Positions 1 to 64,000 of a DNA stretch of 64,000 nucleotides are shown here, in pieces. Below the pieces are notes generated by a model, which did not search any database, was not told the DNA's origin, and saw only the letters and a list, made by a program, of their open reading frames with translations. Source of the stretch: an uncultured Sulfitobacter sp. (GTDB lineage Bacteria; Pseudomonadota; Alphaproteobacteria; Rhodobacterales; Rhodobacteraceae); the NCBI GenBank assembly GCA_947502265.1, contig CANMZB010000004.1, positions 124,001 through 188,000 of the forward strand, read 5' to 3'. Numbering within the stretch: position 1 is the stretch's first letter; the number at the start of each line of letters is the position of its first letter. The position numbers and the translations under genes are program-made.

Positions 1-424
1 CCTCGATCTCGGCGCGGCTGCGCGCAATGGTCAGCCGCCCGCCGTACAACCGCGCGCTGAGCGCCAGATATTCGCCTTCCAGCTCCGCGCGCCCCTCTCC
101 GAGCGAAATGATGTGAAACCCCTCGTCATCGCGCGCGACAGCACCGTTGCCGTAAATCTGGCCGCTGCGGGTGACATAGCTTAACACCAGCCGTCCGGGA
201 TCGGTGTCTGCGGATTCCGCCTGTACCAACAGCGCCACGGCAGAGGCGGAAGGGGCCGCATGGAACCCCGCCATGTCCTGCGCCAGATCCTCACGGATCG
301 TTTCTTCGAACGCGGCGCGGGTCACCGCAAAGCTGGCAGCGAGGCTCAAAAGACTGATGGTGGCGAAAAGCACGACCAGCAAAAACGCAAGACGCAGCGG
401 CATGGAGCGCCACAGCCGCCTCAT
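1..424 (-). CDS. Sensor histidine kinase, N-terminal part (cut by window edge)
   Basis: Only the sensor half is in the window. It begins with a short basic stretch and one hydrophobic membrane segment (about residues 8-30), followed by a periplasmic sensor region that runs off the left edge before any HAMP or kinase domain. The ATG overlaps the stop of the upstream response regulator in an ATGA arrangement (421-424), so the two are translationally coupled. The kinase identity is inferred from this pairing and the membrane-anchored start; no catalytic motif is visible. The stimulus is unknown, although a DegP-type protease lies divergently next to the pair, which would suit envelope stress. 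Confidence 0.75.
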   Translation of the reverse strand, partial: MRRLWRSMPLRLAFLLVVLFATISLLSLAASFAVTRAAFEETIREDLAQDMAGFHAAPSASAVALLVQAESADTDPGRLVLSYVTRSGQIYGNGAVARDDEGFHIISLGEGRAELEGEYLALSARLYGGRLTIARSRAEIE

Positions 425-1092
425 CCGTCGATCCGGTAACCGGCCCCGCGCACGGTTTTGATGATCTCGGTATCAAACGGTTTGTCCACCTTGGCGCGCA
501 GACGGCTTATATGGGTCTCAACCACATTCGTCATCGGATCGAACGACAGATCCCACACCCCTTCAAGCAGCATCGTGCGTGTCTGCACCCGCCCCTTGCG
601 GCGCAAAAGAAACTCCAACAGCGCAAATTCGCGCGGCAACAGATCAATCTCCTGCCCCTGCCGCGTTACCCTTCGGGTCAGCAGATCAAGCGAAAGGTCG
701 CGCGCGATCAGCACCGTGTCCTGCTCCACCGCCTGCGGTCTGCGACCCAAGGCAGCAACGCGCGCGGACAACTCGCCAAAGGCGAAAGGCTTGACCAGAT
801 AATCGTCGGCCCCTGCGTTCAATCCGCCGATGCGGTCCTCGACCGATCCCATGGCCGTCAGAAACAACACCGGCGTGGCATTGCCCGCCCCGCGCAGCGT
901 TTTAACCAGCGTCAGCCCGTCGATCTCGGGCAGCATCCGGTCAACGATCATCACATCGTATTGCCCGGACGTCGCTTCGATCAGCGCATCGCGCCCGTTT
1001 GCAATCAGATCAACGACATGCCCCTCCTCGCGCAGGCCGCGCGCGATGTAGGTGCCGGTGGTGGCGTCGTCTTCGATAACCAGTATTTTCAT
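421..1092 (-). CDS. OmpR/PhoB-family response regulator
   Basis: A two-domain regulator of 223 residues. The receiver domain has the acidic pocket near the N-terminus (IEDD), the phospho-acceptor Asp in VDRMLPEIDG, a switch Thr (FLTAM) and the conserved Lys in LVKPF. A winged-helix DNA-binding domain follows, ending in the usual VETHISRLRAKV and VRGAGYRI stretches. The ATG at 1092 is chosen because the receiver fold begins exactly there (MKILVIEDD); a longer open frame upstream has no family similarity. It is coupled to the kinase downstream and divergent from the DegP-like gene. Confidence 0.93.
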   Translation of the reverse strand: MKILVIEDDATTGTYIARGLREEGHVVDLIANGRDALIEATSGQYDVMIVDRMLPEIDGLTLVKTLRGAGNATPVLFLTAMGSVEDRIGGLNAGADDYLVKPFAFGELSARVAALGRRPQAVEQDTVLIARDLSLDLLTRRVTRQGQEIDLLPREFALLEFLLRRKGRVQTRTMLLEGVWDLSFDPMTNVVETHISRLRAKVDKPFDTEIIKTVRGAGYRIDG

Positions 1093-1230
1093 AGCCTCAT
1101 TATATAGGGCGCGCGGGGCCGCGATGCACACCCCTGCACGCATTACAGTTTTGTATAGCAACCGCCGGTATCCGCGTAACGCAAGCACCCCATCTAAGGC
1201 ACAACCGAAAAGATGCACGAGGAGCATTGC

Positions 1231-2313
1231 ATGCCGACCCTACTTTCCAAATCCGCCCCGCTCGCCCTTGCCACCGCTTTGGCCATGGCCCCGATGATCG
1301 CGCCCACGATGGCGCTTGCCGTGCCTGCGGGCGGGTACGGCGATCTGGTCGAACAGGTCTCGCCTGCTGTGGTGTTCATCGAGGTGACAGCCACGGCGAA
1401 TGCAACAGCACAGCTGCCTGAAGGGATGCCCGAAAACCTGCGCAAGCGGTTCCAGCAGCAGATGCCGCAACGCGCACCGCAACAGGGGCTTGGCTCGGGC
1501 TTTATCATCTCGGACGAGGGTCAGATCGTCACCAACCATCACGTTGTCGCAGGCGCGCAGGAGGTCAAGGTGACGCTGGCCGATGGCCGTGAATTTCAGG
1601 CCGAGGTGATCGGCAGTGATGCTGCAACCGACATTGCGCTGATCAGGATCACGGCAGATGTGGACCTGCCGTTCGTCCGTTTCGGCGCGTCCGACGCCAT
1701 GCGTGTGGGCGATGAAGTTGTCGCGATGGGCAATCCCTTCGGCCTTAGTTCGACGGTGACCAGCGGCATCATCTCCGGCAAGGCGCGCAACATCAATTCC
1801 GGTCCTTACGACGAGTTTATCCAGACCGACGCCGCGATCAACCGTGGCAATTCGGGCGGGCCACTGTTTAACAACGCGGGTGATGTGATCGGCGTGAATA
1901 CCGCGATCCTGTCGCCGGATGGCGGATCAGTTGGCATCGGCTTTGCCGTCCCGTCCGATCTGGTGCAGGACGTGGTGGCGGACCTGTCTGACGACGGATC
2001 GGTGACGCGCGGATGGCTTGGCGTACAAATCCGCCCGATGAGCGATGAAGTCGCGCAGGTGCTTGGCCTTGATGCGCCCAAAGGGGCGGTGATCGAAGCG
2101 GTGTCCAAAGACAGCCCTGCTGCGAAGGCCGGTCTGACGAAGGGCGATATCATCGTGTCTTTCGCCGGAAGTGACATCTCGGAATTGCGCGATCTGACAC
2201 GCGCGGTCGCACGCACCGATCCTGACGAAACCGCCGCTGTGACCCTTCTGCGCCGTGGCGAGCAGATCGTCGTTGACGTGAAAATCGGCGTTCTTGCGCC
2301 GCAAGAAACCTGA
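1231..2313 (+). CDS. DegP/HtrA-type periplasmic serine protease
   Basis: A 360-residue secreted trypsin-like protease with one PDZ domain. A Sec signal peptide covers about residues 1-30 and ends near an Ala-rich cleavage region. The catalytic triad is visible: His in TNHHVV, Asp in ATDIALIRI and Ser in GNSGGPL. A single PDZ domain fills about residues 260-350 (WLGVQIRPM onward). One PDZ makes it closer to DegS or short HtrA proteins than to two-PDZ DegP. The ATG at 1231 is preferred over one six codons earlier because GAGGAG sits just upstream. It probably degrades misfolded envelope proteins. A strong terminator hairpin follows. Confidence 0.93.
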   Translation: MPTLLSKSAPLALATALAMAPMIAPTMALAVPAGGYGDLVEQVSPAVVFIEVTATANATAQLPEGMPENLRKRFQQQMPQRAPQQGLGSGFIISDEGQIVTNHHVVAGAQEVKVTLADGREFQAEVIGSDAATDIALIRITADVDLPFVRFGASDAMRVGDEVVAMGNPFGLSSTVTSGIISGKARNINSGPYDEFIQTDAAINRGNSGGPLFNNAGDVIGVNTAILSPDGGSVGIGFAVPSDLVQDVVADLSDDGSVTRGWLGVQIRPMSDEVAQVLGLDAPKGAVIEAVSKDSPAAKAGLTKGDIIVSFAGSDISELRDLTRAVARTDPDETAAVTLLRRGEQIVVDVKIGVLAPQET

Positions 2314-2321
2314 TCCAACCA

Positions 2322-2354
2322 GTTCCGCGCGCCGGTTCATCCGGCGCGCGGAAC
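2322..2354 (+). terminator. Terminator hairpin after the DegP-like gene
   Basis: A perfect 14-bp inverted repeat (GTTCCGCGCGCCGG and its complement) around a 5-nt loop begins 8 nt after the protease stop codon. The stem is very GC-rich but the T-run after it is poor, so it may rely partly on Rho. Confidence 0.75.
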
Positions 2355-2507
2355 GATCCTTCGGCTTACCTCGAAGGTTTCGGCCCTGATGCTGTCCCCC
2401 GCATCAGGGCCGTTTATTGCCCACATGCGCGCAAATCGACAAATGCCAATGCGCCGCAGCCGCGCCCACTGGTGCCGGGCAACAAACGCCTGTAATCAAT
2501 GCCATGA

Positions 2508-2864
2508 ATGCGTATGTGTCCACATATCCTGCGCGCCAGCCTCTTGGCGCTGATCATGCTTGCCATGACATCGCTGCCTTTTGTGCACCGCGCGGGTGCA
2601 GAACCGCAAAGCGCCGAATACGCGACGTTCCTCGCCATGGGTGGTACGTTTGACGACATATGTGGCGACAGGGGCGGGCACACCGCCGCGTCGGGCTGCG
2701 AAGCCTGCCGGATTGTCGCCGCCACGCTGCTGTTGCCGCCCGTTTCGATCCTGCGTCCGGCACTGGTTGCGCGCACCGTGCGCTTCGCCGCTGTTGCCCG
2801 CCCGTTCCCTGTTCCAAATCCGCGACAAGGCCCGCCACCGGCCCGCGCGCCACCCTTGGTATGA
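2508..2864 (+). CDS. Small secreted protein next to a copper chaperone (DUF2946-like?)
   Basis: A 118-residue protein with an N-terminal hydrophobic segment (about residues 8-24) that looks like a signal peptide or anchor. A cysteine pair follows in the middle (CEAC, about residues 64-67) and the tail is rich in Pro and Arg. A second in-frame ATG at 2514 could also be the start. It lies 68 nt before the PCu(A)C copper chaperone gene in the same direction, and the length, signal and Cys pair resemble DUF2946 proteins often found near copper or TonB genes. That family assignment is tentative. Confidence 0.55.
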   Translation: MRMCPHILRASLLALIMLAMTSLPFVHRAGAEPQSAEYATFLAMGGTFDDICGDRGGHTAASGCEACRIVAATLLLPPVSILRPALVARTVRFAAVARPFPVPNPRQGPPPARAPPLV

Positions 2865-2932
2865 TGTAGCTCGAACAGACCTTCATACATCTGCGGGCCA
2901 AACCACCCGCACCAAAAATACTGGAAACAAAC

Positions 2933-3421
2933 ATGAAAACCCTTCGTATCGCCGCTGTTGCGGCTCTTCTCAGCGCAACTTCCGCTTTTGCCCATGACTA
3001 TACCGTCGGCGAAATTTCAATCATGCACCCCATGGCCTTTGAGACCGCCAAGAACGCCAAAGTCGGCGGCGGCTATATGATCCTGACCAATGCAGGCGAT
3101 CAGGCCGATACCCTGCTTGATATCCGCTCTGATGTGGTGCCGATGATCCAGCTGCACAAATCCGAAACCGACGCCAATGGCGTGGCGCGTATGTTCCACC
3201 TCGAAGGCGGCATTCCGCTGCCCGCAGGCGAGACCGTCACATTGGAGCCGGGCGGCATTCATGTGATGTTCATGGGGCTGGATGGCAATCCGCTGGAAGA
3301 CGGTGACGAGGTCAAAGCAACGCTTGTTTTCGAAAATGCCGGTGAACTTGACGTGGTCTTTAACGTGGAGCCGCGCCGTGGCGATGCGATGCAGCACATG
3401 CACCACGGCAAGTCCGACTAA
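2933..3421 (+). CDS. Periplasmic copper chaperone PCu(A)C
   Basis: A 162-residue secreted protein of the PCu(A)C (DUF461) family, which delivers Cu(I) to the CuA or CuB sites of cytochrome c oxidase. A Sec signal peptide ends at AFA-HD (about residue 20). The copper motif of spaced His and Met is visible: His in IQLHKSE, Met in ARMFH, and HVM near residues 104-106, giving the family pattern H-x(10-11)-M-x(21-22)-H-x-M. The C-terminus is also His/Met-rich (MQHMHHGK), which may bind additional copper. A terminator hairpin follows the stop codon. Confidence 0.93.
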   Translation: MKTLRIAAVAALLSATSAFAHDYTVGEISIMHPMAFETAKNAKVGGGYMILTNAGDQADTLLDIRSDVVPMIQLHKSETDANGVARMFHLEGGIPLPAGETVTLEPGGIHVMFMGLDGNPLEDGDEVKATLVFENAGELDVVFNVEPRRGDAMQHMHHGKSD

Positions 3422-3433
3422 CGATGAAATCTT

Positions 3434-3458
3434 GCGCCGCCCGGCATCCGGGCGGCGC
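3434..3458 (+). terminator. Terminator hairpin after the copper chaperone gene
   Basis: A perfect 11-bp GC-rich inverted repeat with a 3-nt loop, placed between the convergent copper chaperone and MarR genes. It could terminate transcription from either side; the T-run is weak. Confidence 0.65.
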
Positions 3459-3478
3459 GTTACTTCGCGGCGTATCTC

Positions 3479-3913
3479 TCACATTTCCGCGATTTTTTGC
3501 AGACAGCGGCGCAGAACGTCGCGCTCCTGCGGTGTGAACCGGCTTGCCAGCGCGGTATCATAGGCGCGCGCGGCCTCGTACAACTCCCGAAAAACAACCT
3601 CTCCCTGTTTTGTCAGCGCAAGCGCCTCGTGGCGTCGATCTGTCTCTTGTGGCGCGCGGGTGAGAAACCGCTTTTGTTCCAGCGCCCGCACGGCGCGGCT
3701 GACTTTGGTTTTGTGAAGGCTGGCGCGGTCGCAAATCTCTTTGGCTGTCATCGCGCCATACCGGCCCAGATGAAACAAGACCCGCCATTCAGTGCGCAAC
3801 ATCCCGTAGCGCTGGCGGTATTGCTTTTGAAATGCAAGGCTGGTCGCCTCTGCCGCCTGATTGAGGGCATATGGTAGGAAATCGCGTAAATCGAAGTCGG
3901 TGTTGTTACTCAT
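3479..3913 (-). CDS. MarR-family regulator of the homogentisate operon
   Basis: A 144-residue winged-helix regulator. The DNA-binding core runs from MTAKEICDRASL through the recognition helix (HKTKVSRAVRALEQKRFLTR) to the wing with DRRHEALALT, typical of MarR proteins. It is transcribed divergently from hmgA, with 73 nt between the start codons and an inverted repeat in that gap. By position it is the likely local repressor of homogentisate degradation, relieved by a pathway aromatic acid. The effector is inferred. Confidence 0.9.
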   Translation of the reverse strand: MSNNTDFDLRDFLPYALNQAAEATSLAFQKQYRQRYGMLRTEWRVLFHLGRYGAMTAKEICDRASLHKTKVSRAVRALEQKRFLTRAPQETDRRHEALALTKQGEVVFRELYEAARAYDTALASRFTPQERDVLRRCLQKIAEM

Positions 3914-3932
3914 GTCGCAAAACTAGCTGTTG

Positions 3933-3952
3933 TTAGTTACAAAACCAACTAA
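3933..3952. promoter_or_regulatory. Candidate MarR operator in front of hmgA
   Basis: An inverted repeat, TTAGTT-N8-AACTAA, lies in the 73-nt gap between the divergent MarR and hmgA start codons. MarR dimers usually bind such palindromes overlapping the promoters of their own gene and the target. The sequence shows the symmetry; binding is inferred. Confidence 0.5.
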
Positions 3953-3986
3953 TATCCGAAGACGAACGGACAAGGGGGAAATACCG

Positions 3987-5348
3987 ATGAACAAGGAATT
4001 AACGCCGCACGGGCTTCAGACTGCCGCGTCTGGGGTCGGGACCACGCAAGGCTACATGCCCGGCTTTGGCAATGATTTCGAGACGGAGGCGCTGCCCGAT
4101 GCGCTGCCGCAGGGTATGAACTCGCCTCAAAAGGTAAATTACGGCCTTTATGGAGAGCAGTTGAGCGGCACCGCCTTTACCGCGCCGAGCCACCAGAACG
4201 AGCGGACGTGGTGCTACCGCATCCGCCCTTCCGTCAAACACACCCACCGTTTCGAAAAAATCGACCTACCCTACTGGAAATCCGCGCCCCATATCGACCC
4301 GGATGTCGTATCGCTGGGACAATACCGTTGGGATCCGGTGCCACATGGCAACAAGGATCTGACGTGGCTGACCGGTATGCGCACCATGACAACGGCGGGG
4401 GACGTGAACACCCAGGTAGGCATGGCGAGCCATATCTATCTGGTCACCGCCTCGATGAAAGACGCCTATTTCTACTCGGCGGATTCCGAATTGCTGGTGG
4501 TTCCGCAGGAGGGGCGATTGCGCTTTGCCACCGAATTGGGCGTGATCGACATTGAACCGCAGGAAATCGCAATCATCCCGCGCGGGTTGGTGTACCGTGT
4601 TGAGGTGCTGGAAGGCCCCGCGCGCGGCTTTGTCTGCGAGAATTACGGCCAGAAATTCCGCCTGCCGGGCCGTGGCCCCATCGGCGCGAACTGCATGGCC
4701 AACCGCCGCGATTTCAAAACGCCCGTCGCGGCGTTCGAGGACCGCGATGCGCCCTCGAGCGTGACAGTGAAATGGGCGGGCCAGTTTCACGAGACAAAGA
4801 TCGGCCATTCACCTTTGGATGTGGTTGCGTGGCATGGCAACTATGCGCCGTGCAAATACGACCTGCGCACCTATTGCCCCGTTGGCGCGATCCTGTTCGA
4901 TCACCCAGATCCGTCGATCTTTACCGTGCTGACTGCCGATTCCGGCGTTGAGGGAACGGCAAACATCGATTTTGTACTGTTCCGTGATCGGTGGATGGTG
5001 GCCGAGGATACGTTCCGCCCGCCGTGGTATCACAAGAACGTCATGTCCGAACTGATGGGCAACATCTTTGGTATCTACGATGCCAAGCCCAAGGGATTTG
5101 TGCCCGGCGGGATGAGCCTGCACAACATGATGCTGCCACACGGGCCGGACAAGAACGCCTTTGAGGGCGCATCCAACGCTGATCTGAAAGCGGAAAAGCT
5201 GGAGAATACCATGACTTTCATGTTCGAGACCCGCTTTCCCCAGCACCTGACCGCATTTGCCGCCAAGGAAGCCCCGCTGCAGGACGATTACATCGACTGC
5301 TGGGCCGATCTGGAAAAGAAATTCGACGGCACACCCGGTAAGAAATGA
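3987..5348 (+). CDS. hmgA: Homogentisate 1,2-dioxygenase
   Basis: A 453-residue enzyme that opens the ring of homogentisate to maleylacetoacetate, the central step of tyrosine and phenylacetate-type catabolism. It has the family N-terminus ([15 protein letters not shown]) and the iron-binding C-terminal cupin: His and Glu in [11 protein letters not shown] and the third His in MLPHGPD. The ATG at 3987 is preceded by AAGGGGGAA and matches the family length; the open frame extends 19 codons upstream without similarity. It is the first gene of a run that also holds fahA and maiA, so the full route to fumarate and acetoacetate is encoded here. Confidence 0.97.
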
Positions 5349-5358
5349 CAGACAAAAA

Positions 5359-5568
5359 ATGACAGACAACCAGATCGCGCTTCTGGCGCTGTTCGTGACG
5401 GGCGCGTTGATCGTTGCTTACAAACGGAAACAGAAAACCCACCGGCCCAAGCCGGACGACAAATACCGCGATAGCGGTGATGACTGGGACTATGGCGCGC
5501 CCGAGATTGACGATGCCTGCCCCGTTGACGACAGTGATGACAGTGACTGTGACGACAGCGATGACTGA
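5359..5568 (+). CDS. Small single-pass membrane protein with acidic tail
   Basis: A 69-residue ORF between hmgA and fahA. One hydrophobic helix (about residues 5-21) is followed by a basic patch (YKRKQKTHRPK) and a C-terminal half rich in Asp and Ser with two Cys. It starts 10 nt after the hmgA stop, in a repeated ATGACAGACAA context, and ends 42 nt before fahA, so it should be cotranscribed. No known family is recognised. The basic patch would place the acidic tail in the cytoplasm by the positive-inside rule. Confidence 0.6.
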   Translation: MTDNQIALLALFVTGALIVAYKRKQKTHRPKPDDKYRDSGDDWDYGAPEIDDACPVDDSDDSDCDDSDD

Positions 5569-5610
5569 CAGACTGCGCGGCTGCCCCGCGCCGGAACTTG
5601 AGGACCTGAT

Positions 5611-6864
5611 ATGACACTGATGAAATCATGGGTAGAAAGCGCGAACAACGCGCAAACGCCCTTCCCGCTCAACAACCTGCCTTACGGCGTTTTCACCACC
5701 AACGCCCTTGAGGCGCGTTGCGGCGTGGCCATCGGCGACATGATCCTTGATCTGTCCGCCGCCGAAGAAGAGGGGCTGGTGCTGTTGGCCGAAGACCCTG
5801 TTTTCGACGTGCCGTACTGGAATGACGTGATGGAGCTGGGGTCTGAGGCGTGGGACGCCCTGCGCGCACGCCTGATCGAGCTGCTGGAAGACGGCGCACC
5901 CGAACAAGCCGCCGTAGCGCCCCATCTGGTGCCGATGGACGAGGCCCGTATGGAACTGCCGATGGTGGTTGCGGAGTACACCGATTTCTACGCGGGCAAA
6001 CATCACGCGACCAACATCGGCACCATGTTTCGCGGCACGGAAAATGCCCTCCCGCCCAACTGGTTGCACATCCCTATCGGCTATAACGGGCGCGCGTCTT
6101 CGGTTGTTGTGTCCGGCACCGATATCACGCGCCCCAACGGGCAGTTGAAAGCGCCCGACGCGGACATGCCCACGTTCGGCCCCTGCAAACGGCTCGACAT
6201 CGAGCTTGAGATGGGCGCCATCGTCGGTACTGCCTCCGAGTTGGGCCATCCCGTCACGGTTGCGCAGGCGGACGAGATGATCTTTGGGTACGTCCTGCTT
6301 AATGACTGGTCCGCGCGCGATATTCAGGCGTGGGAATACCAGCCGCTCGGCCCGTTTCAGGCCAAAGCCTTTGCCACCTCGATTTCACCGTGGATCGTCA
6401 CCCGCGCCGCGTTGGAGCCTTTCCGCACCTCCACGCCGGAGCGTGAAAAGGAGCTGCTGCCCTATCTGCAAGAGCCCAAACCGATGCTGTATGACATTGA
6501 TCTGAGCGTCACGATGAAACCCGAGGGCGGCACCGATACGACGATCTGTGAGACGAATTACAAAGAGATGTATTATTCTGCCCCCCAACAACTTGCGCAC
6601 CACGCCAGTTCCGGCTGTGCCATGACACCGGGCGATCTGTTGGGGTCCGGCACCATTTCCGGCCCCGAAAAGCACCAGCGCGGGAGCCTTATCGAATTGT
6701 CATGGGGCGGCAAAGAGCCGATCACCCTCGACACAGGGGCGACCCGCAGCTTTATCGAGGACGGTGATACGCTGACGCTGCACGGCGCGGCCAAAGGCGA
6801 CGGTTACCAGATCGGCTTTGGCACCTGCACAGGCACGATTAAACCGGCAGTCAAATTCCCCTGA
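5611..6864 (+). CDS. fahA: Fumarylacetoacetase
   Basis: A 417-residue hydrolase that splits fumarylacetoacetate to fumarate and acetoacetate, the last step of homogentisate degradation. It has the N-terminal FAH cap (FPLNNLPYGVF) and the catalytic domain with the Asp/Glu metal-site region (IELEMGAIVG) and the diagnostic block DWSARDIQAWEYQPLGPF. Length matches the eukaryotic-type family. It lies third in the hmgA run. Confidence 0.96.
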   Translation: MTLMKSWVESANNAQTPFPLNNLPYGVFTTNALEARCGVAIGDMILDLSAAEEEGLVLLAEDPVFDVPYWNDVMELGSEAWDALRARLIELLEDGAPEQAAVAPHLVPMDEARMELPMVVAEYTDFYAGKHHATNIGTMFRGTENALPPNWLHIPIGYNGRASSVVVSGTDITRPNGQLKAPDADMPTFGPCKRLDIELEMGAIVGTASELGHPVTVAQADEMIFGYVLLNDWSARDIQAWEYQPLGPFQAKAFATSISPWIVTRAALEPFRTSTPEREKELLPYLQEPKPMLYDIDLSVTMKPEGGTDTTICETNYKEMYYSAPQQLAHHASSGCAMTPGDLLGSGTISGPEKHQRGSLIELSWGGKEPITLDTGATRSFIEDGDTLTLHGAAKGDGYQIGFGTCTGTIKPAVKFP

Positions 6865-6918
6865 CCCTATGGGCAGGCCCATGCGGCCGCCCTCGGAAAC
6901 AAAATAACAGGAGCCACC

Positions 6919-7869
6919 ATGGCCAAAGCATTTGCCTCCCAAGGCGACCTTAGCGAAAAAACTATCACGTTCGACGAAATCGGCCGTGATCTGTGGGCGT
7001 TTACCGCCGAGGGCGATCCCAATTCCGGTGTCATCATCGGCGAAGACAGCGTGATGATCGTCGAAGCACAAGCAACGCCGCGTCTGGCCAACAAGGTGAT
7101 CGAAAAGGTGCGCGAAGTCACCGACAAGCCGATCAGCCATGTGGTGCTGACCCATTATCACGCGGTGCGTGTACTGGGTGCATCCGCGTACGGCGCAGAC
7201 CAGATCATCATGGGCGAAGCCGCCCGTGGCATGGTGATGGAGCGCGGGCAGGAGGATTGGGACAGCGAATTTCAACGCTTCCCGCGTCTGTTCGAAGGCC
7301 ATGAATCCATTCCCGGCCTCACCTACCCCACCACCACCTTCAACGACCGTATGACCGTCTACCTCGGCAACCGCCGCGTCGATCTGATGCATTTGGGCCG
7401 TGCGCACACCGCCGGTGATATTGTGATCCATGTGCCGGATGAAAACGTGATGTTCACCGGCGACATCGTCGAAGACCACTCTGCGTGCTATTGCGGCGAC
7501 GGGCATTTTGCCGATTGGGGCAACACGCTGGATGCGATCGCGGCCTATGACGTGAACTCCATCGCGCCGGGCCGGGGCGGCGCCCTGATCGGCCGCGAAG
7601 CTGTGAACCGCGCCATCGAAAGCACCCGCGATTTCGTCAACTCCACCTACGCCCCCGCCGCACGGGTCGCCGCGCAGGGCGGCACGCTGAAACAGGCGTG
7701 GGATGCGGTGCGCGCCGAATGTGACCCGAAATTCGCCGATTACGCGATTTACGAGCATTGCCTGCCGTTCAACGTCGCACGCGCCTATGACGAAGCGCGC
7801 GGCATCGCCCATCCACGCATCTGGACCGCCGAACGCGATCTGGAAATGTGGGCCGCTTTGCAAGGCTAG
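6919..7869 (+). CDS. Metallo-beta-lactamase-fold protein with altered metal site
   Basis: A 316-residue MBL-fold protein inside the homogentisate operon. The usual HxHxDH motif reads HYHAVR (in VVLTHYHAVRVLG), so the Asp and His of the second metal site are absent. The later His (LGRAHTAGD) and bridging Asp (MFTGDIVE) remain. The final GHG-type motif reads PGRGG, again without its His. The first metal site therefore looks mostly intact and the second lost. A Cys pair with nearby His (HSACYCGDGHF) might supply replacement ligands. The ATG at 6919 follows ACAGGAG. Its pathway role is unknown; co-location suggests a thioester, lactone or glutathione-adduct hydrolase acting on a ring-cleavage intermediate. 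Confidence 0.85.
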   Translation: MAKAFASQGDLSEKTITFDEIGRDLWAFTAEGDPNSGVIIGEDSVMIVEAQATPRLANKVIEKVREVTDKPISHVVLTHYHAVRVLGASAYGADQIIMGEAARGMVMERGQEDWDSEFQRFPRLFEGHESIPGLTYPTTTFNDRMTVYLGNRRVDLMHLGRAHTAGDIVIHVPDENVMFTGDIVEDHSACYCGDGHFADWGNTLDAIAAYDVNSIAPGRGGALIGREAVNRAIESTRDFVNSTYAPAARVAAQGGTLKQAWDAVRAECDPKFADYAIYEHCLPFNVARAYDEARGIAHPRIWTAERDLEMWAALQG

Positions 7870-7887
7870 GCGCCGCTTAAGCGAGGA

Positions 7888-7917
7888 GCGGGCGCAGCCC
7901 CGGCGAGGAGCGCCCGC
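7888..7917 (+). repeat. Intercistronic hairpin
   Basis: An 8-bp inverted repeat (GCGGGCGC / GCGCCCGC, 14-nt loop) lies between the MBL-fold gene and the monooxygenase gene, inside a stretch where GCGAGGAGCG is also directly repeated. It may stabilise or attenuate the transcript; there is no T-run. Confidence 0.4.
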
Positions 7918-7944
7918 CCCGCCCCATCACAGGAGGAAACCGAC

Positions 7945-9564
7945 GTGGTTGCAGCACGCTACAAAACCGCCTTCCAGCTTTACCCCTATGCCAAAGTGAC
8001 TGCTCAATCCGCAGCCCCCGTCCGGCATCCCGTCGTAATTGTGGGCGGCGGCCCTGTGGGTCTCGCGCTGGCGCTGGATCTGGGCAGCAAGGGAACGCCT
8101 GCGCTTGTGCTGGACGATCACGACGGCGCAGGTCTGGGCAGCAAGGCGATCTGCTTTGCCAAACGCACGCTTGATATTGCCCACCGTCTGGGTGCCGGAC
8201 AGGCGATGGTCGACAAAGGTGTGGTCTGGAATGTGGGCAAGGTTTTTCACGCCGACCAGAAGTTATTCGATTTCAACCTTCAGCCCGAACCGGGCCACCG
8301 CAACCCCGCCTTTATCAACCTGCAACAGCCCTACTTCGAGAAGTATCTTGTGGATGGCATCACGCGCGCACAAGCAAGAGGCGCGCCAATCGAGGTGCGC
8401 GGGCGCAACTACGTCACCGCCATTGCGCGCCATGACACCCACACTACCCTAAGCGTAAATACCCCCGACGGCCCCTACCAGATCGAGGCTGAATATCTCA
8501 TCGCTTGCGACGGCGCGCGCTCGACCTTGCGCGACATGATGGGTCTCAGCTTTGATGGCCGCGTGTTCGAGGATAATTTCCTGATCGCGGACGTGAAGAT
8601 GAAAGCCGACTTCCCGACCGAACGCTGGTTCTGGTTCGAGCCGCCGTTTGAAAATAGCGGCCAGTCCGCCCTGCTGCACAAACAGCCCGATGACATCTGG
8701 CGCATTGATTTCCAGCTTGGCTGGGACATCGACCGTGCGCGTGAGCTTGACCCCGCCCGCATCCGCGCGCGCGTCGATGCGATGCTGTCTTCGCAGGCAG
8801 GTCACGTGCCGGAGTACGAATTGGAATGGACCTCGATCTATACCTTCCAATGCCGCCGGATGCAGAAATTCCGCCACGGCAACGTGATCTTTGCAGGCGA
8901 CAGCGCGCATCAAGTGTCGCCTTTTGGGGCGCGCGGGGCCAATTCGGGTGTGCAGGACGCCGAAAATCTGGCGTGGAAGCTGGATCTGGTGCTCAAAGGG
9001 ATGGCTGATCAAAGCTTGCTCGACACCTACGCGGTCGAGCGCGAACATGCTGCGGACGAGAACATCCTCAATTCCTCGCGCGCGACGGATTTCATGACGC
9101 CCAAAACCGACATCAGCAAGATCTTCCGCAATGCGGTGCTTGAGCTTGCCAACACCCACGCCTTCGCCCGCCCGCTTGTCAATTCCGGCCGCCTGTCGGT
9201 GCCGTGTAACTACGCCGGTTTTGCCCTGTTCGGTGATGATGCGCTGAACGGTCCTGGGGACACATGCCCCGGCATGACCTGTCCGGACGCGCCCGTCGGG
9301 GACGGCTTTCTGCTCGATCTGCTGGGCGGCACGTTCAGCGTTTTGGCGTTGGGATGCGAGGCCGAAGACGTCCAAGCTCACGGGCTAACCGCCAAGGCTG
9401 TGCGGATCGACGCCATCGGTGACGCGCTCGGGGCGCGCTATCTGGGCGACGCCGCACAGGCGGTCTATCTGATCCGCCCCGATCAACATATAGTCGCCCG
9501 CTGGCCCGCGTTTGACGCAAGCGCCGTGGCCCGCGCGCTGCAAACCGCTATCGGAAAGGCCTGA
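7945..9564 (+). CDS. FAD-dependent aromatic-ring monooxygenase (MhpA/PheA-like)
   Basis: A 539-residue group A flavoprotein hydroxylase. Visible motifs are the N-terminal dinucleotide-binding GGGPVGLALA, the DG motif (YLIACDGARSTLR), and the FAD-ribityl GD motif (VIFAGDSAHQVSPFGARG). The C-terminal thioredoxin-like extension of the phenol and 3-hydroxyphenylpropionate hydroxylases is present. The GTG start at 7945 is set by AGGAGGA 8 nt upstream. Within the hmgA run it plausibly hydroxylates a phenol or hydroxyphenylacetate to homogentisate, but the substrate is inferred from context. Confidence 0.88.
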   Translation: MVAARYKTAFQLYPYAKVTAQSAAPVRHPVVIVGGGPVGLALALDLGSKGTPALVLDDHDGAGLGSKAICFAKRTLDIAHRLGAGQAMVDKGVVWNVGKVFHADQKLFDFNLQPEPGHRNPAFINLQQPYFEKYLVDGITRAQARGAPIEVRGRNYVTAIARHDTHTTLSVNTPDGPYQIEAEYLIACDGARSTLRDMMGLSFDGRVFEDNFLIADVKMKADFPTERWFWFEPPFENSGQSALLHKQPDDIWRIDFQLGWDIDRARELDPARIRARVDAMLSSQAGHVPEYELEWTSIYTFQCRRMQKFRHGNVIFAGDSAHQVSPFGARGANSGVQDAENLAWKLDLVLKGMADQSLLDTYAVEREHAADENILNSSRATDFMTPKTDISKIFRNAVLELANTHAFARPLVNSGRLSVPCNYAGFALFGDDALNGPGDTCPGMTCPDAPVGDGFLLDLLGGTFSVLALGCEAEDVQAHGLTAKAVRIDAIGDALGARYLGDAAQAVYLIRPDQHIVARWPAFDASAVARALQTAIGKA

Positions 9565-9567
9565 ACC

Positions 9568-9747
9568 ATGCTGACCCTCACCCCGAACCTGCCGGACCCC
9601 GACGGATTTTATGAAGAGCTGATCCGCGCCCATGAGGGGTTGAGCAAAGAGCAAAGCGATGCATTCAACGCGCGGCTGATCCTGACGCTGTGCAATCACA
9701 TTGGCGAGCGCGCCGTGCTGAGCGCCGCATTGGAGGCGGCAAAGTGA
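9568..9747 (+). CDS. DUF2783 protein
   Basis: A 59-residue protein, starting 3 nt after the monooxygenase stop and overlapping the GTG of the next gene (GTGA, 9744-9747). The sequence begins MLTLTPNLPDPDGFYEELI and has the short helical pattern of DUF2783 (SKEQSDAFNARLILTLCNHIG). DUF2783 genes are known as partners of aromatic hydroxylases of this type, so a small accessory subunit is likely. Confidence 0.82.
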   Translation: MLTLTPNLPDPDGFYEELIRAHEGLSKEQSDAFNARLILTLCNHIGERAVLSAALEAAK

Positions 9748-10361
9748 GCGGCACGGTTCTGTGGGATTATCCAAAATCCTCGGCCAGCTACCGTGTGCGC
9801 ATCGCGCTGAACCTTGCCGGCATCGACTACCGCATCGCGCCGGTCGATCTGCTGGCCAGGGACCATCTGGGAGACGCGCATCTGGCGCGCAATCCACAAG
9901 GGTTTGTGCCGGTTCTGGACATTGACGGGCAGCGCCTGACGCAATCGCTTGCGATCCTCGATTATCTTAATGCAACGCGGGATCTGGGCCTGCTCCCCAC
10001 CGACCCACTGGCGCGCGCGCGTGTTCAGGCGTTGGCCCATGCCATCGCCGTTGATCTGCACCCCGTCTGCAATCCGTCGGTTGTGGGCTATGCCACGCAA
10101 GGTCAGGAGCCCGCGCGCACCGACTGGATGCGCCATTTCATCACCCCGCGCCTTGCCGCGTTCGAGACAATGTTGGCGGGTTTCGAGCAAACCGCCTTTT
10201 GCTGCGGTGCCACCCCCGGCCTTGCCGACATTGTGTTGATGCCCCAAATCTACAACGCAAGACGGTGGGGCGCGGATTATTCCGCCTGCGCGCGCATACT
10301 AGCCATCGAAGCCACATGCAGCGCACATCCGGCATTTATCAACGCACATCCGGATCGCTGA
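9744..10361 (+). CDS. maiA: Maleylacetoacetate isomerase (zeta-class GST)
   Basis: A 205-residue glutathione S-transferase of the zeta class, converting maleylacetoacetate to fumarylacetoacetate between HmgA and FahA. The signature region around residues 9-16 reads PKSSASYRVRIAL, containing the catalytic SS(A/C) motif, and the helical C-terminal domain ends normally. The GTG start overlaps the DUF2783 stop by 4 nt, so the two are translationally coupled. It is the last gene of the operon, before a strong terminator. Confidence 0.93.
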   Translation: MSGTVLWDYPKSSASYRVRIALNLAGIDYRIAPVDLLARDHLGDAHLARNPQGFVPVLDIDGQRLTQSLAILDYLNATRDLGLLPTDPLARARVQALAHAIAVDLHPVCNPSVVGYATQGQEPARTDWMRHFITPRLAAFETMLAGFEQTAFCCGATPGLADIVLMPQIYNARRWGADYSACARILAIEATCSAHPAFINAHPDR

Positions 10362-10382
10362 AAACGGTCCACCCGAACACAG

Positions 10383-10410
10383 AAAAGCCCCCGCTTCGGG
10401 GGGCTTTTTG
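10383..10410. terminator. Bidirectional intrinsic terminator
   Basis: AAAAGCCCCC, a CGCTTCG-type loop, GGGGGCTTTTT: a GC stem flanked by A and T runs, 21 nt after the maiA stop. It can serve maiA on the plus strand and the aminotransferase remnant on the minus strand. Confidence 0.9.
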
Positions 10411-10418
10411 CACGCGTT

Positions 10419-11514
10419 TCAGCCACGAATTTCGGTAACTGCCGCCTTGGTCACATCCACGACCTCATCCGCCTGTTCGCGGGTTAGCGAAAAGGGCGGC
10501 GCGAAACCGACGATGTCACCTTGCGGCATGGCGCGCGGAATAGGTCCAGCCATGGCCAATGGGTCCGTTCTCGTCGGTCCCACGCTCCAGAACCTCCCAC
10601 ATCCTGTCCGACACGATAGAGCCGGACAGTGGCGCATAGGCCGATGTGAGACCTTTGGCGATGGTGATCAGATCGGGTTTCATCCCGTAGTGATCCGAAC
10701 CCATTATGTTTCCCAGACGGCCAAAGCCGGTGACAACCTCGTCAGAAATCAGCAGGATGTCGTGCTTTTCCAGAACCGCCTGTATCGCCGCCCAATAGCC
10801 TTCGGGCGGAGGCACGATGCCACCCGTTCCCCGATGAAGGCCGCGATGGCATCGGCCCCTTCGCGCGCAATCAGCGCTTCAAGCTCGTCGGCGCAGTGGG
10901 TCACGAATTCTGCCTCGCTCATCGACAGATCGTCGCGGCGGAAATAAAAGGGTTCTTCAGTATGGACGACCTGACTGAGCGGCAGATCGAATTTCTTGTG
11001 AAACAGCTCGAGCCCCGTCAGCGAGCCGGTCATCAGGCCCGAGCCGTGATAGCCACGCCAGCGCGCAATGATCTTTTTCTTTTGCAGAAGGCCAAGGATG
11101 TTGTCGTAATACCAGACCAGTTTGATGTTGGTCTCGTTCGCGTCTGATCCGCTCATACCGTAATAGACGTGGTTCATCCCTTCGGGCGCGCGTTCGGCAA
11201 TCATGCGCGACAGGGTGATCGAGGCCTCGGTGCCGTGACCGACATAGGAATGGTAATAGGCCAGTTCATGCGCCTGCGCGGCAATCGCCTCGGCGATTTC
11301 GGTTCGGCCATAGCCCGCATTCACGCAATAAAGCCCCGCGAACGCATCCAGCGACGTGCGGCCATCGCGGTCGGTGATGTGTACGCCATTGGCCCCCGTA
11401 ATAATCCGGTTGCCAATCTCGCGGCGGGCGAATTGACCCAGATGGGTCGACGGGTGGAAAAAAATGATCGTGGTCCCATTGGCTCTGCTGATCATTGGTC
11501 AATTGTTTGTTCAT
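10419..11514 (-). pseudogene. Broken class III aminotransferase (ectoine-pathway type)
   Basis: A PLP-dependent omega/diaminobutyrate-type aminotransferase with at least three lesions. The native start is probably the ATG at 11514 (MNKQLTNDQQSQWDHD). A T7 run (11458-11464, A7 on the plus strand) shifts frame just before HPSTHLGQF. A deletion of about 13 nt near 10823-10832 (between GGGAAC repeats, AAFIGE...GTGGIVPPPEG) shifts it again. A large deletion near 10537 joins GHGWTYS to RAMPQGDIVGF, removing roughly 90-100 residues. The PLP lysine region (TIAKGLTSAYAPLSG) survives. It lies divergent to doeA/doeB, so it was probably the diaminobutyrate transaminase (doeD-like); that role is inferred. 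Confidence 0.85.
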
Positions 11515-11568
11515 TGCACGGTACTTTCCGCGCGAGGCTCGACACGAGAGATAATTCAATTCTATCGT

Positions 11569-11582
11569 GACAAAGTATTGTC
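11569..11582. promoter_or_regulatory. Inverted repeat in the doeA upstream region
   Basis: GACAA-AGTA-TTGTC is a perfect palindrome 106 nt before the doeA start, within the 174-nt divergent region shared with the aminotransferase remnant. It is a possible operator for an ectoine-responsive regulator; no such regulator gene is in the window. Confidence 0.3.
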
Positions 11583-11688
11583 GTTATGCTCTCCTTTGGA
11601 TGGCGGGGGATGTCCGCAAACAAACCCTGCAAATCGCAAGCGGATCAAGCTTACCGGCCAAATAGCCCTTATCACAAAAGGTTAGCAT

Positions 11689-12873
11689 GTGACCACCTAC
11701 GAGAAAAACTTCACCACACAAGAATACCACCGCCGCATTGCCAAAACTCGCCGCGCCATGGAGGCCAGAGGCCTGGAGGCTATTGCGGTCTGTGATCCGT
11801 CGAACATGTCATGGCTGACGGGCTATGACGGCTGGTCGTTTTATGTTTATCAGGCGGTGATCCTGACGCAGGAGGGAGGCCCGGTGTGGTGGGGCCGCGA
11901 GATGGATGCCCAAGGCGCGCGGCGCACGGTGTTCATGGATGGTCCCGACAGCATCCGTGGCTATGACGATACATTTGTGCAGAACCCCGAAAAGCACCCG
12001 ATGCAGGAGTTGGCAAAGCTGCTGGCGGAACTCGGGCTGGAGACCGGCAAAATCGGCGTCGAGATGGACAATTATTACTACTCCGCCGCCGCACACCAAA
12101 GCCTGACAGCGGCATTGCCCAAGGCAAGTTTTAGCGATGCAACGGGATTGGTGAACTGGCAGCGCGCGGTGAAATCCGAGCGCGAGATCGAATACATGCG
12201 CCGCGCCGCGCGCATTGTCGAAGCAATGCACGCGCGGATTTTCGAACTGGCAGAGCCGGGGGTGCGCAAAAACGATCTGATCGCAGAGATTTATGCCACC
12301 GGCATAAGGGGCGCACACGGGTTCTGGGGCGACTATCCGGCCATTGTGCCGATGGCGCCTTCCGGCCTTGATGCTACCGCCCCGCATATCACATGGGATG
12401 ACCGCCCGCTGGAGACGGGCGAGGCGACATTTTTCGAGATCGCAGGTGCGCACCGGCGCTATCAATGCCCGCAATCGCGCACTTTGTTTCTGGGCGAGGT
12501 GCCGCAAAAGTACCGCGATGCAGAAGCCGCCGTTCTGGACGCCATCGACGCGGGGCTGGAACAGGCCAAGCCGGGCAATCAGGCGCAAGACATCGCCAAC
12601 GCTTTTAACGCCACGCTTAACAAGGCCGGTTTCGAAAAGGACAGCCGCTGTGGCTATGCCATCGGCATCAGCTATCCACCCGATTGGGGCGAGCGCACGA
12701 TTTCCTTCCGGCGCGGCGACACCAGCATTCTGGAACCGGGAATGACGTTCCATTTCATGCCCGCCCTCTGGCTGGACGATGGCGGACTTGAAATCACCGA
12801 ACCGATCCTGATCACCGAAGACGGTTATGAGTGCCTGTGCGACACGCCGCGTGAATTGTGGGTAAAATCATGA
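11689..12873 (+). CDS. doeA: Ectoine hydrolase (M24 family)
   Basis: A 394-residue protein of the creatinase/aminopeptidase P-like M24 fold, matching DoeA/EutD, which opens ectoine to N-acetyl-diaminobutyrate. The creatinase N-domain (about residues 20-150) precedes the pita-bread domain with ARIVEAMHARIFELAEPGV and the C-terminal RRGDTSILEPGMTFHFMPALW block. The start is GTG at 11689; the ATG two bases earlier runs straight into TGA. It overlaps doeB by 4 nt. The adjacent transaminase needed for the next steps is broken. Confidence 0.92.
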   Translation: MTTYEKNFTTQEYHRRIAKTRRAMEARGLEAIAVCDPSNMSWLTGYDGWSFYVYQAVILTQEGGPVWWGREMDAQGARRTVFMDGPDSIRGYDDTFVQNPEKHPMQELAKLLAELGLETGKIGVEMDNYYYSAAAHQSLTAALPKASFSDATGLVNWQRAVKSEREIEYMRRAARIVEAMHARIFELAEPGVRKNDLIAEIYATGIRGAHGFWGDYPAIVPMAPSGLDATAPHITWDDRPLETGEATFFEIAGAHRRYQCPQSRTLFLGEVPQKYRDAEAAVLDAIDAGLEQAKPGNQAQDIANAFNATLNKAGFEKDSRCGYAIGISYPPDWGERTISFRRGDTSILEPGMTFHFMPALWLDDGGLEITEPILITEDGYECLCDTPRELWVKS

Positions 12874-13859
12874 GCGACACGTCCGTCATCCCGACGATTC
12901 CGCTGGATGCCGATGGCGTTCACCACGGCTTTCTCAAGCTGCCCTACAGCCGCGATGACAGCGCGTGGGGCTCTGTCATGGTGCCAATCACGGTGATCGC
13001 CAATGGCGCTGGCCCGACCGCGCTTTTGACCGGTGCGAACCACGGCGACGAGTACGAAGGGCCGATCGCGTTACAGGAGCTCGCGGCGACGCTGAGGCCA
13101 GAAGAGATCACCGGCCGGGTGATCATCCTGCCGATGATGAACCAGCCCGCTTTTGCTGCCGGAACGCGTTGCTCCCCCATCGACGGGGCCAACATGAACC
13201 GCAGCTTTCCGGGCCGCCCTGACGGGACGGTGACACAAAAGATCTGCCATTACATCGCCACGCGACTGGTGCCACATGCCGATATCGTGCTGGACTTCCA
13301 TTCGGGCGGCAGCACGCTGGATTTCCTGCCCTTTGCCGCCGCGCATATCCTTGAGGACAAGATGCAGGAGGCGGCCTGTATGGCGGCGATGGAGGCCTTT
13401 GGCGCACCCTATTCCGCACGGATGCTGGAAATCGACAATGTGGGCATGTTCGACACGGAGGTCGAAAACCAAGGAAAGGTTTTCGTCACAACCGAGTTGG
13501 GGGGAGCCGGATCCGCCAGCGCGCGCACGGTCGCTGTCGCGCGCACCGGCATCCGCAATCTGCTGATCCACGCAGGCATCATGGCCGGAGAGGTGAAAAA
13601 GACCGAAAGCATCATGCTTGATATGCCCGATGCGCGCTGCTTTATGTTTGCCGAACATGCGGGCCTGATCGAATATCTTGTCGATCTGGGGGACCGCGTG
13701 AGCGAAGGTCAGCCGCTCGCGCGGATCTGGCCTGCCGACCGCACCGGCGCGGCCCCGCAGCTCTGCCCCGCCACACGCAGCGGGCTGTTCACCGCGCGCC
13801 ATATCCCCGGCCTGATCAAGATGGGCGATTTCATCAGCCTGATCGCCGTCGAGGTATAA
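12870..13859 (+). CDS. doeB: N-acetyl-diaminobutyrate deacetylase
   Basis: A 329-residue zinc deacylase of the succinylglutamate desuccinylase/aspartoacylase family, matching DoeB/EutE. It removes acetate from N-alpha-acetyl-L-2,4-diaminobutyrate made by DoeA. Zinc-site motifs are visible: GANHGDEYEGP (His, Glu) and VLDFHSGG (His). The ATG overlaps the doeA stop (ATGA), giving coupled translation; a GTG 12 nt earlier is less likely. The product diaminobutyrate would need a transaminase that is not intact here. Confidence 0.92.
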   Translation: MSDTSVIPTIPLDADGVHHGFLKLPYSRDDSAWGSVMVPITVIANGAGPTALLTGANHGDEYEGPIALQELAATLRPEEITGRVIILPMMNQPAFAAGTRCSPIDGANMNRSFPGRPDGTVTQKICHYIATRLVPHADIVLDFHSGGSTLDFLPFAAAHILEDKMQEAACMAAMEAFGAPYSARMLEIDNVGMFDTEVENQGKVFVTTELGGAGSASARTVAVARTGIRNLLIHAGIMAGEVKKTESIMLDMPDARCFMFAEHAGLIEYLVDLGDRVSEGQPLARIWPADRTGAAPQLCPATRSGLFTARHIPGLIKMGDFISLIAVEV

Positions 13860-13864
13860 AACAA

Positions 13865-13892
13865 GCGGGCGGGCAGCGGCCCAAGCGCCCGC
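13865..13892 (+). terminator. Possible terminator hairpin after doeB
   Basis: A 7-bp GC repeat (GCGGGCG / CGCCCGC) with a 14-nt loop, 6 nt after the doeB stop and followed by ACAAAAG rather than a T-run. Weak by sequence. Confidence 0.4.
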
Positions 13893-13961
13893 ACAAAAGA
13901 AAGCGGAGTAAACGCCTGATTTCCCGCGGCAAGGCGCGCACGGAAATGCCAGGATCAGCCC

Positions 13962-15020
13962 ATGCTATTTGACTTGCCCGCCGATCATAACACGCTTTAC
14001 CACGCCCTTCTGGAGCGCACCGCAGCCTACGATGGACAGGTCTATGTAGGCGTGGCGGGCACAGGCGTATTTTGCCGCCTGATCTGCCCCGCGCGCAAAC
14101 CGAAATCACAAAACTGCACGTTCTTTCCAACCGTCGGCGCGTGCATCGAGGCGGGGTATCGCGCGTGCAAGCGCTGCCATCCGCTCCAGCCTGCCGTCGC
14201 CGCCGATCCGGCCATCGCCGCACTGCTTGCGGCGCTTGATGCACGGCCCGCGCATCGCTGGTCCGAGGTCGATATTGCGCGCATGGGCTTTGATCTTTCC
14301 ACCATCCGCCGCAGCTTTAAACGCCAGTTCGCCATGACCTTTCTGGAGATGGCGCGGCAGCGGCGGTTGCGCGAGGGCTTCGAGACGATTGCCACAGGCA
14401 GCAAGATGATCGAAGCGCACGTCGAATCGCCCGCCGCCTTTCGCACGGCCTTTGCACAGCTTCTGGGGCGTGCGCCCGGAAACTTTGATCGTAATCCCCT
14501 GCTGTTTGCCGACTGGATCACCACACCTTTGGGCGACATGATTTCAATAAGCAGCAACAGCCAGCTTCACCTGCTGGAATTCATCGGACGCAGGGCGCTG
14601 CGCACCGAGATAGGAAAGCTCGACATGCTGGCCAAAGGTAAACTTGGCATCGGCAGAACCGATCCCGGCGAACAGATCAAAGACGAGCTGGGCGCGTTTT
14701 TCGGTGGTACCTCTGCCGCATTCCGCACACCGCTGGCGATGGCGGGATCGCCCTTTACCCGCGCGGTGTGGGATAAATTGCGGCGCATCGCGCCCGGAGA
14801 AACGCGCAGCTATTCGCAGATCGCCAAAAGCATCGGACGGCCCGCAGCCATCCGCGCGGTCGCGCGCGCCAACGGAGAAAACCAGATCGCGCTTGTTATC
14901 CCGTGCCACCGCGTCATCGGGGCGAATGGTGCGCTGACCGGATATGGCGGCGGCCTGTGGCGCAAACAAAAGCTTCTTGAAATCGAGCGCCAGTATAAAG
15001 CACAAGACAGCACACCGTGA
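13962..15020 (+). CDS. ada: Ada: alkylated-DNA repair methyltransferase and activator
   Basis: A 352-residue protein with the full Ada layout. The N-terminal zinc domain has four Cys (FCRLICPA and ACKRC, about residues 38-69), which take methyl groups from phosphotriesters. An AraC-type helix-turn-helix covers about residues 85-180. The C-terminal O6-methylguanine methyltransferase domain has the acceptor Cys in IPCHRVIG. Methylation of the zinc domain normally turns the protein into an activator of its own operon. It stands alone and converges on the CobW-type gene. Confidence 0.95.
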   Translation: MLFDLPADHNTLYHALLERTAAYDGQVYVGVAGTGVFCRLICPARKPKSQNCTFFPTVGACIEAGYRACKRCHPLQPAVAADPAIAALLAALDARPAHRWSEVDIARMGFDLSTIRRSFKRQFAMTFLEMARQRRLREGFETIATGSKMIEAHVESPAAFRTAFAQLLGRAPGNFDRNPLLFADWITTPLGDMISISSNSQLHLLEFIGRRALRTEIGKLDMLAKGKLGIGRTDPGEQIKDELGAFFGGTSAAFRTPLAMAGSPFTRAVWDKLRRIAPGETRSYSQIAKSIGRPAAIRAVARANGENQIALVIPCHRVIGANGALTGYGGGLWRKQKLLEIERQYKAQDSTP

Positions 15021-15037
15021 GCCAGAGGCCCCTTTAA

Positions 15038-15997
15038 CTACCCGACAAAATGTAGCAGGGATTTTTCCAGCGCCTCCGCAGTAAACCCGCGACCGATGAA
15101 AACGATGCTGTTGTTATAGTTGCTTGCGGATTTGGGCAGGATCTCCGGCGACTGGACCGAATTGCGCACAGCCTGCAACAACAGATGGCCGGCGGGGCTG
15201 TTCATCACCCCTTTGACGCGCACGATGTTCGTGCCACGCGCGTACAACAACGCCGACAACCAGACGCTGAAGGCCGCCCAATCGGTCGACGGGTCAATTT
15301 CGATGCGGACAGGCACAACCGGATCGCGCATGTCCGTGCCCGAAATTGCGGGCAACCTGATCGGTGCTGCGCCCTCGTCCACATGCAGCGGCTGGTCGAT
15401 ACCTTTGACAGCGGCACAAAACTCTGCCGCCGGATTGAGCGTTTTGAGAGTTGTAACAAGGGCCGAAAGACCGGCGGTGGTTACCGTGTCCACCTTCGTC
15501 AAAAGCAGCCTGTCCGCAGCTTCGATCTGCTGACGACCCAATGGCTCGTCGCTTAGCTGGGCGATGGCATTGGCGGCATCAACCGCCACGATGATCTCGG
15601 TCACGAGGATATGATAAACCAACACGGGGTCTTCGCGGATCGCCGTCACAATCGCCGCCGGATCGGCAAGCCCGCTGGTTTCCAGCACGAGCTGCTCCAG
15701 CCGCGCGCCGGTCGAGGTTTGTTTGCTGCGCTGATCGCACAGGCTTCGCAGCGCGTCGATCAAATCGGCTTTGCCGGTGCAGCACACACAGCCCCCCGCC
15801 AGCACCGTCATCGCACCCGCATGTTGCGCAAGAAGCGCGTCGTCCACCGGTGTTTCGGCCGCCTCGTTTACGATGATATGGGCATCGCCGAAAACACCCT
15901 CATAAAGCTGGTGCCGCAGCCATGTGGTTTTCCCCGACCCAAGGTAACCGCCCAGCACCGTTAGCCTGATGCGCCCGTCTTTGCCCTGCTGCGGCAT
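15038..15997 (-). CDS. CobW/COG0523 metallochaperone GTPase
   Basis: A 319-residue G3E GTPase. The P-loop reads GGYLGSGKTT, the metal-binding CxCC reads GGCVCCTG, and a guanine-specificity type motif appears as LLTKVD. A CobW C-terminal domain follows (ALLYARGTNIVRVKGV onward). Proteins of this group insert zinc, cobalt or other metals into enzymes. The ATG at 15997 is chosen because the longer frame starts with TTG inside the upstream gene. It lies 4 nt after the small CxxC-protein gene, at the end of a minus-strand run with amidase and deacetylase genes, so it may supply metal to one of them. Confidence 0.9.
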   Translation of the reverse strand: MPQQGKDGRIRLTVLGGYLGSGKTTWLRHQLYEGVFGDAHIIVNEAAETPVDDALLAQHAGAMTVLAGGCVCCTGKADLIDALRSLCDQRSKQTSTGARLEQLVLETSGLADPAAIVTAIREDPVLVYHILVTEIIVAVDAANAIAQLSDEPLGRQQIEAADRLLLTKVDTVTTAGLSALVTTLKTLNPAAEFCAAVKGIDQPLHVDEGAAPIRLPAISGTDMRDPVVPVRIEIDPSTDWAAFSVWLSALLYARGTNIVRVKGVMNSPAGHLLLQAVRNSVQSPEILPKSASNYNNSIVFIGRGFTAEALEKSLLHFVG

Positions 15998-16001
15998 GGT
16001 C

Positions 16002-16310
16002 TCAGGCCACGGGTTCGGCGGCAATGCCTGTAAACCGGGGGTCCAGAGGATCCACCGGCGCGCCGATCTGACGCTCGGCCTCTTTCCAGACCGCTTCGAG
16101 ATCGCGCAGATTGACCTGTGATCCGGTAAAGGTCGACAGCTGGATACCGGGGATTTGCCCGTCCACCCGTGCGCTTAACCCATAATCCGAGAGAATTTTC
16201 TTGAGCACCTGCGCGCGGCGAAACTGCATGCGCAGACGGTCTCCGGGCGTGTCGACTCCGGCGTCTGTCCAATGACCGGGGGCCGATGGAAATCCACATG
16301 CATTACACAT
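16002..16310 (-). CDS. Small CxxC protein of unknown function
   Basis: A 102-residue protein starting MCNACGFP, a CxxC pair at the extreme N-terminus, followed by mostly helical sequence (LRMQFRRAQVLKKILSDYGL). A good ribosome site (GAGGAG) lies 6 nt upstream of the ATG at 16310. It ends 4 nt before the CobW-type GTPase, so the two are almost certainly cotranscribed. It may be a metal-binding client or partner of that GTPase; no family is recognised. Confidence 0.7.
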   Translation of the reverse strand: MCNACGFPSAPGHWTDAGVDTPGDRLRMQFRRAQVLKKILSDYGLSARVDGQIPGIQLSTFTGSQVNLRDLEAVWKEAERQIGAPVDPLDPRFTGIAAEPVA

Positions 16311-16378
16311 TTTGCGCTCCTCGCATTTCCTGGGGTGCCGGGGCGAAACACCGCCCCGGTGACGTTCATACCACGCGA

Positions 16379-17281
16379 TCAGATCACCTCGGGGCGCTCT
16401 TTGCCCTCGAACGGGAAGCGCTTGCGGAAATCATCCGCAATAGAGCCGAAGTCCATCCATTCAACACCGTCATGACCATTAATGTATTCGATCAACCGCT
16501 CCAGCATCAGCAAAACCTGAGGGCGGCCTGACACGTCGGGGTGGATCGTGATCGGGAACACGCCATAATCCATCTCGCGGTAAACCCAGTCAAACTGGTC
16601 TTTCCACAATTGCTCGATGTCGCGGGGGCTGACAAAACCGTGGCTGTTGGCCGCGTTCTTGATGAACATCATCGGCGGCAGATCGTCCACATACCAGTTC
16701 GCCCCGATATCAACGAGATCAATTTCCTTACCATGCTTGAGCGGTTTCATCCATTCAGCGGCGGTTTTGGAATAGTCGATCACGGTCCATTCATCGCCGA
16801 CACGGGCATAGAAAGGTTGGAAATCACGGTAGCTTTGGCTGTGATCGTAGGAAAAGTCGTATTTACGCAAAAGCGCCGCTGTCGAATTCGACATTTCCCA
16901 CCAAGGGGCCACATAACCGCGCGGCGCCTTGCCGGTAAGCCCCTTGATCAACTCGATGGATTTAACCAGCACGTCCTCTTCTTGCGAAGGGGTCATCGCG
17001 ATCGGGTTTTCGTGCAAATAACCATGTGCGCCGATTTCATGACCGGCCTCCACGATCATGTCCATCTCGCGCGGGAAGGTTTCCAGCGAATGACCGGGGA
17101 TGAAGAAAGACGTTTGCAAATCGTACTTCTTGAACATGCGCAGAAGGCGCGGAACCCCCACTTCTGTCGCAAAGATACCGCGCTGGATGTCGTTCGGGGA
17201 ATCTCCGCCACCGTAAGAGCCGATCTGCCCTGCGACGGAATCGATGTCGGTGCCAAAGGCACATATGATTTTCTTGGCCAT
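16379..17281 (-). CDS. Polysaccharide-deacetylase-fold hydrolase (PuuE/HpPgdA type)
   Basis: A 300-residue NodB-fold enzyme. The metal-site region near the N-terminus reads [11 protein letters not shown], followed by [13 protein letters not shown] with the His ligands, and a late [11 protein letters not shown] His. This shorter, cytoplasmic subfamily has no signal peptide and includes allantoinase PuuE and cyclic-imide-type hydrolases as well as peptidoglycan deacetylases. Beside an amidase, hydantoinases and an ABC importer, a C-N hydrolase acting on a small amide or ureide is more likely than a cell-wall role. It follows the amidase by 51 nt. Confidence 0.85.
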
Positions 17282-17332
17282 GTTTAATTCTCCTCAAATG
17301 ATGGCTTCGGGGTGGATGACTGGGGCCGGGCG

Positions 17333-18685
17333 TTAGCCACGGATGATTTCTTCGCTGCCGAGGGCCGCACACAGCAACCGGTGGTCGCGGCCATGCGGCG
17401 CGGACATCAGAAATCCTGTGGGCATGCCGCCCGCGCCGGTACCGTTGGGGATGGACACACCGCACCAATCAAGGAAGTTACCCAGAGACGTGTTGCGCAA
17501 ACTGCGCCCGTTATGGGCAAAGAACACCTCCTGATCAGCCTCAAGCGCTGCGGTTTCCATCGCCACGATGGGTGTTGTTGGACAAATCAGAATGGCATCG
17601 CCGATCAGGGCAGTTGTTTCACGGATCAGGCGGGTACGGGCCTGCATCAGGATCACTAGATCGGCCGCGCTCATGCTGTCGGCCTGACGGATGCGGCGCA
17701 CAACGCGCGCGTCGATCTGCGTTTCGTCGGGGCCTGAAAGGCGCTCTTGATGCAGGGCCAAGGCCTCTGCCCCGGCCAGAGACCCGTGGCGCGCCATCAG
17801 GTCCTGAATGCCGCGCAGCTGTGGCATGGCGATCTGGCGCACCCGTGCGCCGTCGCTCTCAAGGCGCGTGACGGCGGCGTTAAAATTGTCTAAAACCTCG
17901 GGTTCGGCATCATCAAACATCACGTCATCGGGGATGACAAAAGTCACATCACGAAGCGGCGCTGCGCGCACATCCGGCTGCGCCATACCGCGCAGGGCCG
18001 CATCGAACAGCACGCAGTCTTCGACCGTGTGAGCCAGCGGGCCAAGCGTATCGAGCGAGCGCGACAGCGGGAATACACCGTCCATCGGATAGTGACCCGT
18101 AGATGATTTATAGCCGATAACACCGTTGAAAGACGCGGGAATACGCACCGATCCGCCGGTGTCTGTGCCCATGGCAATCGGGACAATCCCCTGCGCCACA
18201 ACCACGCCGGAACCTGACGAAGAACCGCCGGGGCTGCGCGCCGCCCCCTGCCCTGCGTGCGGGTTGATCGGCGTGCCGTAATGCGGGTTCAAACCGATGC
18301 CGGAATAGGCGAATTCGGTCATGTTAAGCGTGCCGGTGGTGATCATGCCCGCCCTGTGACCCGCAGCGACCACGCCAGCATCCGCAGTTGCCGGCGCTTC
18401 GCGTTTCAACACAACAGAACCGGCAGTTGTCACACGGCCCTTGATGTCGAACAGGTCTTTCCACGCAATCGGCACACCATCCAGCAAGCTTGCGGGTAAC
18501 CCCGCCTTGAGCCGCTCGCGCGCCGCGCGGGCCTCTGCCATGGCGCGGTCGGGGAGCTGGTCAATAAAAATCGCGGGATCGCCCACCTGTTTGATTTTTT
18601 CAAAGACCTCGATTGCAAGATCAACAGGATCAACGCGTCCGGCGTGAAGGTCTGCTGCAAGGGATTTTGCTGTGCGCGCAGTCAT
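17333..18685 (-). CDS. Amidase-signature hydrolase
   Basis: A 450-residue amidase-signature enzyme. The Ser-cisSer-Lys triad is visible: Lys in IAWKDLFD, cis-Ser in PGGSSSGSG and the nucleophile Ser in GTDTGGSVRIPAS. It lacks a signal peptide, so it acts in the cytoplasm. It starts 9 nt after the upstream ATPase gene in one operon with a PotABCD-like importer. The substrate is likely a small amide produced from the imported compound; this is inferred from context. Confidence 0.9.
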   Translation of the reverse strand: MTARTAKSLAADLHAGRVDPVDLAIEVFEKIKQVGDPAIFIDQLPDRAMAEARAARERLKAGLPASLLDGVPIAWKDLFDIKGRVTTAGSVVLKREAPATADAGVVAAGHRAGMITTGTLNMTEFAYSGIGLNPHYGTPINPHAGQGAARSPGGSSSGSGVVVAQGIVPIAMGTDTGGSVRIPASFNGVIGYKSSTGHYPMDGVFPLSRSLDTLGPLAHTVEDCVLFDAALRGMAQPDVRAAPLRDVTFVIPDDVMFDDAEPEVLDNFNAAVTRLESDGARVRQIAMPQLRGIQDLMARHGSLAGAEALALHQERLSGPDETQIDARVVRRIRQADSMSAADLVILMQARTRLIRETTALIGDAILICPTTPIVAMETAALEADQEVFFAHNGRSLRNTSLGNFLDWCGVSIPNGTGAGGMPTGFLMSAPHGRDHRLLCAALGSEEIIRG

Positions 18686-18694
18686 ATCATGCTC

Positions 18695-19801
18695 CTACCG
18701 GTCGATGACCGTCGCACCCGACGGTTTCCACGCAACAAAGGCCGCAGAATCCGCCTTGAGGCGGTTGCGGTATTTATCAACGTGCCCCTCAACATTGACC
18801 TTCTCACCATTCTCGAGTTCGACGATCATCTGCATGATATGGCCGACCACCGAGAGGCGGGTAATGGTGCAGGGAAGCGCGTTAAGGCCAAATGCGGCCT
18901 TCCTGTCTGCTTCCGGCATATCGCCCGGCAGGATATCAACGGCCTCGGCGGGCAGAACAATGCTCATCTTTTGCCCCTTGTTGGACGATACCTTGTTGCG
19001 GTTGGCCCCCGCCAAAGGTCCGAATGCAGTATCCAGCACAAGAGCGTCCTCGGACGCCTCTCTCAGCGTTCCGGGGATGATCGTGTTCGAGCCGATAAAC
19101 CGTGCGACAAACTGGCTGCAAGGGCGGGTATAAAGTTCGCGCGGGGGGCTGATCTGCTCGACGCGGCCCGCATTCATCACCACGATCCGGTCCGACAGGG
19201 CCAAGGCCTCGGACTGTGCGTGGGTCACAAAAACAAAGGTAATGCCAAGATCACGCTGCAACAGCTTCAGCTCGTTCTGGATGCTCTTGCGCAGGTTGGC
19301 ATCAAGCGCGCCCAGCGGTTCGTCCAGAAGCAGGATGTCGGGTTCGACCACAAGCGAACGCGCCAGGGCGATACGCTGGCGCTGGCCACCGGACAGGCGG
19401 CTGGTCGGCATTTCCGAAATATCCGACAGACCCAGCTTTTCAAGGATGCTATCAACCTTGCGGTTGGCCTCGGCAGCACCCATGCCTTTGACTTCAAGGC
19501 CAAAGCGCACGTTCTGGCGCACGTTCATATGCGGAAACAACGCGTAGTTCTGGAAAATCATCGACGTGGGGCGCTTTTCCGGCAGCTGGTCGTTCACCCG
19601 CTTGCCACGGATCATAAGATCGCCGGACGTCACACTCTCGAAGCCGGCAATCATCCGCAGCGTCGTAGATTTGCCACACCCCGAGGGGCCGAGGAACGCG
19701 ATGAATTCGCCCTTATCAACGTCGATATTGAAATCTATGACGGCGGCGGTGCCGTTCTCGTAGATCTTGTTGACGTTTGTGAGCTGCAAATCATAAGTCA
19801 A
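18695..19801 (-). CDS. ABC transporter ATP-binding protein (PotA-like)
   Basis: An importer ATPase of about 368 residues: Walker A GPSGCGKST, Q-loop IFQNYALFPHM, signature LSGGQRQRIALARSL, Walker B ILLLDEPLGALD and H-loop FVTHAQ, then a TOBE-type C-terminal domain. The start is uncertain. The longest frame begins with TTG at 19864; the TTG at 19801 (reading MTYDLQLTNVNKIY) follows AAAGGAC and matches the family N-terminus. It sits after the binding-protein gene; a second ATPase gene heads the operon. Confidence 0.9.
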   Translation of the reverse strand: MTYDLQLTNVNKIYENGTAAVIDFNIDVDKGEFIAFLGPSGCGKSTTLRMIAGFESVTSGDLMIRGKRVNDQLPEKRPTSMIFQNYALFPHMNVRQNVRFGLEVKGMGAAEANRKVDSILEKLGLSDISEMPTSRLSGGQRQRIALARSLVVEPDILLLDEPLGALDANLRKSIQNELKLLQRDLGITFVFVTHAQSEALALSDRIVVMNAGRVEQISPPRELYTRPCSQFVARFIGSNTIIPGTLREASEDALVLDTAFGPLAGANRNKVSSNKGQKMSIVLPAEAVDILPGDMPEADRKAAFGLNALPCTITRLSVVGHIMQMIVELENGEKVNVEGHVDKYRNRLKADSAAFVAWKPSGATVIDR

Positions 19802-19867
19802 AACAGCGATGTCCTTTTTTGGGAGAGTCCAACCGAAGCACTGCGCCCCGGTTGGAGGTTTCAAAGA

Positions 19868-21088
19868 TCAGGCAGACAGGAACTCGTCCCACTTCTGGAT
19901 CAGCAGGTCATACTCGTCCGGCCACTGGTGCCAGTAAGCGACGTTCGCCGCGCGGGTTTCGAGCGAGCCGCCATCGCGCAGATCACCTTCCTTGATGCCG
20001 CGCTCGGCGGCACCGACCCATGGCTTGCCTTCGTACCAGAAGGCATATTTATCCGGGTCCATCGCATCTTTGACGTTGACCGTAGGCGAATAATAGCCCT
20101 GTTCGGACACAGCCACGGCAGGCGGGCCGGACAGCCAGTAATCCGCATAGGCCGCAACCGCTTCCTGGTTTGACGACGTTTTGAGCGGCGCAACACCGAT
20201 CGCCCACCCCCGATAGCCTTCTTTCATGGTCGCATAGGAACATTCGACGCCTTGTGCCTTGACCGCCATAACCGCGGGTTGCCACGCATCCGCGATGATC
20301 ATCTCGCCGGAGGCCAGAAGATTCACCAACTCGCCAAAATCACCCCAAAGCGCGCGGAACTGACCTTCTTTTTTCTTCGAGATGAGGAACTTCGCCGCTT
20401 CCTCGATGGCTGTGACATCGGGGTTTCCGGGGTTGGGCACTTCGAGCAGGCCCAGCGTGTTCATCGCCATCACCGCCTGACCGAAAGCGATCAGTGGATC
20501 AACGTTCAGACCGGTTTTGCCTTTGAACTTTGGATCGAACAGCGCAGCCCACGTCGAGGCTTCTTCGGCCTCGACAAGGTCGGGGCGGTAGCCGATGGAA
20601 TCGTAGTTAAACACCGTTGGCACCATGTTGAGGCGCTGCTGGCTCTCGTCTTCCCAAATCTGGCCGACGATCTGGCGGTTCAGGTCCCAGCGGTCGGACG
20701 GCTTTGTAAAGACTTCGCGGATGCCCGCCCAGTTGGAGATCTCTGACGCCGGAACGGGGGCCAGTTTATCAGTTGCGACCATGGCCGCGAGACGTTCGGC
20801 GATGATTTCCCAGCAATCATAGGCATCGGAGCCTGACAGGATCTCGGTTTGGGTGTTCGGGAAAATGTCGGCTTTGCCCGACACGGACCCGACGCCGGAT
20901 TTCTCTTTGAAGTCGTTGAGAATGCGTTCCTGAACCGTTACCGACAGGCCGACCGTACGCAATTCCTGATCTGCGATCCCGGCAGCGAACGCCTGCTGGG
21001 CACCGAACGGCAGTCCGCTGGCGGCCAGTGCGGCACCACCCGCAGTGGTTTGTAGAAAGTGCCGTCTTGAAACATTAGAGGTAGTCAT
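19868..21088 (-). CDS. ABC transporter substrate-binding protein (PotD-like, Tat signal)
   Basis: A 406-residue periplasmic binding protein. The N-terminus carries a Tat motif (SRRHFLQTT) and a hydrophobic stretch ending in AFA-AG (about residue 36). The rest follows the spermidine/putrescine-type fold, with a C-terminal region rich in Trp and Tyr (GYRGWAIGV, FWYEGKPW). It belongs with the two permeases and two ATPases of this block. A paralogue lacking any signal peptide is encoded at 26685-27920. Confidence 0.9.
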   Translation of the reverse strand: MTTSNVSRRHFLQTTAGGAALAASGLPFGAQQAFAAGIADQELRTVGLSVTVQERILNDFKEKSGVGSVSGKADIFPNTQTEILSGSDAYDCWEIIAERLAAMVATDKLAPVPASEISNWAGIREVFTKPSDRWDLNRQIVGQIWEDESQQRLNMVPTVFNYDSIGYRPDLVEAEEASTWAALFDPKFKGKTGLNVDPLIAFGQAVMAMNTLGLLEVPNPGNPDVTAIEEAAKFLISKKKEGQFRALWGDFGELVNLLASGEMIIADAWQPAVMAVKAQGVECSYATMKEGYRGWAIGVAPLKTSSNQEAVAAYADYWLSGPPAVAVSEQGYYSPTVNVKDAMDPDKYAFWYEGKPWVGAAERGIKEGDLRDGGSLETRAANVAYWHQWPDEYDLLIQKWDEFLSA

Positions 21089-21164
21089 TTCAGCTTCTCC
21101 TTGTTGAGTAGTTTTTTATTTGATCGTTATTGGGTTTTCAGGGCCGCCTCGCCGCCCTGCGTGG

Positions 21165-21920
21165 TTAGTAGCGCCCGACCAAAAGGCCCCCGTCCACGGC
21201 AATCACTTGTCCCGTCAGATAACGCGCCCCGTTTGAGGCAAGGAAAACAACAACATCCGCGATATCGTCCGGTTGACCGATGCGGCCAAGCGGCACAATA
21301 TCACCGACAGTTTCGGCACCCGCGGGACCAAGCGAATGTTCTTCGGACAACAGCTGTGCAGTGCGGATATAGCCGGGGGCCACGCCGTTCACGCGGATGC
21401 CGCTGCGCGCCAGCTCGACAGCAAGCCCCCGCACCAAACCGACAACACCGGACTTTGCGGCAGAGTAATGCACATGCTCGTCCCAGCCGTATGCAACGCC
21501 CATGATCGACGACATACAGATCACCGACCCTTTGCCACGCGCCTTCATGCCCGGCGCGGCAGGGCGGATCACCCGCAGCATCCCTTTGAGATCAATGTCG
21601 AAGGTATGATCCCATTTTTCGTCCGTCAGCTCGTCCAGCGGGATGCGATGCGCAATGCCCGCATTGGCAACGATCACGTCAACCGAGCCAAGGCGCGCCT
21701 CGACATCCGCGACAACGGCGTTTGCCTGCGCTGTGTCCGTCACATCCAGATGCTGGAACTCGGCGTTGCCCCCTGCCGCTTCGATCTCGGCGACAGCGGC
21801 ACGGCCTTCGGTCTCCAGAACATCGGTGAGCACAACGCGGTCGCCCTGTGCAGCAAAGGCCATCGCCGTTGCACGTCCAATGCCGATCGCGCCGCCCGTA
21901 ACAAGAACAACATCACTCAT
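21165..21920 (-). CDS. SDR-family dehydrogenase
   Basis: A 251-residue short-chain dehydrogenase. The nucleotide site reads TGGAIGIGRA, NAG follows in VIVANAGIA, and the catalytic Ser (CMSSIMG) and YSAAK are present. The ATG at 21920 overlaps the stop of the preceding SDR gene (ATGA). Asp in VLTDVLE after the second strand favours NAD over NADP. Paired with a second SDR between permease and binding-protein genes, it probably oxidises the imported substrate or a product of it. Confidence 0.9.
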   Translation of the reverse strand: MSDVVLVTGGAIGIGRATAMAFAAQGDRVVLTDVLETEGRAAVAEIEAAGGNAEFQHLDVTDTAQANAVVADVEARLGSVDVIVANAGIAHRIPLDELTDEKWDHTFDIDLKGMLRVIRPAAPGMKARGKGSVICMSSIMGVAYGWDEHVHYSAAKSGVVGLVRGLAVELARSGIRVNGVAPGYIRTAQLLSEEHSLGPAGAETVGDIVPLGRIGQPDDIADVVVFLASNGARYLTGQVIAVDGGLLVGRY

Positions 21921-22639
21921 AGCATTACATCTCCTGAATTCGGACAAAGGGTCTGACCCACAAAAAGGGCTGCGTCCTTTGAGCATAAGAAGGCGACGGT
22001 TCCGGCGACCTCTTCGGGTTCGCCAAACCGCCCCAAAGGCAGTTCCGCCGCTTTGGCGTCCTGCCAGTCTTGCGAGAGCGCCCGCACCAGCGGCGTGTTG
22101 ACTGGTCCCGGAGCCACGGCATTTACCCGCACCCCTTTGTCGGACACCTCGCGCGCCAGCGCTTTGGTCAAGCCGATGATGCCCGCCTTGGCGGCTGAAT
22201 AATGCACCAACTCGGTGCCGCCGATCTGGCCCAGTTGCGAGGCCATGTTCACGATCACGCCTTCACCGCGCGCCAGCATTGCGGGCAGCACTGCGTGGCA
22301 GCACAGGAACACACCGCGCAGATGCACCGCGATCATACGGTCAAAGTCGCTGATCTTCAGGTCGGTGAACCGCGCCTGATGCACATGGCCTGCGTTGTTG
22401 ACCATATGGGTCGGGGGACCGAACGTTTCGGTGCAGGTCTCGATCATGCGCGCCACGTCCTGTTCGTCGGACACATCGCCCTGAACGGGACAGGCCGCCG
22501 CGCCGATCTGTTCGGCCACCGCCTGTGCCGCCCCGGCGTTATAATCATTCACGACAACGTTATATCCATCGTCTGCCAGCCGCAGCGCAACCGCGCGCCC
22601 GATGCCGGACCCTGCGCCGGTGATGATCGCAACATTCAT
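21917..22639 (-). CDS. SDR-family dehydrogenase (FabG-like)
   Basis: A 240-residue short-chain dehydrogenase: TGAGSGIGRA, HMVNNAGH, catalytic Ser in NMASQLG and YSAAK. VVNDYN after the second strand again suggests NAD. It overlaps both neighbours by 4 nt (permease upstream, second SDR downstream), so it is tightly coupled to transport. It is only moderately similar to the next SDR, so the two may catalyse successive steps. Confidence 0.9.
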   Translation of the reverse strand: MNVAIITGAGSGIGRAVALRLADDGYNVVVNDYNAGAAQAVAEQIGAAACPVQGDVSDEQDVARMIETCTETFGPPTHMVNNAGHVHQARFTDLKISDFDRMIAVHLRGVFLCCHAVLPAMLARGEGVIVNMASQLGQIGGTELVHYSAAKAGIIGLTKALAREVSDKGVRVNAVAPGPVNTPLVRALSQDWQDAKAAELPLGRFGEPEEVAGTVAFLCSKDAALFVGQTLCPNSGDVML

Positions 22640-23487
22640 GCGATGTCCTCCTGCATGGCCTGCTTCTTGGCCCGCCGAACGCTTAGCCCCATCAGGATGC
22701 CGTAGACCGCCAGCAGCGCAAACGAGAACAGCGTTGTCATCACCCCGAAGGCAAAGATGTTCGGATGGATTTCAACAGAGAACGTCCCGTAGATCGCCAG
22801 CGGCAGCGTCTGGTCACGGCCCGAGGCGAACAAGGTTCGCGGAAACTCGTCAAAGCTGAGCGTGAAGGCGAACAACATCGCCGACAGCACGCCGGGAAAG
22901 ATCAGCGGAAACGTCACTTTGCGAAAAGTACGGATGGGCGAGACGCCAAGCGACCACGAGGCTTCTTCAACCGATCCGTCAAAGCGGTTGAGGATCGCCA
23001 GCATCACCAGAAACGCGAATGGGAAAGTATAAACAACGTGGGCCACAAAAGCCGTTGTCCACCAGTGTCGTTCGATCCCGAGGACGTTGTTGGCCAGAAG
23101 CGATGTGCCAAGGCCCGTCAGAACGCCCGGCACCATCATGCCCAGAACGATCAGATAAAACACTACACCCGCCCCGCGAAACCGCTTGCGGAAAGCCTGC
23201 GCTGCCATCACGCCCAGCACCGTGGCGGTGACCATCGTCATAAAGGCAAGCGTGAGCGAGCGGATCAGTGCTTCGCCGACCGGCAGGGGCGCAATGCGTG
23301 AAGGGGGCACCATGCCAAACAGGTGTCTGTACCAATAGGTCGACCATTCGATGATCGGGAACTGCGGCCCGCCTTCCGGTCCCTGCTGGAACGACAGCGT
23401 CCCCAGCACAAAGAACGGACCGTAAAGGAACAGGAGAAACAGGCCAACATAGACGGCGAGGATCGGTTTGAGGATCTTGGATTCCAT
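22636..23487 (-). CDS. ABC transporter permease (PotC-like)
   Basis: A 283-residue inner-membrane protein with about six hydrophobic segments, from VYVGLFLLFLYGPFFVLG to the last near MTTLFSFALLAVYGILMG. The EAA loop that contacts the ATPase reads EEASWSLGVSPIRTFRKVTFPLI. It starts 2 nt after the first permease gene stop and overlaps the SDR gene by 4 nt. Confidence 0.92.
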   Translation of the reverse strand: MESKILKPILAVYVGLFLLFLYGPFFVLGTLSFQQGPEGGPQFPIIEWSTYWYRHLFGMVPPSRIAPLPVGEALIRSLTLAFMTMVTATVLGVMAAQAFRKRFRGAGVVFYLIVLGMMVPGVLTGLGTSLLANNVLGIERHWWTTAFVAHVVYTFPFAFLVMLAILNRFDGSVEEASWSLGVSPIRTFRKVTFPLIFPGVLSAMLFAFTLSFDEFPRTLFASGRDQTLPLAIYGTFSVEIHPNIFAFGVMTTLFSFALLAVYGILMGLSVRRAKKQAMQEDIA

Positions 23488-23489
23488 GC

Positions 23490-24362
23490 TTACAGCTCCC
23501 GCTTGAGATCAACGATGCGTAGGAAACCGGCAACAACAATGCCGAGCAGAACCGTCAGGATCACCCCCACAACCGACGCCATTGCCCATTTCAACGAACC
23601 GACCTGCGTCACGATAATATTGCCCAGAAGGTTCACCTTGCGCCCCGACAAGGCACCCGATGTGGCGAATTCACCCAGCACCATAACGCTGACAAAAATC
23701 GCGCCGACTACGACGCCCGGCATGCTGAGCGGCAGAATGATCTTCCAGAAGATGCGTCCGAACCCCGCGCCCAGATCGCGCGCCGCCTCGATGATGTTGC
23801 GGTCGATCCGGCCCAGCATGAAGGCAATCGGCCCAACCATGAACACCACGTAAATCTGCGTCATCCCGATCACGACCGACAATTCCGAGAACAAAAGCAC
23901 TTCGATAGGTTGGGCGATTATCCCGGCCTTCATCAGGATGATGTTAATCGCGCCTTCCTTGCCCAGCATCGGTCGCCACGCCAGTACGCGGATCAGAAAC
24001 GAGGTCCAGAACGGGATGACACATAGCACCAGAAGCACGGTCGATACCGTCTTGCTTTTGACCAACAGCCCGACAAAAAGCGCCGCCGGATAGCCGATGA
24101 TGAAGGTCAGGAACAGCACGATCAGCCAGAGCCGGATCGTCGTCCACAACGCGCCGACATAGGCTTCCGAGCTAAAGAAGTTCTTCCAGCTGGCGAGGGT
24201 CAGCGTCGAGTCGATTGAAAACGTGCTTTGCGTCCAGAACGATACATAGATGATCATCACGATAGGCGCGACGAGGAACAGGATCATCCAGACGACACCG
24301 GGTGCGATCAACCACGGTGTTGCGGATTTCAACTTTCCTTTTGGTGCGGTTGTGTCGCTCAT
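23490..24362 (-). CDS. ABC transporter permease (PotB-like)
   Basis: A 290-residue inner-membrane protein with about six hydrophobic segments and the EAA loop EAARDLGAGFGRIFWKIILPLS. The ATG at 24362 overlaps the stop of the upstream ATPase gene (ATGA); the frame continues 15 codons further upstream inside that gene and is not used. It pairs with the PotC-like permease immediately downstream. Confidence 0.92.
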   Translation of the reverse strand: MSDTTAPKGKLKSATPWLIAPGVVWMILFLVAPIVMIIYVSFWTQSTFSIDSTLTLASWKNFFSSEAYVGALWTTIRLWLIVLFLTFIIGYPAALFVGLLVKSKTVSTVLLVLCVIPFWTSFLIRVLAWRPMLGKEGAINIILMKAGIIAQPIEVLLFSELSVVIGMTQIYVVFMVGPIAFMLGRIDRNIIEAARDLGAGFGRIFWKIILPLSMPGVVVGAIFVSVMVLGEFATSGALSGRKVNLLGNIIVTQVGSLKWAMASVVGVILTVLLGIVVAGFLRIVDLKREL

Positions 24363-25441
24363 TCTGCGCCCTCCTGTCCGAAAACGATGGCTTGCGCAGG
24401 ATCCCATGACAGCACGTAATGCTGCCCGACCTTATAGTCCTGCGGATCGCCAAAGCTGAGATGGTGTTCGGCCTCTACGGTTTTCCCGTCTGCCGCCTCA
24501 AAGAAATACATGATGGAAGAGCCAAGATATTCGCTCGCTACATAGCGGGCATCAAGCGCCGGCCCCGGTATGGCATCGCCCATGTTGAATACCTGAACGC
24601 GATCATAGCGTATCGCGTAGACATCGCGCGACGCCTTGCGCACGACCGGCGTTGCAACCTGTCCGAACGGCCCCCGAAAGGTGGTGCCCGTCGCCACACC
24701 GTCAAACAGATTGAAACGGTTGAGAAACAGCGCCACATCGGGGCTGGCGGGTGCATCGTAAATCTCGGAGGAGTTTCCAGACTGGATAACCTTGCCCGCA
24801 TCCAGCACCGCAACAGTATCGCCCATCGCCAGCGCTTCGGTTTCGCTGCCCGTCACATGAAGAAATGTCACGTCGAGTTTTTCGCGGATCGCGCGCAATT
24901 CGGTTTGCATCCGGTCCCGCAGGTTGGCGTCAAGCGCGCCAAGCGGTTCGTCCAGCAACACAAGGCGCGGCTGCATAACCAACGTACGCGCAAGAGCGAC
25001 CCGTTGCTTTTGCCCGCCTGAAATCTGCTCGGTTCCGCGATCTTCCAGCCCCGCAAGCCCGACCATTTCGATCGCTTCGAACACCCGCGAGGTGATCTCG
25101 TCTTGCGGCACTTCTTTAATGCCGTTGCGCAGACCGAAAGCGACGTTTTCAAAAACGGTAAGGTGCGGAAACAGGGCGAAGTTCTGGAATACAAAACCGA
25201 TGCCGCGCTCGTGGGCGGGTACATCCGTTATATCGCGCCCTTCAAACCATACGCGCCCGCTATCGGGTTTCTCGAACCCGGCGATCACCCGCAAAAGAGA
25301 CGTTTTCCCCGACCCTGACGGCCCCAGCAGCGAAATATATTCGTTATTCGAAGCCTCGAAATTTATGCCATCCAAGGCAGCAACATCGCCGTATTGGCGC
25401 GATACCCCTTCAAGCCGAAAGATACTGTTCATCTGATTCAT
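24359..25441 (-). CDS. ABC transporter ATP-binding protein (PotA-like)
   Basis: A 360-residue importer ATPase: Walker A GPSGSGKTS, Q-loop VFQNFALFPHL, signature ISGGQKQRVALARTL, Walker B LVLLDEPLGALD. The switch His region reads LHVTGSETEA, where the usual THDQ becomes TGSE, so the H-loop His is displaced or missing. A TOBE domain follows. It is the first gene of the transporter operon. Two ATPases for one permease pair suggests either a heterodimer, with this one possibly the less active subunit, or two alternative partners. Confidence 0.9.
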   Translation of the reverse strand: MNQMNSIFRLEGVSRQYGDVAALDGINFEASNNEYISLLGPSGSGKTSLLRVIAGFEKPDSGRVWFEGRDITDVPAHERGIGFVFQNFALFPHLTVFENVAFGLRNGIKEVPQDEITSRVFEAIEMVGLAGLEDRGTEQISGGQKQRVALARTLVMQPRLVLLDEPLGALDANLRDRMQTELRAIREKLDVTFLHVTGSETEALAMGDTVAVLDAGKVIQSGNSSEIYDAPASPDVALFLNRFNLFDGVATGTTFRGPFGQVATPVVRKASRDVYAIRYDRVQVFNMGDAIPGPALDARYVASEYLGSSIMYFFEAADGKTVEAEHHLSFGDPQDYKVGQHYVLSWDPAQAIVFGQEGAE

Positions 25442-25701
25442 ACACTACTTCCTGCACGGCCTGACGGCCGCAGTCGGTGGGTCCCAAATATGCGTTTTCC
25501 TCGAATCGAAGCGTCCGAAGCCGTTAGCGCCCTTGCCGTTTTTCTGCGCTCACCGCTGATCGAAACGTATAATGTATAAAATGTCTAATTAAATTTTTAA
25601 AATTTGAAAGATATTTTAAAAGTTAAAGGATAGATGCCCAATTTATCACCCATCACGGCAAGACTACCTTGGATAGAAATGATTATTGTATCCGTTAGCC
25701 G
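25442..25701. promoter_or_regulatory. AT-rich gap upstream of the transporter operon
   Basis: No gene is seen. Positions about 25566-25640 are strikingly AT-rich compared with the neighbours and contain TATAATGTATA (two TATA half-sites around ATG) and runs of A and T. The gap separates the GntR/binding-protein unit from the ATPase-permease operon on the same strand, so it probably holds the promoter and operator of the latter. Confidence 0.45.
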
Positions 25702-26688
25702 TTATCCTACGCGAGACAAGTAAGGCGGCGTTGTCTCTGTCTCGGGCACCAATGCGACGATCTTCAGCCGCGCGAGACTCTTGAGAGCGATGATGCGCAA
25801 GTGTTCCTTGAGGTACTCCGCAGCGGCGTCTGTCTGGCGCGAGCCGATGAGATCGAAAAGCGTCCGGTATTGGGTCAGCGCCACAGTATCAGGCGGCAGA
25901 CCCAGCGCGTTCAGGGCACGGTCCACCGACGACAGCAGCAGCCGGTTGTTGCGGATTATCTCGACAAGAACACCGTTGGGCGCCTTCTCCAGACAATGTT
26001 GCATCAGCGCGCCTTCCAGCGTTTCCCAGTGCAGCGTCTCTCCGCTTGCTATATCTTTGCGGATCAATTCGATTTGATACGGGTCTATGTGATCGGCGGC
26101 GAGTTTGAGCGCGGCAGGCTCGACTATTCCGCGCAGCTGGAATTTTTCGCGGATGATCCGCGCGGTCAGCGGCCCTGCCAGCCACGGCGATTGCGCCCCC
26201 TTGCGAACCAGCCCACGCTCGTTGAGGCGGCTCAGAACATCGCGCGCGACTGTTCGGCTGACACCAAGGTATTCGGCCAGTTCCGTTTCCACGACACGGA
26301 ATTCACCAAATATCTGACAAGCGGCAACTTCGCTTTCGACGCGGTCATAGACGTGCATCCATGTGCCGCGCACCTTCAGCGCGGTATCAAGCGGCTCTGG
26401 AATATCGAGCGCAAACTCTTCGATGTTGCGCCGGAGCGGGACCAATGCGTCCCCGTCGGAACCGACAAGATAACCGCGCCCGCGAAACCGCTGGATCAAC
26501 GATTCCTCGTTGAGCTGGCGCAATGCCGCCTGAACCGGCACACGGCTCGTCTTCATCAACTTCGAGATCGGCCCTTCGAGCAGCACAAGCCCCTGCGGCA
26601 GATGTCCTTCAAGGATATTGCGGCGCAGCACCTGTGTGATCAGCTCGTACAGCGGCTCTTGTGCAACGGGGGAGAGACGTTTGATCAT
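25702..26688 (-). CDS. GntR-family regulator with two winged-helix domains
   Basis: A 328-residue regulator with an unusual layout. A first GntR winged helix occupies about residues 10-80 (LYELITQVLRRNILEGHLP to FRGRGYLVG). A second one follows at about 110-170 (VYDRVESEVAACQ to ELAEYLGVSRTVARDVLSRL). An FCD-type all-helical ligand domain ends the protein (about 175-310). Typical FadR/VanR-type members have one winged helix. Its ATG overlaps the stop of a binding-protein-like gene by 4 nt. By position it controls the hydantoinase and transporter genes. Confidence 0.88.
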   Translation of the reverse strand: MIKRLSPVAQEPLYELITQVLRRNILEGHLPQGLVLLEGPISKLMKTSRVPVQAALRQLNEESLIQRFRGRGYLVGSDGDALVPLRRNIEEFALDIPEPLDTALKVRGTWMHVYDRVESEVAACQIFGEFRVVETELAEYLGVSRTVARDVLSRLNERGLVRKGAQSPWLAGPLTARIIREKFQLRGIVEPAALKLAADHIDPYQIELIRKDIASGETLHWETLEGALMQHCLEKAPNGVLVEIIRNNRLLLSSVDRALNALGLPPDTVALTQYRTLFDLIGSRQTDAAAEYLKEHLRIIALKSLARLKIVALVPETETTPPYLSRVG

Positions 26689-27920
26689 ACAGCCCCCTCC
26701 TCAACCGAGCGGATAAACCGCTTCCACGCCCGCGCAGCATAGTTGTATTCGTCCATGACGGTGTTCCAAAGCGCGATACGGCTGATCCGTTCGCGATAAG
26801 AGCCCCCGGAGCGGCGCGCGCCCTTCCTGACCACAACGTTACCCGCCGGACCGTTCAGATCACAGCCCGCCGGTGCCCCTTCGTACCAGTAACCCCACTC
26901 TTGCGGGGTAAGGTATTCGCGCACCCGCTCAGGAACCGTCATGTAATACCCCTGCCGCGCCATCAGCGCGCCGGGCGGACCTGTCAGCCACCAGTTCAGA
27001 TACTCATACGCCATGTCCAGCTTTGGCCCCGCCAGATGACGGGCAAGCGATGCGCCACCGTGCCACGCCCTATAGCCCTCGCGCGGTGCGGCCTCGACAA
27101 AGACATCTTCCATCGGGCCAAGGTTGCCATAACACGGCGCCCACATGCTTTGCACCGACACGCGCTCGTTATGCAAAAGTGCCTCGGCGTCGTCGCCATT
27201 CACCCACGAGCCACAAAAGAAGCCTTGCTGGCGCAGGGTGTCGAGCAGGCTCATCAACTGGTCGATCTCGTCGATTGTCATGTTGCCGATGTCCTCGAAG
27301 GTCAGATCGCCGGTAGCCTCGGCGGCCAGAGCGGCATCAAAAATGCCAATCGCCGGTTCATCCACCAACGCAATGCGCCCTTTTGCCCGTGGATCAAGCA
27401 ACCAGGACCAGCTTGAGCCCTCCGGCCCTACTTTTCCGAAAATGCGGGAATCATAGCCAAAGGAATCGACGTTATGGGCGGTGGGCAGCATGCTGATGTG
27501 GCGCATCTGTTGCTGGCCCAGCATACCGTCCGGCTGCACATAAAGCTTGCGCACCGGCGCATCGCCATAGCCCTGCCACATGTATTTACTGATACCGCCC
27601 ATCTTTGCCAGATCGCCTATCTTTTCCCATTCCGTGATGCGCTGCGTGTCAATCGGCTGAAGCGCGCCCCAGTACCAGACGATGTCGAGGTTATGAAAAC
27701 ACTGTTCGTAGACATCGTAGCTCTCCGGATTCACAGCTGCCTCGTGCTGACACGTAAGAAAGTCGAGCGATTCAAATTCGATATCGAACTGCAAGTCGGC
27801 AACCGCCCGTTCGCGGACCTGCTCCAGAAGGGTCACGTCAGTGCCCAGCACCCGCAAAACCCGCCGCTGGACAAGTGCGGGAGATGCAGGCGCGGCTTCG
27901 TTTTCAGAGCGGGTAGCCAT
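26685..27920 (-). CDS. Signal-less paralogue of the PotD-like binding protein
   Basis: A 411-residue protein homologous to the binding protein at 19868-21088: both share GYR(A/G)W, GPP followed by QGYY, YEG(A/K)P and a closing RxGGS...W block. It has no hydrophobic segment or Tat/Sec signal; the homologous region starts around residue 20 (RRVLRVLGTDVTLLEQ), where the mature domain of the paralogue starts. The ATG at 27920 follows AGGAG; a start 30 nt earlier also lacks a signal. It overlaps the GntR-type regulator gene by 4 nt. A cytoplasmic ligand-binding or sensing role is plausible; annotation as an exported transporter subunit would be unsupported. Confidence 0.85.
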   Translation of the reverse strand: MATRSENEAAPASPALVQRRVLRVLGTDVTLLEQVRERAVADLQFDIEFESLDFLTCQHEAAVNPESYDVYEQCFHNLDIVWYWGALQPIDTQRITEWEKIGDLAKMGGISKYMWQGYGDAPVRKLYVQPDGMLGQQQMRHISMLPTAHNVDSFGYDSRIFGKVGPEGSSWSWLLDPRAKGRIALVDEPAIGIFDAALAAEATGDLTFEDIGNMTIDEIDQLMSLLDTLRQQGFFCGSWVNGDDAEALLHNERVSVQSMWAPCYGNLGPMEDVFVEAAPREGYRAWHGGASLARHLAGPKLDMAYEYLNWWLTGPPGALMARQGYYMTVPERVREYLTPQEWGYWYEGAPAGCDLNGPAGNVVVRKGARRSGGSYRERISRIALWNTVMDEYNYAARAWKRFIRSVEEGAV

Positions 27921-27968
27921 CGGTGTTCTCCTGTGAAAACGGGTGCGCATGGCCCCGTCACCACAGGT

Positions 27969-30047
27969 TTATGCCTGCGCTGTCAGAACGTAAACGCCCG
28001 TATCGTGCAGCTCGACCTCCCAGCCCGGCTCGACCACAATCGTTGTTGTGACCTCTTCGATTACCGCAGGCCCCTCAAGGTGATCACCCGCCCCAAGCGC
28101 CGTTCCGTCATAAACCGGCGTCGATTCCAGCGTGCCTTTGGTCGAGAACACCATATCACGCTGCCCCTTCAGGGCCGTCTGCGCGCCGTTGCCTGCCCCG
28201 ATCTTCATCCGGGTCGGTTTGGCGACATGGCCGACAATCGTGCTTTCTACATTAACGATCTCGACGGGGTTGTGAGGCTCGTCATAAGTGTACAGCTCTT
28301 TGTGGCGCGCATGAAACGCCGCCTTGATCTTGTCGAGCGAGGCTTGCGTGATTTCAAAATTCTCGATCTCGACCGTGCATTCATGCACCTGCCCCACATA
28401 ACGCATATCAAGGCTGCGGCTGATGCTGATGTCCTTGTCGGCAAAGCCGTCACCGGACAGATCCTCTGCGCCTCGGGCCTCCAGACCGGCAAACAGATCA
28501 CACACCTGCGCCCCCGCGCCCTCGTTGTCCAGCCGGATTGGCGCGGGCGCCATATAGTTGTACTTTACATCCGAGATGATCTGCCCATAGGCGCACAGGC
28601 CCGAGGCCAGCTTTGATATAAGCACCTTGCGAATGCCCATCTCGCGCGCAAGTGCCGTGATATGCGCGCCCGTCGCCCCGCCCGCCGCCATCAGAACGAA
28701 ATCGCGCGGATCATAGCCGCGCTCGACCGATACGCGGCGGATCGCATTGACCATATTGTTGTTCACGATGGTGAACATGCCATAGGCCGCTGTCTCGACG
28801 CTCAGACCCAGCGGATCGGCCAGCTTGGTCCGGATCGCGCCCCGCGCACGGTCTTTGTCCAGCGGCAACCTGCCCCCGACAAGACCGTCGGCATTGAGAT
28901 AGCCAAGCGTCAGGTTTGCATCCGTTGTTGTCGGATTTTCGCCGCCCTGACCGTAACAGGCCGGACCGGGGGATGCCCCCGCAGATTGCGGGCCCATCTG
29001 CATCAACCCCATGCTGTCGATCCACCCGATAGAGCCGCCACCAGCGCCTAGAGTTTCGACCTGAATCATCGGAATACCGATGCGGTAGCGCAGGAAATCA
29101 ATGTTTTTGTTGACGTTGGCTTTGCCGTCCTTCGTCAGGGTAATGTCAAACGAGGTGCCGCCCATGTCGCAGGTGATGATATTCTTGTCCCCCCAAGGGG
29201 CGGCGATGTCCAAAGCCGCCTGCGGAGCCGAGGCGGGACCGGAGTTGATCGCATAAACAGATTGGTTCGCCACCACCTTGCCCAGCGCCAGACCGCCGTT
29301 CGACTGGAAATAACGGACCGGATTCTTGGCACCCAGACCCTGAAAATAGACGTCGATGGCATTGACATACCGCTGCAAGATCGGCGCGAGATACGCGTTT
29401 ACAATCGCGGTCGAGGTCCGCGTATATTCACGTACCTGAGGATACAACTGCGCGCCGATGGTCAGTTGCACATCGGGCATCATCTCGCGCACAATCTCGG
29501 CCGCGCGGTTTTCATGTTCGGGATGCAGCACCGACCACACAAAAGAGATCGCCACAGACTCGACCCCCTCCTTGAGAAAATAGGTGCAGGCATCGCGCAC
29601 GTCCTGCTCGTTCATCGGCGTATAGACCGAACCGTCCGACACCACCCGCTCTGCCACGGGTTTGCGCAGGTGGCGCGGGACCAGCATTGTCGCGGGCGGG
29701 TAATCGGGATCGTAGCGGTAACCGTCTTCCTTGTGGCCCAACCGGATCTCGATGGAATCTTCGTGCCCTTTGGTACAGATCAGGCCCGTTTTGGCCCCGT
29801 TATGGGTGATCAGCGCATTCAACCCCACAGTCGTGCCGTTGATGCACAGATCCGCGTTCGAGACGACCTGCTCTGCCGACACGCCGGTTTCTTCACGGAT
29901 CAGGGCCAAACCGTTCTTGATGGCCAATGTGGGTTCATCCGGCGTCGAGAGCACCTTGAACAGGCTCACCGTTCCCTCCCTGTCGGCCAGAATGAAATCG
30001 GTAAAAGTGCCGCCGGCATCAATGCCCAAACGATATTTGCTACGCAT
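27969..30047 (-). CDS. hyuA: Hydantoinase/oxoprolinase subunit A
   Basis: A 692-residue protein of the HyuA/N-methylhydantoinase A family, which uses ATP to open cyclic amides such as hydantoins or 5-oxoproline together with the B subunit. It starts with the ASKHA-type phosphate motif GIDAGGTFTDF, has a second phosphate region (CDMGGTSFDI), and ends with the usual C-terminal domain. It lies 23 nt downstream of the B subunit gene. The exact ring substrate cannot be read from sequence. Confidence 0.92.
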   Translation of the reverse strand: MRSKYRLGIDAGGTFTDFILADREGTVSLFKVLSTPDEPTLAIKNGLALIREETGVSAEQVVSNADLCINGTTVGLNALITHNGAKTGLICTKGHEDSIEIRLGHKEDGYRYDPDYPPATMLVPRHLRKPVAERVVSDGSVYTPMNEQDVRDACTYFLKEGVESVAISFVWSVLHPEHENRAAEIVREMMPDVQLTIGAQLYPQVREYTRTSTAIVNAYLAPILQRYVNAIDVYFQGLGAKNPVRYFQSNGGLALGKVVANQSVYAINSGPASAPQAALDIAAPWGDKNIITCDMGGTSFDITLTKDGKANVNKNIDFLRYRIGIPMIQVETLGAGGGSIGWIDSMGLMQMGPQSAGASPGPACYGQGGENPTTTDANLTLGYLNADGLVGGRLPLDKDRARGAIRTKLADPLGLSVETAAYGMFTIVNNNMVNAIRRVSVERGYDPRDFVLMAAGGATGAHITALAREMGIRKVLISKLASGLCAYGQIISDVKYNYMAPAPIRLDNEGAGAQVCDLFAGLEARGAEDLSGDGFADKDISISRSLDMRYVGQVHECTVEIENFEITQASLDKIKAAFHARHKELYTYDEPHNPVEIVNVESTIVGHVAKPTRMKIGAGNGAQTALKGQRDMVFSTKGTLESTPVYDGTALGAGDHLEGPAVIEEVTTTIVVEPGWEVELHDTGVYVLTAQA

Positions 30048-30070
30048 ATTCTTGTTCCTTTGTCCCGTGT

Positions 30071-31825
30071 TCAGACAGCAGTCGCGCGGGCTGCGCGGGT
30101 GGCGGGTTCGTCTACAGTCAGGCTCTCGCGGTCGGTGATGATCACCCCGTAATCCAGCCGCGCTCCTTCGAGAGAGACCAGACCGTTGCGCACATCCTCG
30201 ACCACGCTGGTGATTTCACGCGCAAAAGCATTGCCAAAGCCGCCGCCGCCAGGGTTCTTGTTGGCCGCACGCTCGCCCGGCTGGATCGTTTCGATGACAT
30301 TGTCGGTAATGATTTCGGTCGCGCCGTTGCGGGTCAGCTCCAGACGGCCCACCTTCTTTTCCACCATGGCGGATTTGGCTCCGCCCGCCCCCATTGCAGG
30401 GATGCGGCGACCTTCGCCGAAGGTCACAAGCGTCATCGGGCTGTCCAGCGGCTCCACCTCCCAACAGGTGCCCGATCCGCCACGGAACCGCCCCGCGCCG
30501 CCGCTGTCTTCCATCAGGCCGTATTGATGAATGATGATCGGATAGCTGTGTTCCAGCATTTCGATGTCGCCGGAGGTAAGCGCGCCAAAACAGCATTCCG
30601 GCCCACAGGCGTGCCAGCCGTCCTGCGAATGGGTGGCCCCTGCCCCCGAGATGATCGAGGCAAGCACCATCGTCACGTATTCCTCGTCGTGGCGTGTGTC
30701 CCAGCCTGCGATGTTGCAGCCGTTGGCATGGCCCCAACTGGCCGAAACCTTATCGGGGGCTGCCTGCTCGAACGCCAGTCGCACCGCATCGGTCAGCGTT
30801 TCCATCGGAGTCGTCGTGCAATTCATGTGCGGCGCGGGGGATTTTGCGTTACACAGCGTCCCCTTCGGCCCCATGTCCACCGTCACACTGCGGTACAGCC
30901 CTTCGTTATAGGGCGGCGGCAGCTGCGCGAACATCATCAGGCCAAGATAGACGCCGGAATAGGAATTACCCTCGTAGGAGTTAATGAAATACGGGATTTG
31001 TGGCGGGCTCGAGATTTCGATGTGGCAGCTATCGCCGGTGATGGTGACATTCGCCGTGATCTCGAAATCGCCAAAGCCGTGGCCCGCATCCTCCAGAACC
31101 GCAGTGCCGGAATACGAGCCGTCAGGCACCTGCGAGATAAGACCGTTCATGTGCCGGTTGGCCATCTTCAAAAGCTCTTCGATGCACTCTTGCACCACCG
31201 GTTTGCCGTATTTGTCCAACAGCGCAATCAGCGCCCGCGCGCCCACCTGACAGGCCCCGATCAGCGCGTTAAAGTCGCCCTCCTGATCGCGGCGCGCACG
31301 CATGTTGGTCAAAAGCATGTTGAGAATATCGTGGCGCGGAACGCCCTTGTCCCAGATCTTGATCGGCGGAATGCGCAGCCCTTCGGCATAAATCTCTTTG
31401 GCGTCGGGGTTATATCCCGCTGGCACCGGCCCGCCGATGTCAGTCAAATGGCCCTTGCACACCGTCCAGAATACCAACTCGCCCTCGTAAAACACTGGAT
31501 AGTACATGCAGGTATCAATGATGTGGCTGCCTGCATAATCGGGATCATTGTGAAGGATCAGATCCCCTTCATGAATTTCCCCCTCGAAAAAACCGTTCAC
31601 CGCCTTCATGGCCGGAATGAGAGAGCCGAGGTGGATGGGAATATCCTGCCCCTGAAGGATCATCTCGGGCGTATGATTGAACAGCGCCGTCGAATAGTCG
31701 TGCGCCAGATTGAAAACCGACGAACGCGCCGTTTTTTCAAGCGTCATGGTCATTTCACGCTGGGTCGTCTCCAACGCGCCTCGCACGACGGATAGGGTGA
31801 TCGGGTCCACTGCTGTCTGCGCCAT
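30071..31825 (-). CDS. hyuB: Hydantoinase/oxoprolinase subunit B
   Basis: A 584-residue HyuB-family subunit. Family blocks are HNDPDYAGSHIIDTCMYYPVF, the GHLTDIGG motif and a C-terminal GGGGFGNAF region. The ATG at 31825 (MAQTAVDPITLSVVRG) is the family start; the frame extends 21 codons upstream without similarity. It is the first gene of the hyuBA, binding-protein-like and gntR unit and is divergent from the AraC-type regulator 216 nt away. Confidence 0.92.
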   Translation of the reverse strand: MAQTAVDPITLSVVRGALETTQREMTMTLEKTARSSVFNLAHDYSTALFNHTPEMILQGQDIPIHLGSLIPAMKAVNGFFEGEIHEGDLILHNDPDYAGSHIIDTCMYYPVFYEGELVFWTVCKGHLTDIGGPVPAGYNPDAKEIYAEGLRIPPIKIWDKGVPRHDILNMLLTNMRARRDQEGDFNALIGACQVGARALIALLDKYGKPVVQECIEELLKMANRHMNGLISQVPDGSYSGTAVLEDAGHGFGDFEITANVTITGDSCHIEISSPPQIPYFINSYEGNSYSGVYLGLMMFAQLPPPYNEGLYRSVTVDMGPKGTLCNAKSPAPHMNCTTTPMETLTDAVRLAFEQAAPDKVSASWGHANGCNIAGWDTRHDEEYVTMVLASIISGAGATHSQDGWHACGPECCFGALTSGDIEMLEHSYPIIIHQYGLMEDSGGAGRFRGGSGTCWEVEPLDSPMTLVTFGEGRRIPAMGAGGAKSAMVEKKVGRLELTRNGATEIITDNVIETIQPGERAANKNPGGGGFGNAFAREITSVVEDVRNGLVSLEGARLDYGVIITDRESLTVDEPATRAARATAV

Positions 31826-32041
31826 AAGTCGTATCCTTTTGCGATCTGCGGGTTCGGGACGGGATGCAGCCAGCACCCCCTCAGGCAAAGACGCGCTCCC
31901 TTACCGGTGATGCTGCGGGCAAATCTGCCTGCTGTCTTGTCGCCGGGCGCATAAAAACTTGTCTCTGCGCGCACAACGCAAGAAATCTTTTGGCAAGACA
32001 GAGCCAAGCTGCTCTACTCGGGCACGAGGAGACCGGGGATC

Positions 32042-33028
32042 ATGTCACACAGCGTTTCAAGTGCACGCTACTCGACAGCGCACACGCCACGGCCAAACCG
32101 CGCCAGTCACTGGAGCGAGATTATCGCGGACGCCTACTTTCCGCTGAACCTCGATTTTCGCGAACCTTTGCACTTCAACGGGAAGCTCAGCCGTCTTGGT
32201 CTGGGCGCGGTGGGCCTGTCGCGCCTTACCTCTGATCCGGCCCGCTACGAGCGCCGCGCGCGCCACATCAAACAGGCGCGCGACGAAGAGTATCTGGTGA
32301 CAATTCCCAAGGCATCGGCTGTAGAATTCCGCCAGATGGGCAAGGAAGTGCGCTGCGAACCCGGCGGGTTTATCATCGAGCGCGGCGATGAACCTTACCG
32401 GTTCATGTACGCGCGGCCCAACGATCTGTTTGTGCTGAAGGTCGGCAAATCCGAACTGAGCGAGCGTGTGCATCAACCCGACCGTTTTTGCGCCCGTGTG
32501 TTTGATGCAACCCGAGGCCCGGCGCGGCTGTTTACCTCGATGGTGGAGCACGCGCAGCACAATGCCGACGGTGCCGGCGCTCTGGCAGAGGAGACATTAG
32601 GCCGCCAGTTGCTCGAATTCCTCGCCCTCGCCCTGACCGACAATGCCCCTTCGGGCGAAGAGGCCGCGACCGCCGTGCGCGCAGGGCATCTGGACCGAAT
32701 CGACCGTTTCTTGCGGGCCAATCTAAAAAGCCCGGACCTGACACCCGATCTGATTGCCGTCGCTTGCGGCATTTCCAAACGGTATCTTCACGATCTTTAT
32801 CGCGGCAAAAACCTGACGGTCTCGCAGCAAATCCGCGAATACCGGCTGCTGGCAGCGCGCGATCAACTGACTGCGGGCGTGCGCGGACCGCTATCGGACA
32901 TCGCCTACCGCTTCGGCTTTCCCGATCAGGCGCAGTTTTCGCGCGTCTTCAAGGCCAGATTCGGACGCAGCCCGTCGCAGTACAGGGCCGGTTACGCACA
33001 ACCCCGTGCCACCATCAGGCGACCCTGA
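32042..33028 (+). CDS. AraC-family regulator
   Basis: A 328-residue regulator. The N-terminal part (about residues 30-210) is an AraC-binding-like domain. The C-terminal two-helix-turn-helix domain runs from about residue 225 (IAVACGISKRYLHDLY) to DIAYRFGFPDQAQFSRVFKARFGRSPSQYR, the family signature. It is divergent from hyuB, so it may regulate the hydantoinase unit alongside the GntR-type regulator; it converges on cueR. Confidence 0.9.
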   Translation: MSHSVSSARYSTAHTPRPNRASHWSEIIADAYFPLNLDFREPLHFNGKLSRLGLGAVGLSRLTSDPARYERRARHIKQARDEEYLVTIPKASAVEFRQMGKEVRCEPGGFIIERGDEPYRFMYARPNDLFVLKVGKSELSERVHQPDRFCARVFDATRGPARLFTSMVEHAQHNADGAGALAEETLGRQLLEFLALALTDNAPSGEEAATAVRAGHLDRIDRFLRANLKSPDLTPDLIAVACGISKRYLHDLYRGKNLTVSQQIREYRLLAARDQLTAGVRGPLSDIAYRFGFPDQAQFSRVFKARFGRSPSQYRAGYAQPRATIRRP

Positions 33029-33037
33029 AAGCCGCCG

Positions 33038-33433
33038 TCATTTAATCGGAAACGTTTCAAGCTTGTTCAGGATCGGACAATCGGGACGGCCATCACCGGC
33101 GCATTCCCGCACCAGATGGGACAGCGTATCGCGGATGTCCTGCAAGTCCGCGATCTTGCTTTCGATCTGCGCCAGATGCTCTTTTGCAATCGCGCGCACA
33201 TCGGCGCTTGCCCGGTTCTGATCATCCCAAAGCGCCAGAAGGTTGCGGCAATCTTCGATGGTAAATCCCAAGGCGCGCGCCCGCCCCAGAAAGGCCAGTT
33301 TGTGCATGTCACTGTCACGAAAGCTGCGATAGCCGTTCGTGTCGCGCAGGGGGGTCAGCAGCCCTATTTTCTCGTAATAGCGGATTGTTCTGGGGGGCAA
33401 TCCCGATTTTTTCGATACGTCTCCGATGTTCAT
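33038..33433 (-). CDS. cueR: Copper-responsive MerR-type regulator
   Basis: A 131-residue MerR-family activator that senses Cu(I) and switches on copA. The N-terminal winged helix (MNIGDVSKKSGLPPRTIRYYEKIGLL) is followed by a dimerisation helix and the metal loop with two Cys (ECAGDGRPDCPI) spaced as in CueR. A strong ribosome site (GGAGG) lies before the ATG, 10 nt after the copA remnant. The regulator is intact while its usual target next door is destroyed. Confidence 0.92.
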   Translation of the reverse strand: MNIGDVSKKSGLPPRTIRYYEKIGLLTPLRDTNGYRSFRDSDMHKLAFLGRARALGFTIEDCRNLLALWDDQNRASADVRAIAKEHLAQIESKIADLQDIRDTLSHLVRECAGDGRPDCPILNKLETFPIK

Positions 33434-33443
33434 CCGACCCCTC

Positions 33444-35335
33444 CTATTGCGCCGCAGCAGGCGCTAGGCCGTTCGCCGCGGTGTCTTTTGTTTGATCCTC
33501 TGCAAGGGCCGGGGCAATCCAGCGCAGGCGCAGGGCATTCGACAACACGAATACGCTGGACATCGCCATCGCCCCGCCGCAAGCGCGGGCGACAGTAACA
33601 ACCCGAACACCGGATAGAAAACGCCGGCAGCCACCGGAATCAGCAGTGCGTTATAACCGAACGCCCAGAACAGATTCTGGCGGATATTGCGCATGGTGCG
33701 TTGGCTGATGTGCAGGGCATTCACCACCCCGTTCAGATCGCCGGACATCAACACGACATCCACCGCTTCTATCACCACATCCGTACCGGTGCCAATCCCG
33801 ATGCCCACATCGGCATTCGCCAACGCAGGCGCATCGTTTATACCGTCACCGACAAAAGCAACCTTGTGCCCGCCGGTTTTCAATTTTTCAATCGCGTGCA
33901 CTTTGCCCTCCGGCAAAACCTCTGCGACAACTGTGTCGATCCCCAGACGGGCCGCGAGGGCATTGGCCGTGCCGCGGTTGTCACCGGTGATCATGGCAAC
34001 CTCAAAGCCCAGATCGTGCAAGGCGGAAATCACCCCGACAGTGGTGGGTTTGATCGGATCCGACACCGCGATCACAGCCGCGAGACGCCCGCCAATGACG
34101 GCATAAAGCGGCGTCTTGCCCGCCTTCCCCAACTGCTCCGCGATGGTATGGGTATCGTCCAGATCGACCCCTTCACGGGTCATCAGCCGGTCCGCACCCA
34201 CAAGAACCTTACAGCCCTCGATCATCGCGCTCACACCATAGCCGGTTATTGAGGAAAAATCGTCAACGGTGGTCACAGATTGTCCTGCCTGCTCTGCGCG
34301 GCGCACAAATTGCCGCCTCAATCGGGTGCTCCGACCTCGCCTCGACAGAGGCCACAAGGCGCAGGACCGCCGCCTCGTCAAAGCCGTTTCGAAGCGTCAG
34401 ATCGGTCAACTCAGGGCGCCCTTCGGTCAGCGTTCCGGTTTTATCCACGGCAATTACCTGCACATTGTCCAGCGCTTGCAAGGCGTCCCCATGGCGCAAG
34501 GACAGGCGATGATCAAAACCGCAACGCTGGCCACCAAAGCAAAACTGAGCGCAGGATCGGGACCAACCACAAGCCACGTCAGGAAGGTCAGCGTTGCCGC
34601 AGCCATGACCGCAGGTACGAACCACAGCGTGATACGGTTCATGAGATCCTGTATCGGCAGCTTCGCGCCCTGCGCCTCTTCGACCATGCGGATGATCTGG
34701 GCCAGTATGGTATCCCCGCCGACCTTTGTTGCCCGGAAGGTCAGCGTACCCGTACCATTGACCGTACTGCCGACAACTTCGGTATCCGCCACCTTTTCGA
34801 CGGGCACCGACTCTCCCGTGATCATGCTTTCATCGACATAGGACGCGCCTTGTACGACGGTCCCGTCAACCGCGATCTTTTCGCCGGGCCGGACCTGTAC
34901 CAGATCGCCGGTCACGATGTCATCGACAGACACTTCCACGGTTTCGCCGTCCCGCTCCACAAGCGCCGTTTTGGCACGCAGCCCCACAAGCTTGCGGATC
35001 GCCTCTTCCTTGGCGAGGTTCACAGCGGCGGAAACAACGCCCGGAACCGCTGCAAGCACATGTTCGACGCGCCCGACACAGGACGCGCAGGACATGTTTT
35101 CAATCGTGAAACGGTGGGTTTGCACGTCGGCAGGATAACCCGCAGCATCAAGGGCCGCGATCGCCGCATCTGTTTCAAAGGCCGGATCAACAGTGATACT
35201 GGCCGTTTCCGCAGCGAGATTTACATGCGCGTCCTGCACTCCGGACACCGCCGACAAGGATTTTTCCACACGCCCGAGACAGGGCGCACAGCTCATATCG
35301 CGCACACCGAAGGTTATTGTTTTCCCGCTTTACAT
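33444..35335 (-). pseudogene. copA: Copper-exporting P-type ATPase, multiply broken
   Basis: A CopA remnant with five visible lesions. Codon 2 at the expected ATG (35335, preceded by GAGGA) is TAA. Near 35011 the second heavy-metal domain jumps in frame to EAIRKLVGL, losing the first membrane helices. Near 34490 the CPC helix (ACPCAMG) joins [20 protein letters not shown] with a frame change. An extra base at about 34307-34309 and a missing base at about 33572-33575 shift frame again. Still readable are two CxxC metal domains (MSCAPC, MSCASC), the DKTGT phosphorylation site and the GDGINDAPA hinge. About 200 codons are missing relative to normal CopA. Confidence 0.9.
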
Positions 35336-35390
35336 GGTCCGTCCTCGTCATCTGGTTACACTGCACATGGGGTTTCCAGCAACTGGAAGG

Positions 35391-36386
35391 TCAAGGCCTG
35401 CCTGCAAGAAATTCGGAATCGTCGAAATTACGGGCCCTGCCCTGATTTGGCCACCCGATATATGTCTGCCGCAAGTCCGTGCCATCGCGATGGATGAAAA
35501 GGGCGGACAGTCCGGTTTCCTTGACCAAGGCGGCACCTTTTTGCTGTCCCGAAACCATCAGCGCCGTCGCCCAGGCATCCGCCTCCATGCAAGTCTTGGT
35601 CAGAACCGTTACCGATGCGGGCGCGTCCGTCAAAGGGCCGCCGCGTGCAGGGTTCATCGTATGCGAAAGCCGCTTCGAACCGACATCGACCCAGTGCCGG
35701 TAGTCGCCCGAAGTGGCCACCGCGCGGTCATGCAATTCGATGATCGACAGGGGTGCCCGCACCGCAAAATCGGGTCGCTCCACAGCGATCGTCCACGGGC
35801 GGACATCCGGCTGCATCCCGCATGCGCGCATTTCGCCATCCAGACCGACAAGAGCATCGGTGATCCCGGCCCTGCGCAGCACCGTCATCATCTGGTCAAC
35901 GCCGTAACCCTTGGCGATGCCCGACAGGTCCAGCGAAAGAGGCGCCAGTTTGCGGACCTGCATCGTCTCGAAATCAGCTTCCAAGACCTCGTGCGTCGGC
36001 GCGCGCGTTTTGCCCAGGGCGGCGCGTATCGCCCGGCTATTTGCCTCTCGCGGGCCAAAGCCCCATGCGCCGGTAACATCCCCCATGCCGATGTCGAAGG
36101 CACCACCCGAAAGGCGCCCGACCTCCAGCCCCTTGGCAAGCACCGTCATCAATTCCGGCGGCGCGCAAATCCATGTGTCAACCGGTGCGCGATTAATCCG
36201 CATCAGATCGCTATCAGGTTTCCATGTAGACATTTGACGGTCCACAATATCCACGCTTTGGGCCAGCGCCGCGCGGACCGGTTCGGGATCGGTTGCCGCA
36301 GCGGTATAAAACAGCGCCGACCAACGGGTGCCCATGGTCGGGCCGTTCAATGCGTGACGCTTGAGATCAGTAAGTATCTTCGACAT
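35391..36386 (-). CDS. apbE: FAD:protein FMN transferase
   Basis: A 331-residue ApbE-family enzyme that attaches FMN from FAD to a Thr or Ser in periplasmic acceptor proteins. Family motifs seen are GTRWS, MSTWKPDSDL, SGGAFDIGMG, DLSGIAKGYGVD and the late ATSGDYRHWV with HTMNPARG. No clear signal peptide is visible. It overlaps the membrane reductase gene by 20 nt. The DUF2271 gene one gene further upstream encodes a protein with a flavinylation motif, its likely acceptor. Confidence 0.92.
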   Translation of the reverse strand: MSKILTDLKRHALNGPTMGTRWSALFYTAAATDPEPVRAALAQSVDIVDRQMSTWKPDSDLMRINRAPVDTWICAPPELMTVLAKGLEVGRLSGGAFDIGMGDVTGAWGFGPREANSRAIRAALGKTRAPTHEVLEADFETMQVRKLAPLSLDLSGIAKGYGVDQMMTVLRRAGITDALVGLDGEMRACGMQPDVRPWTIAVERPDFAVRAPLSIIELHDRAVATSGDYRHWVDVGSKRLSHTMNPARGGPLTDAPASVTVLTKTCMEADAWATALMVSGQQKGAALVKETGLSALFIHRDGTDLRQTYIGWPNQGRARNFDDSEFLAGRP

Positions 36387-38574
36387 AACGTCCCTCTGCT
36401 TTTAGTAACGCAGGTGTTAATCCGCCGGATGTCAGAATGTCCGCCAGCGCATCGGCCACCCCTGCGGCCATATCGCGACCGCCGCACACCAGAACCTGCG
36501 CGCCATTGCCGATTAATCCGGCAATCTGTGCCGCGTCACTGCGCAAGGCATCCTGTACATAGGTTCGCGTGCCGGTGCGGGAAAACGCGGTGGTGACCGA
36601 GGCAAGACGCCCGTCGCCCTGCCAAATCTGCAACTCGTCTTCGTAAAACAGATCACCATCGGGATGCCGCGCCCCGAAATAAAGATGCATGGCGCGTCCC
36701 GCGTGATTTCCCCGCGCAAAGCCTGCCAACGGACCGATCCCCGTTCCTGCACCGATCAAAATGACCGGTTTACGGTTCTTTGCAGGGCGAAAGTCGGGGT
36801 TGTGACGAATGAAGCCGGTTACGTTGTCACCGACGGCCATATCCAGAAGCTGGCCCGAGCAAAGGCCGCCGAGATGCCGGCTGACGCAGATTTCGATAAA
36901 TCCGTCGCCGCGCCCCGAGGCCAGCGAATAAAACCGTGGCGCATGCGAACCTTCGGGTATGACCCCAAGCAGATCACCGGGCGAAAACCTGCCCACACCA
37001 CGCCCCGCCAACCGCGCCCGAAGCCTGGGCTTGGGGATGGCAAAGCGCAGGATCGCGGCGGGGGTCTGCATCTTGCCACCATAATCGCGGCGCGAGATCA
37101 GGGACAACGTATGGCCGCGCGGGATCGCCGGGCGGTGCGACAGCTCCAATGGTTGACCAAGCGCTGCGCCCAGATCACGCCCCCAACGGGCGAACTCCTG
37201 TGGCGACTCGCGGTCAATCATCGCCACCGGAAACATCTGCGCCCAGCCTTTATCCGCGGCCATACGGGTCACATCGAGAGCAAAGGCGCAGAATTCCGGA
37301 AACTTCCGGTCACCGAACCCCAGCACGGCCAGCGGCATATGCGGGGCTTTTGGCAAGGCTGCCAGCCGGTCAAGGAACCCTTTGGCCGAGGCTGGCGCAG
37401 CCCCCTCGCCATAGGTGGCGGCCAATATGATCACGCGCCCGGACCGCCCATACCGGTCTGGCGCAAACTGCGACATGGGCGCGGCGTGAACCTTGTGGCC
37501 TATTTGCGTCAGGGCGGCATGCAACGTTGCGGCAAAGCCCCAAGTACTGCCCCCTTCACTGCCGACCAGCAGGATCGTGTCGGCCTGCCCTGCCGCGACA
37601 TTACCTTTGATCTGTGGCCGCGCATGGCGGGCCTGCACCCAGAGCACCACGCCAGTCACCGCCATGAACGGCGCACCAAGCGCCATCAATCCAAGAATTA
37701 CCCCCAGCCAAGCCATCCCCTGTCCGGTGTGCAGCATATAGATTGTCTCGTTCACGCGGTGCCACAGGCCGGCATCGGTCCAGACCAGCATCCCGCCGGT
37801 GCCCTGATCAATGTACCCCTCGCCAGCAGTTGTTTTAAGCGTGAACACATCTGTAGGGTCATTCGGATAGGGAAAGGTTAACGCGCGCAGGGTTTCCACC
37901 CGCGTTTCGCGCAGCAAAGACATCGTTCCCGGTGTAGCCCCTGTTTGCTGGCTGGTTTCGGTCGGGAACGCCGGAACGCGGCCTTGGGGGAGCAAATCAA
38001 AGGTGCTGGCGGTCATGAACAATGCCGTGGCCGATGACAACAGCAGACCCGCAACGGTCATCCGTGCCACTTCGACGTGCAACCGCCCCGTCAGCGGGCC
38101 ACGCAGGCGCGAGAAGAAGCGCCGCCACCCGCCAACGCGCCGGAAGGTCAGCATCAGGCCCGTGATCGACAGAACCAGAAGCGCCCCCGCCCCTGCTGCT
38201 GCGCTGAGCCGCCCCGCATCATCCAGAAACAGCGAGCGGTGCAGGTTGGTCATCCAGCGCCGGAAGGCGGACGGTTCATAATCGGCCACGCCAACACCGG
38301 TGGCGGGGTCGATAACCACTGCGCCCGGCCGTCCACCGTCGAAATAGAACGCGGTGATCCGCCCCGAGGGCGCGCGGCGGATCTGTTCAACACCGGGGTA
38401 AGCTATGGCGATGCGATCCGCCAGCGTGGCGACATTCAGGTCCGGCTCGGACTGCGCCGGTGCCTGCACAGCCTCCAGCGCAGGAAAGACGCCAAGCACC
38501 GCGCCGCTGAGCGCCATAACGGCAATCAGTAAAGCCGCGATCAGGCCGGGGAATTTATGCAGGGCGCGCAGCAT
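36367..38574 (-). CDS. PepSY membrane protein fused to flavodoxin and ferredoxin-reductase domains
   Basis: A 735-residue fusion. The N-terminal half is a PepSY-type membrane domain with helices near residues 8-30, 130-150, 170-190 and 290-320. A flavodoxin-like FMN domain follows (about 335-470, ILLVGSEGGSTWGF to AATYGEGAAP). The C-terminal NADPH-flavin reductase (about 500-735) shows FYSLASG, GAGTGIGPLAGF and VCGGRDMA. This is the layout of NADPH-driven transmembrane electron donors: cytoplasmic NADPH, FAD, FMN, then out across the membrane. It lies 23 nt downstream of the DUF2271 gene and overlaps apbE. Confidence 0.9.
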   Translation of the reverse strand: MLRALHKFPGLIAALLIAVMALSGAVLGVFPALEAVQAPAQSEPDLNVATLADRIAIAYPGVEQIRRAPSGRITAFYFDGGRPGAVVIDPATGVGVADYEPSAFRRWMTNLHRSLFLDDAGRLSAAAGAGALLVLSITGLMLTFRRVGGWRRFFSRLRGPLTGRLHVEVARMTVAGLLLSSATALFMTASTFDLLPQGRVPAFPTETSQQTGATPGTMSLLRETRVETLRALTFPYPNDPTDVFTLKTTAGEGYIDQGTGGMLVWTDAGLWHRVNETIYMLHTGQGMAWLGVILGLMALGAPFMAVTGVVLWVQARHARPQIKGNVAAGQADTILLVGSEGGSTWGFAATLHAALTQIGHKVHAAPMSQFAPDRYGRSGRVIILAATYGEGAAPASAKGFLDRLAALPKAPHMPLAVLGFGDRKFPEFCAFALDVTRMAADKGWAQMFPVAMIDRESPQEFARWGRDLGAALGQPLELSHRPAIPRGHTLSLISRRDYGGKMQTPAAILRFAIPKPRLRARLAGRGVGRFSPGDLLGVIPEGSHAPRFYSLASGRGDGFIEICVSRHLGGLCSGQLLDMAVGDNVTGFIRHNPDFRPAKNRKPVILIGAGTGIGPLAGFARGNHAGRAMHLYFGARHPDGDLFYEDELQIWQGDGRLASVTTAFSRTGTRTYVQDALRSDAAQIAGLIGNGAQVLVCGGRDMAAGVADALADILTSGGLTPALLKAEGRYVEDTY

Positions 38575-38597
38575 GGCAAGGTTCCTTTATTGTCGGC

Positions 38598-39068
38598 TTA
38601 CATGTCGTAGGTGAAATCACGGATGTAACGGCGTCCGCCCACCGGCTGCCCCGCGCCCGTTGTTGTCAGCGGGACGACGACTTCGGACGGGCTGTCGCGC
38701 ATGTCCTCGACCGCGGCGTCGATGTGCAATTCATAGCCCGCATCAAACAGCGCATCCGCCAGATCAAGCGTGATTTTCAGCTGCCGCCCCGCGCCAACGC
38801 TGGCACCGGTGATGCCGTTGATCTCGGCAAGGTTACCCGCAGTTGCGCGATGCCAGTCGCTTAGGTGCTCGTAATATTTCGACTTGCCCCCCGCCATCCA
38901 GAGGCTGCCCATATAGGTGCCCTGTCCATCTGTGACGTAAAGCGCGAGGTAAACGCCATCGCCGCCATACCGGTTCATGTTGGTGGTCAGGATAACCGGC
39001 TTGGCAATCGCCAGCGCCGGAACGGTAAGGGCCGTGGTCAGTGCCAGGGCCGACAGAAGGGCTTTCAT
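38598..39068 (-). CDS. DUF2271 periplasmic protein with a flavinylation motif
   Basis: A 156-residue secreted protein; the signal peptide ends near residue 22 (LAIAKPV). It matches DUF2271 (SLWMAGGKSKYYEHLSDW). Residues 84-90 read NGITGAS, which fits the ApbE acceptor pattern [D/N]xx[S/T]GA[S/T], so Ser90 is the expected FMN attachment point. It heads a three-gene operon with the membrane reductase and ApbE. Most likely it receives electrons from the reductase outside the membrane. The acceptor further on is unknown. Confidence 0.9.
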   Translation of the reverse strand: MKALLSALALTTALTVPALAIAKPVILTTNMNRYGGDGVYLALYVTDGQGTYMGSLWMAGGKSKYYEHLSDWHRATAGNLAEINGITGASVGAGRQLKITLDLADALFDAGYELHIDAAVEDMRDSPSEVVVPLTTTGAGQPVGGRRYIRDFTYDM

Positions 39069-39148
39069 CGGGTATCTCCATACTTGGTTGTTTCGGGTTC
39101 TGTTTGGCGCAACAGGCTGATGCCTGCCTGACGCGAAACCGGAATTCG

Positions 39149-39167
39149 CTTCAGCTTGGCGTCAGGT
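39149..39167 (-). promoter_or_regulatory. Operator copy 3, upstream of the DUF2271 operon
   Basis: On the minus strand it reads ACCTGACGCCAAGCTGAAG, 16 of 19 positions identical to copy 1 at 39681-39699. It lies 80 nt before the DUF2271 ATG in the direction of transcription. The two CTGA half-sites are spaced 11 nt apart, as expected for an OmpR-family regulator. Confidence 0.65.
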
Positions 39168-39185
39168 TCAACAAGGCAAGGAAAA

Positions 39186-39215
39186 GCCCCGCCGCGCGGG
39201 ATGCTGCGGCGGGGC
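39186..39215 (-). terminator. Intrinsic terminator after the small PepSY gene
   Basis: On the minus strand, GCCCCGCCGC, a 10-nt loop and GCGGCGGGGC are followed by TTTT. It ends 28 nt after the PepSY stop codon, making that gene a separate transcription unit from the DUF2271 operon. Confidence 0.88.
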
Positions 39216-39242
39216 AAAAAGGACAAACCAGACGAGCGGTGG

Positions 39243-39632
39243 TTACTCGATGACGGGCTTGGAGCCGGGCATGAACAACCCGTTGGCAGGCGGCTTCATC
39301 GTGCCGGTTGGCGCGGCATTCCGGTTGCGGTCACGATCATCATCATCATCGTCGTCATCATCGTCATACTCGAATTCGACCACAGCCAGCGTCGCGGGAT
39401 CGACCTTGACCTCGATCTCACGACCGGTCGCATCGCGGCCCTTGATTTCATAGCACCCATCGTCGGTCTTGATCCGACGCACGGTCCAGCCTCGGGCTTC
39501 GGCCATTTTCTGCACTGCTTCGCGCGGCTGCCAGTTGGCCATCGGCACGCGGCAATCGTCGTCATCGGCAAGGGCAGCACCCGCCGCACCAAGGCCAAGC
39601 AGTAGGGTCGCTGCAATCAGATATTTCTTCAT
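39243..39632 (-). CDS. Small secreted PepSY-domain protein with poly-Asp tract
   Basis: A 129-residue protein with a Sec signal peptide (residues 1-22, LLLGLGAAGAALA) and one PepSY domain (about 35-88, WQPREAVQKMAEARGWTVRRI onward). Ten consecutive Asp follow at about residues 90-99, then an Arg/Asn stretch. Both GAT and GAC codons are used in the tract, so the acidic run is not a pure triplet repeat. The tract may bind metal ions. It is divergent from the response regulator gene and carries its own copy of the shared operator. Confidence 0.9.
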   Translation of the reverse strand: MKKYLIAATLLLGLGAAGAALADDDDCRVPMANWQPREAVQKMAEARGWTVRRIKTDDGCYEIKGRDATGREIEVKVDPATLAVVEFEYDDDDDDDDDDRDRNRNAAPTGTMKPPANGLFMPGSKPVIE

Positions 39633-39680
39633 TATTCCATCTCCTGAAGCCTGTAGTTGATACAGCTTTATCGCCTACCG

Positions 39681-39699
39681 ACCTGACGCTTACCTGAAG
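39681..39699 (+). promoter_or_regulatory. Operator copy 1, upstream of the response regulator
   Basis: ACCTGACGCTTACCTGAAG, two ACCTGA half-sites 11 nt apart on the plus strand, ending 84 nt before the ATG of the OmpR-type regulator at 39784. It suggests autoregulation. Confidence 0.65.
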
Positions 39700-39714
39700 G
39701 GCCGCGACGATCTG

Positions 39715-39733
39715 CTTCAGGTGCGCATCAGAA
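39715..39733 (-). promoter_or_regulatory. Operator copy 2, upstream of the small PepSY gene
   Basis: On the minus strand it reads TTCTGATGCGCACCTGAAG, matching copy 1 at 14 of 19 positions, with the downstream half ACCTGAAG perfect. It ends 82 nt before the PepSY ATG. Together with copy 1 it forms an ACCTGAAG-N15-CTTCAGGT inverted repeat. Confidence 0.6.
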
Positions 39734-39783
39734 TTGTGGAGGATAGATAACAGAGGTACAGATCAAGTCGGATTGGACAAACC

Positions 39784-40443
39784 ATGCGTGTGCTGCTGAT
39801 CGAAGATGATACAATACTGGGGGCTGCGGTGCGCGACCAGATTGCTGCCGACGGGCATTCTGTCGACTGGGCCAAGCGGCTGGATGCTGCGGGTGAATAT
39901 CTTGATGTCGCGACCTATGATTTGATCCTGCTGGATCTGATGCTGCCAGACGGGCGGGGCCAGCCCTTCTTGCGGGCGCTCAGAAAGCGGGGCAGCGTGA
40001 CGCCGGTGATCATCCTGACCGCGCTCGACCAGATAAGCGACCGGATCGAGGGGCTGAATGCGGGTGCCGACGACTATATGGTCAAACCCTTCGATCTGAC
40101 CGAGTTGTCGGCGCGGGTATCGGCGGTGGCGCGGCGCTATTCGGGCAATCCGAACCCGTTGGTCACGCTGGGCGATCTGGAGGTTGACCTCGCCGCACGA
40201 TCCGTTCGACGCAACGGCAATCCGGTGGCATTGACCGCCCGCGAATGGGTGCTGTTCGAAGCGTTCGTGCAACGTCCGGGCCAGCTTTTGTCAAAGGCGC
40301 AACTTGAGGAGCGTCTTTATTCGTTCGAGTCGGAAATCGGGAGCAATACGATCGAGGTCCATGTCAGCCATTTACGCAAAAAGCTGGGGCGCGCACGGAT
40401 CGAAACGGTGCGCGGGCTCGGATATCGGCTGGGCGCGGCATGA
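39784..40443 (+). CDS. OmpR/PhoB-family response regulator of the flavin-transfer locus
   Basis: A 219-residue regulator with receiver domain (IEDD, phospho-acceptor Asp in LLDLMLPDG, LTALD, MVKPFD) and winged-helix output domain ending in TIEVHVSHLRKKLG and VRGLGYRLG. It resembles QseB/PmrA-type regulators. It overlaps the kinase gene by 4 nt and is divergent from the PepSY gene. Three copies of a putative binding site lie in the locus. Confidence 0.93.
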   Translation: MRVLLIEDDTILGAAVRDQIAADGHSVDWAKRLDAAGEYLDVATYDLILLDLMLPDGRGQPFLRALRKRGSVTPVIILTALDQISDRIEGLNAGADDYMVKPFDLTELSARVSAVARRYSGNPNPLVTLGDLEVDLAARSVRRNGNPVALTAREWVLFEAFVQRPGQLLSKAQLEERLYSFESEIGSNTIEVHVSHLRKKLGRARIETVRGLGYRLGAA

Positions 40444-41780
40444 AACTGCCCGGCTCTTTGCAAGGCCGGTTGGCGCTGGCGCTTGGGTCGGGGTTGACGA
40501 TGCTCTGGTTGGCAACATCGTTGGTCACGGCGATCCTGCTGCGCAGCGAAATGAACGAAGTGTTCGATTCCACGCTGGAGGAAACCGCGCAGCGCATCCT
40601 GCCTTTGGCGGTTCTGGACATCCTTGACCGTGAAGAAGAAGGTGCCAGCCAGCGCATTGCCACCCTGCGCCAGCATGAAGAGTTTTTCACCTACATCATA
40701 CGAGACAATCAGGGGCGTGTTCTGCTGCGCTCGCACGCTGCGACCGATGCGGATTTTCCCGCGTTCGAAGGCATGGGGTTTCGCCAGACAGCGACGCATC
40801 GGCTGTACTATGACGCAGCACTTCAAGGCACGATCACCATCGCAGTCGCCGAGCCGCTCAGCCATCGTGACAAAGTGGCGCGGGAGGTTTTGATCGGGCT
40901 TGCCCTGCCGCTGGTTGTCGTCATTCCACTTGGCCTGTTCGGGGTGTTCTGGATCGTCCGGCGCAGCCTGCGCCCCGTGCGGCGATTCAGCGATGCCGTG
41001 GCGTGCCGTGGCGCGCGCGATCTTTCGGCGGTTGGCGATGGCAACCTTCCGGATGAAATCAAACCGGTGGCAAATGCCGTCAACGAGGTCTTGGAGCGAC
41101 TTGCGCGCACGCTTGAGGCCGAACGCAGCTTTACCTCCAACGCCGCGCACGAATTGCGCACACCGCTGGCAGCCGCGCTCGCCCAGATCCAGCGGCTGAT
41201 GGCTGAAACCACGGACTCTGCTACATCCCAAAGGGCGACAGAGATCGAGGTTGCTCTCATGCGATTGACCCGCCTCTCCCAGAAACTCATGCAGTTGGCG
41301 CGCGCCGAAGGCGGACGGTTGCGCCGCGAAACCGAGACGGACCTGCGCCCGGTTTTGAACATGGTGCTTGCTGAATTCGACAAGACGGCAGGACCAGCGC
41401 GCATCGAAAGAGAAATTGCGAACGATCCTGTTTTGTCAGACCTTGATCCGGACGCCTTCGCAATCGTCGTTCGCAACCTGATCGAAAATGCCCTGCGCCA
41501 CGGCACCGGTGACATCGCCGTCAAATTGCACCTGAACGGGAAAGGGACGTTGCGGGTGATCAATGATGGCCTACCGGTTGCCCCCGAAACCCTGACGCAG
41601 TTGACCGCCCGGTTCGAGCGCGGGCAGACAAGCGCAAGGGGCAGCGGGCTGGGCTTGTCCATCGTGCAGGCAATTAGCGATGGGGCGCAGGCAACGTTGA
41701 CCCTGCATTCTCCGGTGCCAGGTCGCTCCGACGGGTTCGAAGTGGTGTTCCAACTGCCGCGTCGTGCGCAAGCGGGTTGA
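40440..41780 (+). CDS. Sensor histidine kinase of the flavin-transfer locus
   Basis: A 446-residue membrane kinase. Two transmembrane helices (about residues 10-33 and 145-170) flank a periplasmic sensor of about 110 residues. HAMP-like sequence is followed by the dimerisation box with the phospho-His (SFTSNAAHELRTPLAAALAQIQ), the N box (NLIENALRHG) and the G2 box (GSGLGLSIVQ). It is translationally coupled to the response regulator. Kinases of this QseC/PmrB-like class often sense metals or envelope redox state; the signal here is unknown. Confidence 0.92.
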   Translation: MKLPGSLQGRLALALGSGLTMLWLATSLVTAILLRSEMNEVFDSTLEETAQRILPLAVLDILDREEEGASQRIATLRQHEEFFTYIIRDNQGRVLLRSHAATDADFPAFEGMGFRQTATHRLYYDAALQGTITIAVAEPLSHRDKVAREVLIGLALPLVVVIPLGLFGVFWIVRRSLRPVRRFSDAVACRGARDLSAVGDGNLPDEIKPVANAVNEVLERLARTLEAERSFTSNAAHELRTPLAAALAQIQRLMAETTDSATSQRATEIEVALMRLTRLSQKLMQLARAEGGRLRRETETDLRPVLNMVLAEFDKTAGPARIEREIANDPVLSDLDPDAFAIVVRNLIENALRHGTGDIAVKLHLNGKGTLRVINDGLPVAPETLTQLTARFERGQTSARGSGLGLSIVQAISDGAQATLTLHSPVPGRSDGFEVVFQLPRRAQAG

Positions 41781-42334
41781 GTATCGCTTTTCAGATTCCA
41801 GACCCGGCAACTAAATCAACGGATTATGAACCTGACCGGCCCGAATGCCTGATTTGCGACCAAGCCAGTATAGATACAACTATCCCTTGCACAGCGAGAG
41901 GAACGCGCCCGCAGATATCTGGTTTTGGCGTTCCACAGCGTGGTGCTGACAGGGTTCTCCTATTGGTTGACGCCGCCGGGTGTCATGACGGCGGTGCTTT
42001 CGGTTCAATGGCGGGTCGCATCTGCGCAACGCGCGCAGGGCTGAAAGGTATCCGTGGTGGAAATATGCGACACGAATGCAAGCGGCGCGCGCCCTGCCCC
42101 ATTCGACACAGAGGCAGCAAGCGCCAAGGGCATTGCGGTCATCGAGGTAGGCGACTGCCGCGAGGTGACCGATACTTCACACGCAACCAAAACCGCTTAC
42201 GATGCGGCAAACGCGCTTTAGACTTTCGCAGGGCGCGCGGCATAAAAACGTTACTTTCCGCAGAGATTTAGAGGCGTTGTTGACATCTTCATCATAGTTT
42301 CACTGCATTGCTAATGACACTTTGCCCATCGTCG
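41781..42334. other. Gap with no convincing gene
   Basis: A 554-nt stretch between the kinase gene and a small secreted protein gene. Long frames through it have no recognisable domain and odd composition. One short plus-strand frame (GTG at 42054 to TAG at 42221, 55 residues, containing KGIAVIEVGDCREVTD) reads more like protein than its surroundings and may be the tail of a decayed gene. Low confidence. Confidence 0.35.
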
Positions 42335-42538
42335 ATGAGGATAAGTAAATTGAAACTAATCGCATTGGCCTTTTCGATTCCTGCCCTTTCAACACCTGCC
42401 GCTGCGCTTGAGATAATCAAGCGCGCGCAATACGGGCAGGCAGATTACGCGTCGGCCACGCCCGAAACCAGACGGGCAGGAGGAAACGAATACACAAAAC
42501 AACTGAAGGCTGGGAGTTACGGCAAGACAGGCCGCTAA
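42335..42538 (+). CDS. Small secreted protein of unknown function
   Basis: A 67-residue ORF starting MRISKLKLIALAFSIPALS, a good Sec signal peptide with likely cleavage after TPAAA (about residue 25). The remaining ~42 residues are polar and Gly/Lys/Arg-rich, with no Cys. In-frame starts further upstream at 42308 (TTG) and 42314 are possible. It lies 140 nt before the cytochrome c' gene. No family is recognised. Confidence 0.5.
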   Translation: MRISKLKLIALAFSIPALSTPAAALEIIKRAQYGQADYASATPETRRAGGNEYTKQLKAGSYGKTGR

Positions 42539-42678
42539 AACGGATTCAAGCAATCTCGCCGATCCAAACCCGAATTAGGAATGCGTCAAGAATAGCGGAA
42601 TATCGTCATCACGGTTCCATTTTAAAAGTTTGCGTGCTACGATTTTTCAGCATTTTCAATCTCCACAGGAGAGTTTCC

Positions 42679-43164
42679 ATGAAGTTAACGTTTCCCTTAA
42701 TCGGCGGCCTGCTGGTGGCTGGCTTGATTTCGACAGTTGCCATCAGTCAAAACAGTATTGATCCGGGCCACGCAAAAGCAATTGATGCGCGCCAGTCCCA
42801 TATGCGTCTTAACTCCTTTAATCTGGGCCTGCTTGGTGGCATGGCCAAAGGCGAGATCGACTATAATGCCGATGCCGCAACAGCCGCTGCGGAAAATCTC
42901 GTAGCCCTCTCGCGGATGGATGAATCGCGCTACTGGCTGCCTGGAACCGACATGGAGACCCTGGGCAAGGAGCAAACCGAGGCGCTTGCCAAAATCTGGG
43001 CCGACGACAGCGAAATCGGCGAGCGCATGAAAACCATGACCGAGACGAGCGCGGCTATGGCCGCAGCGGCGGGCGGCGGGATTGAATCCCTACGTGGCGC
43101 GATGGGGCCGCTGGGCAAGGCCTGCGGCGGTTGTCACGAAGATTACCGCACTTCGGATGACTGA
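42679..43164 (+). CDS. Cytochrome c'
   Basis: A 161-residue periplasmic four-helix-bundle cytochrome. A signal peptide covers residues 1-22; the single heme site CGGCHEDYR sits near the C-terminus, as in cytochrome c' (cytochrome c-556 family). The ATG at 42679 follows AGGAGAG; the frame extends 15 codons upstream without a signal. These proteins bind NO or act in periplasmic electron transfer. It is followed 56 nt later by a diheme cytochrome c gene. Confidence 0.9.
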   Translation: MKLTFPLIGGLLVAGLISTVAISQNSIDPGHAKAIDARQSHMRLNSFNLGLLGGMAKGEIDYNADAATAAAENLVALSRMDESRYWLPGTDMETLGKEQTEALAKIWADDSEIGERMKTMTETSAAMAAAAGGGIESLRGAMGPLGKACGGCHEDYRTSDD

Positions 43165-43220
43165 CATCTGTTGACAGACGGGCGGCGGGGAGCTTCCCTC
43201 CGCTCGACGACGGAGGCAAT

Positions 43221-44099
43221 ATGGCAAAATTCTTGCGCTATCTGATCATTCTGGCCGTATTCGGGGCGCTTGTATTCTGGTATTTAACACGCCCCCAGCA
43301 GGCCGGTTCCGCCCTGTTTGAAGGCTTGCAAGGCGCTCCTGAACGCGGCGAAAATGTGTTTTGGGCAGGTGGCTGCGCCTCTTGCCACGCCGCACCGGGA
43401 GCAAAGGAAGACGCGCGTTTGGTGCTGGCAGGCGGTTACCGCATGATCAGCCCGTTCGGCACCTTCGTCGCGCCCAACATTTCGCCCTCGGCAGAGGGAT
43501 TGGCGGGATGGAACGTGCAGGATCTTGCAAACGCCCTGCTGCACGGCACGTCCCCCGAAGGGCGACATTATTATCCGGCTTTTCCCTATGGCACTTACCA
43601 GCATATGGAGGCGCAGGACATCGTCGACCTCAAGGCATTTATGGACACACTTCCGCCCTCGGATGTCGCCAACACGCCTCATGAGGTAGGATTTCCATTC
43701 ACTGTAACGCGTGGCATCGGGTTGTGGAAACTGCTGAACCTGTCCCCCGACTGGGTGCTCGAAGACGCCGACACGCCGGAACTTGCGCGCGGGCGCTATC
43801 TGGTCGAGGCGCTGGGGCATTGCGCAGAATGCCATACCCCGCGTGATATGACCGGCGGGCTGGATCACAGCCAGTGGATGACGGGGGCACCCAACCCGTC
43901 GGGCAAGGGTCGCATTCCGGGAATTTCGCCTGACAAACTGGATTGGAGCGCGACAGACATCGCGTATTATCTGGAAACGGGCCTGACGCCTGATTACGAC
44001 AGCGCGGGCGGGCAGATGGTGTCGGTGATCGCCAATATGGGCCATTTGTCCAAAGAGGATCGTTCCGCAATTGCCACCTATCTCAAGGCTCTGCCGTAA
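43221..44099 (+). CDS. Membrane-anchored diheme cytochrome c
   Basis: A 292-residue protein. An N-terminal helix (residues 6-22) probably stays as an anchor. Two c-type heme sites follow: CASCH (about residue 53) and CAECH (about residue 197), one in each of two similar domains. It resembles diheme cytochromes of the alcohol/aldehyde-dehydrogenase type that pass electrons to the terminal oxidase. It is cotranscribed with cytochrome c'. Confidence 0.9.
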   Translation: MAKFLRYLIILAVFGALVFWYLTRPQQAGSALFEGLQGAPERGENVFWAGGCASCHAAPGAKEDARLVLAGGYRMISPFGTFVAPNISPSAEGLAGWNVQDLANALLHGTSPEGRHYYPAFPYGTYQHMEAQDIVDLKAFMDTLPPSDVANTPHEVGFPFTVTRGIGLWKLLNLSPDWVLEDADTPELARGRYLVEALGHCAECHTPRDMTGGLDHSQWMTGAPNPSGKGRIPGISPDKLDWSATDIAYYLETGLTPDYDSAGGQMVSVIANMGHLSKEDRSAIATYLKALP

Positions 44100-44298
44100 A
44101 GTGTGCGCAAAACAAGGTTGAGGCGCAGGGCATTGCCCCGGCAGGTATTAAGCTTTCAAGACGTGCCGCCAGCCTATCACTTTGCTGTGGCAACCTGCAT
44201 GTCGAGGTGTGCAATAACTAACGCAGTTGTTCGACCAATTTTCAGCTATTTAAGGCGGGACGGGTTTTCATTCAGACCAACGCGCTTTGGGCAGGCTC

Positions 44299-44862
44299 TT
44301 ACGCCTCCCACTCTCGCGCCAAGGGTTTGGAAATCGCCAAAAGGTCAATCGCGCGAGCGGCGATTTGCTCCACGATTTCTGCCACGCTGCGCGGGTTAAG
44401 GTAAAACGCCGGCACTGGCGGCAAGAGGATCGCCCCCATCTCGGTCACCGCGGTCATGTTGCGCAGATGCGCAAGCGTTAGGGGGGCTTCGCGCGTCAAA
44501 AGGATCAAACGCCGCCGCTCTTTTAACTGCACTCCTGCGGCGCGGGTCAGCAAATTGTCGTCAAGCCCATGTGCAATCGCTGCCAAGCTGCGCATGGAGC
44601 AGGGCGCAACGATCATCCCCGAAACCGGCACCGAACCAGAGGCGACACTGGCTCCGATATTGCCAATGTCATGGCAGCGTGTAGCCATCGCCTGCAAATC
44701 GCGCCACGCTGTTTCGCCACATTCCGCGGCCAATGTGCGTTCGGCCGCAGCGCTGGCCACCAGATCAACCTCAACCCCCATCGCCAGCAATTGCCGCGCA
44801 ACCGAGACGCCCAAACCCGCGCCAGATGCGCCAGCCACACCCAAGACCACACGCACGGTCAT
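44299..44862 (-). CDS. ubiX: Flavin prenyltransferase UbiX
   Basis: A 187-residue flavoprotein that makes prenylated FMN, the cofactor of UbiD. The start reads VVLGVAGASGAGLG with the flavin-phosphate loop; SMRSLAAIAHG and the C-terminal LLPPVPAFYLNPRS are UbiX signatures. Its ATG overlaps the stop of ubiD by 4 nt, so enzyme and cofactor maker are coupled. Confidence 0.95.
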   Translation of the reverse strand: MTVRVVLGVAGASGAGLGVSVARQLLAMGVEVDLVASAAAERTLAAECGETAWRDLQAMATRCHDIGNIGASVASGSVPVSGMIVAPCSMRSLAAIAHGLDDNLLTRAAGVQLKERRRLILLTREAPLTLAHLRNMTAVTEMGAILLPPVPAFYLNPRSVAEIVEQIAARAIDLLAISKPLAREWEA

Positions 44863-46355
44863 GACATGAGCCGCGACAAAAGATCAGCGGCAAATTTGGC
44901 ATCTTGCGGTGCGGTTTGCATCACGGTTCCCCATTGCCTGCTGGTTTCGCTGTCTATTTTAGTTGTGGCATCAATGCCCATCTTACCCGCAAGGCCGGGC
45001 CGGGGCGAGGCGAAGTCAAGGTAATCCATCGGCGTATTCTCCAGAAGCATCACATCGCGTGCGGGGTCCATACGCGTGGCCAGCGCCCAGGCGATATCAT
45101 CCCAATGTGCGGGGTTTATATCGGCATCCACCACCACGATCATCTTGGTATAGCTGAACTGCGGCAGCATCCCCCACAGGGCCATCATCACGCGGCGGGC
45201 CTGACCGGGGTAACGCTTGTTGATGCTAACCACCGCCATTCGATAGGAGCAGGCGGCGGGTGGCAACCACAGGTCATGAATTTCCGGAATTTGCGCGCGG
45301 ATGGTGGGCAAGGCAAGGCGGTTGAACACCTCACCGATGATCGCAGGTTCATCCGGAGGGCGGCCCGTGTAGGTCGACAAATAAATCGGATCACGGCGGT
45401 GGGTGATGGCGGTGATTTGCACCACCGGGAACGGTTCGGCGGGGTTATAATAACCGGTGTGGTCGCCAAACGGCCCTTCGGGAGCAAGGTCGGTTGGCGA
45501 AACCCAACCTTCCAACACAATCTCGGCCTCGGCGGGCACCATCAGCGGCACGGTTTTGCACGCCACAAGACGTGGGCGCATCCCGTTCAAGGCCCCTGCA
45601 AAGGTCAGTTCCGACACGGTTTCCGGCAAGGGCAGCGCAGAGGACAGCAAGGTTGCAGGGTCGGCGCCCAGCACAATCGCGACCGGCGTGGCCTCGTCTT
45701 GCCGCGCCCAGCTTTGATGGTGCACGGCACCGCCACGATGCGGCAGCCAGCGCATAATCAGCGTGTCACGCGCCAGAACCTGCGCACGGTAAACGCCCGC
45801 GTTATAGCGGTTAATGTCGCCTGCAACCGATCCATAAGGTCGCGTCACCACAACAGGCCAGGTAATCAGCGGCCCGGCATCCCCCGGCCAATGGGTTTGG
45901 ATTGGCAGGGCCGACAGATTCACATCCGCGCCCTCCAGCACCACGTCTTGCACGGGCGCTGCACGGATAACCTTTGGGCGGGTGGCCAAAGCGGCCTTTA
46001 GCATCGGCCAGCGCGACAGCGCATCGCGCAATCCATCAGGCGCAGAGGGCATACGGAGCGCTGCCAGAAACGCACCCAAATCACCCACGCGATCCAGGTT
46101 TATCCCCAGCCCCGCCGCAACCCGCGCAGGTGTGCCAAACAGGTTTACCACAACGGGTGCTGCGGCCTTGCGCCCACTGGCGAGAACCGGATGATCGAAC
46201 CGCAACACTGGCCCGCCTTTTTCCAGAACCGCCTGATGAACCGCTGTCATCTGATGCTGCACGGAAACAGGATCGGGGATGCTTTGCAGCTGATCAGTTT
46301 TTGCGCACCAGTCAAGGAAGGCGCGCAAGCTGATGAATGGGGGCAAATCGCGCAC
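44859..46355 (-). CDS. ubiD: UbiD-family decarboxylase
   Basis: A 498-residue prenyl-FMN-dependent decarboxylase, probably 3-octaprenyl-4-hydroxybenzoate carboxy-lyase of ubiquinone synthesis. Family blocks seen are INRYNAGVYRAQVLARDT, the catalytic EGPFGDHTGYY and KMGIDATTK. It is divergent from ubiTUV with an FNR-like palindrome between, which fits an oxygen-independent ubiquinone route. Confidence 0.93.
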   Translation of the reverse strand: MRDLPPFISLRAFLDWCAKTDQLQSIPDPVSVQHQMTAVHQAVLEKGGPVLRFDHPVLASGRKAAAPVVVNLFGTPARVAAGLGINLDRVGDLGAFLAALRMPSAPDGLRDALSRWPMLKAALATRPKVIRAAPVQDVVLEGADVNLSALPIQTHWPGDAGPLITWPVVVTRPYGSVAGDINRYNAGVYRAQVLARDTLIMRWLPHRGGAVHHQSWARQDEATPVAIVLGADPATLLSSALPLPETVSELTFAGALNGMRPRLVACKTVPLMVPAEAEIVLEGWVSPTDLAPEGPFGDHTGYYNPAEPFPVVQITAITHRRDPIYLSTYTGRPPDEPAIIGEVFNRLALPTIRAQIPEIHDLWLPPAACSYRMAVVSINKRYPGQARRVMMALWGMLPQFSYTKMIVVVDADINPAHWDDIAWALATRMDPARDVMLLENTPMDYLDFASPRPGLAGKMGIDATTKIDSETSRQWGTVMQTAPQDAKFAADLLSRLMS

Positions 46356-46411
46356 TGGAATTCCTGTTCGTTGGCTTGCCTCGCGCCTATCAGGAAAAAA
46401 GCGGGCTGAAA

Positions 46412-46425
46412 CTGACGATCGTCAA
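46412..46425. promoter_or_regulatory. FNR/DNR-type box between ubiD and ubiT
   Basis: CTGACGATCGTCAA contains the perfect palindrome TGACGATCGTCA and matches the Crp/Fnr consensus TTGA(T/C)-N4-(A/G)TCAA at all but the first base. It lies 56 nt before the ubiD ATG and about 100 nt before ubiT, so it can serve both. A Crp/Fnr-type regulator is encoded at 50252. Confidence 0.65.
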
Positions 46426-46522
46426 TTTGCTTTTGCCGACATGGCATTAGAAGAAAATAATCCGGCTGCGGGAAAAGCCCCGCTCAGGTGTGCAGGCCCA
46501 ATCGAATATTAAGGAACGTCAC

Positions 46523-47065
46523 TTGCCCCACCCCTCGGCACCGATCCCGCAGACTCCAACAGCGGTGGCCCTGCCCTTACGGCTCTTGCCGCTTGGGCCG
46601 CTCTCGCTGTCGCTGACGGCTTATTCGCGCAGTGTTGCACGCCGTCACCCCGGCCTGTTCCGCAGACTTGGCGCCTACAACCATACCCGCTTTGTGCTGG
46701 ACCCGACCGACCTGCCGTTTGTCATTTGCCTTGACCCGAACGGAGGCGTGCCGCGTGTTACTTTGACCCGTGGGCAGGGTGACGGGGCCGCCCGGATTGC
46801 AGGCCCGCTTGCCGCGCTTTTGGGGATGGTACATGGCGCGTTTGACGGGGACGCTCTGTTTTTTTCTCGCGATCTGGTGATTGAGGGGGATACATCCGCC
46901 GCCCTCGCCTTGCGCAATGCGATTGACGATGCTGAACTGGACCTTTCGCAAGAAATCACCCGGCTTTCCGGCCCGTTTGCAGCCCCCTTGCAGCGGCTTT
47001 TTGCCCTTATGGAACGCCGCAGCGGTGTCAGCTTAACACGCAGCAAGGAGGTGGACGCATGGTAA
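46523..47065 (+). CDS. ubiT: UbiT-type SCP2 lipid-carrier protein
   Basis: A protein of about 180 residues with an SCP2/sterol-carrier fold, matching UbiT, the lipid-binding partner of UbiU-UbiV in O2-independent ubiquinone synthesis. Typical sequence includes FVICLDPNGG, GDGAARIAGPLAALLGMVHGAFDGDALFFSRDLVIEGDT. A TTG start at 46523 is preferred because AAGGAA lies just before it; a GTG at 46490 is the alternative. It overlaps ubiU by 7 nt. Confidence 0.9.
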   Translation: MPHPSAPIPQTPTAVALPLRLLPLGPLSLSLTAYSRSVARRHPGLFRRLGAYNHTRFVLDPTDLPFVICLDPNGGVPRVTLTRGQGDGAARIAGPLAALLGMVHGAFDGDALFFSRDLVIEGDTSAALALRNAIDDAELDLSQEITRLSGPFAAPLQRLFALMERRSGVSLTRSKEVDAW

Positions 47066-48042
47066 TGGAAATCGTTTGCCCCGCAGGTACCCCCGCCGCA
47101 ATGCGCGCCGCCGTGAGTGCAGGCGCGCATACGGTCTATTGCGGCTTTGCCGATGAAACCAACGCCCGCAACTTCCCCGGTTTGAATTTCGGCCGGAACG
47201 AGATGCGCGAAGGCATTGCTTTTGCCCATGCCCATGGCTCACAGGTTTTGATCGCCATCAACACCTTTCCCCGCGCGGGGGATGAGGGGCCTTGGCACCG
47301 CGCGGTGGCCGATGCGCAAAGCTGCGGTGCAAATGCGGTCATTCTGGCCGATATAGGCCTGCTGGATTATGCTGCACGCCATCACCCCGACTTGCGCCGC
47401 CATCTATCGGTGCAGGCAGCGGCGGCGAATGCCGATATGATCAATTTTTACGCGGATACCTTCGGAGTAAAACGCGTGGTTCTTCCGCGCGTTTTGTCCG
47501 TGCCGGAAATCGCTGCAATCAATGCGGAAACAGCGGTCGAGACAGAGGTTTTCGTGTTCGGCGGGTTGTGTGTCATGGCCGAAGGACGGTGTTCTCTATC
47601 GTCCTATGCGACGGGTTTATCGCCCAATATGAACGGGGTTTGTTCGCCCGCCAGCCATGTCGACTACCATAATGACAACGGCGTGCTGGATGCGCGTCTT
47701 GGTGGCTACACGATCCACCGCGTGCAAAAAGATAAACCTGCGCCGTACCCGACCTTGTGCAAAGGCTGCTTTAGCACGACCGATAAAACCGGTCATTTGT
47801 TCGAGGATCCAGTCAGCTTGAACGCCGAACAGCTGATCCCGCAGTTGCAAAAGGCCGGAGTTACCGCATTGAAAATCGAAGGCCGGCAACGCTCGCGGTC
47901 TTATGTAGCGCAAGTGGTGCGCAACTTTCGCGCGGCGGTTGACGCGTTGGAGGCCGGTCAGCCGATGCCCGAAGGTATGTTGGCCCGGCTGTCCGAAGGC
48001 CAGGCCATGACCACCGGCGCCTACAAAAAAACATGGAGATAA
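47059..48042 (+). CDS. ubiU: UbiU, O2-independent ubiquinone hydroxylation subunit
   Basis: A 327-residue U32-peptidase-family protein. The four Fe-S cysteines are recognisable: GLCVMAEGRC, NGVCSPAS and CKGCF. The family N-terminus (EIVCPAGTPAAMRAAVSAGAHTVYCGF) is present. UbiU forms a heterodimer with UbiV that hydroxylates the quinone ring without oxygen. AAGGAGG precedes the ATG. It is followed 4 nt later by ubiV. Confidence 0.95.
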   Translation: MVMEIVCPAGTPAAMRAAVSAGAHTVYCGFADETNARNFPGLNFGRNEMREGIAFAHAHGSQVLIAINTFPRAGDEGPWHRAVADAQSCGANAVILADIGLLDYAARHHPDLRRHLSVQAAAANADMINFYADTFGVKRVVLPRVLSVPEIAAINAETAVETEVFVFGGLCVMAEGRCSLSSYATGLSPNMNGVCSPASHVDYHNDNGVLDARLGGYTIHRVQKDKPAPYPTLCKGCFSTTDKTGHLFEDPVSLNAEQLIPQLQKAGVTALKIEGRQRSRSYVAQVVRNFRAAVDALEAGQPMPEGMLARLSEGQAMTTGAYKKTWR

Positions 48043-48046
48043 GCGC

Positions 48047-48946
48047 ATGGATTTGACCGTTGGCCCCAACCAGTTCTTTTGGTCAGCCGATCGCTGGGCA
48101 GCGTTTTATGATGATCTTGCCGCAGCGCCCGTCAACCGTGTTGTTTTGGGGGAACTGGTCTGTTCCAAACGCCTGCCGTTTTTCCAGGACCGCATCCCCG
48201 ATGCAATTTCTACCCTGCTGACGGCTGGCAAAGAAGTGGCGCTGACCAGCCTTGCATTGGTGACGTTGAAACGCGAACGCAAACAAACGGCGGAACTGAT
48301 TGGAATGGGCGTAGAGGTCGAGGTCAACGACCTGACCGCGCTTGCACATCTGCCGCAAGGAACAGCGTTCTCGGTGGGCCCGCTGGTGAATGTTTATAAT
48401 GAAGGCGCGCTGGCGTGGCTTGCCGCGCGCGGGGCCACGCGGGTTTGCCTGCCGCCGGAGTTGCCGCTCACCTCGGTTGCCACATTGGCAAAGGCAGGGG
48501 CGGATTTGAGGGTAATGATTGAGGTGTGGGGCCATGGCCGCCTGCCGCTCGCCATCTCGGGGCGCTGCTATCACGCCCGGATGCACAACCGCACCAAGGA
48601 TAACTGCCAATTTGCGTGCGAGGATGATCCTGACGGGCTAGATGTGCGCACGCTGGAGGGCCAACCCTTTTTGGCGATGAACGGTGTGCAAACCCTCTCT
48701 GACAGCTATGCCTGCGTCGCCTACCAGATTGACGCGCTACAAGATGCGGGTGTTCGCGCCCTGCGCCTTTCGCCGCAATCAAACGGGTTTGGTGCGGTTT
48801 GCGGCCTCTATCGCCAGCTTTTGGACGGGCAGAAAACCCCCGCCCAAGTGACCGATGCGATTTGCCAACTGGATGCAAACGCCCGTCTATCGGACGGTTT
48901 TTTGACCGGCGACAGGGGCGTGGACTGGTCTGGTTCACGGACCTGA
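48047..48946 (+). CDS. ubiV: UbiV, O2-independent ubiquinone hydroxylation subunit
   Basis: A 299-residue U32-family partner of UbiU. Cys ligands are seen at GELVCSKRLPF and in SGRCYHARMHNRTKDNCQFACEDD, matching the 4Fe-4S site of UbiV. It lies directly behind ubiU. The ubiTUV set, ubiD/ubiX and the FNR-type box point to quinone synthesis during anaerobic or denitrifying growth. Confidence 0.95.
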   Translation: MDLTVGPNQFFWSADRWAAFYDDLAAAPVNRVVLGELVCSKRLPFFQDRIPDAISTLLTAGKEVALTSLALVTLKRERKQTAELIGMGVEVEVNDLTALAHLPQGTAFSVGPLVNVYNEGALAWLAARGATRVCLPPELPLTSVATLAKAGADLRVMIEVWGHGRLPLAISGRCYHARMHNRTKDNCQFACEDDPDGLDVRTLEGQPFLAMNGVQTLSDSYACVAYQIDALQDAGVRALRLSPQSNGFGAVCGLYRQLLDGQKTPAQVTDAICQLDANARLSDGFLTGDRGVDWSGSRT

Positions 48947-49098
48947 TGCCGCCCGACGCTGAACCTCTCCGGGTGCTATGTCCGGTTTGATCATGGCTAT
49001 TGCCGCCACATCGGATTCTGTATTCCGGTCCGATCGAGGTGGCAAAGCCGGACTCGATAATAGATAATCCGGCAAGACCTTAACATAAGGAGCCTCAC

Positions 49099-49605
49099 AT
49101 GAAAATCGCATCCGTCACCTCACCCGAGCGCGGTGGAACCGACCAGATTTTGCTTGATATCGCCGCCCGATTGCAGGCCCAAGGCCGCGCGCTGGTCGGT
49201 ATTGTCAAAGATAGCGGTTATTGTAGCGGCTTTGAAAACGGGTGCGATACAAGGGTGCGGGTATTGCCCGATGGCCCGATCATCAAGATCACCCAAGATC
49301 TAGGTACGGGTTCCGATGCCTGCCGACTTGATCCCGGCGCGATTGCCCAGGCGGTGGCTTGCGTGGAGAACGGCGCGTTGCAGGACGCAGACCTGTTTAT
49401 CCTCAACAAGTTCGGGCCGGAAGAGGCGGCCGGTCGTGGCTTTTGTGCAGCAATCGGGGCTGCGCTGGAACGGGGTATTCCGGTGCTGGTCGGTGTGGGC
49501 GCAGCAAACCAAGCTGCGTTTGACCAGTTTTCCGGTGAGCTGGCCACGGTCCTTGCACCGCAGCCAGAGGCAATTCTAACATGGGTGCAGGGCGCAAAGC
49601 CCTAA
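49099..49605 (+). CDS. DUF2478 protein (NTPase-like)
   Basis: A 168-residue cytoplasmic protein matching DUF2478, found near molybdenum-enzyme and denitrification genes. The core shows TDQILLDIAARLQAQG, an ILNKFGPEEAAGRGF block and VLVGVG, reminiscent of a P-loop-like fold without a clear Walker A. AAGGAGC precedes the ATG. Its stop overlaps the stop of an opposite-strand remnant. Placement behind ubiTUV suggests the same anaerobic programme. Confidence 0.8.
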   Translation: MKIASVTSPERGGTDQILLDIAARLQAQGRALVGIVKDSGYCSGFENGCDTRVRVLPDGPIIKITQDLGTGSDACRLDPGAIAQAVACVENGALQDADLFILNKFGPEEAAGRGFCAAIGAALERGIPVLVGVGAANQAAFDQFSGELATVLAPQPEAILTWVQGAKP

Positions 49606-50013
49606 CCGGCACCTTTGGGCATAGGCAAGTGGCCGGTTTTATAGGGCGTCCAATCGGTGATTTCCGGATAGAACCGTTTGCGCCATACCCGTACGCCCGG
49701 GTTCAACATGCGCCGCCACAGTAGCGGCACCATGCATTGACGGATAGCCGGTTGGCAGCAGCGACACCCCATCCGCGCCATAGAGTTGCAACAGTGAAAA
49801 GCGCCGCATCGGGTAGATGTGATGGTCCGCGTGGCGCTGTAAGGTGGTCAGCCCGACGCCGACCCAGCCACCCACCACATAGGCCAAGCCAAGAAAAGCG
49901 GTTTGTAACGCCAGATATTTCCGGATCGGGGGCGCCGCAGTTGGCCAAGGGCTTTATGCGCTCCACTGCCGCCACGCCGCAATTTTACATTGCAGGAAAA
50001 ATGTGGCGGCTGC
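49602..50013 (-). pseudogene. C-terminal remnant of an AlkB-type membrane hydroxylase
   Basis: The fragment preserves the last His motif of AlkB-like diiron hydroxylases (TLQRHADHHIYPMRRF) and the end of the protein (PLLWRRMLNPGVRVWRKRFYPEI, LPMPKGAG). A frameshift near 49735 separates the two parts, and the N-terminal membrane helices and earlier His boxes are missing. Upstream, to about 50230, minus-strand sequence is open in pieces but unrecognised. Confidence 0.75.
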
Positions 50014-50251
50014 GCTGACAAAATATCCTTACGAAACAGCCGCAGATAACCCAAAAGGGATACGTCCCCTTTCCGTGTCAACGCAATTTTCAAAGCTCTG
50101 GCAGCAATTGCGCGCTGATGCCATTGATAGCCGCCAATTTTTCTGACGAACCAAAGTTCTTTTGCCATCCAACCTGATACCATAGGTCACAGTCGACCAT
50201 GGCCGCCCCGGGGCGTAGGATCACCACACCCGATTGAACCCCGAGACCCGT

Positions 50252-50956
50252 ATGACCAATACCCATGATGTGGCCCATCCCTGCGGCAAATGCGCATTCT
50301 ATAAGGAAAGCGTCTGGCAGCCCGTTGAAGCTGGCGGGATGGGCGTTTTAGCGCGTGGCTTCACCCGCAAGCCCCTGATTGCAAATCAAGTTGTTTTTGC
50401 GCAAGACACTGAAAGTCAGGGAATATTTTGCGTCTCTGCCGGTCTTGTCGCGCTGCGCACGCATAACCCCAATGGCACATCTACCTTGCTTAGACTGGCC
50501 TATCCCGGCGATGTTATCGGTTTTCGGTCTTTTCTGGCAAATGCCAAACATAAAACCGAAGCCCGCGCTTTGCTTCCCTCTCGGGTCTGCATTGTTGCGC
50601 ATCGTGATGCAAATAAAGTGGTACGCGGCAATCCTGCGGTTCTGGAACGTCTCGCGGCACGCTGCATTTCCGAGATTGACACCAACCATGAACGCATCAT
50701 CGCAACGGCGACGACATCCAACAAACAAAGACTTTTTGATCTATTGCAACGTTTGATGGCCACGCATGGCGAAAGGGTCAACGCCCACATGCGCATGCAG
50801 CTTCCGCTATCAAGGTCTGATTTGGCCGATCTGATCGGGGTACAGCCTGAAACCATGTCACGGCTGTTTACGCGGCTCCGGCACGACGGGGCATTTGTAG
50901 TGTCCGGTCGTGAAGTGCAAATGCCCGTTGCTTCCGGAGACCGGAACGCCGGTTAA
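50252..50956 (+). CDS. Crp/Fnr-family regulator
   Basis: A 234-residue regulator with an N-terminal CxxC (HPCGKCAFYKESVW), a cyclic-nucleotide-type beta barrel, and a C-terminal helix-turn-helix (LSRSDLADLIGVQPETMSRLFTRLRHDG) whose E-xx-SR recognition residues fit a TTGA-type half-site. Only one Cys pair is seen near the N-terminus, so an FNR-like 4Fe-4S cluster would need the later Cys. The ATG at 50252 is preferred over a TTG at 50234. It may act on the box at 46412. Confidence 0.88.
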   Translation: MTNTHDVAHPCGKCAFYKESVWQPVEAGGMGVLARGFTRKPLIANQVVFAQDTESQGIFCVSAGLVALRTHNPNGTSTLLRLAYPGDVIGFRSFLANAKHKTEARALLPSRVCIVAHRDANKVVRGNPAVLERLAARCISEIDTNHERIIATATTSNKQRLFDLLQRLMATHGERVNAHMRMQLPLSRSDLADLIGVQPETMSRLFTRLRHDGAFVVSGREVQMPVASGDRNAG

Positions 50957-51154
50957 CCCGACGTTGACAAGGCCTTGCATCACGAAATGCTGCGCTGCAT
51001 CCGGGGCCGGTTCTGAGCCATGAAGCGCACGAACGGAACGAGCCGGACGAAAACGGACATCAAAGGCGGAAAAGCCGACCTTCCTGAAAAAGTGCCAAGC
51101 CTATCAGAAGGCGTGAATATAATTGAAGGAACTTGGGTTTGGTTGCTGCCAAGC

Positions 51155-52050
51155 TCAGCCTTGAGGGCTGTTGGCAGAAGCTATGTTGTGCTGGTTCATC
51201 AAGAGGCTTCCGAGTTGTTTGAACACCTCCACTCTGGCTGAACCGGGCCGCCACGCGAGGGCGACGCGACGCGGGCAGGCATCCGGAAGGCACGTCAACT
51301 GTATCTGTGTGTTACCCACCACGCCTGCCTCTACGGCGAGGTTTGGCAATAGGGTAATCCCCAAGCCCTCGGATACCATCGCGATTAATGTGATCAGACT
51401 GGTCGCGGCAAGGCTGTCTTCAGCAGCCGCAATACGTCCCGGATAGGCCTCCAGCGCGTGACGCTGAAGACAGTGCCTCCTTTCCAGCAGCATGAGTTGC
51501 CCGCTTTGCGTCAACGCGTCGGCACCATGCGGCAAGGGCCAACCGGCAGGCGAGGCCAGTTGATAACCGTCTTCAAAAAGCGTCATGGCTTTCAAAGCGC
51601 CCGTCTCAAACGGCAAGGCGATCAGCACCAGATCGAGCCGCCCCGCATTCAACCCCTCGATCAGGCTTTCCGTCATCTCTTCGCGCAAATACACACGCAA
51701 ACCGGGAAAGGCTTCGCGGATCGCGCGAAGGGCGCGGGGCAACAAATAGGGGCCGATGGTTGGTATCGACCCCAGTTTCAGGTCCTCTTCAAACGGGTTA
51801 TTGTGCGCCTGCGCCATAGCCTCGATTTCGGTGGCGTCGAGCAACAGGCGTCGCGCACGTTCGGTCAGGTCTTCACCCAAGGGCGTGAGCATGACGCTGC
51901 GTCGTGTCCGTTCGATCAGTTGGACGCCTCCACTTCCTTAATCCCCGCACTCAAGGTGGGCTGCGTCACGAAACACATCTCGGCCGCGCGTGAAAAATTC
52001 AAGGTGTCTGCAACAGTGGTGAGATATCGCATTTGGCGGAGCGTTATCAC
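51155..52050 (-). pseudogene. oxyR: OxyR-type LysR regulator, frameshifted
   Basis: The GTG at 52050 starts a typical OxyR N-terminus (ITLRQMRYLTTVADTLNFSRAAE, CFVTQPTLSAGIKEVEA). A deletion of about 10 nt near 51925-51930 then changes frame and gives TGA at 51916-51918. The rest reads on in another frame (QLIERTRRSVMLTPLGEDL to the end), including the OxyR redox region with ERRHCLQRHAL. It is divergent from the peroxiredoxin remnant, the classic oxyR arrangement. Restart at the internal ATG (51892) would lack the DNA-binding domain. Confidence 0.88.
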
Positions 52051-52154
52051 TTATAGAACCTTTCTATTATGGTGAGTTTTTTAATAAATTTCTCCTACCT
52101 GACCCTAGCAGCTATCTTTGTCTCATCGAAACGTTGACAAGAAGGACAGCAAAC

Positions 52155-52792
52155 ATGATCGATCAAATTCAGGCCGTTGGCGCCCGTTTGAACGAAGCCG
52201 CCCCAGCATTTGACGCCCCGACAACCCACGGCCAGAGAACGCTGGAAGATTATCGTGGCTAGTGGCTGGTTCTCTTTTCGCACCCCGCCGATTTCACGCC
52301 GGTTTGCACCACAGAATTCATCGCCTTCGCCAAAAAGCAGGATGATTTCAACGCCCGCAACACCGAGCTGTTGGGGTTGTCCATCGACAGCCATTACAGC
52401 CACATCGCGTGGATGCTGAACATCAAGGAAAAATTCGGCGTCGAGATAAAATCCCGATCATTGCCGACCTCAACATGGCGGTTGCGCAGGGCTACGGGAT
52501 GATCCAGCCGGGCGCATCGGATACGGCGGCGGTTCGGGCGACTTTCCTGATCGACCCTGAAGGCGTGCTGCGCGCCATGGTCTATTATCCGATGAATGCG
52601 GGACGCTCGGTTGACGAAATCTACCGCCTCTTGGTGGCAATACAGACAGCCGATGAAAACAGCTGCGCGATGCCTGAAAACCGGACACCCGGAAATCCCG
52701 TAATTGTGTGGACTCCCGCCACGCCAGAGGCCGCAATGGTGAGGGATTCGATACCGTGGATTGGTATTTCTCGACCCGCACACTTTGTTTGA
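52155..52792 (+). pseudogene. 1-Cys peroxiredoxin (Prx6-like), multiply broken
   Basis: A peroxiredoxin remnant. Codon 36 is TAG (52260-52262) where the family has Lys ([16 protein letters not shown]). One base is missing near 52447-52453 (VEIK to PIIADLN). A third shift near 52730 separates PATPEAA from GEGFDTVDWYFSTRTL. The peroxidatic Cys motif is still readable ([12 protein letters not shown]). AAGGAC precedes the ATG. It was probably an OxyR target; both partners are now broken. Confidence 0.9.
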
Positions 52793-53085
52793 CGCAGGGC
52801 TTGGTCCTTGAGGCCCGCTCACCTCGACTTATTTATAAAGTGACTGCGCCGAGTAGTTCATATTGCGACAAAAAAACGTCCCATGACCACAGCATCCCAA
52901 AAGAATAGGGGGTGTCCGCATATTGTGTTGGTCCGCCAAGCGGACAAAGCGACACTTCCGGTGCAATCGTTCAAAAGCTGCTTTGCGGCAAAGACGGCAA
53001 TCGGAGTTAAGCATCTGTATTCACATTGAAGCCTTGCCATTTCAGCGTTACGCTTGTTTCCAATAATTGAGAAAAAATCGTCCAA
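52793..53085. other. Gap with no gene seen
   Basis: It holds the out-of-frame tail downstream of the peroxiredoxin remnant and one small hairpin (GTCCGC-CAA-GCGGAC, 52931-52945). Composition is less GC-rich than the surroundings. The LysE promoter must lie near its right end. Confidence 0.4.
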
Positions 53086-53718
53086 ATGCCATCGACAGAA
53101 CTGCTGATCGCGTTCTTTATCGCGACTGCCATCTTTGCCTACATGCCCGGCCCCTCAACTCTCTACGCGGCCGCGCAAACAATCGCGCGCGGGCAACGTG
53201 CGGGCTGGTATGCGGCGCTTGGCATTCACATTGGCGGTTACGTTCATGTCCTTGCCGCAGCCCTTGGTCTTGCTGTTTTGTTCAAGGCGATCCCGGTCTT
53301 TTATATGGTCCTGAAATTCGGTGGTGCGGCCTACCTCATTTGGCTTGGCTTCAAGATGTTTACATCAAAATCACCCGTGGACATGTCCGACCTAAACGTC
53401 AGCGCGAAAAGCCCCCGCAAGGCATTTTGGGAAAGCGTTACAGTTGAGGTTCTGAACCCTAAGACCGCAATCTTCTACCTCGCGTTCTTACCGCAGTTCA
53501 CCGACCCAAGCGCAAGTTCCGCAATTTGGATGCAGCTGCTCATACTTGGAACAATCGTGAACATCATGTTTTCAAGCGCCGACGCGCTTTGCGTTGTCCT
53601 CGCTGATAAGGTGACGCGCTATTTGAAAACCTCGGGCTCTGGCAGCCGCATCGCGCAGCGGTTGGGAGGCGGCATTCTTGTCGCACTTGGGCTTAGAGTT
53701 GCCCTGAGTCATCAGTGA
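53086..53718 (+). CDS. LysE/RhtB-family exporter
   Basis: A 210-residue inner-membrane exporter of amino acids or related metabolites, with about six hydrophobic helices. The family signature near the N-terminus (YMPGPSTLYAAAQTIARGQRAGW) and the central block (FWESVTVEVLNPKTAIFYLAFLPQF) are clear. It overlaps the GNAT gene by 4 nt (GTGA). It is one of few intact genes in this damaged zone. Confidence 0.92.
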   Translation: MPSTELLIAFFIATAIFAYMPGPSTLYAAAQTIARGQRAGWYAALGIHIGGYVHVLAAALGLAVLFKAIPVFYMVLKFGGAAYLIWLGFKMFTSKSPVDMSDLNVSAKSPRKAFWESVTVEVLNPKTAIFYLAFLPQFTDPSASSAIWMQLLILGTIVNIMFSSADALCVVLADKVTRYLKTSGSGSRIAQRLGGGILVALGLRVALSHQ

Positions 53719-54071
53719 GCGATGAAGTCTACGAGACATCCTTTGCCCGCCTCCTGTCGAAAGGAGATAACGAGTATAAGGGCTTAATTGCTGAGGTTGA
53801 CGGGAAACCAGTGGGATTGGCCCACTTCCTTTACCATCGGTATATGTGGTCGGTGGAAGACACATGCTACCTCATGGACCTGTTCACCGATCCCAGCGTC
53901 AGAGGAAAAGGCATCGGGCGTGCTTTGATTGAAGCTGTTCACGCAACCGCAAAGCATGACGGCGTGCCAACCACTTACTGGCAGACGCAGGAATTCAACT
54001 ACAAGGGTCGGATGCTTTACGATCAGTTGGCGACTAAAACGCCCTTCGTTATCTATGAAAAGAACGACTGA
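53715..54071 (+). CDS. GNAT acetyltransferase, N-terminally short
   Basis: A 118-residue GNAT-fold protein with the acetyl-CoA loop PSVRGKGIGRALIEAV and the C-terminal QEFNYKGRMLYDQL block. Related enzymes have about 35-40 more residues ahead of VYETSFARLL, forming the first strand and helix; here the GTG start falls directly in the LysE stop. Either it is a short functional version coupled to LysE or the 5' end was deleted. It carries no internal lesion. Confidence 0.7.
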   Translation: MSDEVYETSFARLLSKGDNEYKGLIAEVDGKPVGLAHFLYHRYMWSVEDTCYLMDLFTDPSVRGKGIGRALIEAVHATAKHDGVPTTYWQTQEFNYKGRMLYDQLATKTPFVIYEKND

Positions 54072-54205
54072 CCAACGTGAGTAATCGTCACAAGCTATTC
54101 AGTCTTCCAAAAAGCTGATAGCAGGACATTCCTGCGCAACGCAGCATTGGTCAATCTGGGCTCGAAGCCGCCATTCGTTGGGTCACGCTTCACACCATAT
54201 AAATG

Positions 54206-55200
54206 TTACGATGACCAGATCAGTTCTGCGGGTGTCATTCCAGCAAGGCGCACCTCAAGCCACCGGATGTAACCGTTGAGGTTCTTCGTCGCTGGGCCCA
54301 AAATGGTCTTATGAACTTGTCGTAGCGGGCGTGAAGCGAGTTCACATTCTGGATGTGGTGGCTCCCGGCTGCGACACGGGTGCCTGGTCTACTGCCGAAG
54401 ACGAAATGTTCGATTCCGCGCTGAGCGGCAACCTTCGCATAACCGCTGGCCCCATCAGAGCAAAGCACCGCATCGTGGGGCACCAAGGGCTTCATCGCAC
54501 GTTCCAACGTCGCGCTCTTTCGGTTTGGTAGCCTTTCAAACAGGCGCGACCCGCCTCGGTCAGCAACGGTCAGGATCGGCAGTTGCCACTTTGAGAGGCC
54601 GCGCATCATCTTCAGCCCCTGCGTCGTATAGTCTTCCCACCGGGGACCTGGTGGCTTCGCTACATTGAGCGGATCAGCGAAGTGCTGGACCCACTCCCGC
54701 GACCCCTTGCGCGACTCCCGCTGGTGCGTCTCGTCCGCCTCCACGATGCCCGAAAAGTATGCAGTTGGCGCCTTTCCGATGATCGAGAAGGCCAACATCC
54801 GCCAGCGCCATACCGTGTGTTTGTTAAGCCCGAGATGGAGCGCCAGCCTGCGCACCGACTGCGGTGTGGAGGTGCCCAGCATATCGCGCAAGGCAACTAT
54901 AAAAAGATCAGGCCGGTGGATGCGACCAATGGCTGAACCGGATCGACCAGTGTATGTCTTCCGGCAACCACTGCAACGGTAGCGCTGAATCTTGGTTCGG
55001 GTTCGCCCCCACTTCTGGCGTTGTTCATCGCCGCAGGACGGGCACCTAGCTTTTTGGTTTGCACGCGCCTCGATCTCCGAGATCGCCTCAGTCTTGCGCC
55101 GGAGATCCCGGATCACTGTTTGAGCATCCTCGATTTGAGCCGGGTTTAGCTCGTCGAGGCTGTCGCAAAATCTACGAAAATCATGGTGTAGCAAGGGCAT
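54206..55200 (-). mobile_element. IS1595-family transposase, frameshifted near its end
   Basis: A transposase of the ISXO2/IS1595 type. It has an N-terminal zinc ribbon (CPSCGD, CSGCRKTYTGR), a helix-turn-helix (RRLALHLGLNKHTVWRWRM) and a DDE-type domain (VEADETH, DGASGY, HHIQNVNSLHARYDKFIRPFW). After IRPFW a missing G shifts frame; the expected ending (GPATKNLNGYIRW, LIWSS) is readable in the other frame to a TAA at 54206. Terminal repeats were not identified. Its 5' end lies about 55 nt from the dps remnant, with a TTCGGTT-CCG-AACCGAA hairpin (55234-55250) between. Confidence 0.82.
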
Positions 55201-55254
55201 CACTCCGCTGGAAAGGCGACGTGATATAGGCCTTTCGGTTCCGAACCGAAGCTC

Positions 55255-55706
55255 ACCAACACGAAATACGGACACCCCCAAAGAATATCACCGCCCTGAG
55301 CGCTGTTCTGGGTGAACCATTCCGCCTGTAGCTCCAGACCCACGGGTATCATTGGAACGTCGAGGGGCCGAATTTCCGGCAACTGCACGTGGTGTTTGAA
55401 GAGCAGTATCAAAACCTGTGGAGCGCGTTGGACGTGATCGCCGAACGCATCCGCACCCAAGGTGGCTATGCACCGGGTTCGGTTGCCGATTTGATGGCGC
55501 TGGCTGCTCCCGAAGACAAACCTGCGCAATCCGCCGACGAGATGGTCACCCTGCTGATCGCGGGCCACGAAGCCCTCGCCGCAACCCTGCGTGACGCCAT
55601 CGCCACAAGCGGGGATGCCGGCGATGAAGCATCCGCAGATATTTTGACCGACCGTCTGGAATGGCACGAAAAAGAGCTGTGGATGATGAAGGCCAGTATG
55701 CGCTGA
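55255..55706 (+). pseudogene. dps: Dps-type ferritin-like protein, broken at the 5' end
   Basis: Most of a Dps protein is readable (THGYHWNVEGPNFRQLH, the iron-site helix, then RLEWHEKELWMMKASMR to the stop). A TAG replaces the Tyr codon expected in FRLYLKTHGYHW (about 55330). A frame change lies near 55270 between TNTKYG and PKNITALSAVLGE, and the position of the expected ATG (55252-55254) reads CTC. The IS1595-type element ends just upstream, so its insertion may have removed the start. Translation from an internal ATG (55389) would lack the iron ligands. Confidence 0.82.
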
Positions 55707-55764
55707 TTTCAAATGGCCCAGCCCTCGGGCTTGGCCGTACCCCTCCTGCAACTGGAGAAAACCA

Positions 55765-56127
55765 ATGAGTAATCCTATCGTAAAGGGCTTCTGGGACAAA
55801 CCAACCGGAAGCTGGCAATATGTTCTGCACGACCCCGACACCATGAAAGGGGCGATCATCGACCCCGTGCTGGATTTCGATCCGCTGGCAGGGGCAACAT
55901 CAACCAAAAACGCCGAACGACTGCTGGCCTATGTGCGCGAGGCGGGGATCGGGTTGGTCTGGATCCTCGACCACCTGCCGACGAAGTGCCATAGGATGCA
56001 GTTTACCCGTCTGAATCCCCCCTATCTGCCATGCAAACATCATGGGGCTCCTGAACCGGAAAAACCACCTGATAATCTGGAGTTCGAGAGCGATGCCTTG
56101 TCAGGTGAGATGGGGTTGCAGCCGTAA
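55765..56127 (+). pseudogene. Truncated MBL-fold hydrolase (persulfide-dioxygenase-like)
   Basis: The first ~70 residues match the start of single-domain MBL-fold hydrolases of the persulfide-dioxygenase group (NPIVKGFWDKPTGSWQYV, HDPDTMKGAIIDPVLDFDP, YVREAGIGLVWILD). Just before the metal-binding THPHADH motif, near 55977, the sequence changes to an unrelated tail with no family similarity. It converges on the HisD-type gene, overlapping its end. A non-functional remnant. Confidence 0.75.
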
Positions 56128-57378
56128 TTCCGCAGAACGGGCGTGGCCCTCCATCCCTTCTACCCGGCTGATCCGGGCGGCCCGCAAGGCCAACTCATGC
56201 GAGGCGGCGGCGTCGCAGCGCTGCCAAGTCACTGTCTTTGTGAATTTATGCACCGACAGACCGCCAGTATAGCGCGCTGCGCCGCTGGTCGGCAGCACAT
56301 GGTTCGGGCCCGAAACCTTGTCCCCGAAGGCCACCGTGGTTTCCTTTCCCAGAAACAGCGAGCCATAGGCCGAAAGCCGGTTCAGCCACCAGTCCAAATC
56401 CTCGGCCTGCACCTGTAGATGTTCGGGCGCATATCGATCCGAGACCTGCGCTGCCTCTTCACGGCTATCGCAGAGGATCACTTCGGCGCGCTCGTTCCAT
56501 GCCGTGCGGGCCGCTGTGGCGTTGGCCTCAGGCAGGCTGTCGATCAGCGTGGGTACGCGGTTAAGCACGTCTGTCGCCAGAGCCTTGTCGGTGCTCACCA
56601 GCCAGACGGGACTGTCCGCGCCATGCTCGGCCTGGCTGATCAAATCCCAAGCAACAGTTTCGACAGAGGCGGTGTGATCGGCAATAACAAGGGAATCCGT
56701 GGGCCCGGCAAACATGTCGATCCCCACTTTGCCGAACAGCATCCGCTTGGCCTCGGCGACATAGCTGTTGCCGGGACCGACAAGGATATCGGCAGGGGTG
56801 CCGCCGAAAAGCCCCTTGGCCATGGCGGCGATCCCCTGCACCCCGCCAAGGTTCAGGATCAGGTCCGCGCCGCACAGGTCCATCGCAAAAACGATGGCAT
56901 CGGGGATACCGATATCGGGGCGGGTGGGCGAGACGGCGGTGATATGCGACACGCCCGCGACTTTGGCTGTGGTTATGGTCATCAACGCGCTGGCAATATG
57001 GCTGTAGCGTCCGCCGGGGACATAGCAACCCGCGCTCGATACGGGGATCTGTTTCTGCCCCGCTATCAGGCCGGGCATCACTTCGACCTCGCATTCGCCC
57101 ATCGTCGCCTTTTGCGCCTCGGCAAAGCGGCGGATGTTGGCTTGTGCAAAGCGGATGTCGTTCTTGAGTTCCTCGGGCACACGGTCGCAGGCGGCGCGAC
57201 GGGCCTCATCGCAGAGCACTATATCGCCGCTCCAACCATCAAGATTTTGCGCATAATCGCGCACCGCTGCCTCGCCTTCGCGTTCGATGTTGGCCAGCAT
57301 GGCGGCGACAATATCGCGGACATCGTTGTTTTCGGCCAAGGGGCGGGAAACGGCTGTTTTGAGGTAAGTGATTGCCAT
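56101..57378 (-). CDS. HisD-family dehydrogenase, possibly sulfopropanediol 3-dehydrogenase
   Basis: A 425-residue NAD-dependent enzyme of the histidinol dehydrogenase fold. Zinc and catalytic residues are present: Q and H in DLISQAEHGADSP, E-H in RYAPEHLQV, GDKVSGPNHVLP, and the last His in EGMEGHARS. Many Roseobacter homologues outside the his operon are HpsN-type, oxidising 2,3-dihydroxypropane-1-sulfonate to sulfolactate. The nearby cysteate-lyase-like gene and TauA gene support a sulfonate role. Histidinol oxidation cannot be excluded. It lies 4 nt after the DegT/racemase fusion gene. Confidence 0.8.
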   Translation of the reverse strand: MAITYLKTAVSRPLAENNDVRDIVAAMLANIEREGEAAVRDYAQNLDGWSGDIVLCDEARRAACDRVPEELKNDIRFAQANIRRFAEAQKATMGECEVEVMPGLIAGQKQIPVSSAGCYVPGGRYSHIASALMTITTAKVAGVSHITAVSPTRPDIGIPDAIVFAMDLCGADLILNLGGVQGIAAMAKGLFGGTPADILVGPGNSYVAEAKRMLFGKVGIDMFAGPTDSLVIADHTASVETVAWDLISQAEHGADSPVWLVSTDKALATDVLNRVPTLIDSLPEANATAARTAWNERAEVILCDSREEAAQVSDRYAPEHLQVQAEDLDWWLNRLSAYGSLFLGKETTVAFGDKVSGPNHVLPTSGAARYTGGLSVHKFTKTVTWQRCDAAASHELALRAARISRVEGMEGHARSAELRLQPHLT

Positions 57379-57382
57379 GGTG

Positions 57383-58357
57383 TTAACTCGATTTCATCTG
57401 GGAGTGGTCATGTATCGCATCCGCAAGCACATCAATGGTGTCGATGACCGGCAGGGTGGCTGACAGCTTGGAGGCGGTCAACGAGAATTCCGAACAGGCG
57501 ACAAGGAGCAGTGCTGCGCCTTTGTCAGCCAGCTCGCGCGCAGCGTCCCGGAGCCAAAGCGCGCCGAGCCCTGCCTGTTCAAGAGCGGGATCGAACACAC
57601 CAGCCAAACGCACCGCAGGCGAGGCAAGCATGCCGATGCCGGCGCCTTTGTTAACGCTCTGCGCGGCGCGGGCGACCGTTTGATCGACCATGTTCAGAAG
57701 CGGGATAGAGACCGCCCCCCAGATCTGCGACGCATAGTGGTGGGCGGTGTTGCAGGGTATGCGCCGCGCCGTGGCACCCGCCTTCTGTAGCCGTCGCGCC
57801 AGTTGCGCGCACAGGATAGCGGCGCAAAGGACATCCATCCGGGCCGAGCAGTTCGGCATCTGATAGCGCGCCGTGGCAAACGCCTCTGTCGCCGGATCTG
57901 CCCCATGCCGGTCATACATCATGTAGCTGCCCGACAGTATCGTCGCGCGGGCGGCGACGTCCGTGTTACCGGTGGTCAGAAAGCCACCTTCACCGGAATT
58001 GATATGCTTGTAGGTTTGCGTCGAAAAACACGCCACCTTGCCAAAACTTCCGGACCGCCTGCCGTTCCAGCGTGCACCCATGGTGTGGGCGCAATCCTCG
58101 ATCACGGTCACGTCTGCTGTATCGCAAATCCGCATCAGCCGGTCCATATCGCACAGATGCCCTCGCATGTGCGAGAGCAACAAGAAACGCACGCCAGAGC
58201 TTGTGATTTTTGCGTCCAGATCGGTTAGATCCAAGCGTAGCGCATCGTCGATCTGGACAAGCACTGGCTTGCCACCCACGGGGTCAATGGCATCGGGCGC
58301 AATCGGCTTGTGTTGCGTGAACGATCCGATAAAGCTGCGCGCCACGGTCGGGTCCAT
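57383..58357 (-). pseudogene. In-frame fusion of a DegT-type aminotransferase and an Asp/Glu racemase fragment
   Basis: A 324-residue open frame made of two partial proteins. Residues 20-185 resemble the central part of a DegT/DnrJ aminotransferase, with VIEDCAHTMGARWNGRRSGSFG and the Lys region STQTYKHINSGEGGF. From about residue 190 it continues as the C-terminal half of an Asp/Glu racemase (LQKAGATARRIPCNTAHH, LLVACSEFSL), with only part of its catalytic pair. The DegT N-terminus, its C-terminus and the racemase N-terminus are missing. Probably a deletion product that happens to stay in frame; function is doubtful. Confidence 0.7.
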
Positions 58358-58359
58358 CG

Positions 58360-59374
58360 TTACAGCGTGACCCAGCGGCCGCTGCTGTCGAAGGCGAAAT
58401 CGTATCCGCCAAGCGCCGCAGCATCGCCGGTGAATAGGAACACACCCCGTTCGTCTTTGAATTCCCCCTTGCGCGCCAGATCAATCAGGCCCGCCGCGCC
58501 CTTGGCAGAATAACAGGGGTCCAGAAGGATACCCTCAAGCTCGGCGAACATCCGGATCGCCTCGATGCCGCTGCCGGGGGGTATGCCGTAGCCTTCGCCG
58601 CCGTAATCGGTGTTTACCATGACATGCTCGCGCTGGACCACGCCGGGGAAGCCCAGTTTTTTCGCCGTCTTACAGGCCTGATCATAAACCTTCTGTTCCT
58701 GCTTGGGCTGCGGCGTGCGGATGCCGATGCCCAACACGGGAATTTGTGAATTCTTCGCACACATGCCCGTCACAAGGCCCACCTGCGTGCCCGACGGTCC
58801 GGTGGCATGGACCAAACGGCCTATCTTCATGCCCGCATCATTGACCTGCGCCAGCACTTCAAAAGCACAACTCACATAGCCAAGCGCGCCGGTCGGGTTC
58901 GATCCGCCGCCGGGGATGACATAAACTTTGCGCCCCTCGACGCGCATCTTTTCAGCGGCGCGTTCCATCTCGACAGGCATATCATGGGCGCCGGGGAACT
59001 TTTGCGTCGTCGCGCCGTGCAGGTGGTCCAGGAGGACGTTGCCATTGGTGTTGTAGTTTGCATTTTCATAGCCGGTGCGATCCTCAAGAAGGATATGGCA
59101 ATCCAGCCCCAGACTGGCGGTGCAGGCGGCGGTCTGGTGTCCGTGGTTGGTTTGTGTCGCGCCTTGCGTCATCACCATGTCGGCACCCTGCTCCAGCGCC
59201 TCGGCCATCAGGAATTCCAGTTTACGGGTCTTGTTGCCCCCCCGTTGACATGCCGGTGCAATCATCGCGCTTGATCCAGATCTCGACGCCCAACTCATTG
59301 GACAGACGCTTCATCGGCCCCAGCGGAGTGGGAAGATGGGCGAGGTGAAAGCGCGCAAAACGGGACAGGTGCAT
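58360..59374 (-). pseudogene. L-cysteate sulfo-lyase / D-cysteine desulfhydrase-like gene with a G7 frameshift
   Basis: A PLP enzyme of the ACC-deaminase/D-cysteine desulfhydrase family, the group that includes CuyA. The ATG at 59374 (after AAAGGAA) starts [18 protein letters not shown] and [14 protein letters not shown]; then a run of seven G (C7 on the plus strand, 59237-59243) shifts frame, where six would restore [11 protein letters not shown] with the PLP Lys. The remaining ~285 codons are intact to the end. It may be a true null, a slippage-switched gene, or a base-calling artefact. With HpsN-like and TauA-like neighbours, cysteate lyase is the better guess. Confidence 0.8.
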
Positions 59375-59399
59375 ATTGGGTTCCTTTTAGGTGCGAGGT

Positions 59400-59656
59400 G
59401 GGGCCGCAACAAAAAGCTGCCCCCTGCGCCGTGAGGGTAAGCTGCCGAATTCGCTGGCGGAAGCGGTCCATCAAAAGGACTTGCCCACCGCTTGGGCAAG
59501 TCGGGCGGAACGCGGTGTGACGATCAGGCTAACGATGGCATCGGCTGCAGAGGCCATGCCCGCCGCAGTGGTGACGCGACCGGTCGTGGTGAACAAGGCC
59601 AGCCCGGACGGCACAAAGCCCTGTTCGACCAGAACGGTGACCTGAACCCGTGTCAT
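59400..59656 (-). pseudogene. Remnant of a GlxA-type (DJ-1 + AraC) regulator
   Basis: A short frame starting MTRVQVTVLVEQGFVPSGLA, like the first strand of the DJ-1-type domain of GlxA regulators. It jumps to GRVTTAAGMASAADAIVSLI and RLAQAVGKSF from the end of such a domain, deleting some 130 residues. A missing T near 59476 then ends the frame; downstream LMDRFRQRIRQL is readable in another frame. It lies just behind the dehydrogenase gene and may once have regulated it. Assignment is tentative. Confidence 0.5.
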
Positions 59657-59663
59657 GGCATGC

Positions 59664-62099
59664 TCATCCTCGCATCAAGACGTAGTCGGGATCGTAAGGT
59701 GACGGCGTGATGACCTCGGCCCCGACGAGAACGCCGCAAAGGTCGATCTGCATGGTGCTGCCCGGTACGGCGAGATCCGGTTCGACAAAGGCATAGGCGA
59801 GGTTCATTCCGACACGGTGCCCCCAATCGCCGGAGGTCACGGTGCCGACCACCCTGCCCTCCTGCATCAGCGAGGCGCCGCCATGCGCGGGGGCATGATC
59901 CGCGTCCACCTTCAGCGTTACCAACTTCTTGCGCAGGCCTTCTTCGCGGCGCTTTAACAGCGCCGCCTTGCCGATGAAATCACCCTTCTCCGGCTTCACA
60001 AAGCGGTCTAGCGATGTCTCGAACGGGTCAAACTCGGTCAAAAGGTCGGCCTTCCAGTGCAGGAAACCCTTTTCCATCCGCATGGATTCAACCGCCCGCG
60101 CACCGAACAACTTTAGCCCATGCGCCTCGCCTGCCTTGCGAAGTGCCAGATAGGCGGCATAAAGCGAGGCGTTGGGAATGTGGACTTCATAGGCCAACTC
60201 GCCAGAAAAGCTGACGCCAAGGACGGTGGCCGGGGCGAAGCCGATGAAGCACTCGCGCACGCTGAGCCAGGGGAAAGCTGTCTTGGACCAGTCGCCACGC
60301 GCGCAGGCCGAAAGCACATCGCGCGCCCTGGGGCCAGCCAGAACAAGGATCGTCTGGTCATTGGTCAGGCTACGGATTGTGACGTCCTCGTCGTCTTTGA
60401 GATGCGCTTGCAACCAATCCATGTCATGAAATTCGCTCGCCGCAGCGGAGCCGTACCAGACCCGCTCCGGCCCCCGGTCACTGGCGGGCAGATTGGCCAC
60501 CGTAGCCTCCCCCTTGACCATGCCCTGATGGTTCAAAAGATAGCCCAGCCCGACGCGGCCATCGCGTTTGGTCACAGTGCCGCAAAACAAGCGATTCAAG
60601 AAGACGTGCCGGTCCGCGCCGGTGATCTCGAACCGGTTGAAGCCGTTGACCTCGCACAGGCCGACGTTTTCCTGCACGTTCATGATCTCGGCGGCGACCA
60701 CGTCAAAGGCCTCGTCGAAATTGAAGCTGAGCGTGGGGTGAAAAACAGGAGACGGTTTGATGTAATCCACGCGCTCCCAGCCGTTCACCACGGTGAACTC
60801 CGCCCCTTCGGCTGCGAAAACGGGCGTTAGCGGTGTGGTCTTGGCCGGACGACCCGCCGGGCGATGCTCGTGCGGGAAATGGAAGCGGAACTCGTTCTGG
60901 TAATCCTCGATCGCCTTCAGCGCCGTCAGCTCGACATTTGTGTGGCCGGTAAAGCGGCGCGGGTCGATCACCCATGTGTCATAGCACGCCTCGCCCTGCA
61001 CGATTTGTTGTGCCAGAAGCCAGCCATGCCCGCCGCCCTCGCCCAGCCCTGCGCGCAACCCGATAATGCAATAGGCGTTGCGTTTGCCGGGAATTGGACC
61101 AACCAGCGGCGCACCATCAATCGTGTAGGTGATCGGGCCGTTCACAACGCGCTTGATTCCGACGTCAGACAGCACCGGCATCCGCTCGAAAGCCCCCTCC
61201 AGCACGTCCATCACGCGGTCCAGATCGTCGGGGCATAAGTCATTGGAGAAATCCGGGCTGATCCCGTCCATCCCCCAAGTCCTGCAATTCTGTTCGTAAA
61301 AGCCGACCAGCAGGCCGTTTTTTTCCTGACGGGAATAGTAGTCGGAAATCGGGCAGCGTAGCAGCGGTATCCGGCGGCCCGCTTGCGCGATGGCCGGAAT
61401 ATCCTCGGTCACAAAATACTGGTGCTCCATGGAGGCGACGGGGTGGTGCACCCCCATCATCGCGCCCACCTCATTCACGCGGTAGCCGCAGGCGTTCACG
61501 ACGATATCGGCGTCGATGGTGCCCTTGTCTGTCTCGACGGTCCAGGTATCGTCCGCCTTCTGGGTCAGCCCGGTGACATTGGTCTGACGATACACTTGCG
61601 CCCCCGCTTTGCGCGCGTGAAAGGCCAGCGCCTGACACAGCTGCGCGGGGTCGATATCGCCGTCCTCCCCATCCCAGAGCCCGCCGAGCAGGTTATCGGT
61701 CGAAATCAGGGGATGGCGGCGGGCGCATTCCTCCGCGTCGATCACTTCGTACGTTACCCCCATGCCGCGCGCCATTGAGGCGAAATGGCGATAGCCCTGC
61801 ATCTGCGCTTCGGTATTGGCCAGCCGGATGCCGCCATCGCCGTGATGATAACCGACCGGATACTCCGGATCGTCGCGCAGTTTTTTGTAGAGGGCAATGG
61901 AATGGCTCTTGAGGCCTACCATCGTCTGATTGGCGCCAAAGTTCGTAACCTGTGCGGCGGAATGCCATGTTGTCCCAGAGGTCAGCTCGTCACGCTCGAC
62001 CAGAACCACATCGCTCCAGCCTTCCTGAGTGAGATGATAGAGCGTCGAGCATCCGGCGATACCGCCGCCAATGACAACAACCTTAGTCCGCGATTTCAT
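59664..62099 (-). CDS. Dimethylglycine/sarcosine dehydrogenase-like FAD oxidoreductase
   Basis: An 811-residue two-part enzyme. The N-terminal FAD domain (GGGIAGCSTLYHL, residues ~8-25; TTWHSAAQ near the covalent-flavin His) is followed by an FAO-type linker and a C-terminal GcvT-like tetrahydrofolate domain (FNRFEITGADRHVFLNRL to the GGASLMQEGRVVGTVTSG end). Such enzymes demethylate glycine-betaine-derived or related N-methyl amines, passing C1 units to folate. The ATG at 62099 (MKSRTKVVVIGGG) is the natural start. It is transcribed away from the LysR gene on the same strand; an inverted repeat lies 82 nt upstream. Confidence 0.9.
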   Translation of the reverse strand: MKSRTKVVVIGGGIAGCSTLYHLTQEGWSDVVLVERDELTSGTTWHSAAQVTNFGANQTMVGLKSHSIALYKKLRDDPEYPVGYHHGDGGIRLANTEAQMQGYRHFASMARGMGVTYEVIDAEECARRHPLISTDNLLGGLWDGEDGDIDPAQLCQALAFHARKAGAQVYRQTNVTGLTQKADDTWTVETDKGTIDADIVVNACGYRVNEVGAMMGVHHPVASMEHQYFVTEDIPAIAQAGRRIPLLRCPISDYYSRQEKNGLLVGFYEQNCRTWGMDGISPDFSNDLCPDDLDRVMDVLEGAFERMPVLSDVGIKRVVNGPITYTIDGAPLVGPIPGKRNAYCIIGLRAGLGEGGGHGWLLAQQIVQGEACYDTWVIDPRRFTGHTNVELTALKAIEDYQNEFRFHFPHEHRPAGRPAKTTPLTPVFAAEGAEFTVVNGWERVDYIKPSPVFHPTLSFNFDEAFDVVAAEIMNVQENVGLCEVNGFNRFEITGADRHVFLNRLFCGTVTKRDGRVGLGYLLNHQGMVKGEATVANLPASDRGPERVWYGSAAASEFHDMDWLQAHLKDDEDVTIRSLTNDQTILVLAGPRARDVLSACARGDWSKTAFPWLSVRECFIGFAPATVLGVSFSGELAYEVHIPNASLYAAYLALRKAGEAHGLKLFGARAVESMRMEKGFLHWKADLLTEFDPFETSLDRFVKPEKGDFIGKAALLKRREEGLRKKLVTLKVDADHAPAHGGASLMQEGRVVGTVTSGDWGHRVGMNLAYAFVEPDLAVPGSTMQIDLCGVLVGAEVITPSPYDPDYVLMRG

Positions 62100-62180
62100 G
62101 GGTAGCGCCTCCGATACAAGTTGGAAAAGTAAGGCGTGGAAGACCACCACCCGCAATCTCTGTTTGAATTTTTACGAATA

Positions 62181-62209
62181 TATCAAACTATTCCTACGGT
62201 TATTTGATA
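62181..62209. promoter_or_regulatory. Inverted repeat upstream of the DMGDH-like gene
   Basis: TATCAAA-N15-TTTGATA, a perfect 7-bp pair in an AT-rich stretch, 82 nt before the ATG at 62099. It is a candidate operator, possibly for the adjacent LysR-type regulator. Confidence 0.45.
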
Positions 62210-62342
62210 GCAATTGGAGAACCTTGCAAAGGGTTTCGGCAATGCACGCGACTTGAACGAAATCGCGGGGTTCGCAATGATGGCATTGTGCGGCACACGA
62301 TATTCGCGCCCGGTTAAAGACACTTTGAAACATGCCACGCGG

Positions 62343-63317
62343 TCAGGAGACGAGCGTAAAACTGTCCGCCAGCCATGGGTTGCTTTGATGTAGGGGCTTG
62401 ATGGCATGCTCGTGGATCAGGCTGCGCAGCTTATTGTCGACAAGATCGACAAGCGAGCCTGAGCAATCCGATGTCGTGACGATCGCCAACGTGCGCGAAA
62501 AGGTCTTTCCCGGAAAGCGATGCATCCGAAGTTTTGAATGAAATCTCTTGGCGCGCGAAAAATGTAACGGCGTGGTAATAGTCCATCCGGCTCCGGCAGC
62601 AACCATGGCCATGAGCGTCTGGTGGCTGCTGCATTCGAACCTCTTGGGCGCAGAGGCGCCGATGCGGCGCAGTTGCGATTCGATCTGCTGTGCGATCATC
62701 AAATTGCTGGAAAATCGCAGGAACGGTAATTTCGTTCGCCCCTCTACGATCTGCGTCAAAGACCGCTCGTCAACCAGGGGCAGGACTATGACAAACGGAT
62801 CGCGCAGCAAAGGGAGATCACGAAGATCTCGAAAGGTCTCGCGCGGTGTGCTCGTGACGCCCAGATCCAACTGCCGATCACGCAACATCCCGATGATCGA
62901 ATGGCTGGAATCAGTATGATACATGAAATCGCAGACGGGCATTTTTGCAGACAGGAAAACAGCCAGTTCGGGAATGATATCGCTTTCGAAATCCTCTATC
63001 GTGCCGATCCTCAGAAAGCTGGCCTCCGAAATGGTCCCGGCCGAAGCTTCGGCCTTTGCCTTTCGTATAGAAAGAAGCGCGCCCTCAATGTTGCGCAGAA
63101 ACGTCACACCCTTGGGCGTCAGCACCATGGGCCTGCGCGCATGATTGAACAGCTCAACGCCCAGATGATCCTCCAGACTGCGAAGGTGGTACGAGACGGT
63201 GCTGATCGTCAGACCTGATTCTACCGCAGCAGCCTGAAGCGACCCTTTCTGCGCGCAGACCTGAAACAGCTCCAGCCATTTGAGGTTGATGTCCTTTGAT
63301 ATAGTGCGACGCGCCAT
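62343..63317 (-). CDS. LysR-family regulator
   Basis: A 324-residue LysR regulator. The N-terminal winged helix (LFQVCAQKGSLQAAAVESGLTISTVSYHLRSLEDHLGVELF) is followed by a two-lobed effector domain. The ATG at 63317 follows AGGAGG and starts MARRTISKDINLKW; an earlier in-frame ATG is less likely. Lying between the DMGDH-like gene and the divergent TauA gene, it may control either. Confidence 0.9.
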   Translation of the reverse strand: MARRTISKDINLKWLELFQVCAQKGSLQAAAVESGLTISTVSYHLRSLEDHLGVELFNHARRPMVLTPKGVTFLRNIEGALLSIRKAKAEASAGTISEASFLRIGTIEDFESDIIPELAVFLSAKMPVCDFMYHTDSSHSIIGMLRDRQLDLGVTSTPRETFRDLRDLPLLRDPFVIVLPLVDERSLTQIVEGRTKLPFLRFSSNLMIAQQIESQLRRIGASAPKRFECSSHQTLMAMVAAGAGWTITTPLHFSRAKRFHSKLRMHRFPGKTFSRTLAIVTTSDCSGSLVDLVDNKLRSLIHEHAIKPLHQSNPWLADSFTLVS

Positions 63318-63646
63318 CGGGGCCTCCTGAGCTGAATTTTTTGGCGGCATGTATTTCTAAATATACGAAATATTACTTTCAATTTATTTCAACTACTAAA
63401 TTATCGTCGGTCACCCCGAAAATCCATGGAAGCCTCGGGCGCAGTGAATTGCTGGCGCCCGAATGGTGCCGGAATTTCTTGTAAGCCAACAAGGTGATCC
63501 AAAAGCTGCGCGAAGCGCCATCGGGCAACCGGTCTGCGCGCAGATCAAGGAGGGGCCGGTCGGCCCCTGAGAGCGGAATATGTATGCTCGAATGTTTTTG
63601 GGTTTGATGGCATGTAACCAAGATCAAATAAGAAGGGATCAAGCAA
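63318..63646. promoter_or_regulatory. Divergent LysR/TauA promoter region
   Basis: No gene is seen in 329 nt. An AT-rich part contains ATTTC-N9-GAAAT (63353-63371), shaped like a LysR site, 35 nt before the LysR gene start. Nearer to the tauA gene is a compact hairpin AGGGGCCG-GT-CGGCCCCT (63551-63568), possibly affecting its leader. Promoters in both directions are expected here. Confidence 0.5.
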
Positions 63647-64000
63647 GTGAAACATGGAACCAAACGGATATCACTCTTGGCGAGTGTCGTTGCTACGTTC
63701 GTGGCGCAAGGCGCTGCCGCACAGGAGCAACTCACGGTCGGTTATTTCCAGGAGTGGCCGATGCCCTTCCAGTACGCCAAGGTGGAAGGAATGTATGACG
63801 AAGCTCTCGGCATGAGCGTCGAGTGGCGCGCCTTTGATACCGGTACGGCGATGAGCGCGGCGATGGCGTCGGGTGACGTGCAGCTGTCGGTCAGCCAGGG
63901 CGTACCGCCCTTCGTGGTCGCGACAAGCGCAGGTCAGGATTTGCAGATCGTGGACATTGCAGTAAGCTATGCCGACAATGAGAACTGCGTTGTGCGCGAA
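63647..64000 (+). CDS. tauA: Taurine-type ABC transporter substrate-binding protein (cut by window edge)
   Basis: The first 118 residues of a periplasmic binding protein. GTG at 63647 after AGAAGGGA starts a Sec signal (ISLLASVVATFVAQGAAA, cleaved near residue 25). The mature part reads LTVGYFQEWPMPFQYAKVEGMY and TGTAMSAAMASGDVQLSVSQG, close to the TauA/SsuA-type proteins that bring taurine or related sulfonates to the importer. The remaining subunits should lie to the right of the window. The exact ligand is inferred from family similarity. Confidence 0.85.
   Translation, partial: MKHGTKRISLLASVVATFVAQGAAAQEQLTVGYFQEWPMPFQYAKVEGMYDEALGMSVEWRAFDTGTAMSAAMASGDVQLSVSQGVPPFVVATSAGQDLQIVDIAVSYADNENCVVRE

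Follow-up and report, generated by a model that had tools for sequence, protein, structure and literature searches.

The window, a stretch of 64,000 nucleotides from an uncultured Sulfitobacter sp., carries an operon-like array on the minus strand encoding a secreted PepSY_2 protein, a DUF2271 protein, a PepSY_TM/flavodoxin/reductase fusion and the FMN transferase ApbE (Table 1). The earlier note described these genes as an electron-export module, and all the elements it named were found, including the 20-nt overlap of apbE with the fusion gene (36367-36386). Of its interpretation, the pairing of an ApbE substrate with a membrane NAD(P)H reductase stood, while the metal-carrying role given to a run of Asp residues in the PepSY_2 protein did not. 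The coordinates of that note ended short of the divergent response regulator and kinase genes (39784-41780, plus strand); it overlooked this two-component system (TCS) with its boxes, the metal exporters encoded nearby in relatives and the absence of a signal peptide from ApbE.

The locus is a member of the "PepSY-like flavinylation systems" (Meheust et al. 2021, PMC8238504), and since the array matches these already described systems, the general idea is not new. Shared features, according to that account, are a PepSY membrane protein, a DUF2271 substrate with an [ST]GA[ST] motif and an ApbE; the published systems include an NAD-binding domain in a subset and VIT1 in some. In comparison, the window has a dedicated TCS with module-specific boxes, a regulator-like PepSY_2 protein and a fused flavodoxin-reductase, and a P1B ATPase occurs in part of its relatives. 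An exported ApbE, typical of PepSY-like systems though not strictly defining, is not encoded in the window module, whose ApbE has no signal peptide. The additions to the known kind are the dedicated TCS, the metal exporters beside the module in relatives and the signal-less ApbE.

Table 1. Features of the module and its regulatory genes, in window coordinates.
Feature	Position	Strand	Evidence or remark
ApbE FMN transferase, 331 aa, without signal peptide	35391..36386	-	PF02424 E=4e-76
PepSY_TM/flavodoxin/FNR fusion, 735 aa	36367..38574	-	PepSY_TM, Flavodoxin_1 and NAD_binding_1, above Pfam cut-offs
DUF2271 protein, putative flavin acceptor	38598..39068	-	PF10029 E=4e-31; Sec-type signal peptide; NGITGAS
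Paired inverted box upstream of DUF2271 gene	39117..39165	.	second of two genome-wide places
Secreted PepSY_2 protein, 129 aa	39243..39632	-	PF13670 E=2e-29; Cys pair C27, C60
Paired inverted box between response regulator and PepSY_2 genes	39683..39731	.	one of two genome-wide places
Response regulator, OmpR family, PmrA/QseB-like	39784..40443	+	Pfam; best NCBIfam model PmrA, under its cut-off
Sensor histidine kinase	40440..41780	+	2CSK_N, HisKA, HATPase; HAMP just below cut-off

Two-component system, paired boxes and the PepSY_2 protein

We fetched 156 loci carrying a TCS-type DUF2271 gene and found the fusion (at least a piece) in 155, ApbE in 146, the response regulator in 141, the kinase in 140 and the PepSY_2 protein in 133, with some genomes counted twice and with neighbour counts that are too low at contig ends. 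The split between the TCS type and the other DUF2271 type was made here by gene order and profile score, and the 80 named loci are the most similar ones rather than a random sample.

Across the 4.55 Mb genome, the search for the paired inverted box yielded two places, each lying within the module, against none in the control. The box was present in 119 of 139 related loci with a response regulator, the strict pair being missing from the other 20. The module is also carried by Paracoccus denitrificans HAMBI_2443 and, in a form that lacks the strict pair, by Rhizobium johnstonii 3841. None of the 194 sites lay past the stretch from response regulator to DUF2271 gene, taken with 300-base margins (plus 800 at the far end), and sequence shuffled so that only base content was preserved contained none. 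As the box is confined to the module in its own genome and present in these 119 loci, the divergent PmrA/QseB-like TCS is, judged from sequence, part of the module. A search that fixed the gap at 16 nt and allowed 3 mismatches had returned nothing in the genome because the window sites have a different gap, and a flexible pattern was then used; a one-sided pattern with 2 mismatches did no better in the window than in shuffles. Scanning for sigma-70 promoters and terminators gave a signal at about shuffle level.

With the DbfQRS/BqsRS systems the locus shares a small secreted PepSY protein adjoining a TCS (PMC12714742, PMC4682146), and with BqsR the pentamer-N6-pentamer operators (PMC4682146). 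As those systems are described there, the window differs in that its PepSY_2 gene is divergent from the TCS, that a reductase module is controlled and that the box core reads TTCAG/GTCAG instead of TTAAG. In DbfQRS the PepSY protein binds the sensor of the kinase and shifts it towards phosphatase activity. By this analogy the PepSY_2 protein is a probable DbfQ-like regulator of the module kinase, a role likelier than that of a metal carrier. The ten consecutive Asp residues from which the latter had been proposed are indeed there, but at least eight in a row occur in only 10 of 165 homologous frames, and we dropped the metal-carrier role since the run is not conserved. At least 95% of 54 aligned PepSY_2 sequences retain the Cys pair; phmmer with the protein against the PDB gave no believable relative. 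Regulator and kinase, the latter probably restrained by the PepSY_2 protein, would sense a metal-related envelope signal and activate the two promoters, with the paired boxes as candidate binding sites.

Fusion reductase and DUF2271 protein

The Pfam domains bear out the earlier assignment of the large gene as a PepSY-flavodoxin-reductase fusion (PepSY_TM, PF03929, E=1e-32). Four heme-ligand-like histidines of its PepSY part (H6, H112, H166 and H282) are invariant in 39 aligned fusions, comprising the window's own and 38 of 53 listed; they are candidate ligands for two bis-His heme sites of the FoxB type. The sole significant PDB match of this part was FoxB of P. aeruginosa (7ABW; profile A3, E=2.6e-8), whereas phmmer with the membrane part against the PDB returned no believable relative. 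FoxB has a ferrisiderophore role and shares the PepSY transmembrane core; in the window this core is fused to flavodoxin and FNR domains and has a DUF2271 partner. The C-terminal part of the fusion is of the P450-reductase/sulfite-reductase type, and diflavin reductases are among the 50 Foldseek matches listed. We therefore predict an NADPH-FAD-FMN-heme-heme transmembrane reductase, in whose cytosolic diflavin part NADPH would reduce FAD and then FMN.

The motif NGITGAS reported for the DUF2271 protein was found at residues 84-90, with Ser90 as the predicted acceptor. Its core [ST]GAS is kept in 69 of 70 TCS-type frames (64 TGAS, 5 SGAS), which argues that the motif is not there by chance; among these close homologues keeping the operon, it is lost once (L064, TGGS). 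The leading D/N is looser (N in 33, D in 20, another residue in 16 of 69), while G88, A89 and S90 are invariant across 41 aligned sequences, an alignment that leaves out L064. In the other DUF2271 type, the strict [ST]GA[ST] is missing from 22 of 31 best frames, many of which have DGV[ST]xPT or DGVSSAT at this position. The AlphaFold2 model of the DUF2271 protein (mean pLDDT 84) had zero Foldseek matches below E 0.001, and phmmer against the PDB gave no believable relative for the protein. ApbE flavinylation of a DUF2271 protein has been demonstrated, namely that of A. ursilacus by the ApbE encoded next to it (PMC8238504). The gene set probably passes electrons from the cell interior to a flavin-bearing protein beyond the inner membrane: they would cross the membrane by two hemes in the PepSY helices and arrive at FMN on Ser90 of the exported DUF2271 protein.

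ApbE and the place of flavinylation

An in-frame stop occupies the sixth codon 5' of the apbE ATG, so that no signal peptide is possible ahead of ApbE. Signal peptides were scored by a home-made hydrophobicity rule, not SignalP, on which the window ApbE reached -0.3. At a cut-off of 1.5, picked afterwards, 1 of 62 module ApbE frames (spurious) scored, compared with all 41 other ApbEs fetched, these being the nos-type enzyme of the host and 40 of about 55 non-module hits. The cut-offs fixed beforehand gave 0/62 against 31/41 (2.0) and 1/62 against 40/41 (1.6). In most of the 62 frames the conserved GPTMGT stretch begins about 14 residues from the Met. For the other DUF2271 type, 4 of 22 ApbEs reached 1.5 or more. 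A single origin of all signal-less ApbEs was dropped as a reading: a tree including 26 of the 62 TCS-type rows grouped 24 of these and 21 of 22 other-type rows separately, and is compatible with a joint as well as a separate origin of the two groups. The DUF2271 proteins, for their part, scored at least 1.5 in 65 of 67 TCS-type frames and, taking all scored frames at the pre-set cut-offs, in 38/76 (2.0) and 73/76 (1.6); eight frames without the strict motif (seven other-type, one TCS-type) were left out of this scoring. A signal-less module ApbE clashes with the assumption that DUF2271 proteins are modified in the periplasm.

Lacking an export signal, ApbE most likely loads FMN in the cytosol before Sec passage. 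The full proposal, that cytosolic ApbE flavinylates a Sec substrate and that the DUF2271 protein then threads SecYEG with the covalent FMN already on, is tentative, at somewhat below an even chance. The cytosolic ApbE of Klebsiella fumarate reductase is also without signal peptide (PMC12052999), but its substrate is cytosolic, whereas the window substrate has a Sec-type signal.

Export of ApbE by an unrecognised route, with the usual modification in the periplasm, appears unlikely. Characterised ApbEs are typically periplasmic (PMC12052999), and the wording "signal peptide-truncated" for the A. ursilacus ApbE, WP_053936888.1 (Meheust et al., PMC8238504), speaks against a signal-less enzyme in that species. 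ApbE is absent from 10 of the 156 related loci, 6 of them cut by a contig end; the four TCS-type loci with sufficient flank are L137, L138, L261 and L263 (other type: 7 of 31 loci). Four genomes whose module has no ApbE (G746, G826, G860 and G832) encode signal-bearing ApbEs elsewhere, which makes periplasmic flavinylation possible there and favours export. Against it stand the 62 ApbE frames, none with a believable signal peptide, and the Sec-like DUF2271 signal, whose n-region contains RR in 1 of 38 frames scoring at least 2.0; the latter makes it unlikely that a folded ApbE-DUF2271 pair hitch-hikes through Tat.

The host's second ApbE, situated in the nos cluster and equipped with a Tat-like signal, could act in trans on the DUF2271 protein. 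Another explanation makes the module ApbE mainly a cytosolic FAD pyrophosphatase feeding FMN to the flavodoxin domain, with DUF2271 flavinylated by another ApbE or never; the missing signal peptide and the FAD hydrolysis by some ApbE relatives (PMC4767422) are in line with this. We set it aside as highly improbable on the retention of [ST]GAS in the TCS-type frames, on the 11 of 52 TCS-type genomes without a PF02424 hit besides the module ApbE (12 of 17 for the other type) and on Trp55, which aligns with a Tyr of the transferase 5MGY, is conserved in no less than 96% of 54 sequences and would be the position that stacks on the flavin and, when changed to Asn, yields hydrolysis. The flavinylation of the A. 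ursilacus substrate by its neighbour ApbE likewise argues against it.

Metal context and terminal acceptor

In some relatives, often on plasmids, the module is accompanied by a TPC-motif P1B ATPase, a VIT transporter and a ferric-reductase-like gene. Near 138 distinct DUF2271 proteins, distinct meaning that they differ by exact sequence so that close strains remain among them, VIT was found 51 times, the P1B ATPase 40 times and the ferric-reductase-like gene 20 times. Where at least 7 kb of downstream sequence was available, in 111 loci, 52 have P1B or VIT and 59 neither; annotated loci supply examples of this context. No VIT or TPC-type ATPase adjoins the window module, the sole VIT hit of its own genome being on another contig, and both are absent beside the module in the near relatives L094, L118, L180, L182 and L183, the ferric-reductase-like gene being missing from window and near relatives too; the metal link is thus borrowed from cousins. 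The copA/cueR neighbours were rejected as module members, the ATPase being CopA-type and broken and the near relatives having no such ATPase beside ApbE.

The neighbour genes in relatives point to metal homeostasis, with Fe(II) as the probable metal. P1B ATPases and VIT are exporter families. Since the row of genes in the fuller relatives continues into these two, homeostasis or detoxification of a metal (Fe(II), possibly Ni/Mn) is likelier than simple iron scavenging. DUF2271-FMN would reduce a periplasmic metal, most likely Fe(III), or a metal complex.

Iron acquisition, in which DUF2271-FMN reduces Fe(III) and the Fe(II) is then taken up, is the view of PepSY-like clusters given by Meheust et al. 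(PMC8238504), who treat VIT neighbours as uptake partners in MsrQ-like and PepSY-like systems. It is supported by the repression of such clusters by Fur in Shewanella and Caulobacter and by TonB receptors and VIT (PMC8238504), and by the lowered EDTA fitness of insertions in Caulobacter CCNA_03155-03159. We regard it as fairly unlikely for the TCS-type module, which has its own TCS and boxes confined to it, whose frequent partners are the exporter families and whose window representative has no DUF4198 protein among 21 window proteins scanned with Pfam, a secreted protein frequent in PepSY-like systems although not defining (PMC8238504).

An oxidised periplasmic protein or cytochrome c could take the place of the metal, for example the products of the genes at 42634-44099, where a cytochrome c' and a c-type cytochrome are encoded about 0.9 kb past the kinase gene. 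This is quite improbable, as no ORF of the 156 related loci had either window cytochrome as its best match (at least 60 bits).

As a whole, we consider it reasonably probable that the locus encodes a TCS-controlled PepSY-type transmembrane reductase with a cytosolically loaded DUF2271-FMN, serving metal homeostasis. The purpose of this reductase type thereby becomes testable, the module being self-contained with its own sensor and DNA box, plasmid-borne in many relatives and in part of them partnered with metal exporters. If ApbE acts before export, the rule of periplasmic flavinylation with exported FAD needs an exception: cofactor loading would precede translocation, a supply of FAD to the periplasm would be unnecessary in these bacteria, and the question of Sec substrates with covalent modifications would arise in general.

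Gene content and conservation of the module

The gene set claimed in the earlier note, an ApbE, a PepSY-flavodoxin-reductase fusion and a DUF2271 protein, was borne out by Pfam matches. Residues 84–90 of the DUF2271 protein indeed read NGITGAS, the claimed flavinylation motif, and apbE and the fusion gene share 20 nt, as had been described.

Module genes and neighbouring features in the window
Feature	Position	Strand	Remarks
Secreted PepSY_2 protein	39632-39243	-	Pfam above curated cut-off; first in transcription order
DUF2271 protein	39068-38598	-	Pfam above curated cut-off; second
PepSY_TM/flavodoxin/FNR fusion	38574-36367	-	Pfam above curated cut-off; third
ApbE	36386-35391	-	Pfam above curated cut-off; fourth
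OmpR-family response regulator and sensor kinase	39784-41780		Divergent from the minus-strand module genes
CopA-like P1B ATPase	33464-35305	-	Downstream of apbE; broken, pieces in different frames
MerR/CueR-like gene	33038-33433		Next after the broken ATPase
Cytochrome c' and second c-type cytochrome	42634-44099		Adjoining the kinase gene
UbiX/UbiD-like pair (a flavoprotein and UbiD), followed by an SCP2 gene and two of peptidase U32	44299-48946

The SCP2 and peptidase-U32 genes resemble UbiT/UbiU/UbiV of oxygen-independent ubiquinone synthesis.

DUF2271 was found in 53 of 248 genomes of the family and 4 of 62 of the genus, and 97 plasmid records carried a relative, 71 of them typed conjugative. 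We divided DUF2271 loci by gene order and profile score into those linked to a two-component system (TCS-type) and others. In 156 TCS-type loci, some genomes being counted more than once, the partners were a fusion piece (155), ApbE (146), response regulator (141), kinase (140) and PepSY_2 (133). ApbE was missing from ten; six of these stop at, or close to, the end of a contig, and the other four genuinely lack it (L137, L138, L261 and L263); L138 is also the single locus without the fusion. In the 31 other-type loci, DUF2271 has higher Pfam scores and PepSY and reductase are separate genes; the best response regulator and kinase there reached 72 and 60 bits, against at least 341 in same-run TCS-type loci having them.

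The earlier note would have taken loss of the motif from close, operon-keeping homologues as refuting its reading; [ST]GAS is kept in 69 of 70 TCS-type DUF2271 frames. The 31 best other-type frames (loci L100–L139) comprise 9 with strict [ST]GA[ST] and 22 with a looser motif, many reading DGVTGPT, DGVSAPT or DGVSSAT; the acceptor region of this type is therefore looser. An apbE gene nonetheless often adjoins the genes with the looser motif.

Proposed electron path and site of flavinylation

Histidines 6, 112, 166 and 282 are invariant among 39 aligned fusions, and FoxB (PDB code 7ABW) was the only significant PDB match to the membrane part. Sequence and fold comparisons both link the C-terminal part to flavoproteins of the P450 and sulfite reductase kind, which suggests NADPH as the electron donor. 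AlphaFold2 models of DUF2271 and the fusion reached mean pLDDT values of 84 and 88. What is known of the protein families supports the proposed electron path through the module well.

In most relatives, the window included, the module ApbE starts about 14 residues ahead of the GPTMGT stretch, and an in-frame stop lies directly upstream of the window apbE. With a home-made hydrophobic-core signal score and a cut-off of 1.5 picked afterwards, a value of at least 1.5 was reached by 41 of 41 non-module ApbEs, retrieved from the host and from genomes bearing the module, and by 74 of 76 DUF2271 frames, but by 1 of 62 module ApbE frames (that match lying within the domain); for the other DUF2271 type, 4 of 22 ApbEs reached it. 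Both ApbE-DUF2271 fusion proteins (L110, L115) score as exported, unlike the separate module ApbEs. The module ApbE is the sole PF02424 match in 11 of 52 TCS-type genomes (completeness 89% for G225, at least 95% for the others) and in 12 of 17 other-type genomes. ApbE is typically periplasmic, cytosolic cases having intracellular targets, according to a review (PMC12052999). As the same review reports a seven-residue tag to be enough for flavinylation, an unfolded DUF2271 precursor could be an ApbE substrate. Counter-cases are genomes G746, G826, G860 and G832, in which the module lacks ApbE and signal-bearing ApbEs are encoded elsewhere; Meheust et al. also speak of a 'signal peptide-truncated' Amantichitinum ursilacus ApbE (PMC8238504), a further exception to the signal-less pattern. 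Flavinylation of DUF2271 in the cytosol is a possible, testable reading.

A second host ApbE, with a Tat-like signal, lies in a cluster judged nos-like by eye (NosX-type; L096, C16:6000-17000); the host probably denitrifies. At L097 (C13:108000-115000) of the same genome, genes Nqr-like by eye adjoin an ApbE fragment and look like a decayed Na+-NQR/apbE remnant.

Probable two-component control

A divergent box pair, CTGA N7 CTGA N17-21 TCAG N7 TCAG, lies between the response regulator and PepSY_2 genes and again upstream of DUF2271. In the 4.55 Mb of the own genome the pattern occurs at exactly these two places, with 0 control matches. Among 139 related loci with a response regulator (2.25 Mb), 119 carry one or more box pairs between this gene and DUF2271; all loci together hold 194 sites, with 0 beyond this stretch plus margins and 0 in base-shuffled sequence. 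The BqsR operator TTAAG-N6-TTAAG (PMC4682146) resembles the module boxes in having two pentamers spaced by 6. PmrA was the best-scoring model for the window regulator, with a score under that model's cut-off. Small PepSY proteins beside kinases can regulate them, as described for DbfQ of Vibrio cholerae (PMC12714742). Control of the module by the two-component system is strongly supported by these sequence patterns.

Probable metal link and relation to described systems

Plasmid stretches were read by annotation in a first and eight more records; one further record had no gene table. On Pseudosulfitobacter and Celeribacter plasmids the gene row continues past ApbE with genes for a P-type ATPase of the heavy-metal class and for VIT, and two PepSY_2 genes flank a ferric-reductase-like gene. 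Citrobacter and Marinobacter plasmids carry the latter and VIT, ApbE and ATPase being absent from the annotation. Two other stretches have VIT nearby, and in one a P-type ATPase is accompanied by a cation diffusion facilitator; the annotation of the remaining two holds none of these three transporter types.

Across stretches fetched for 138 distinct DUF2271 proteins, VIT accompanied 51, a P1B ATPase 40 and a ferric-reductase-like gene 20. Where at least 7 kb downstream was available (111 of 138), P1B or VIT occurred in 52 and neither in 59. VIT was present in 43 of these 111 stretches, mostly of 12–19 kb, far above the few percent expected by our estimate, because genomes hold 0–5 VIT matches each (66 genomes, partial matches included). 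All 44 ATPases scoring above 600 bits contain TPC, the signature of P1B-5 pumps. For this class, Table 4 of PMC7558416 names Ni(II) and Fe(II) as substrates. Against a metal role, neither a TPC-type P1B ATPase nor VIT lies beside the module in the window and its near relatives L094, L118, L180, L182 and L183; the stretch of L184, also inspected, stops at ApbE. A metal role of the module is moderately supported by this gene neighbourhood.

In the broken CopA-like ATPase of the window, the HMA-bearing piece joins the A-domain without the usual intervening helices, as judged by eye.

The module is in kind already known. PepSY-like systems with ApbE and DUF2271 were defined by Meheust et al. 2021, who counted 1077 PepSY-like genes with an NAD-binding domain and showed ApbE-dependent flavinylation of A. 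ursilacus DUF2271, abolished by replacing the acceptor threonine (PMC8238504). In that article's text, 'two-component' matched once, in the reference list. In a limited set of papers, main texts searched for TCS-linked ApbE/PepSY modules, for signal-less cytoplasmic ApbE and for flavinylation tied to SecYEG gave no account of the module features presented above. The module is a real, conserved and TCS-controlled variant of the known PepSY-like type.
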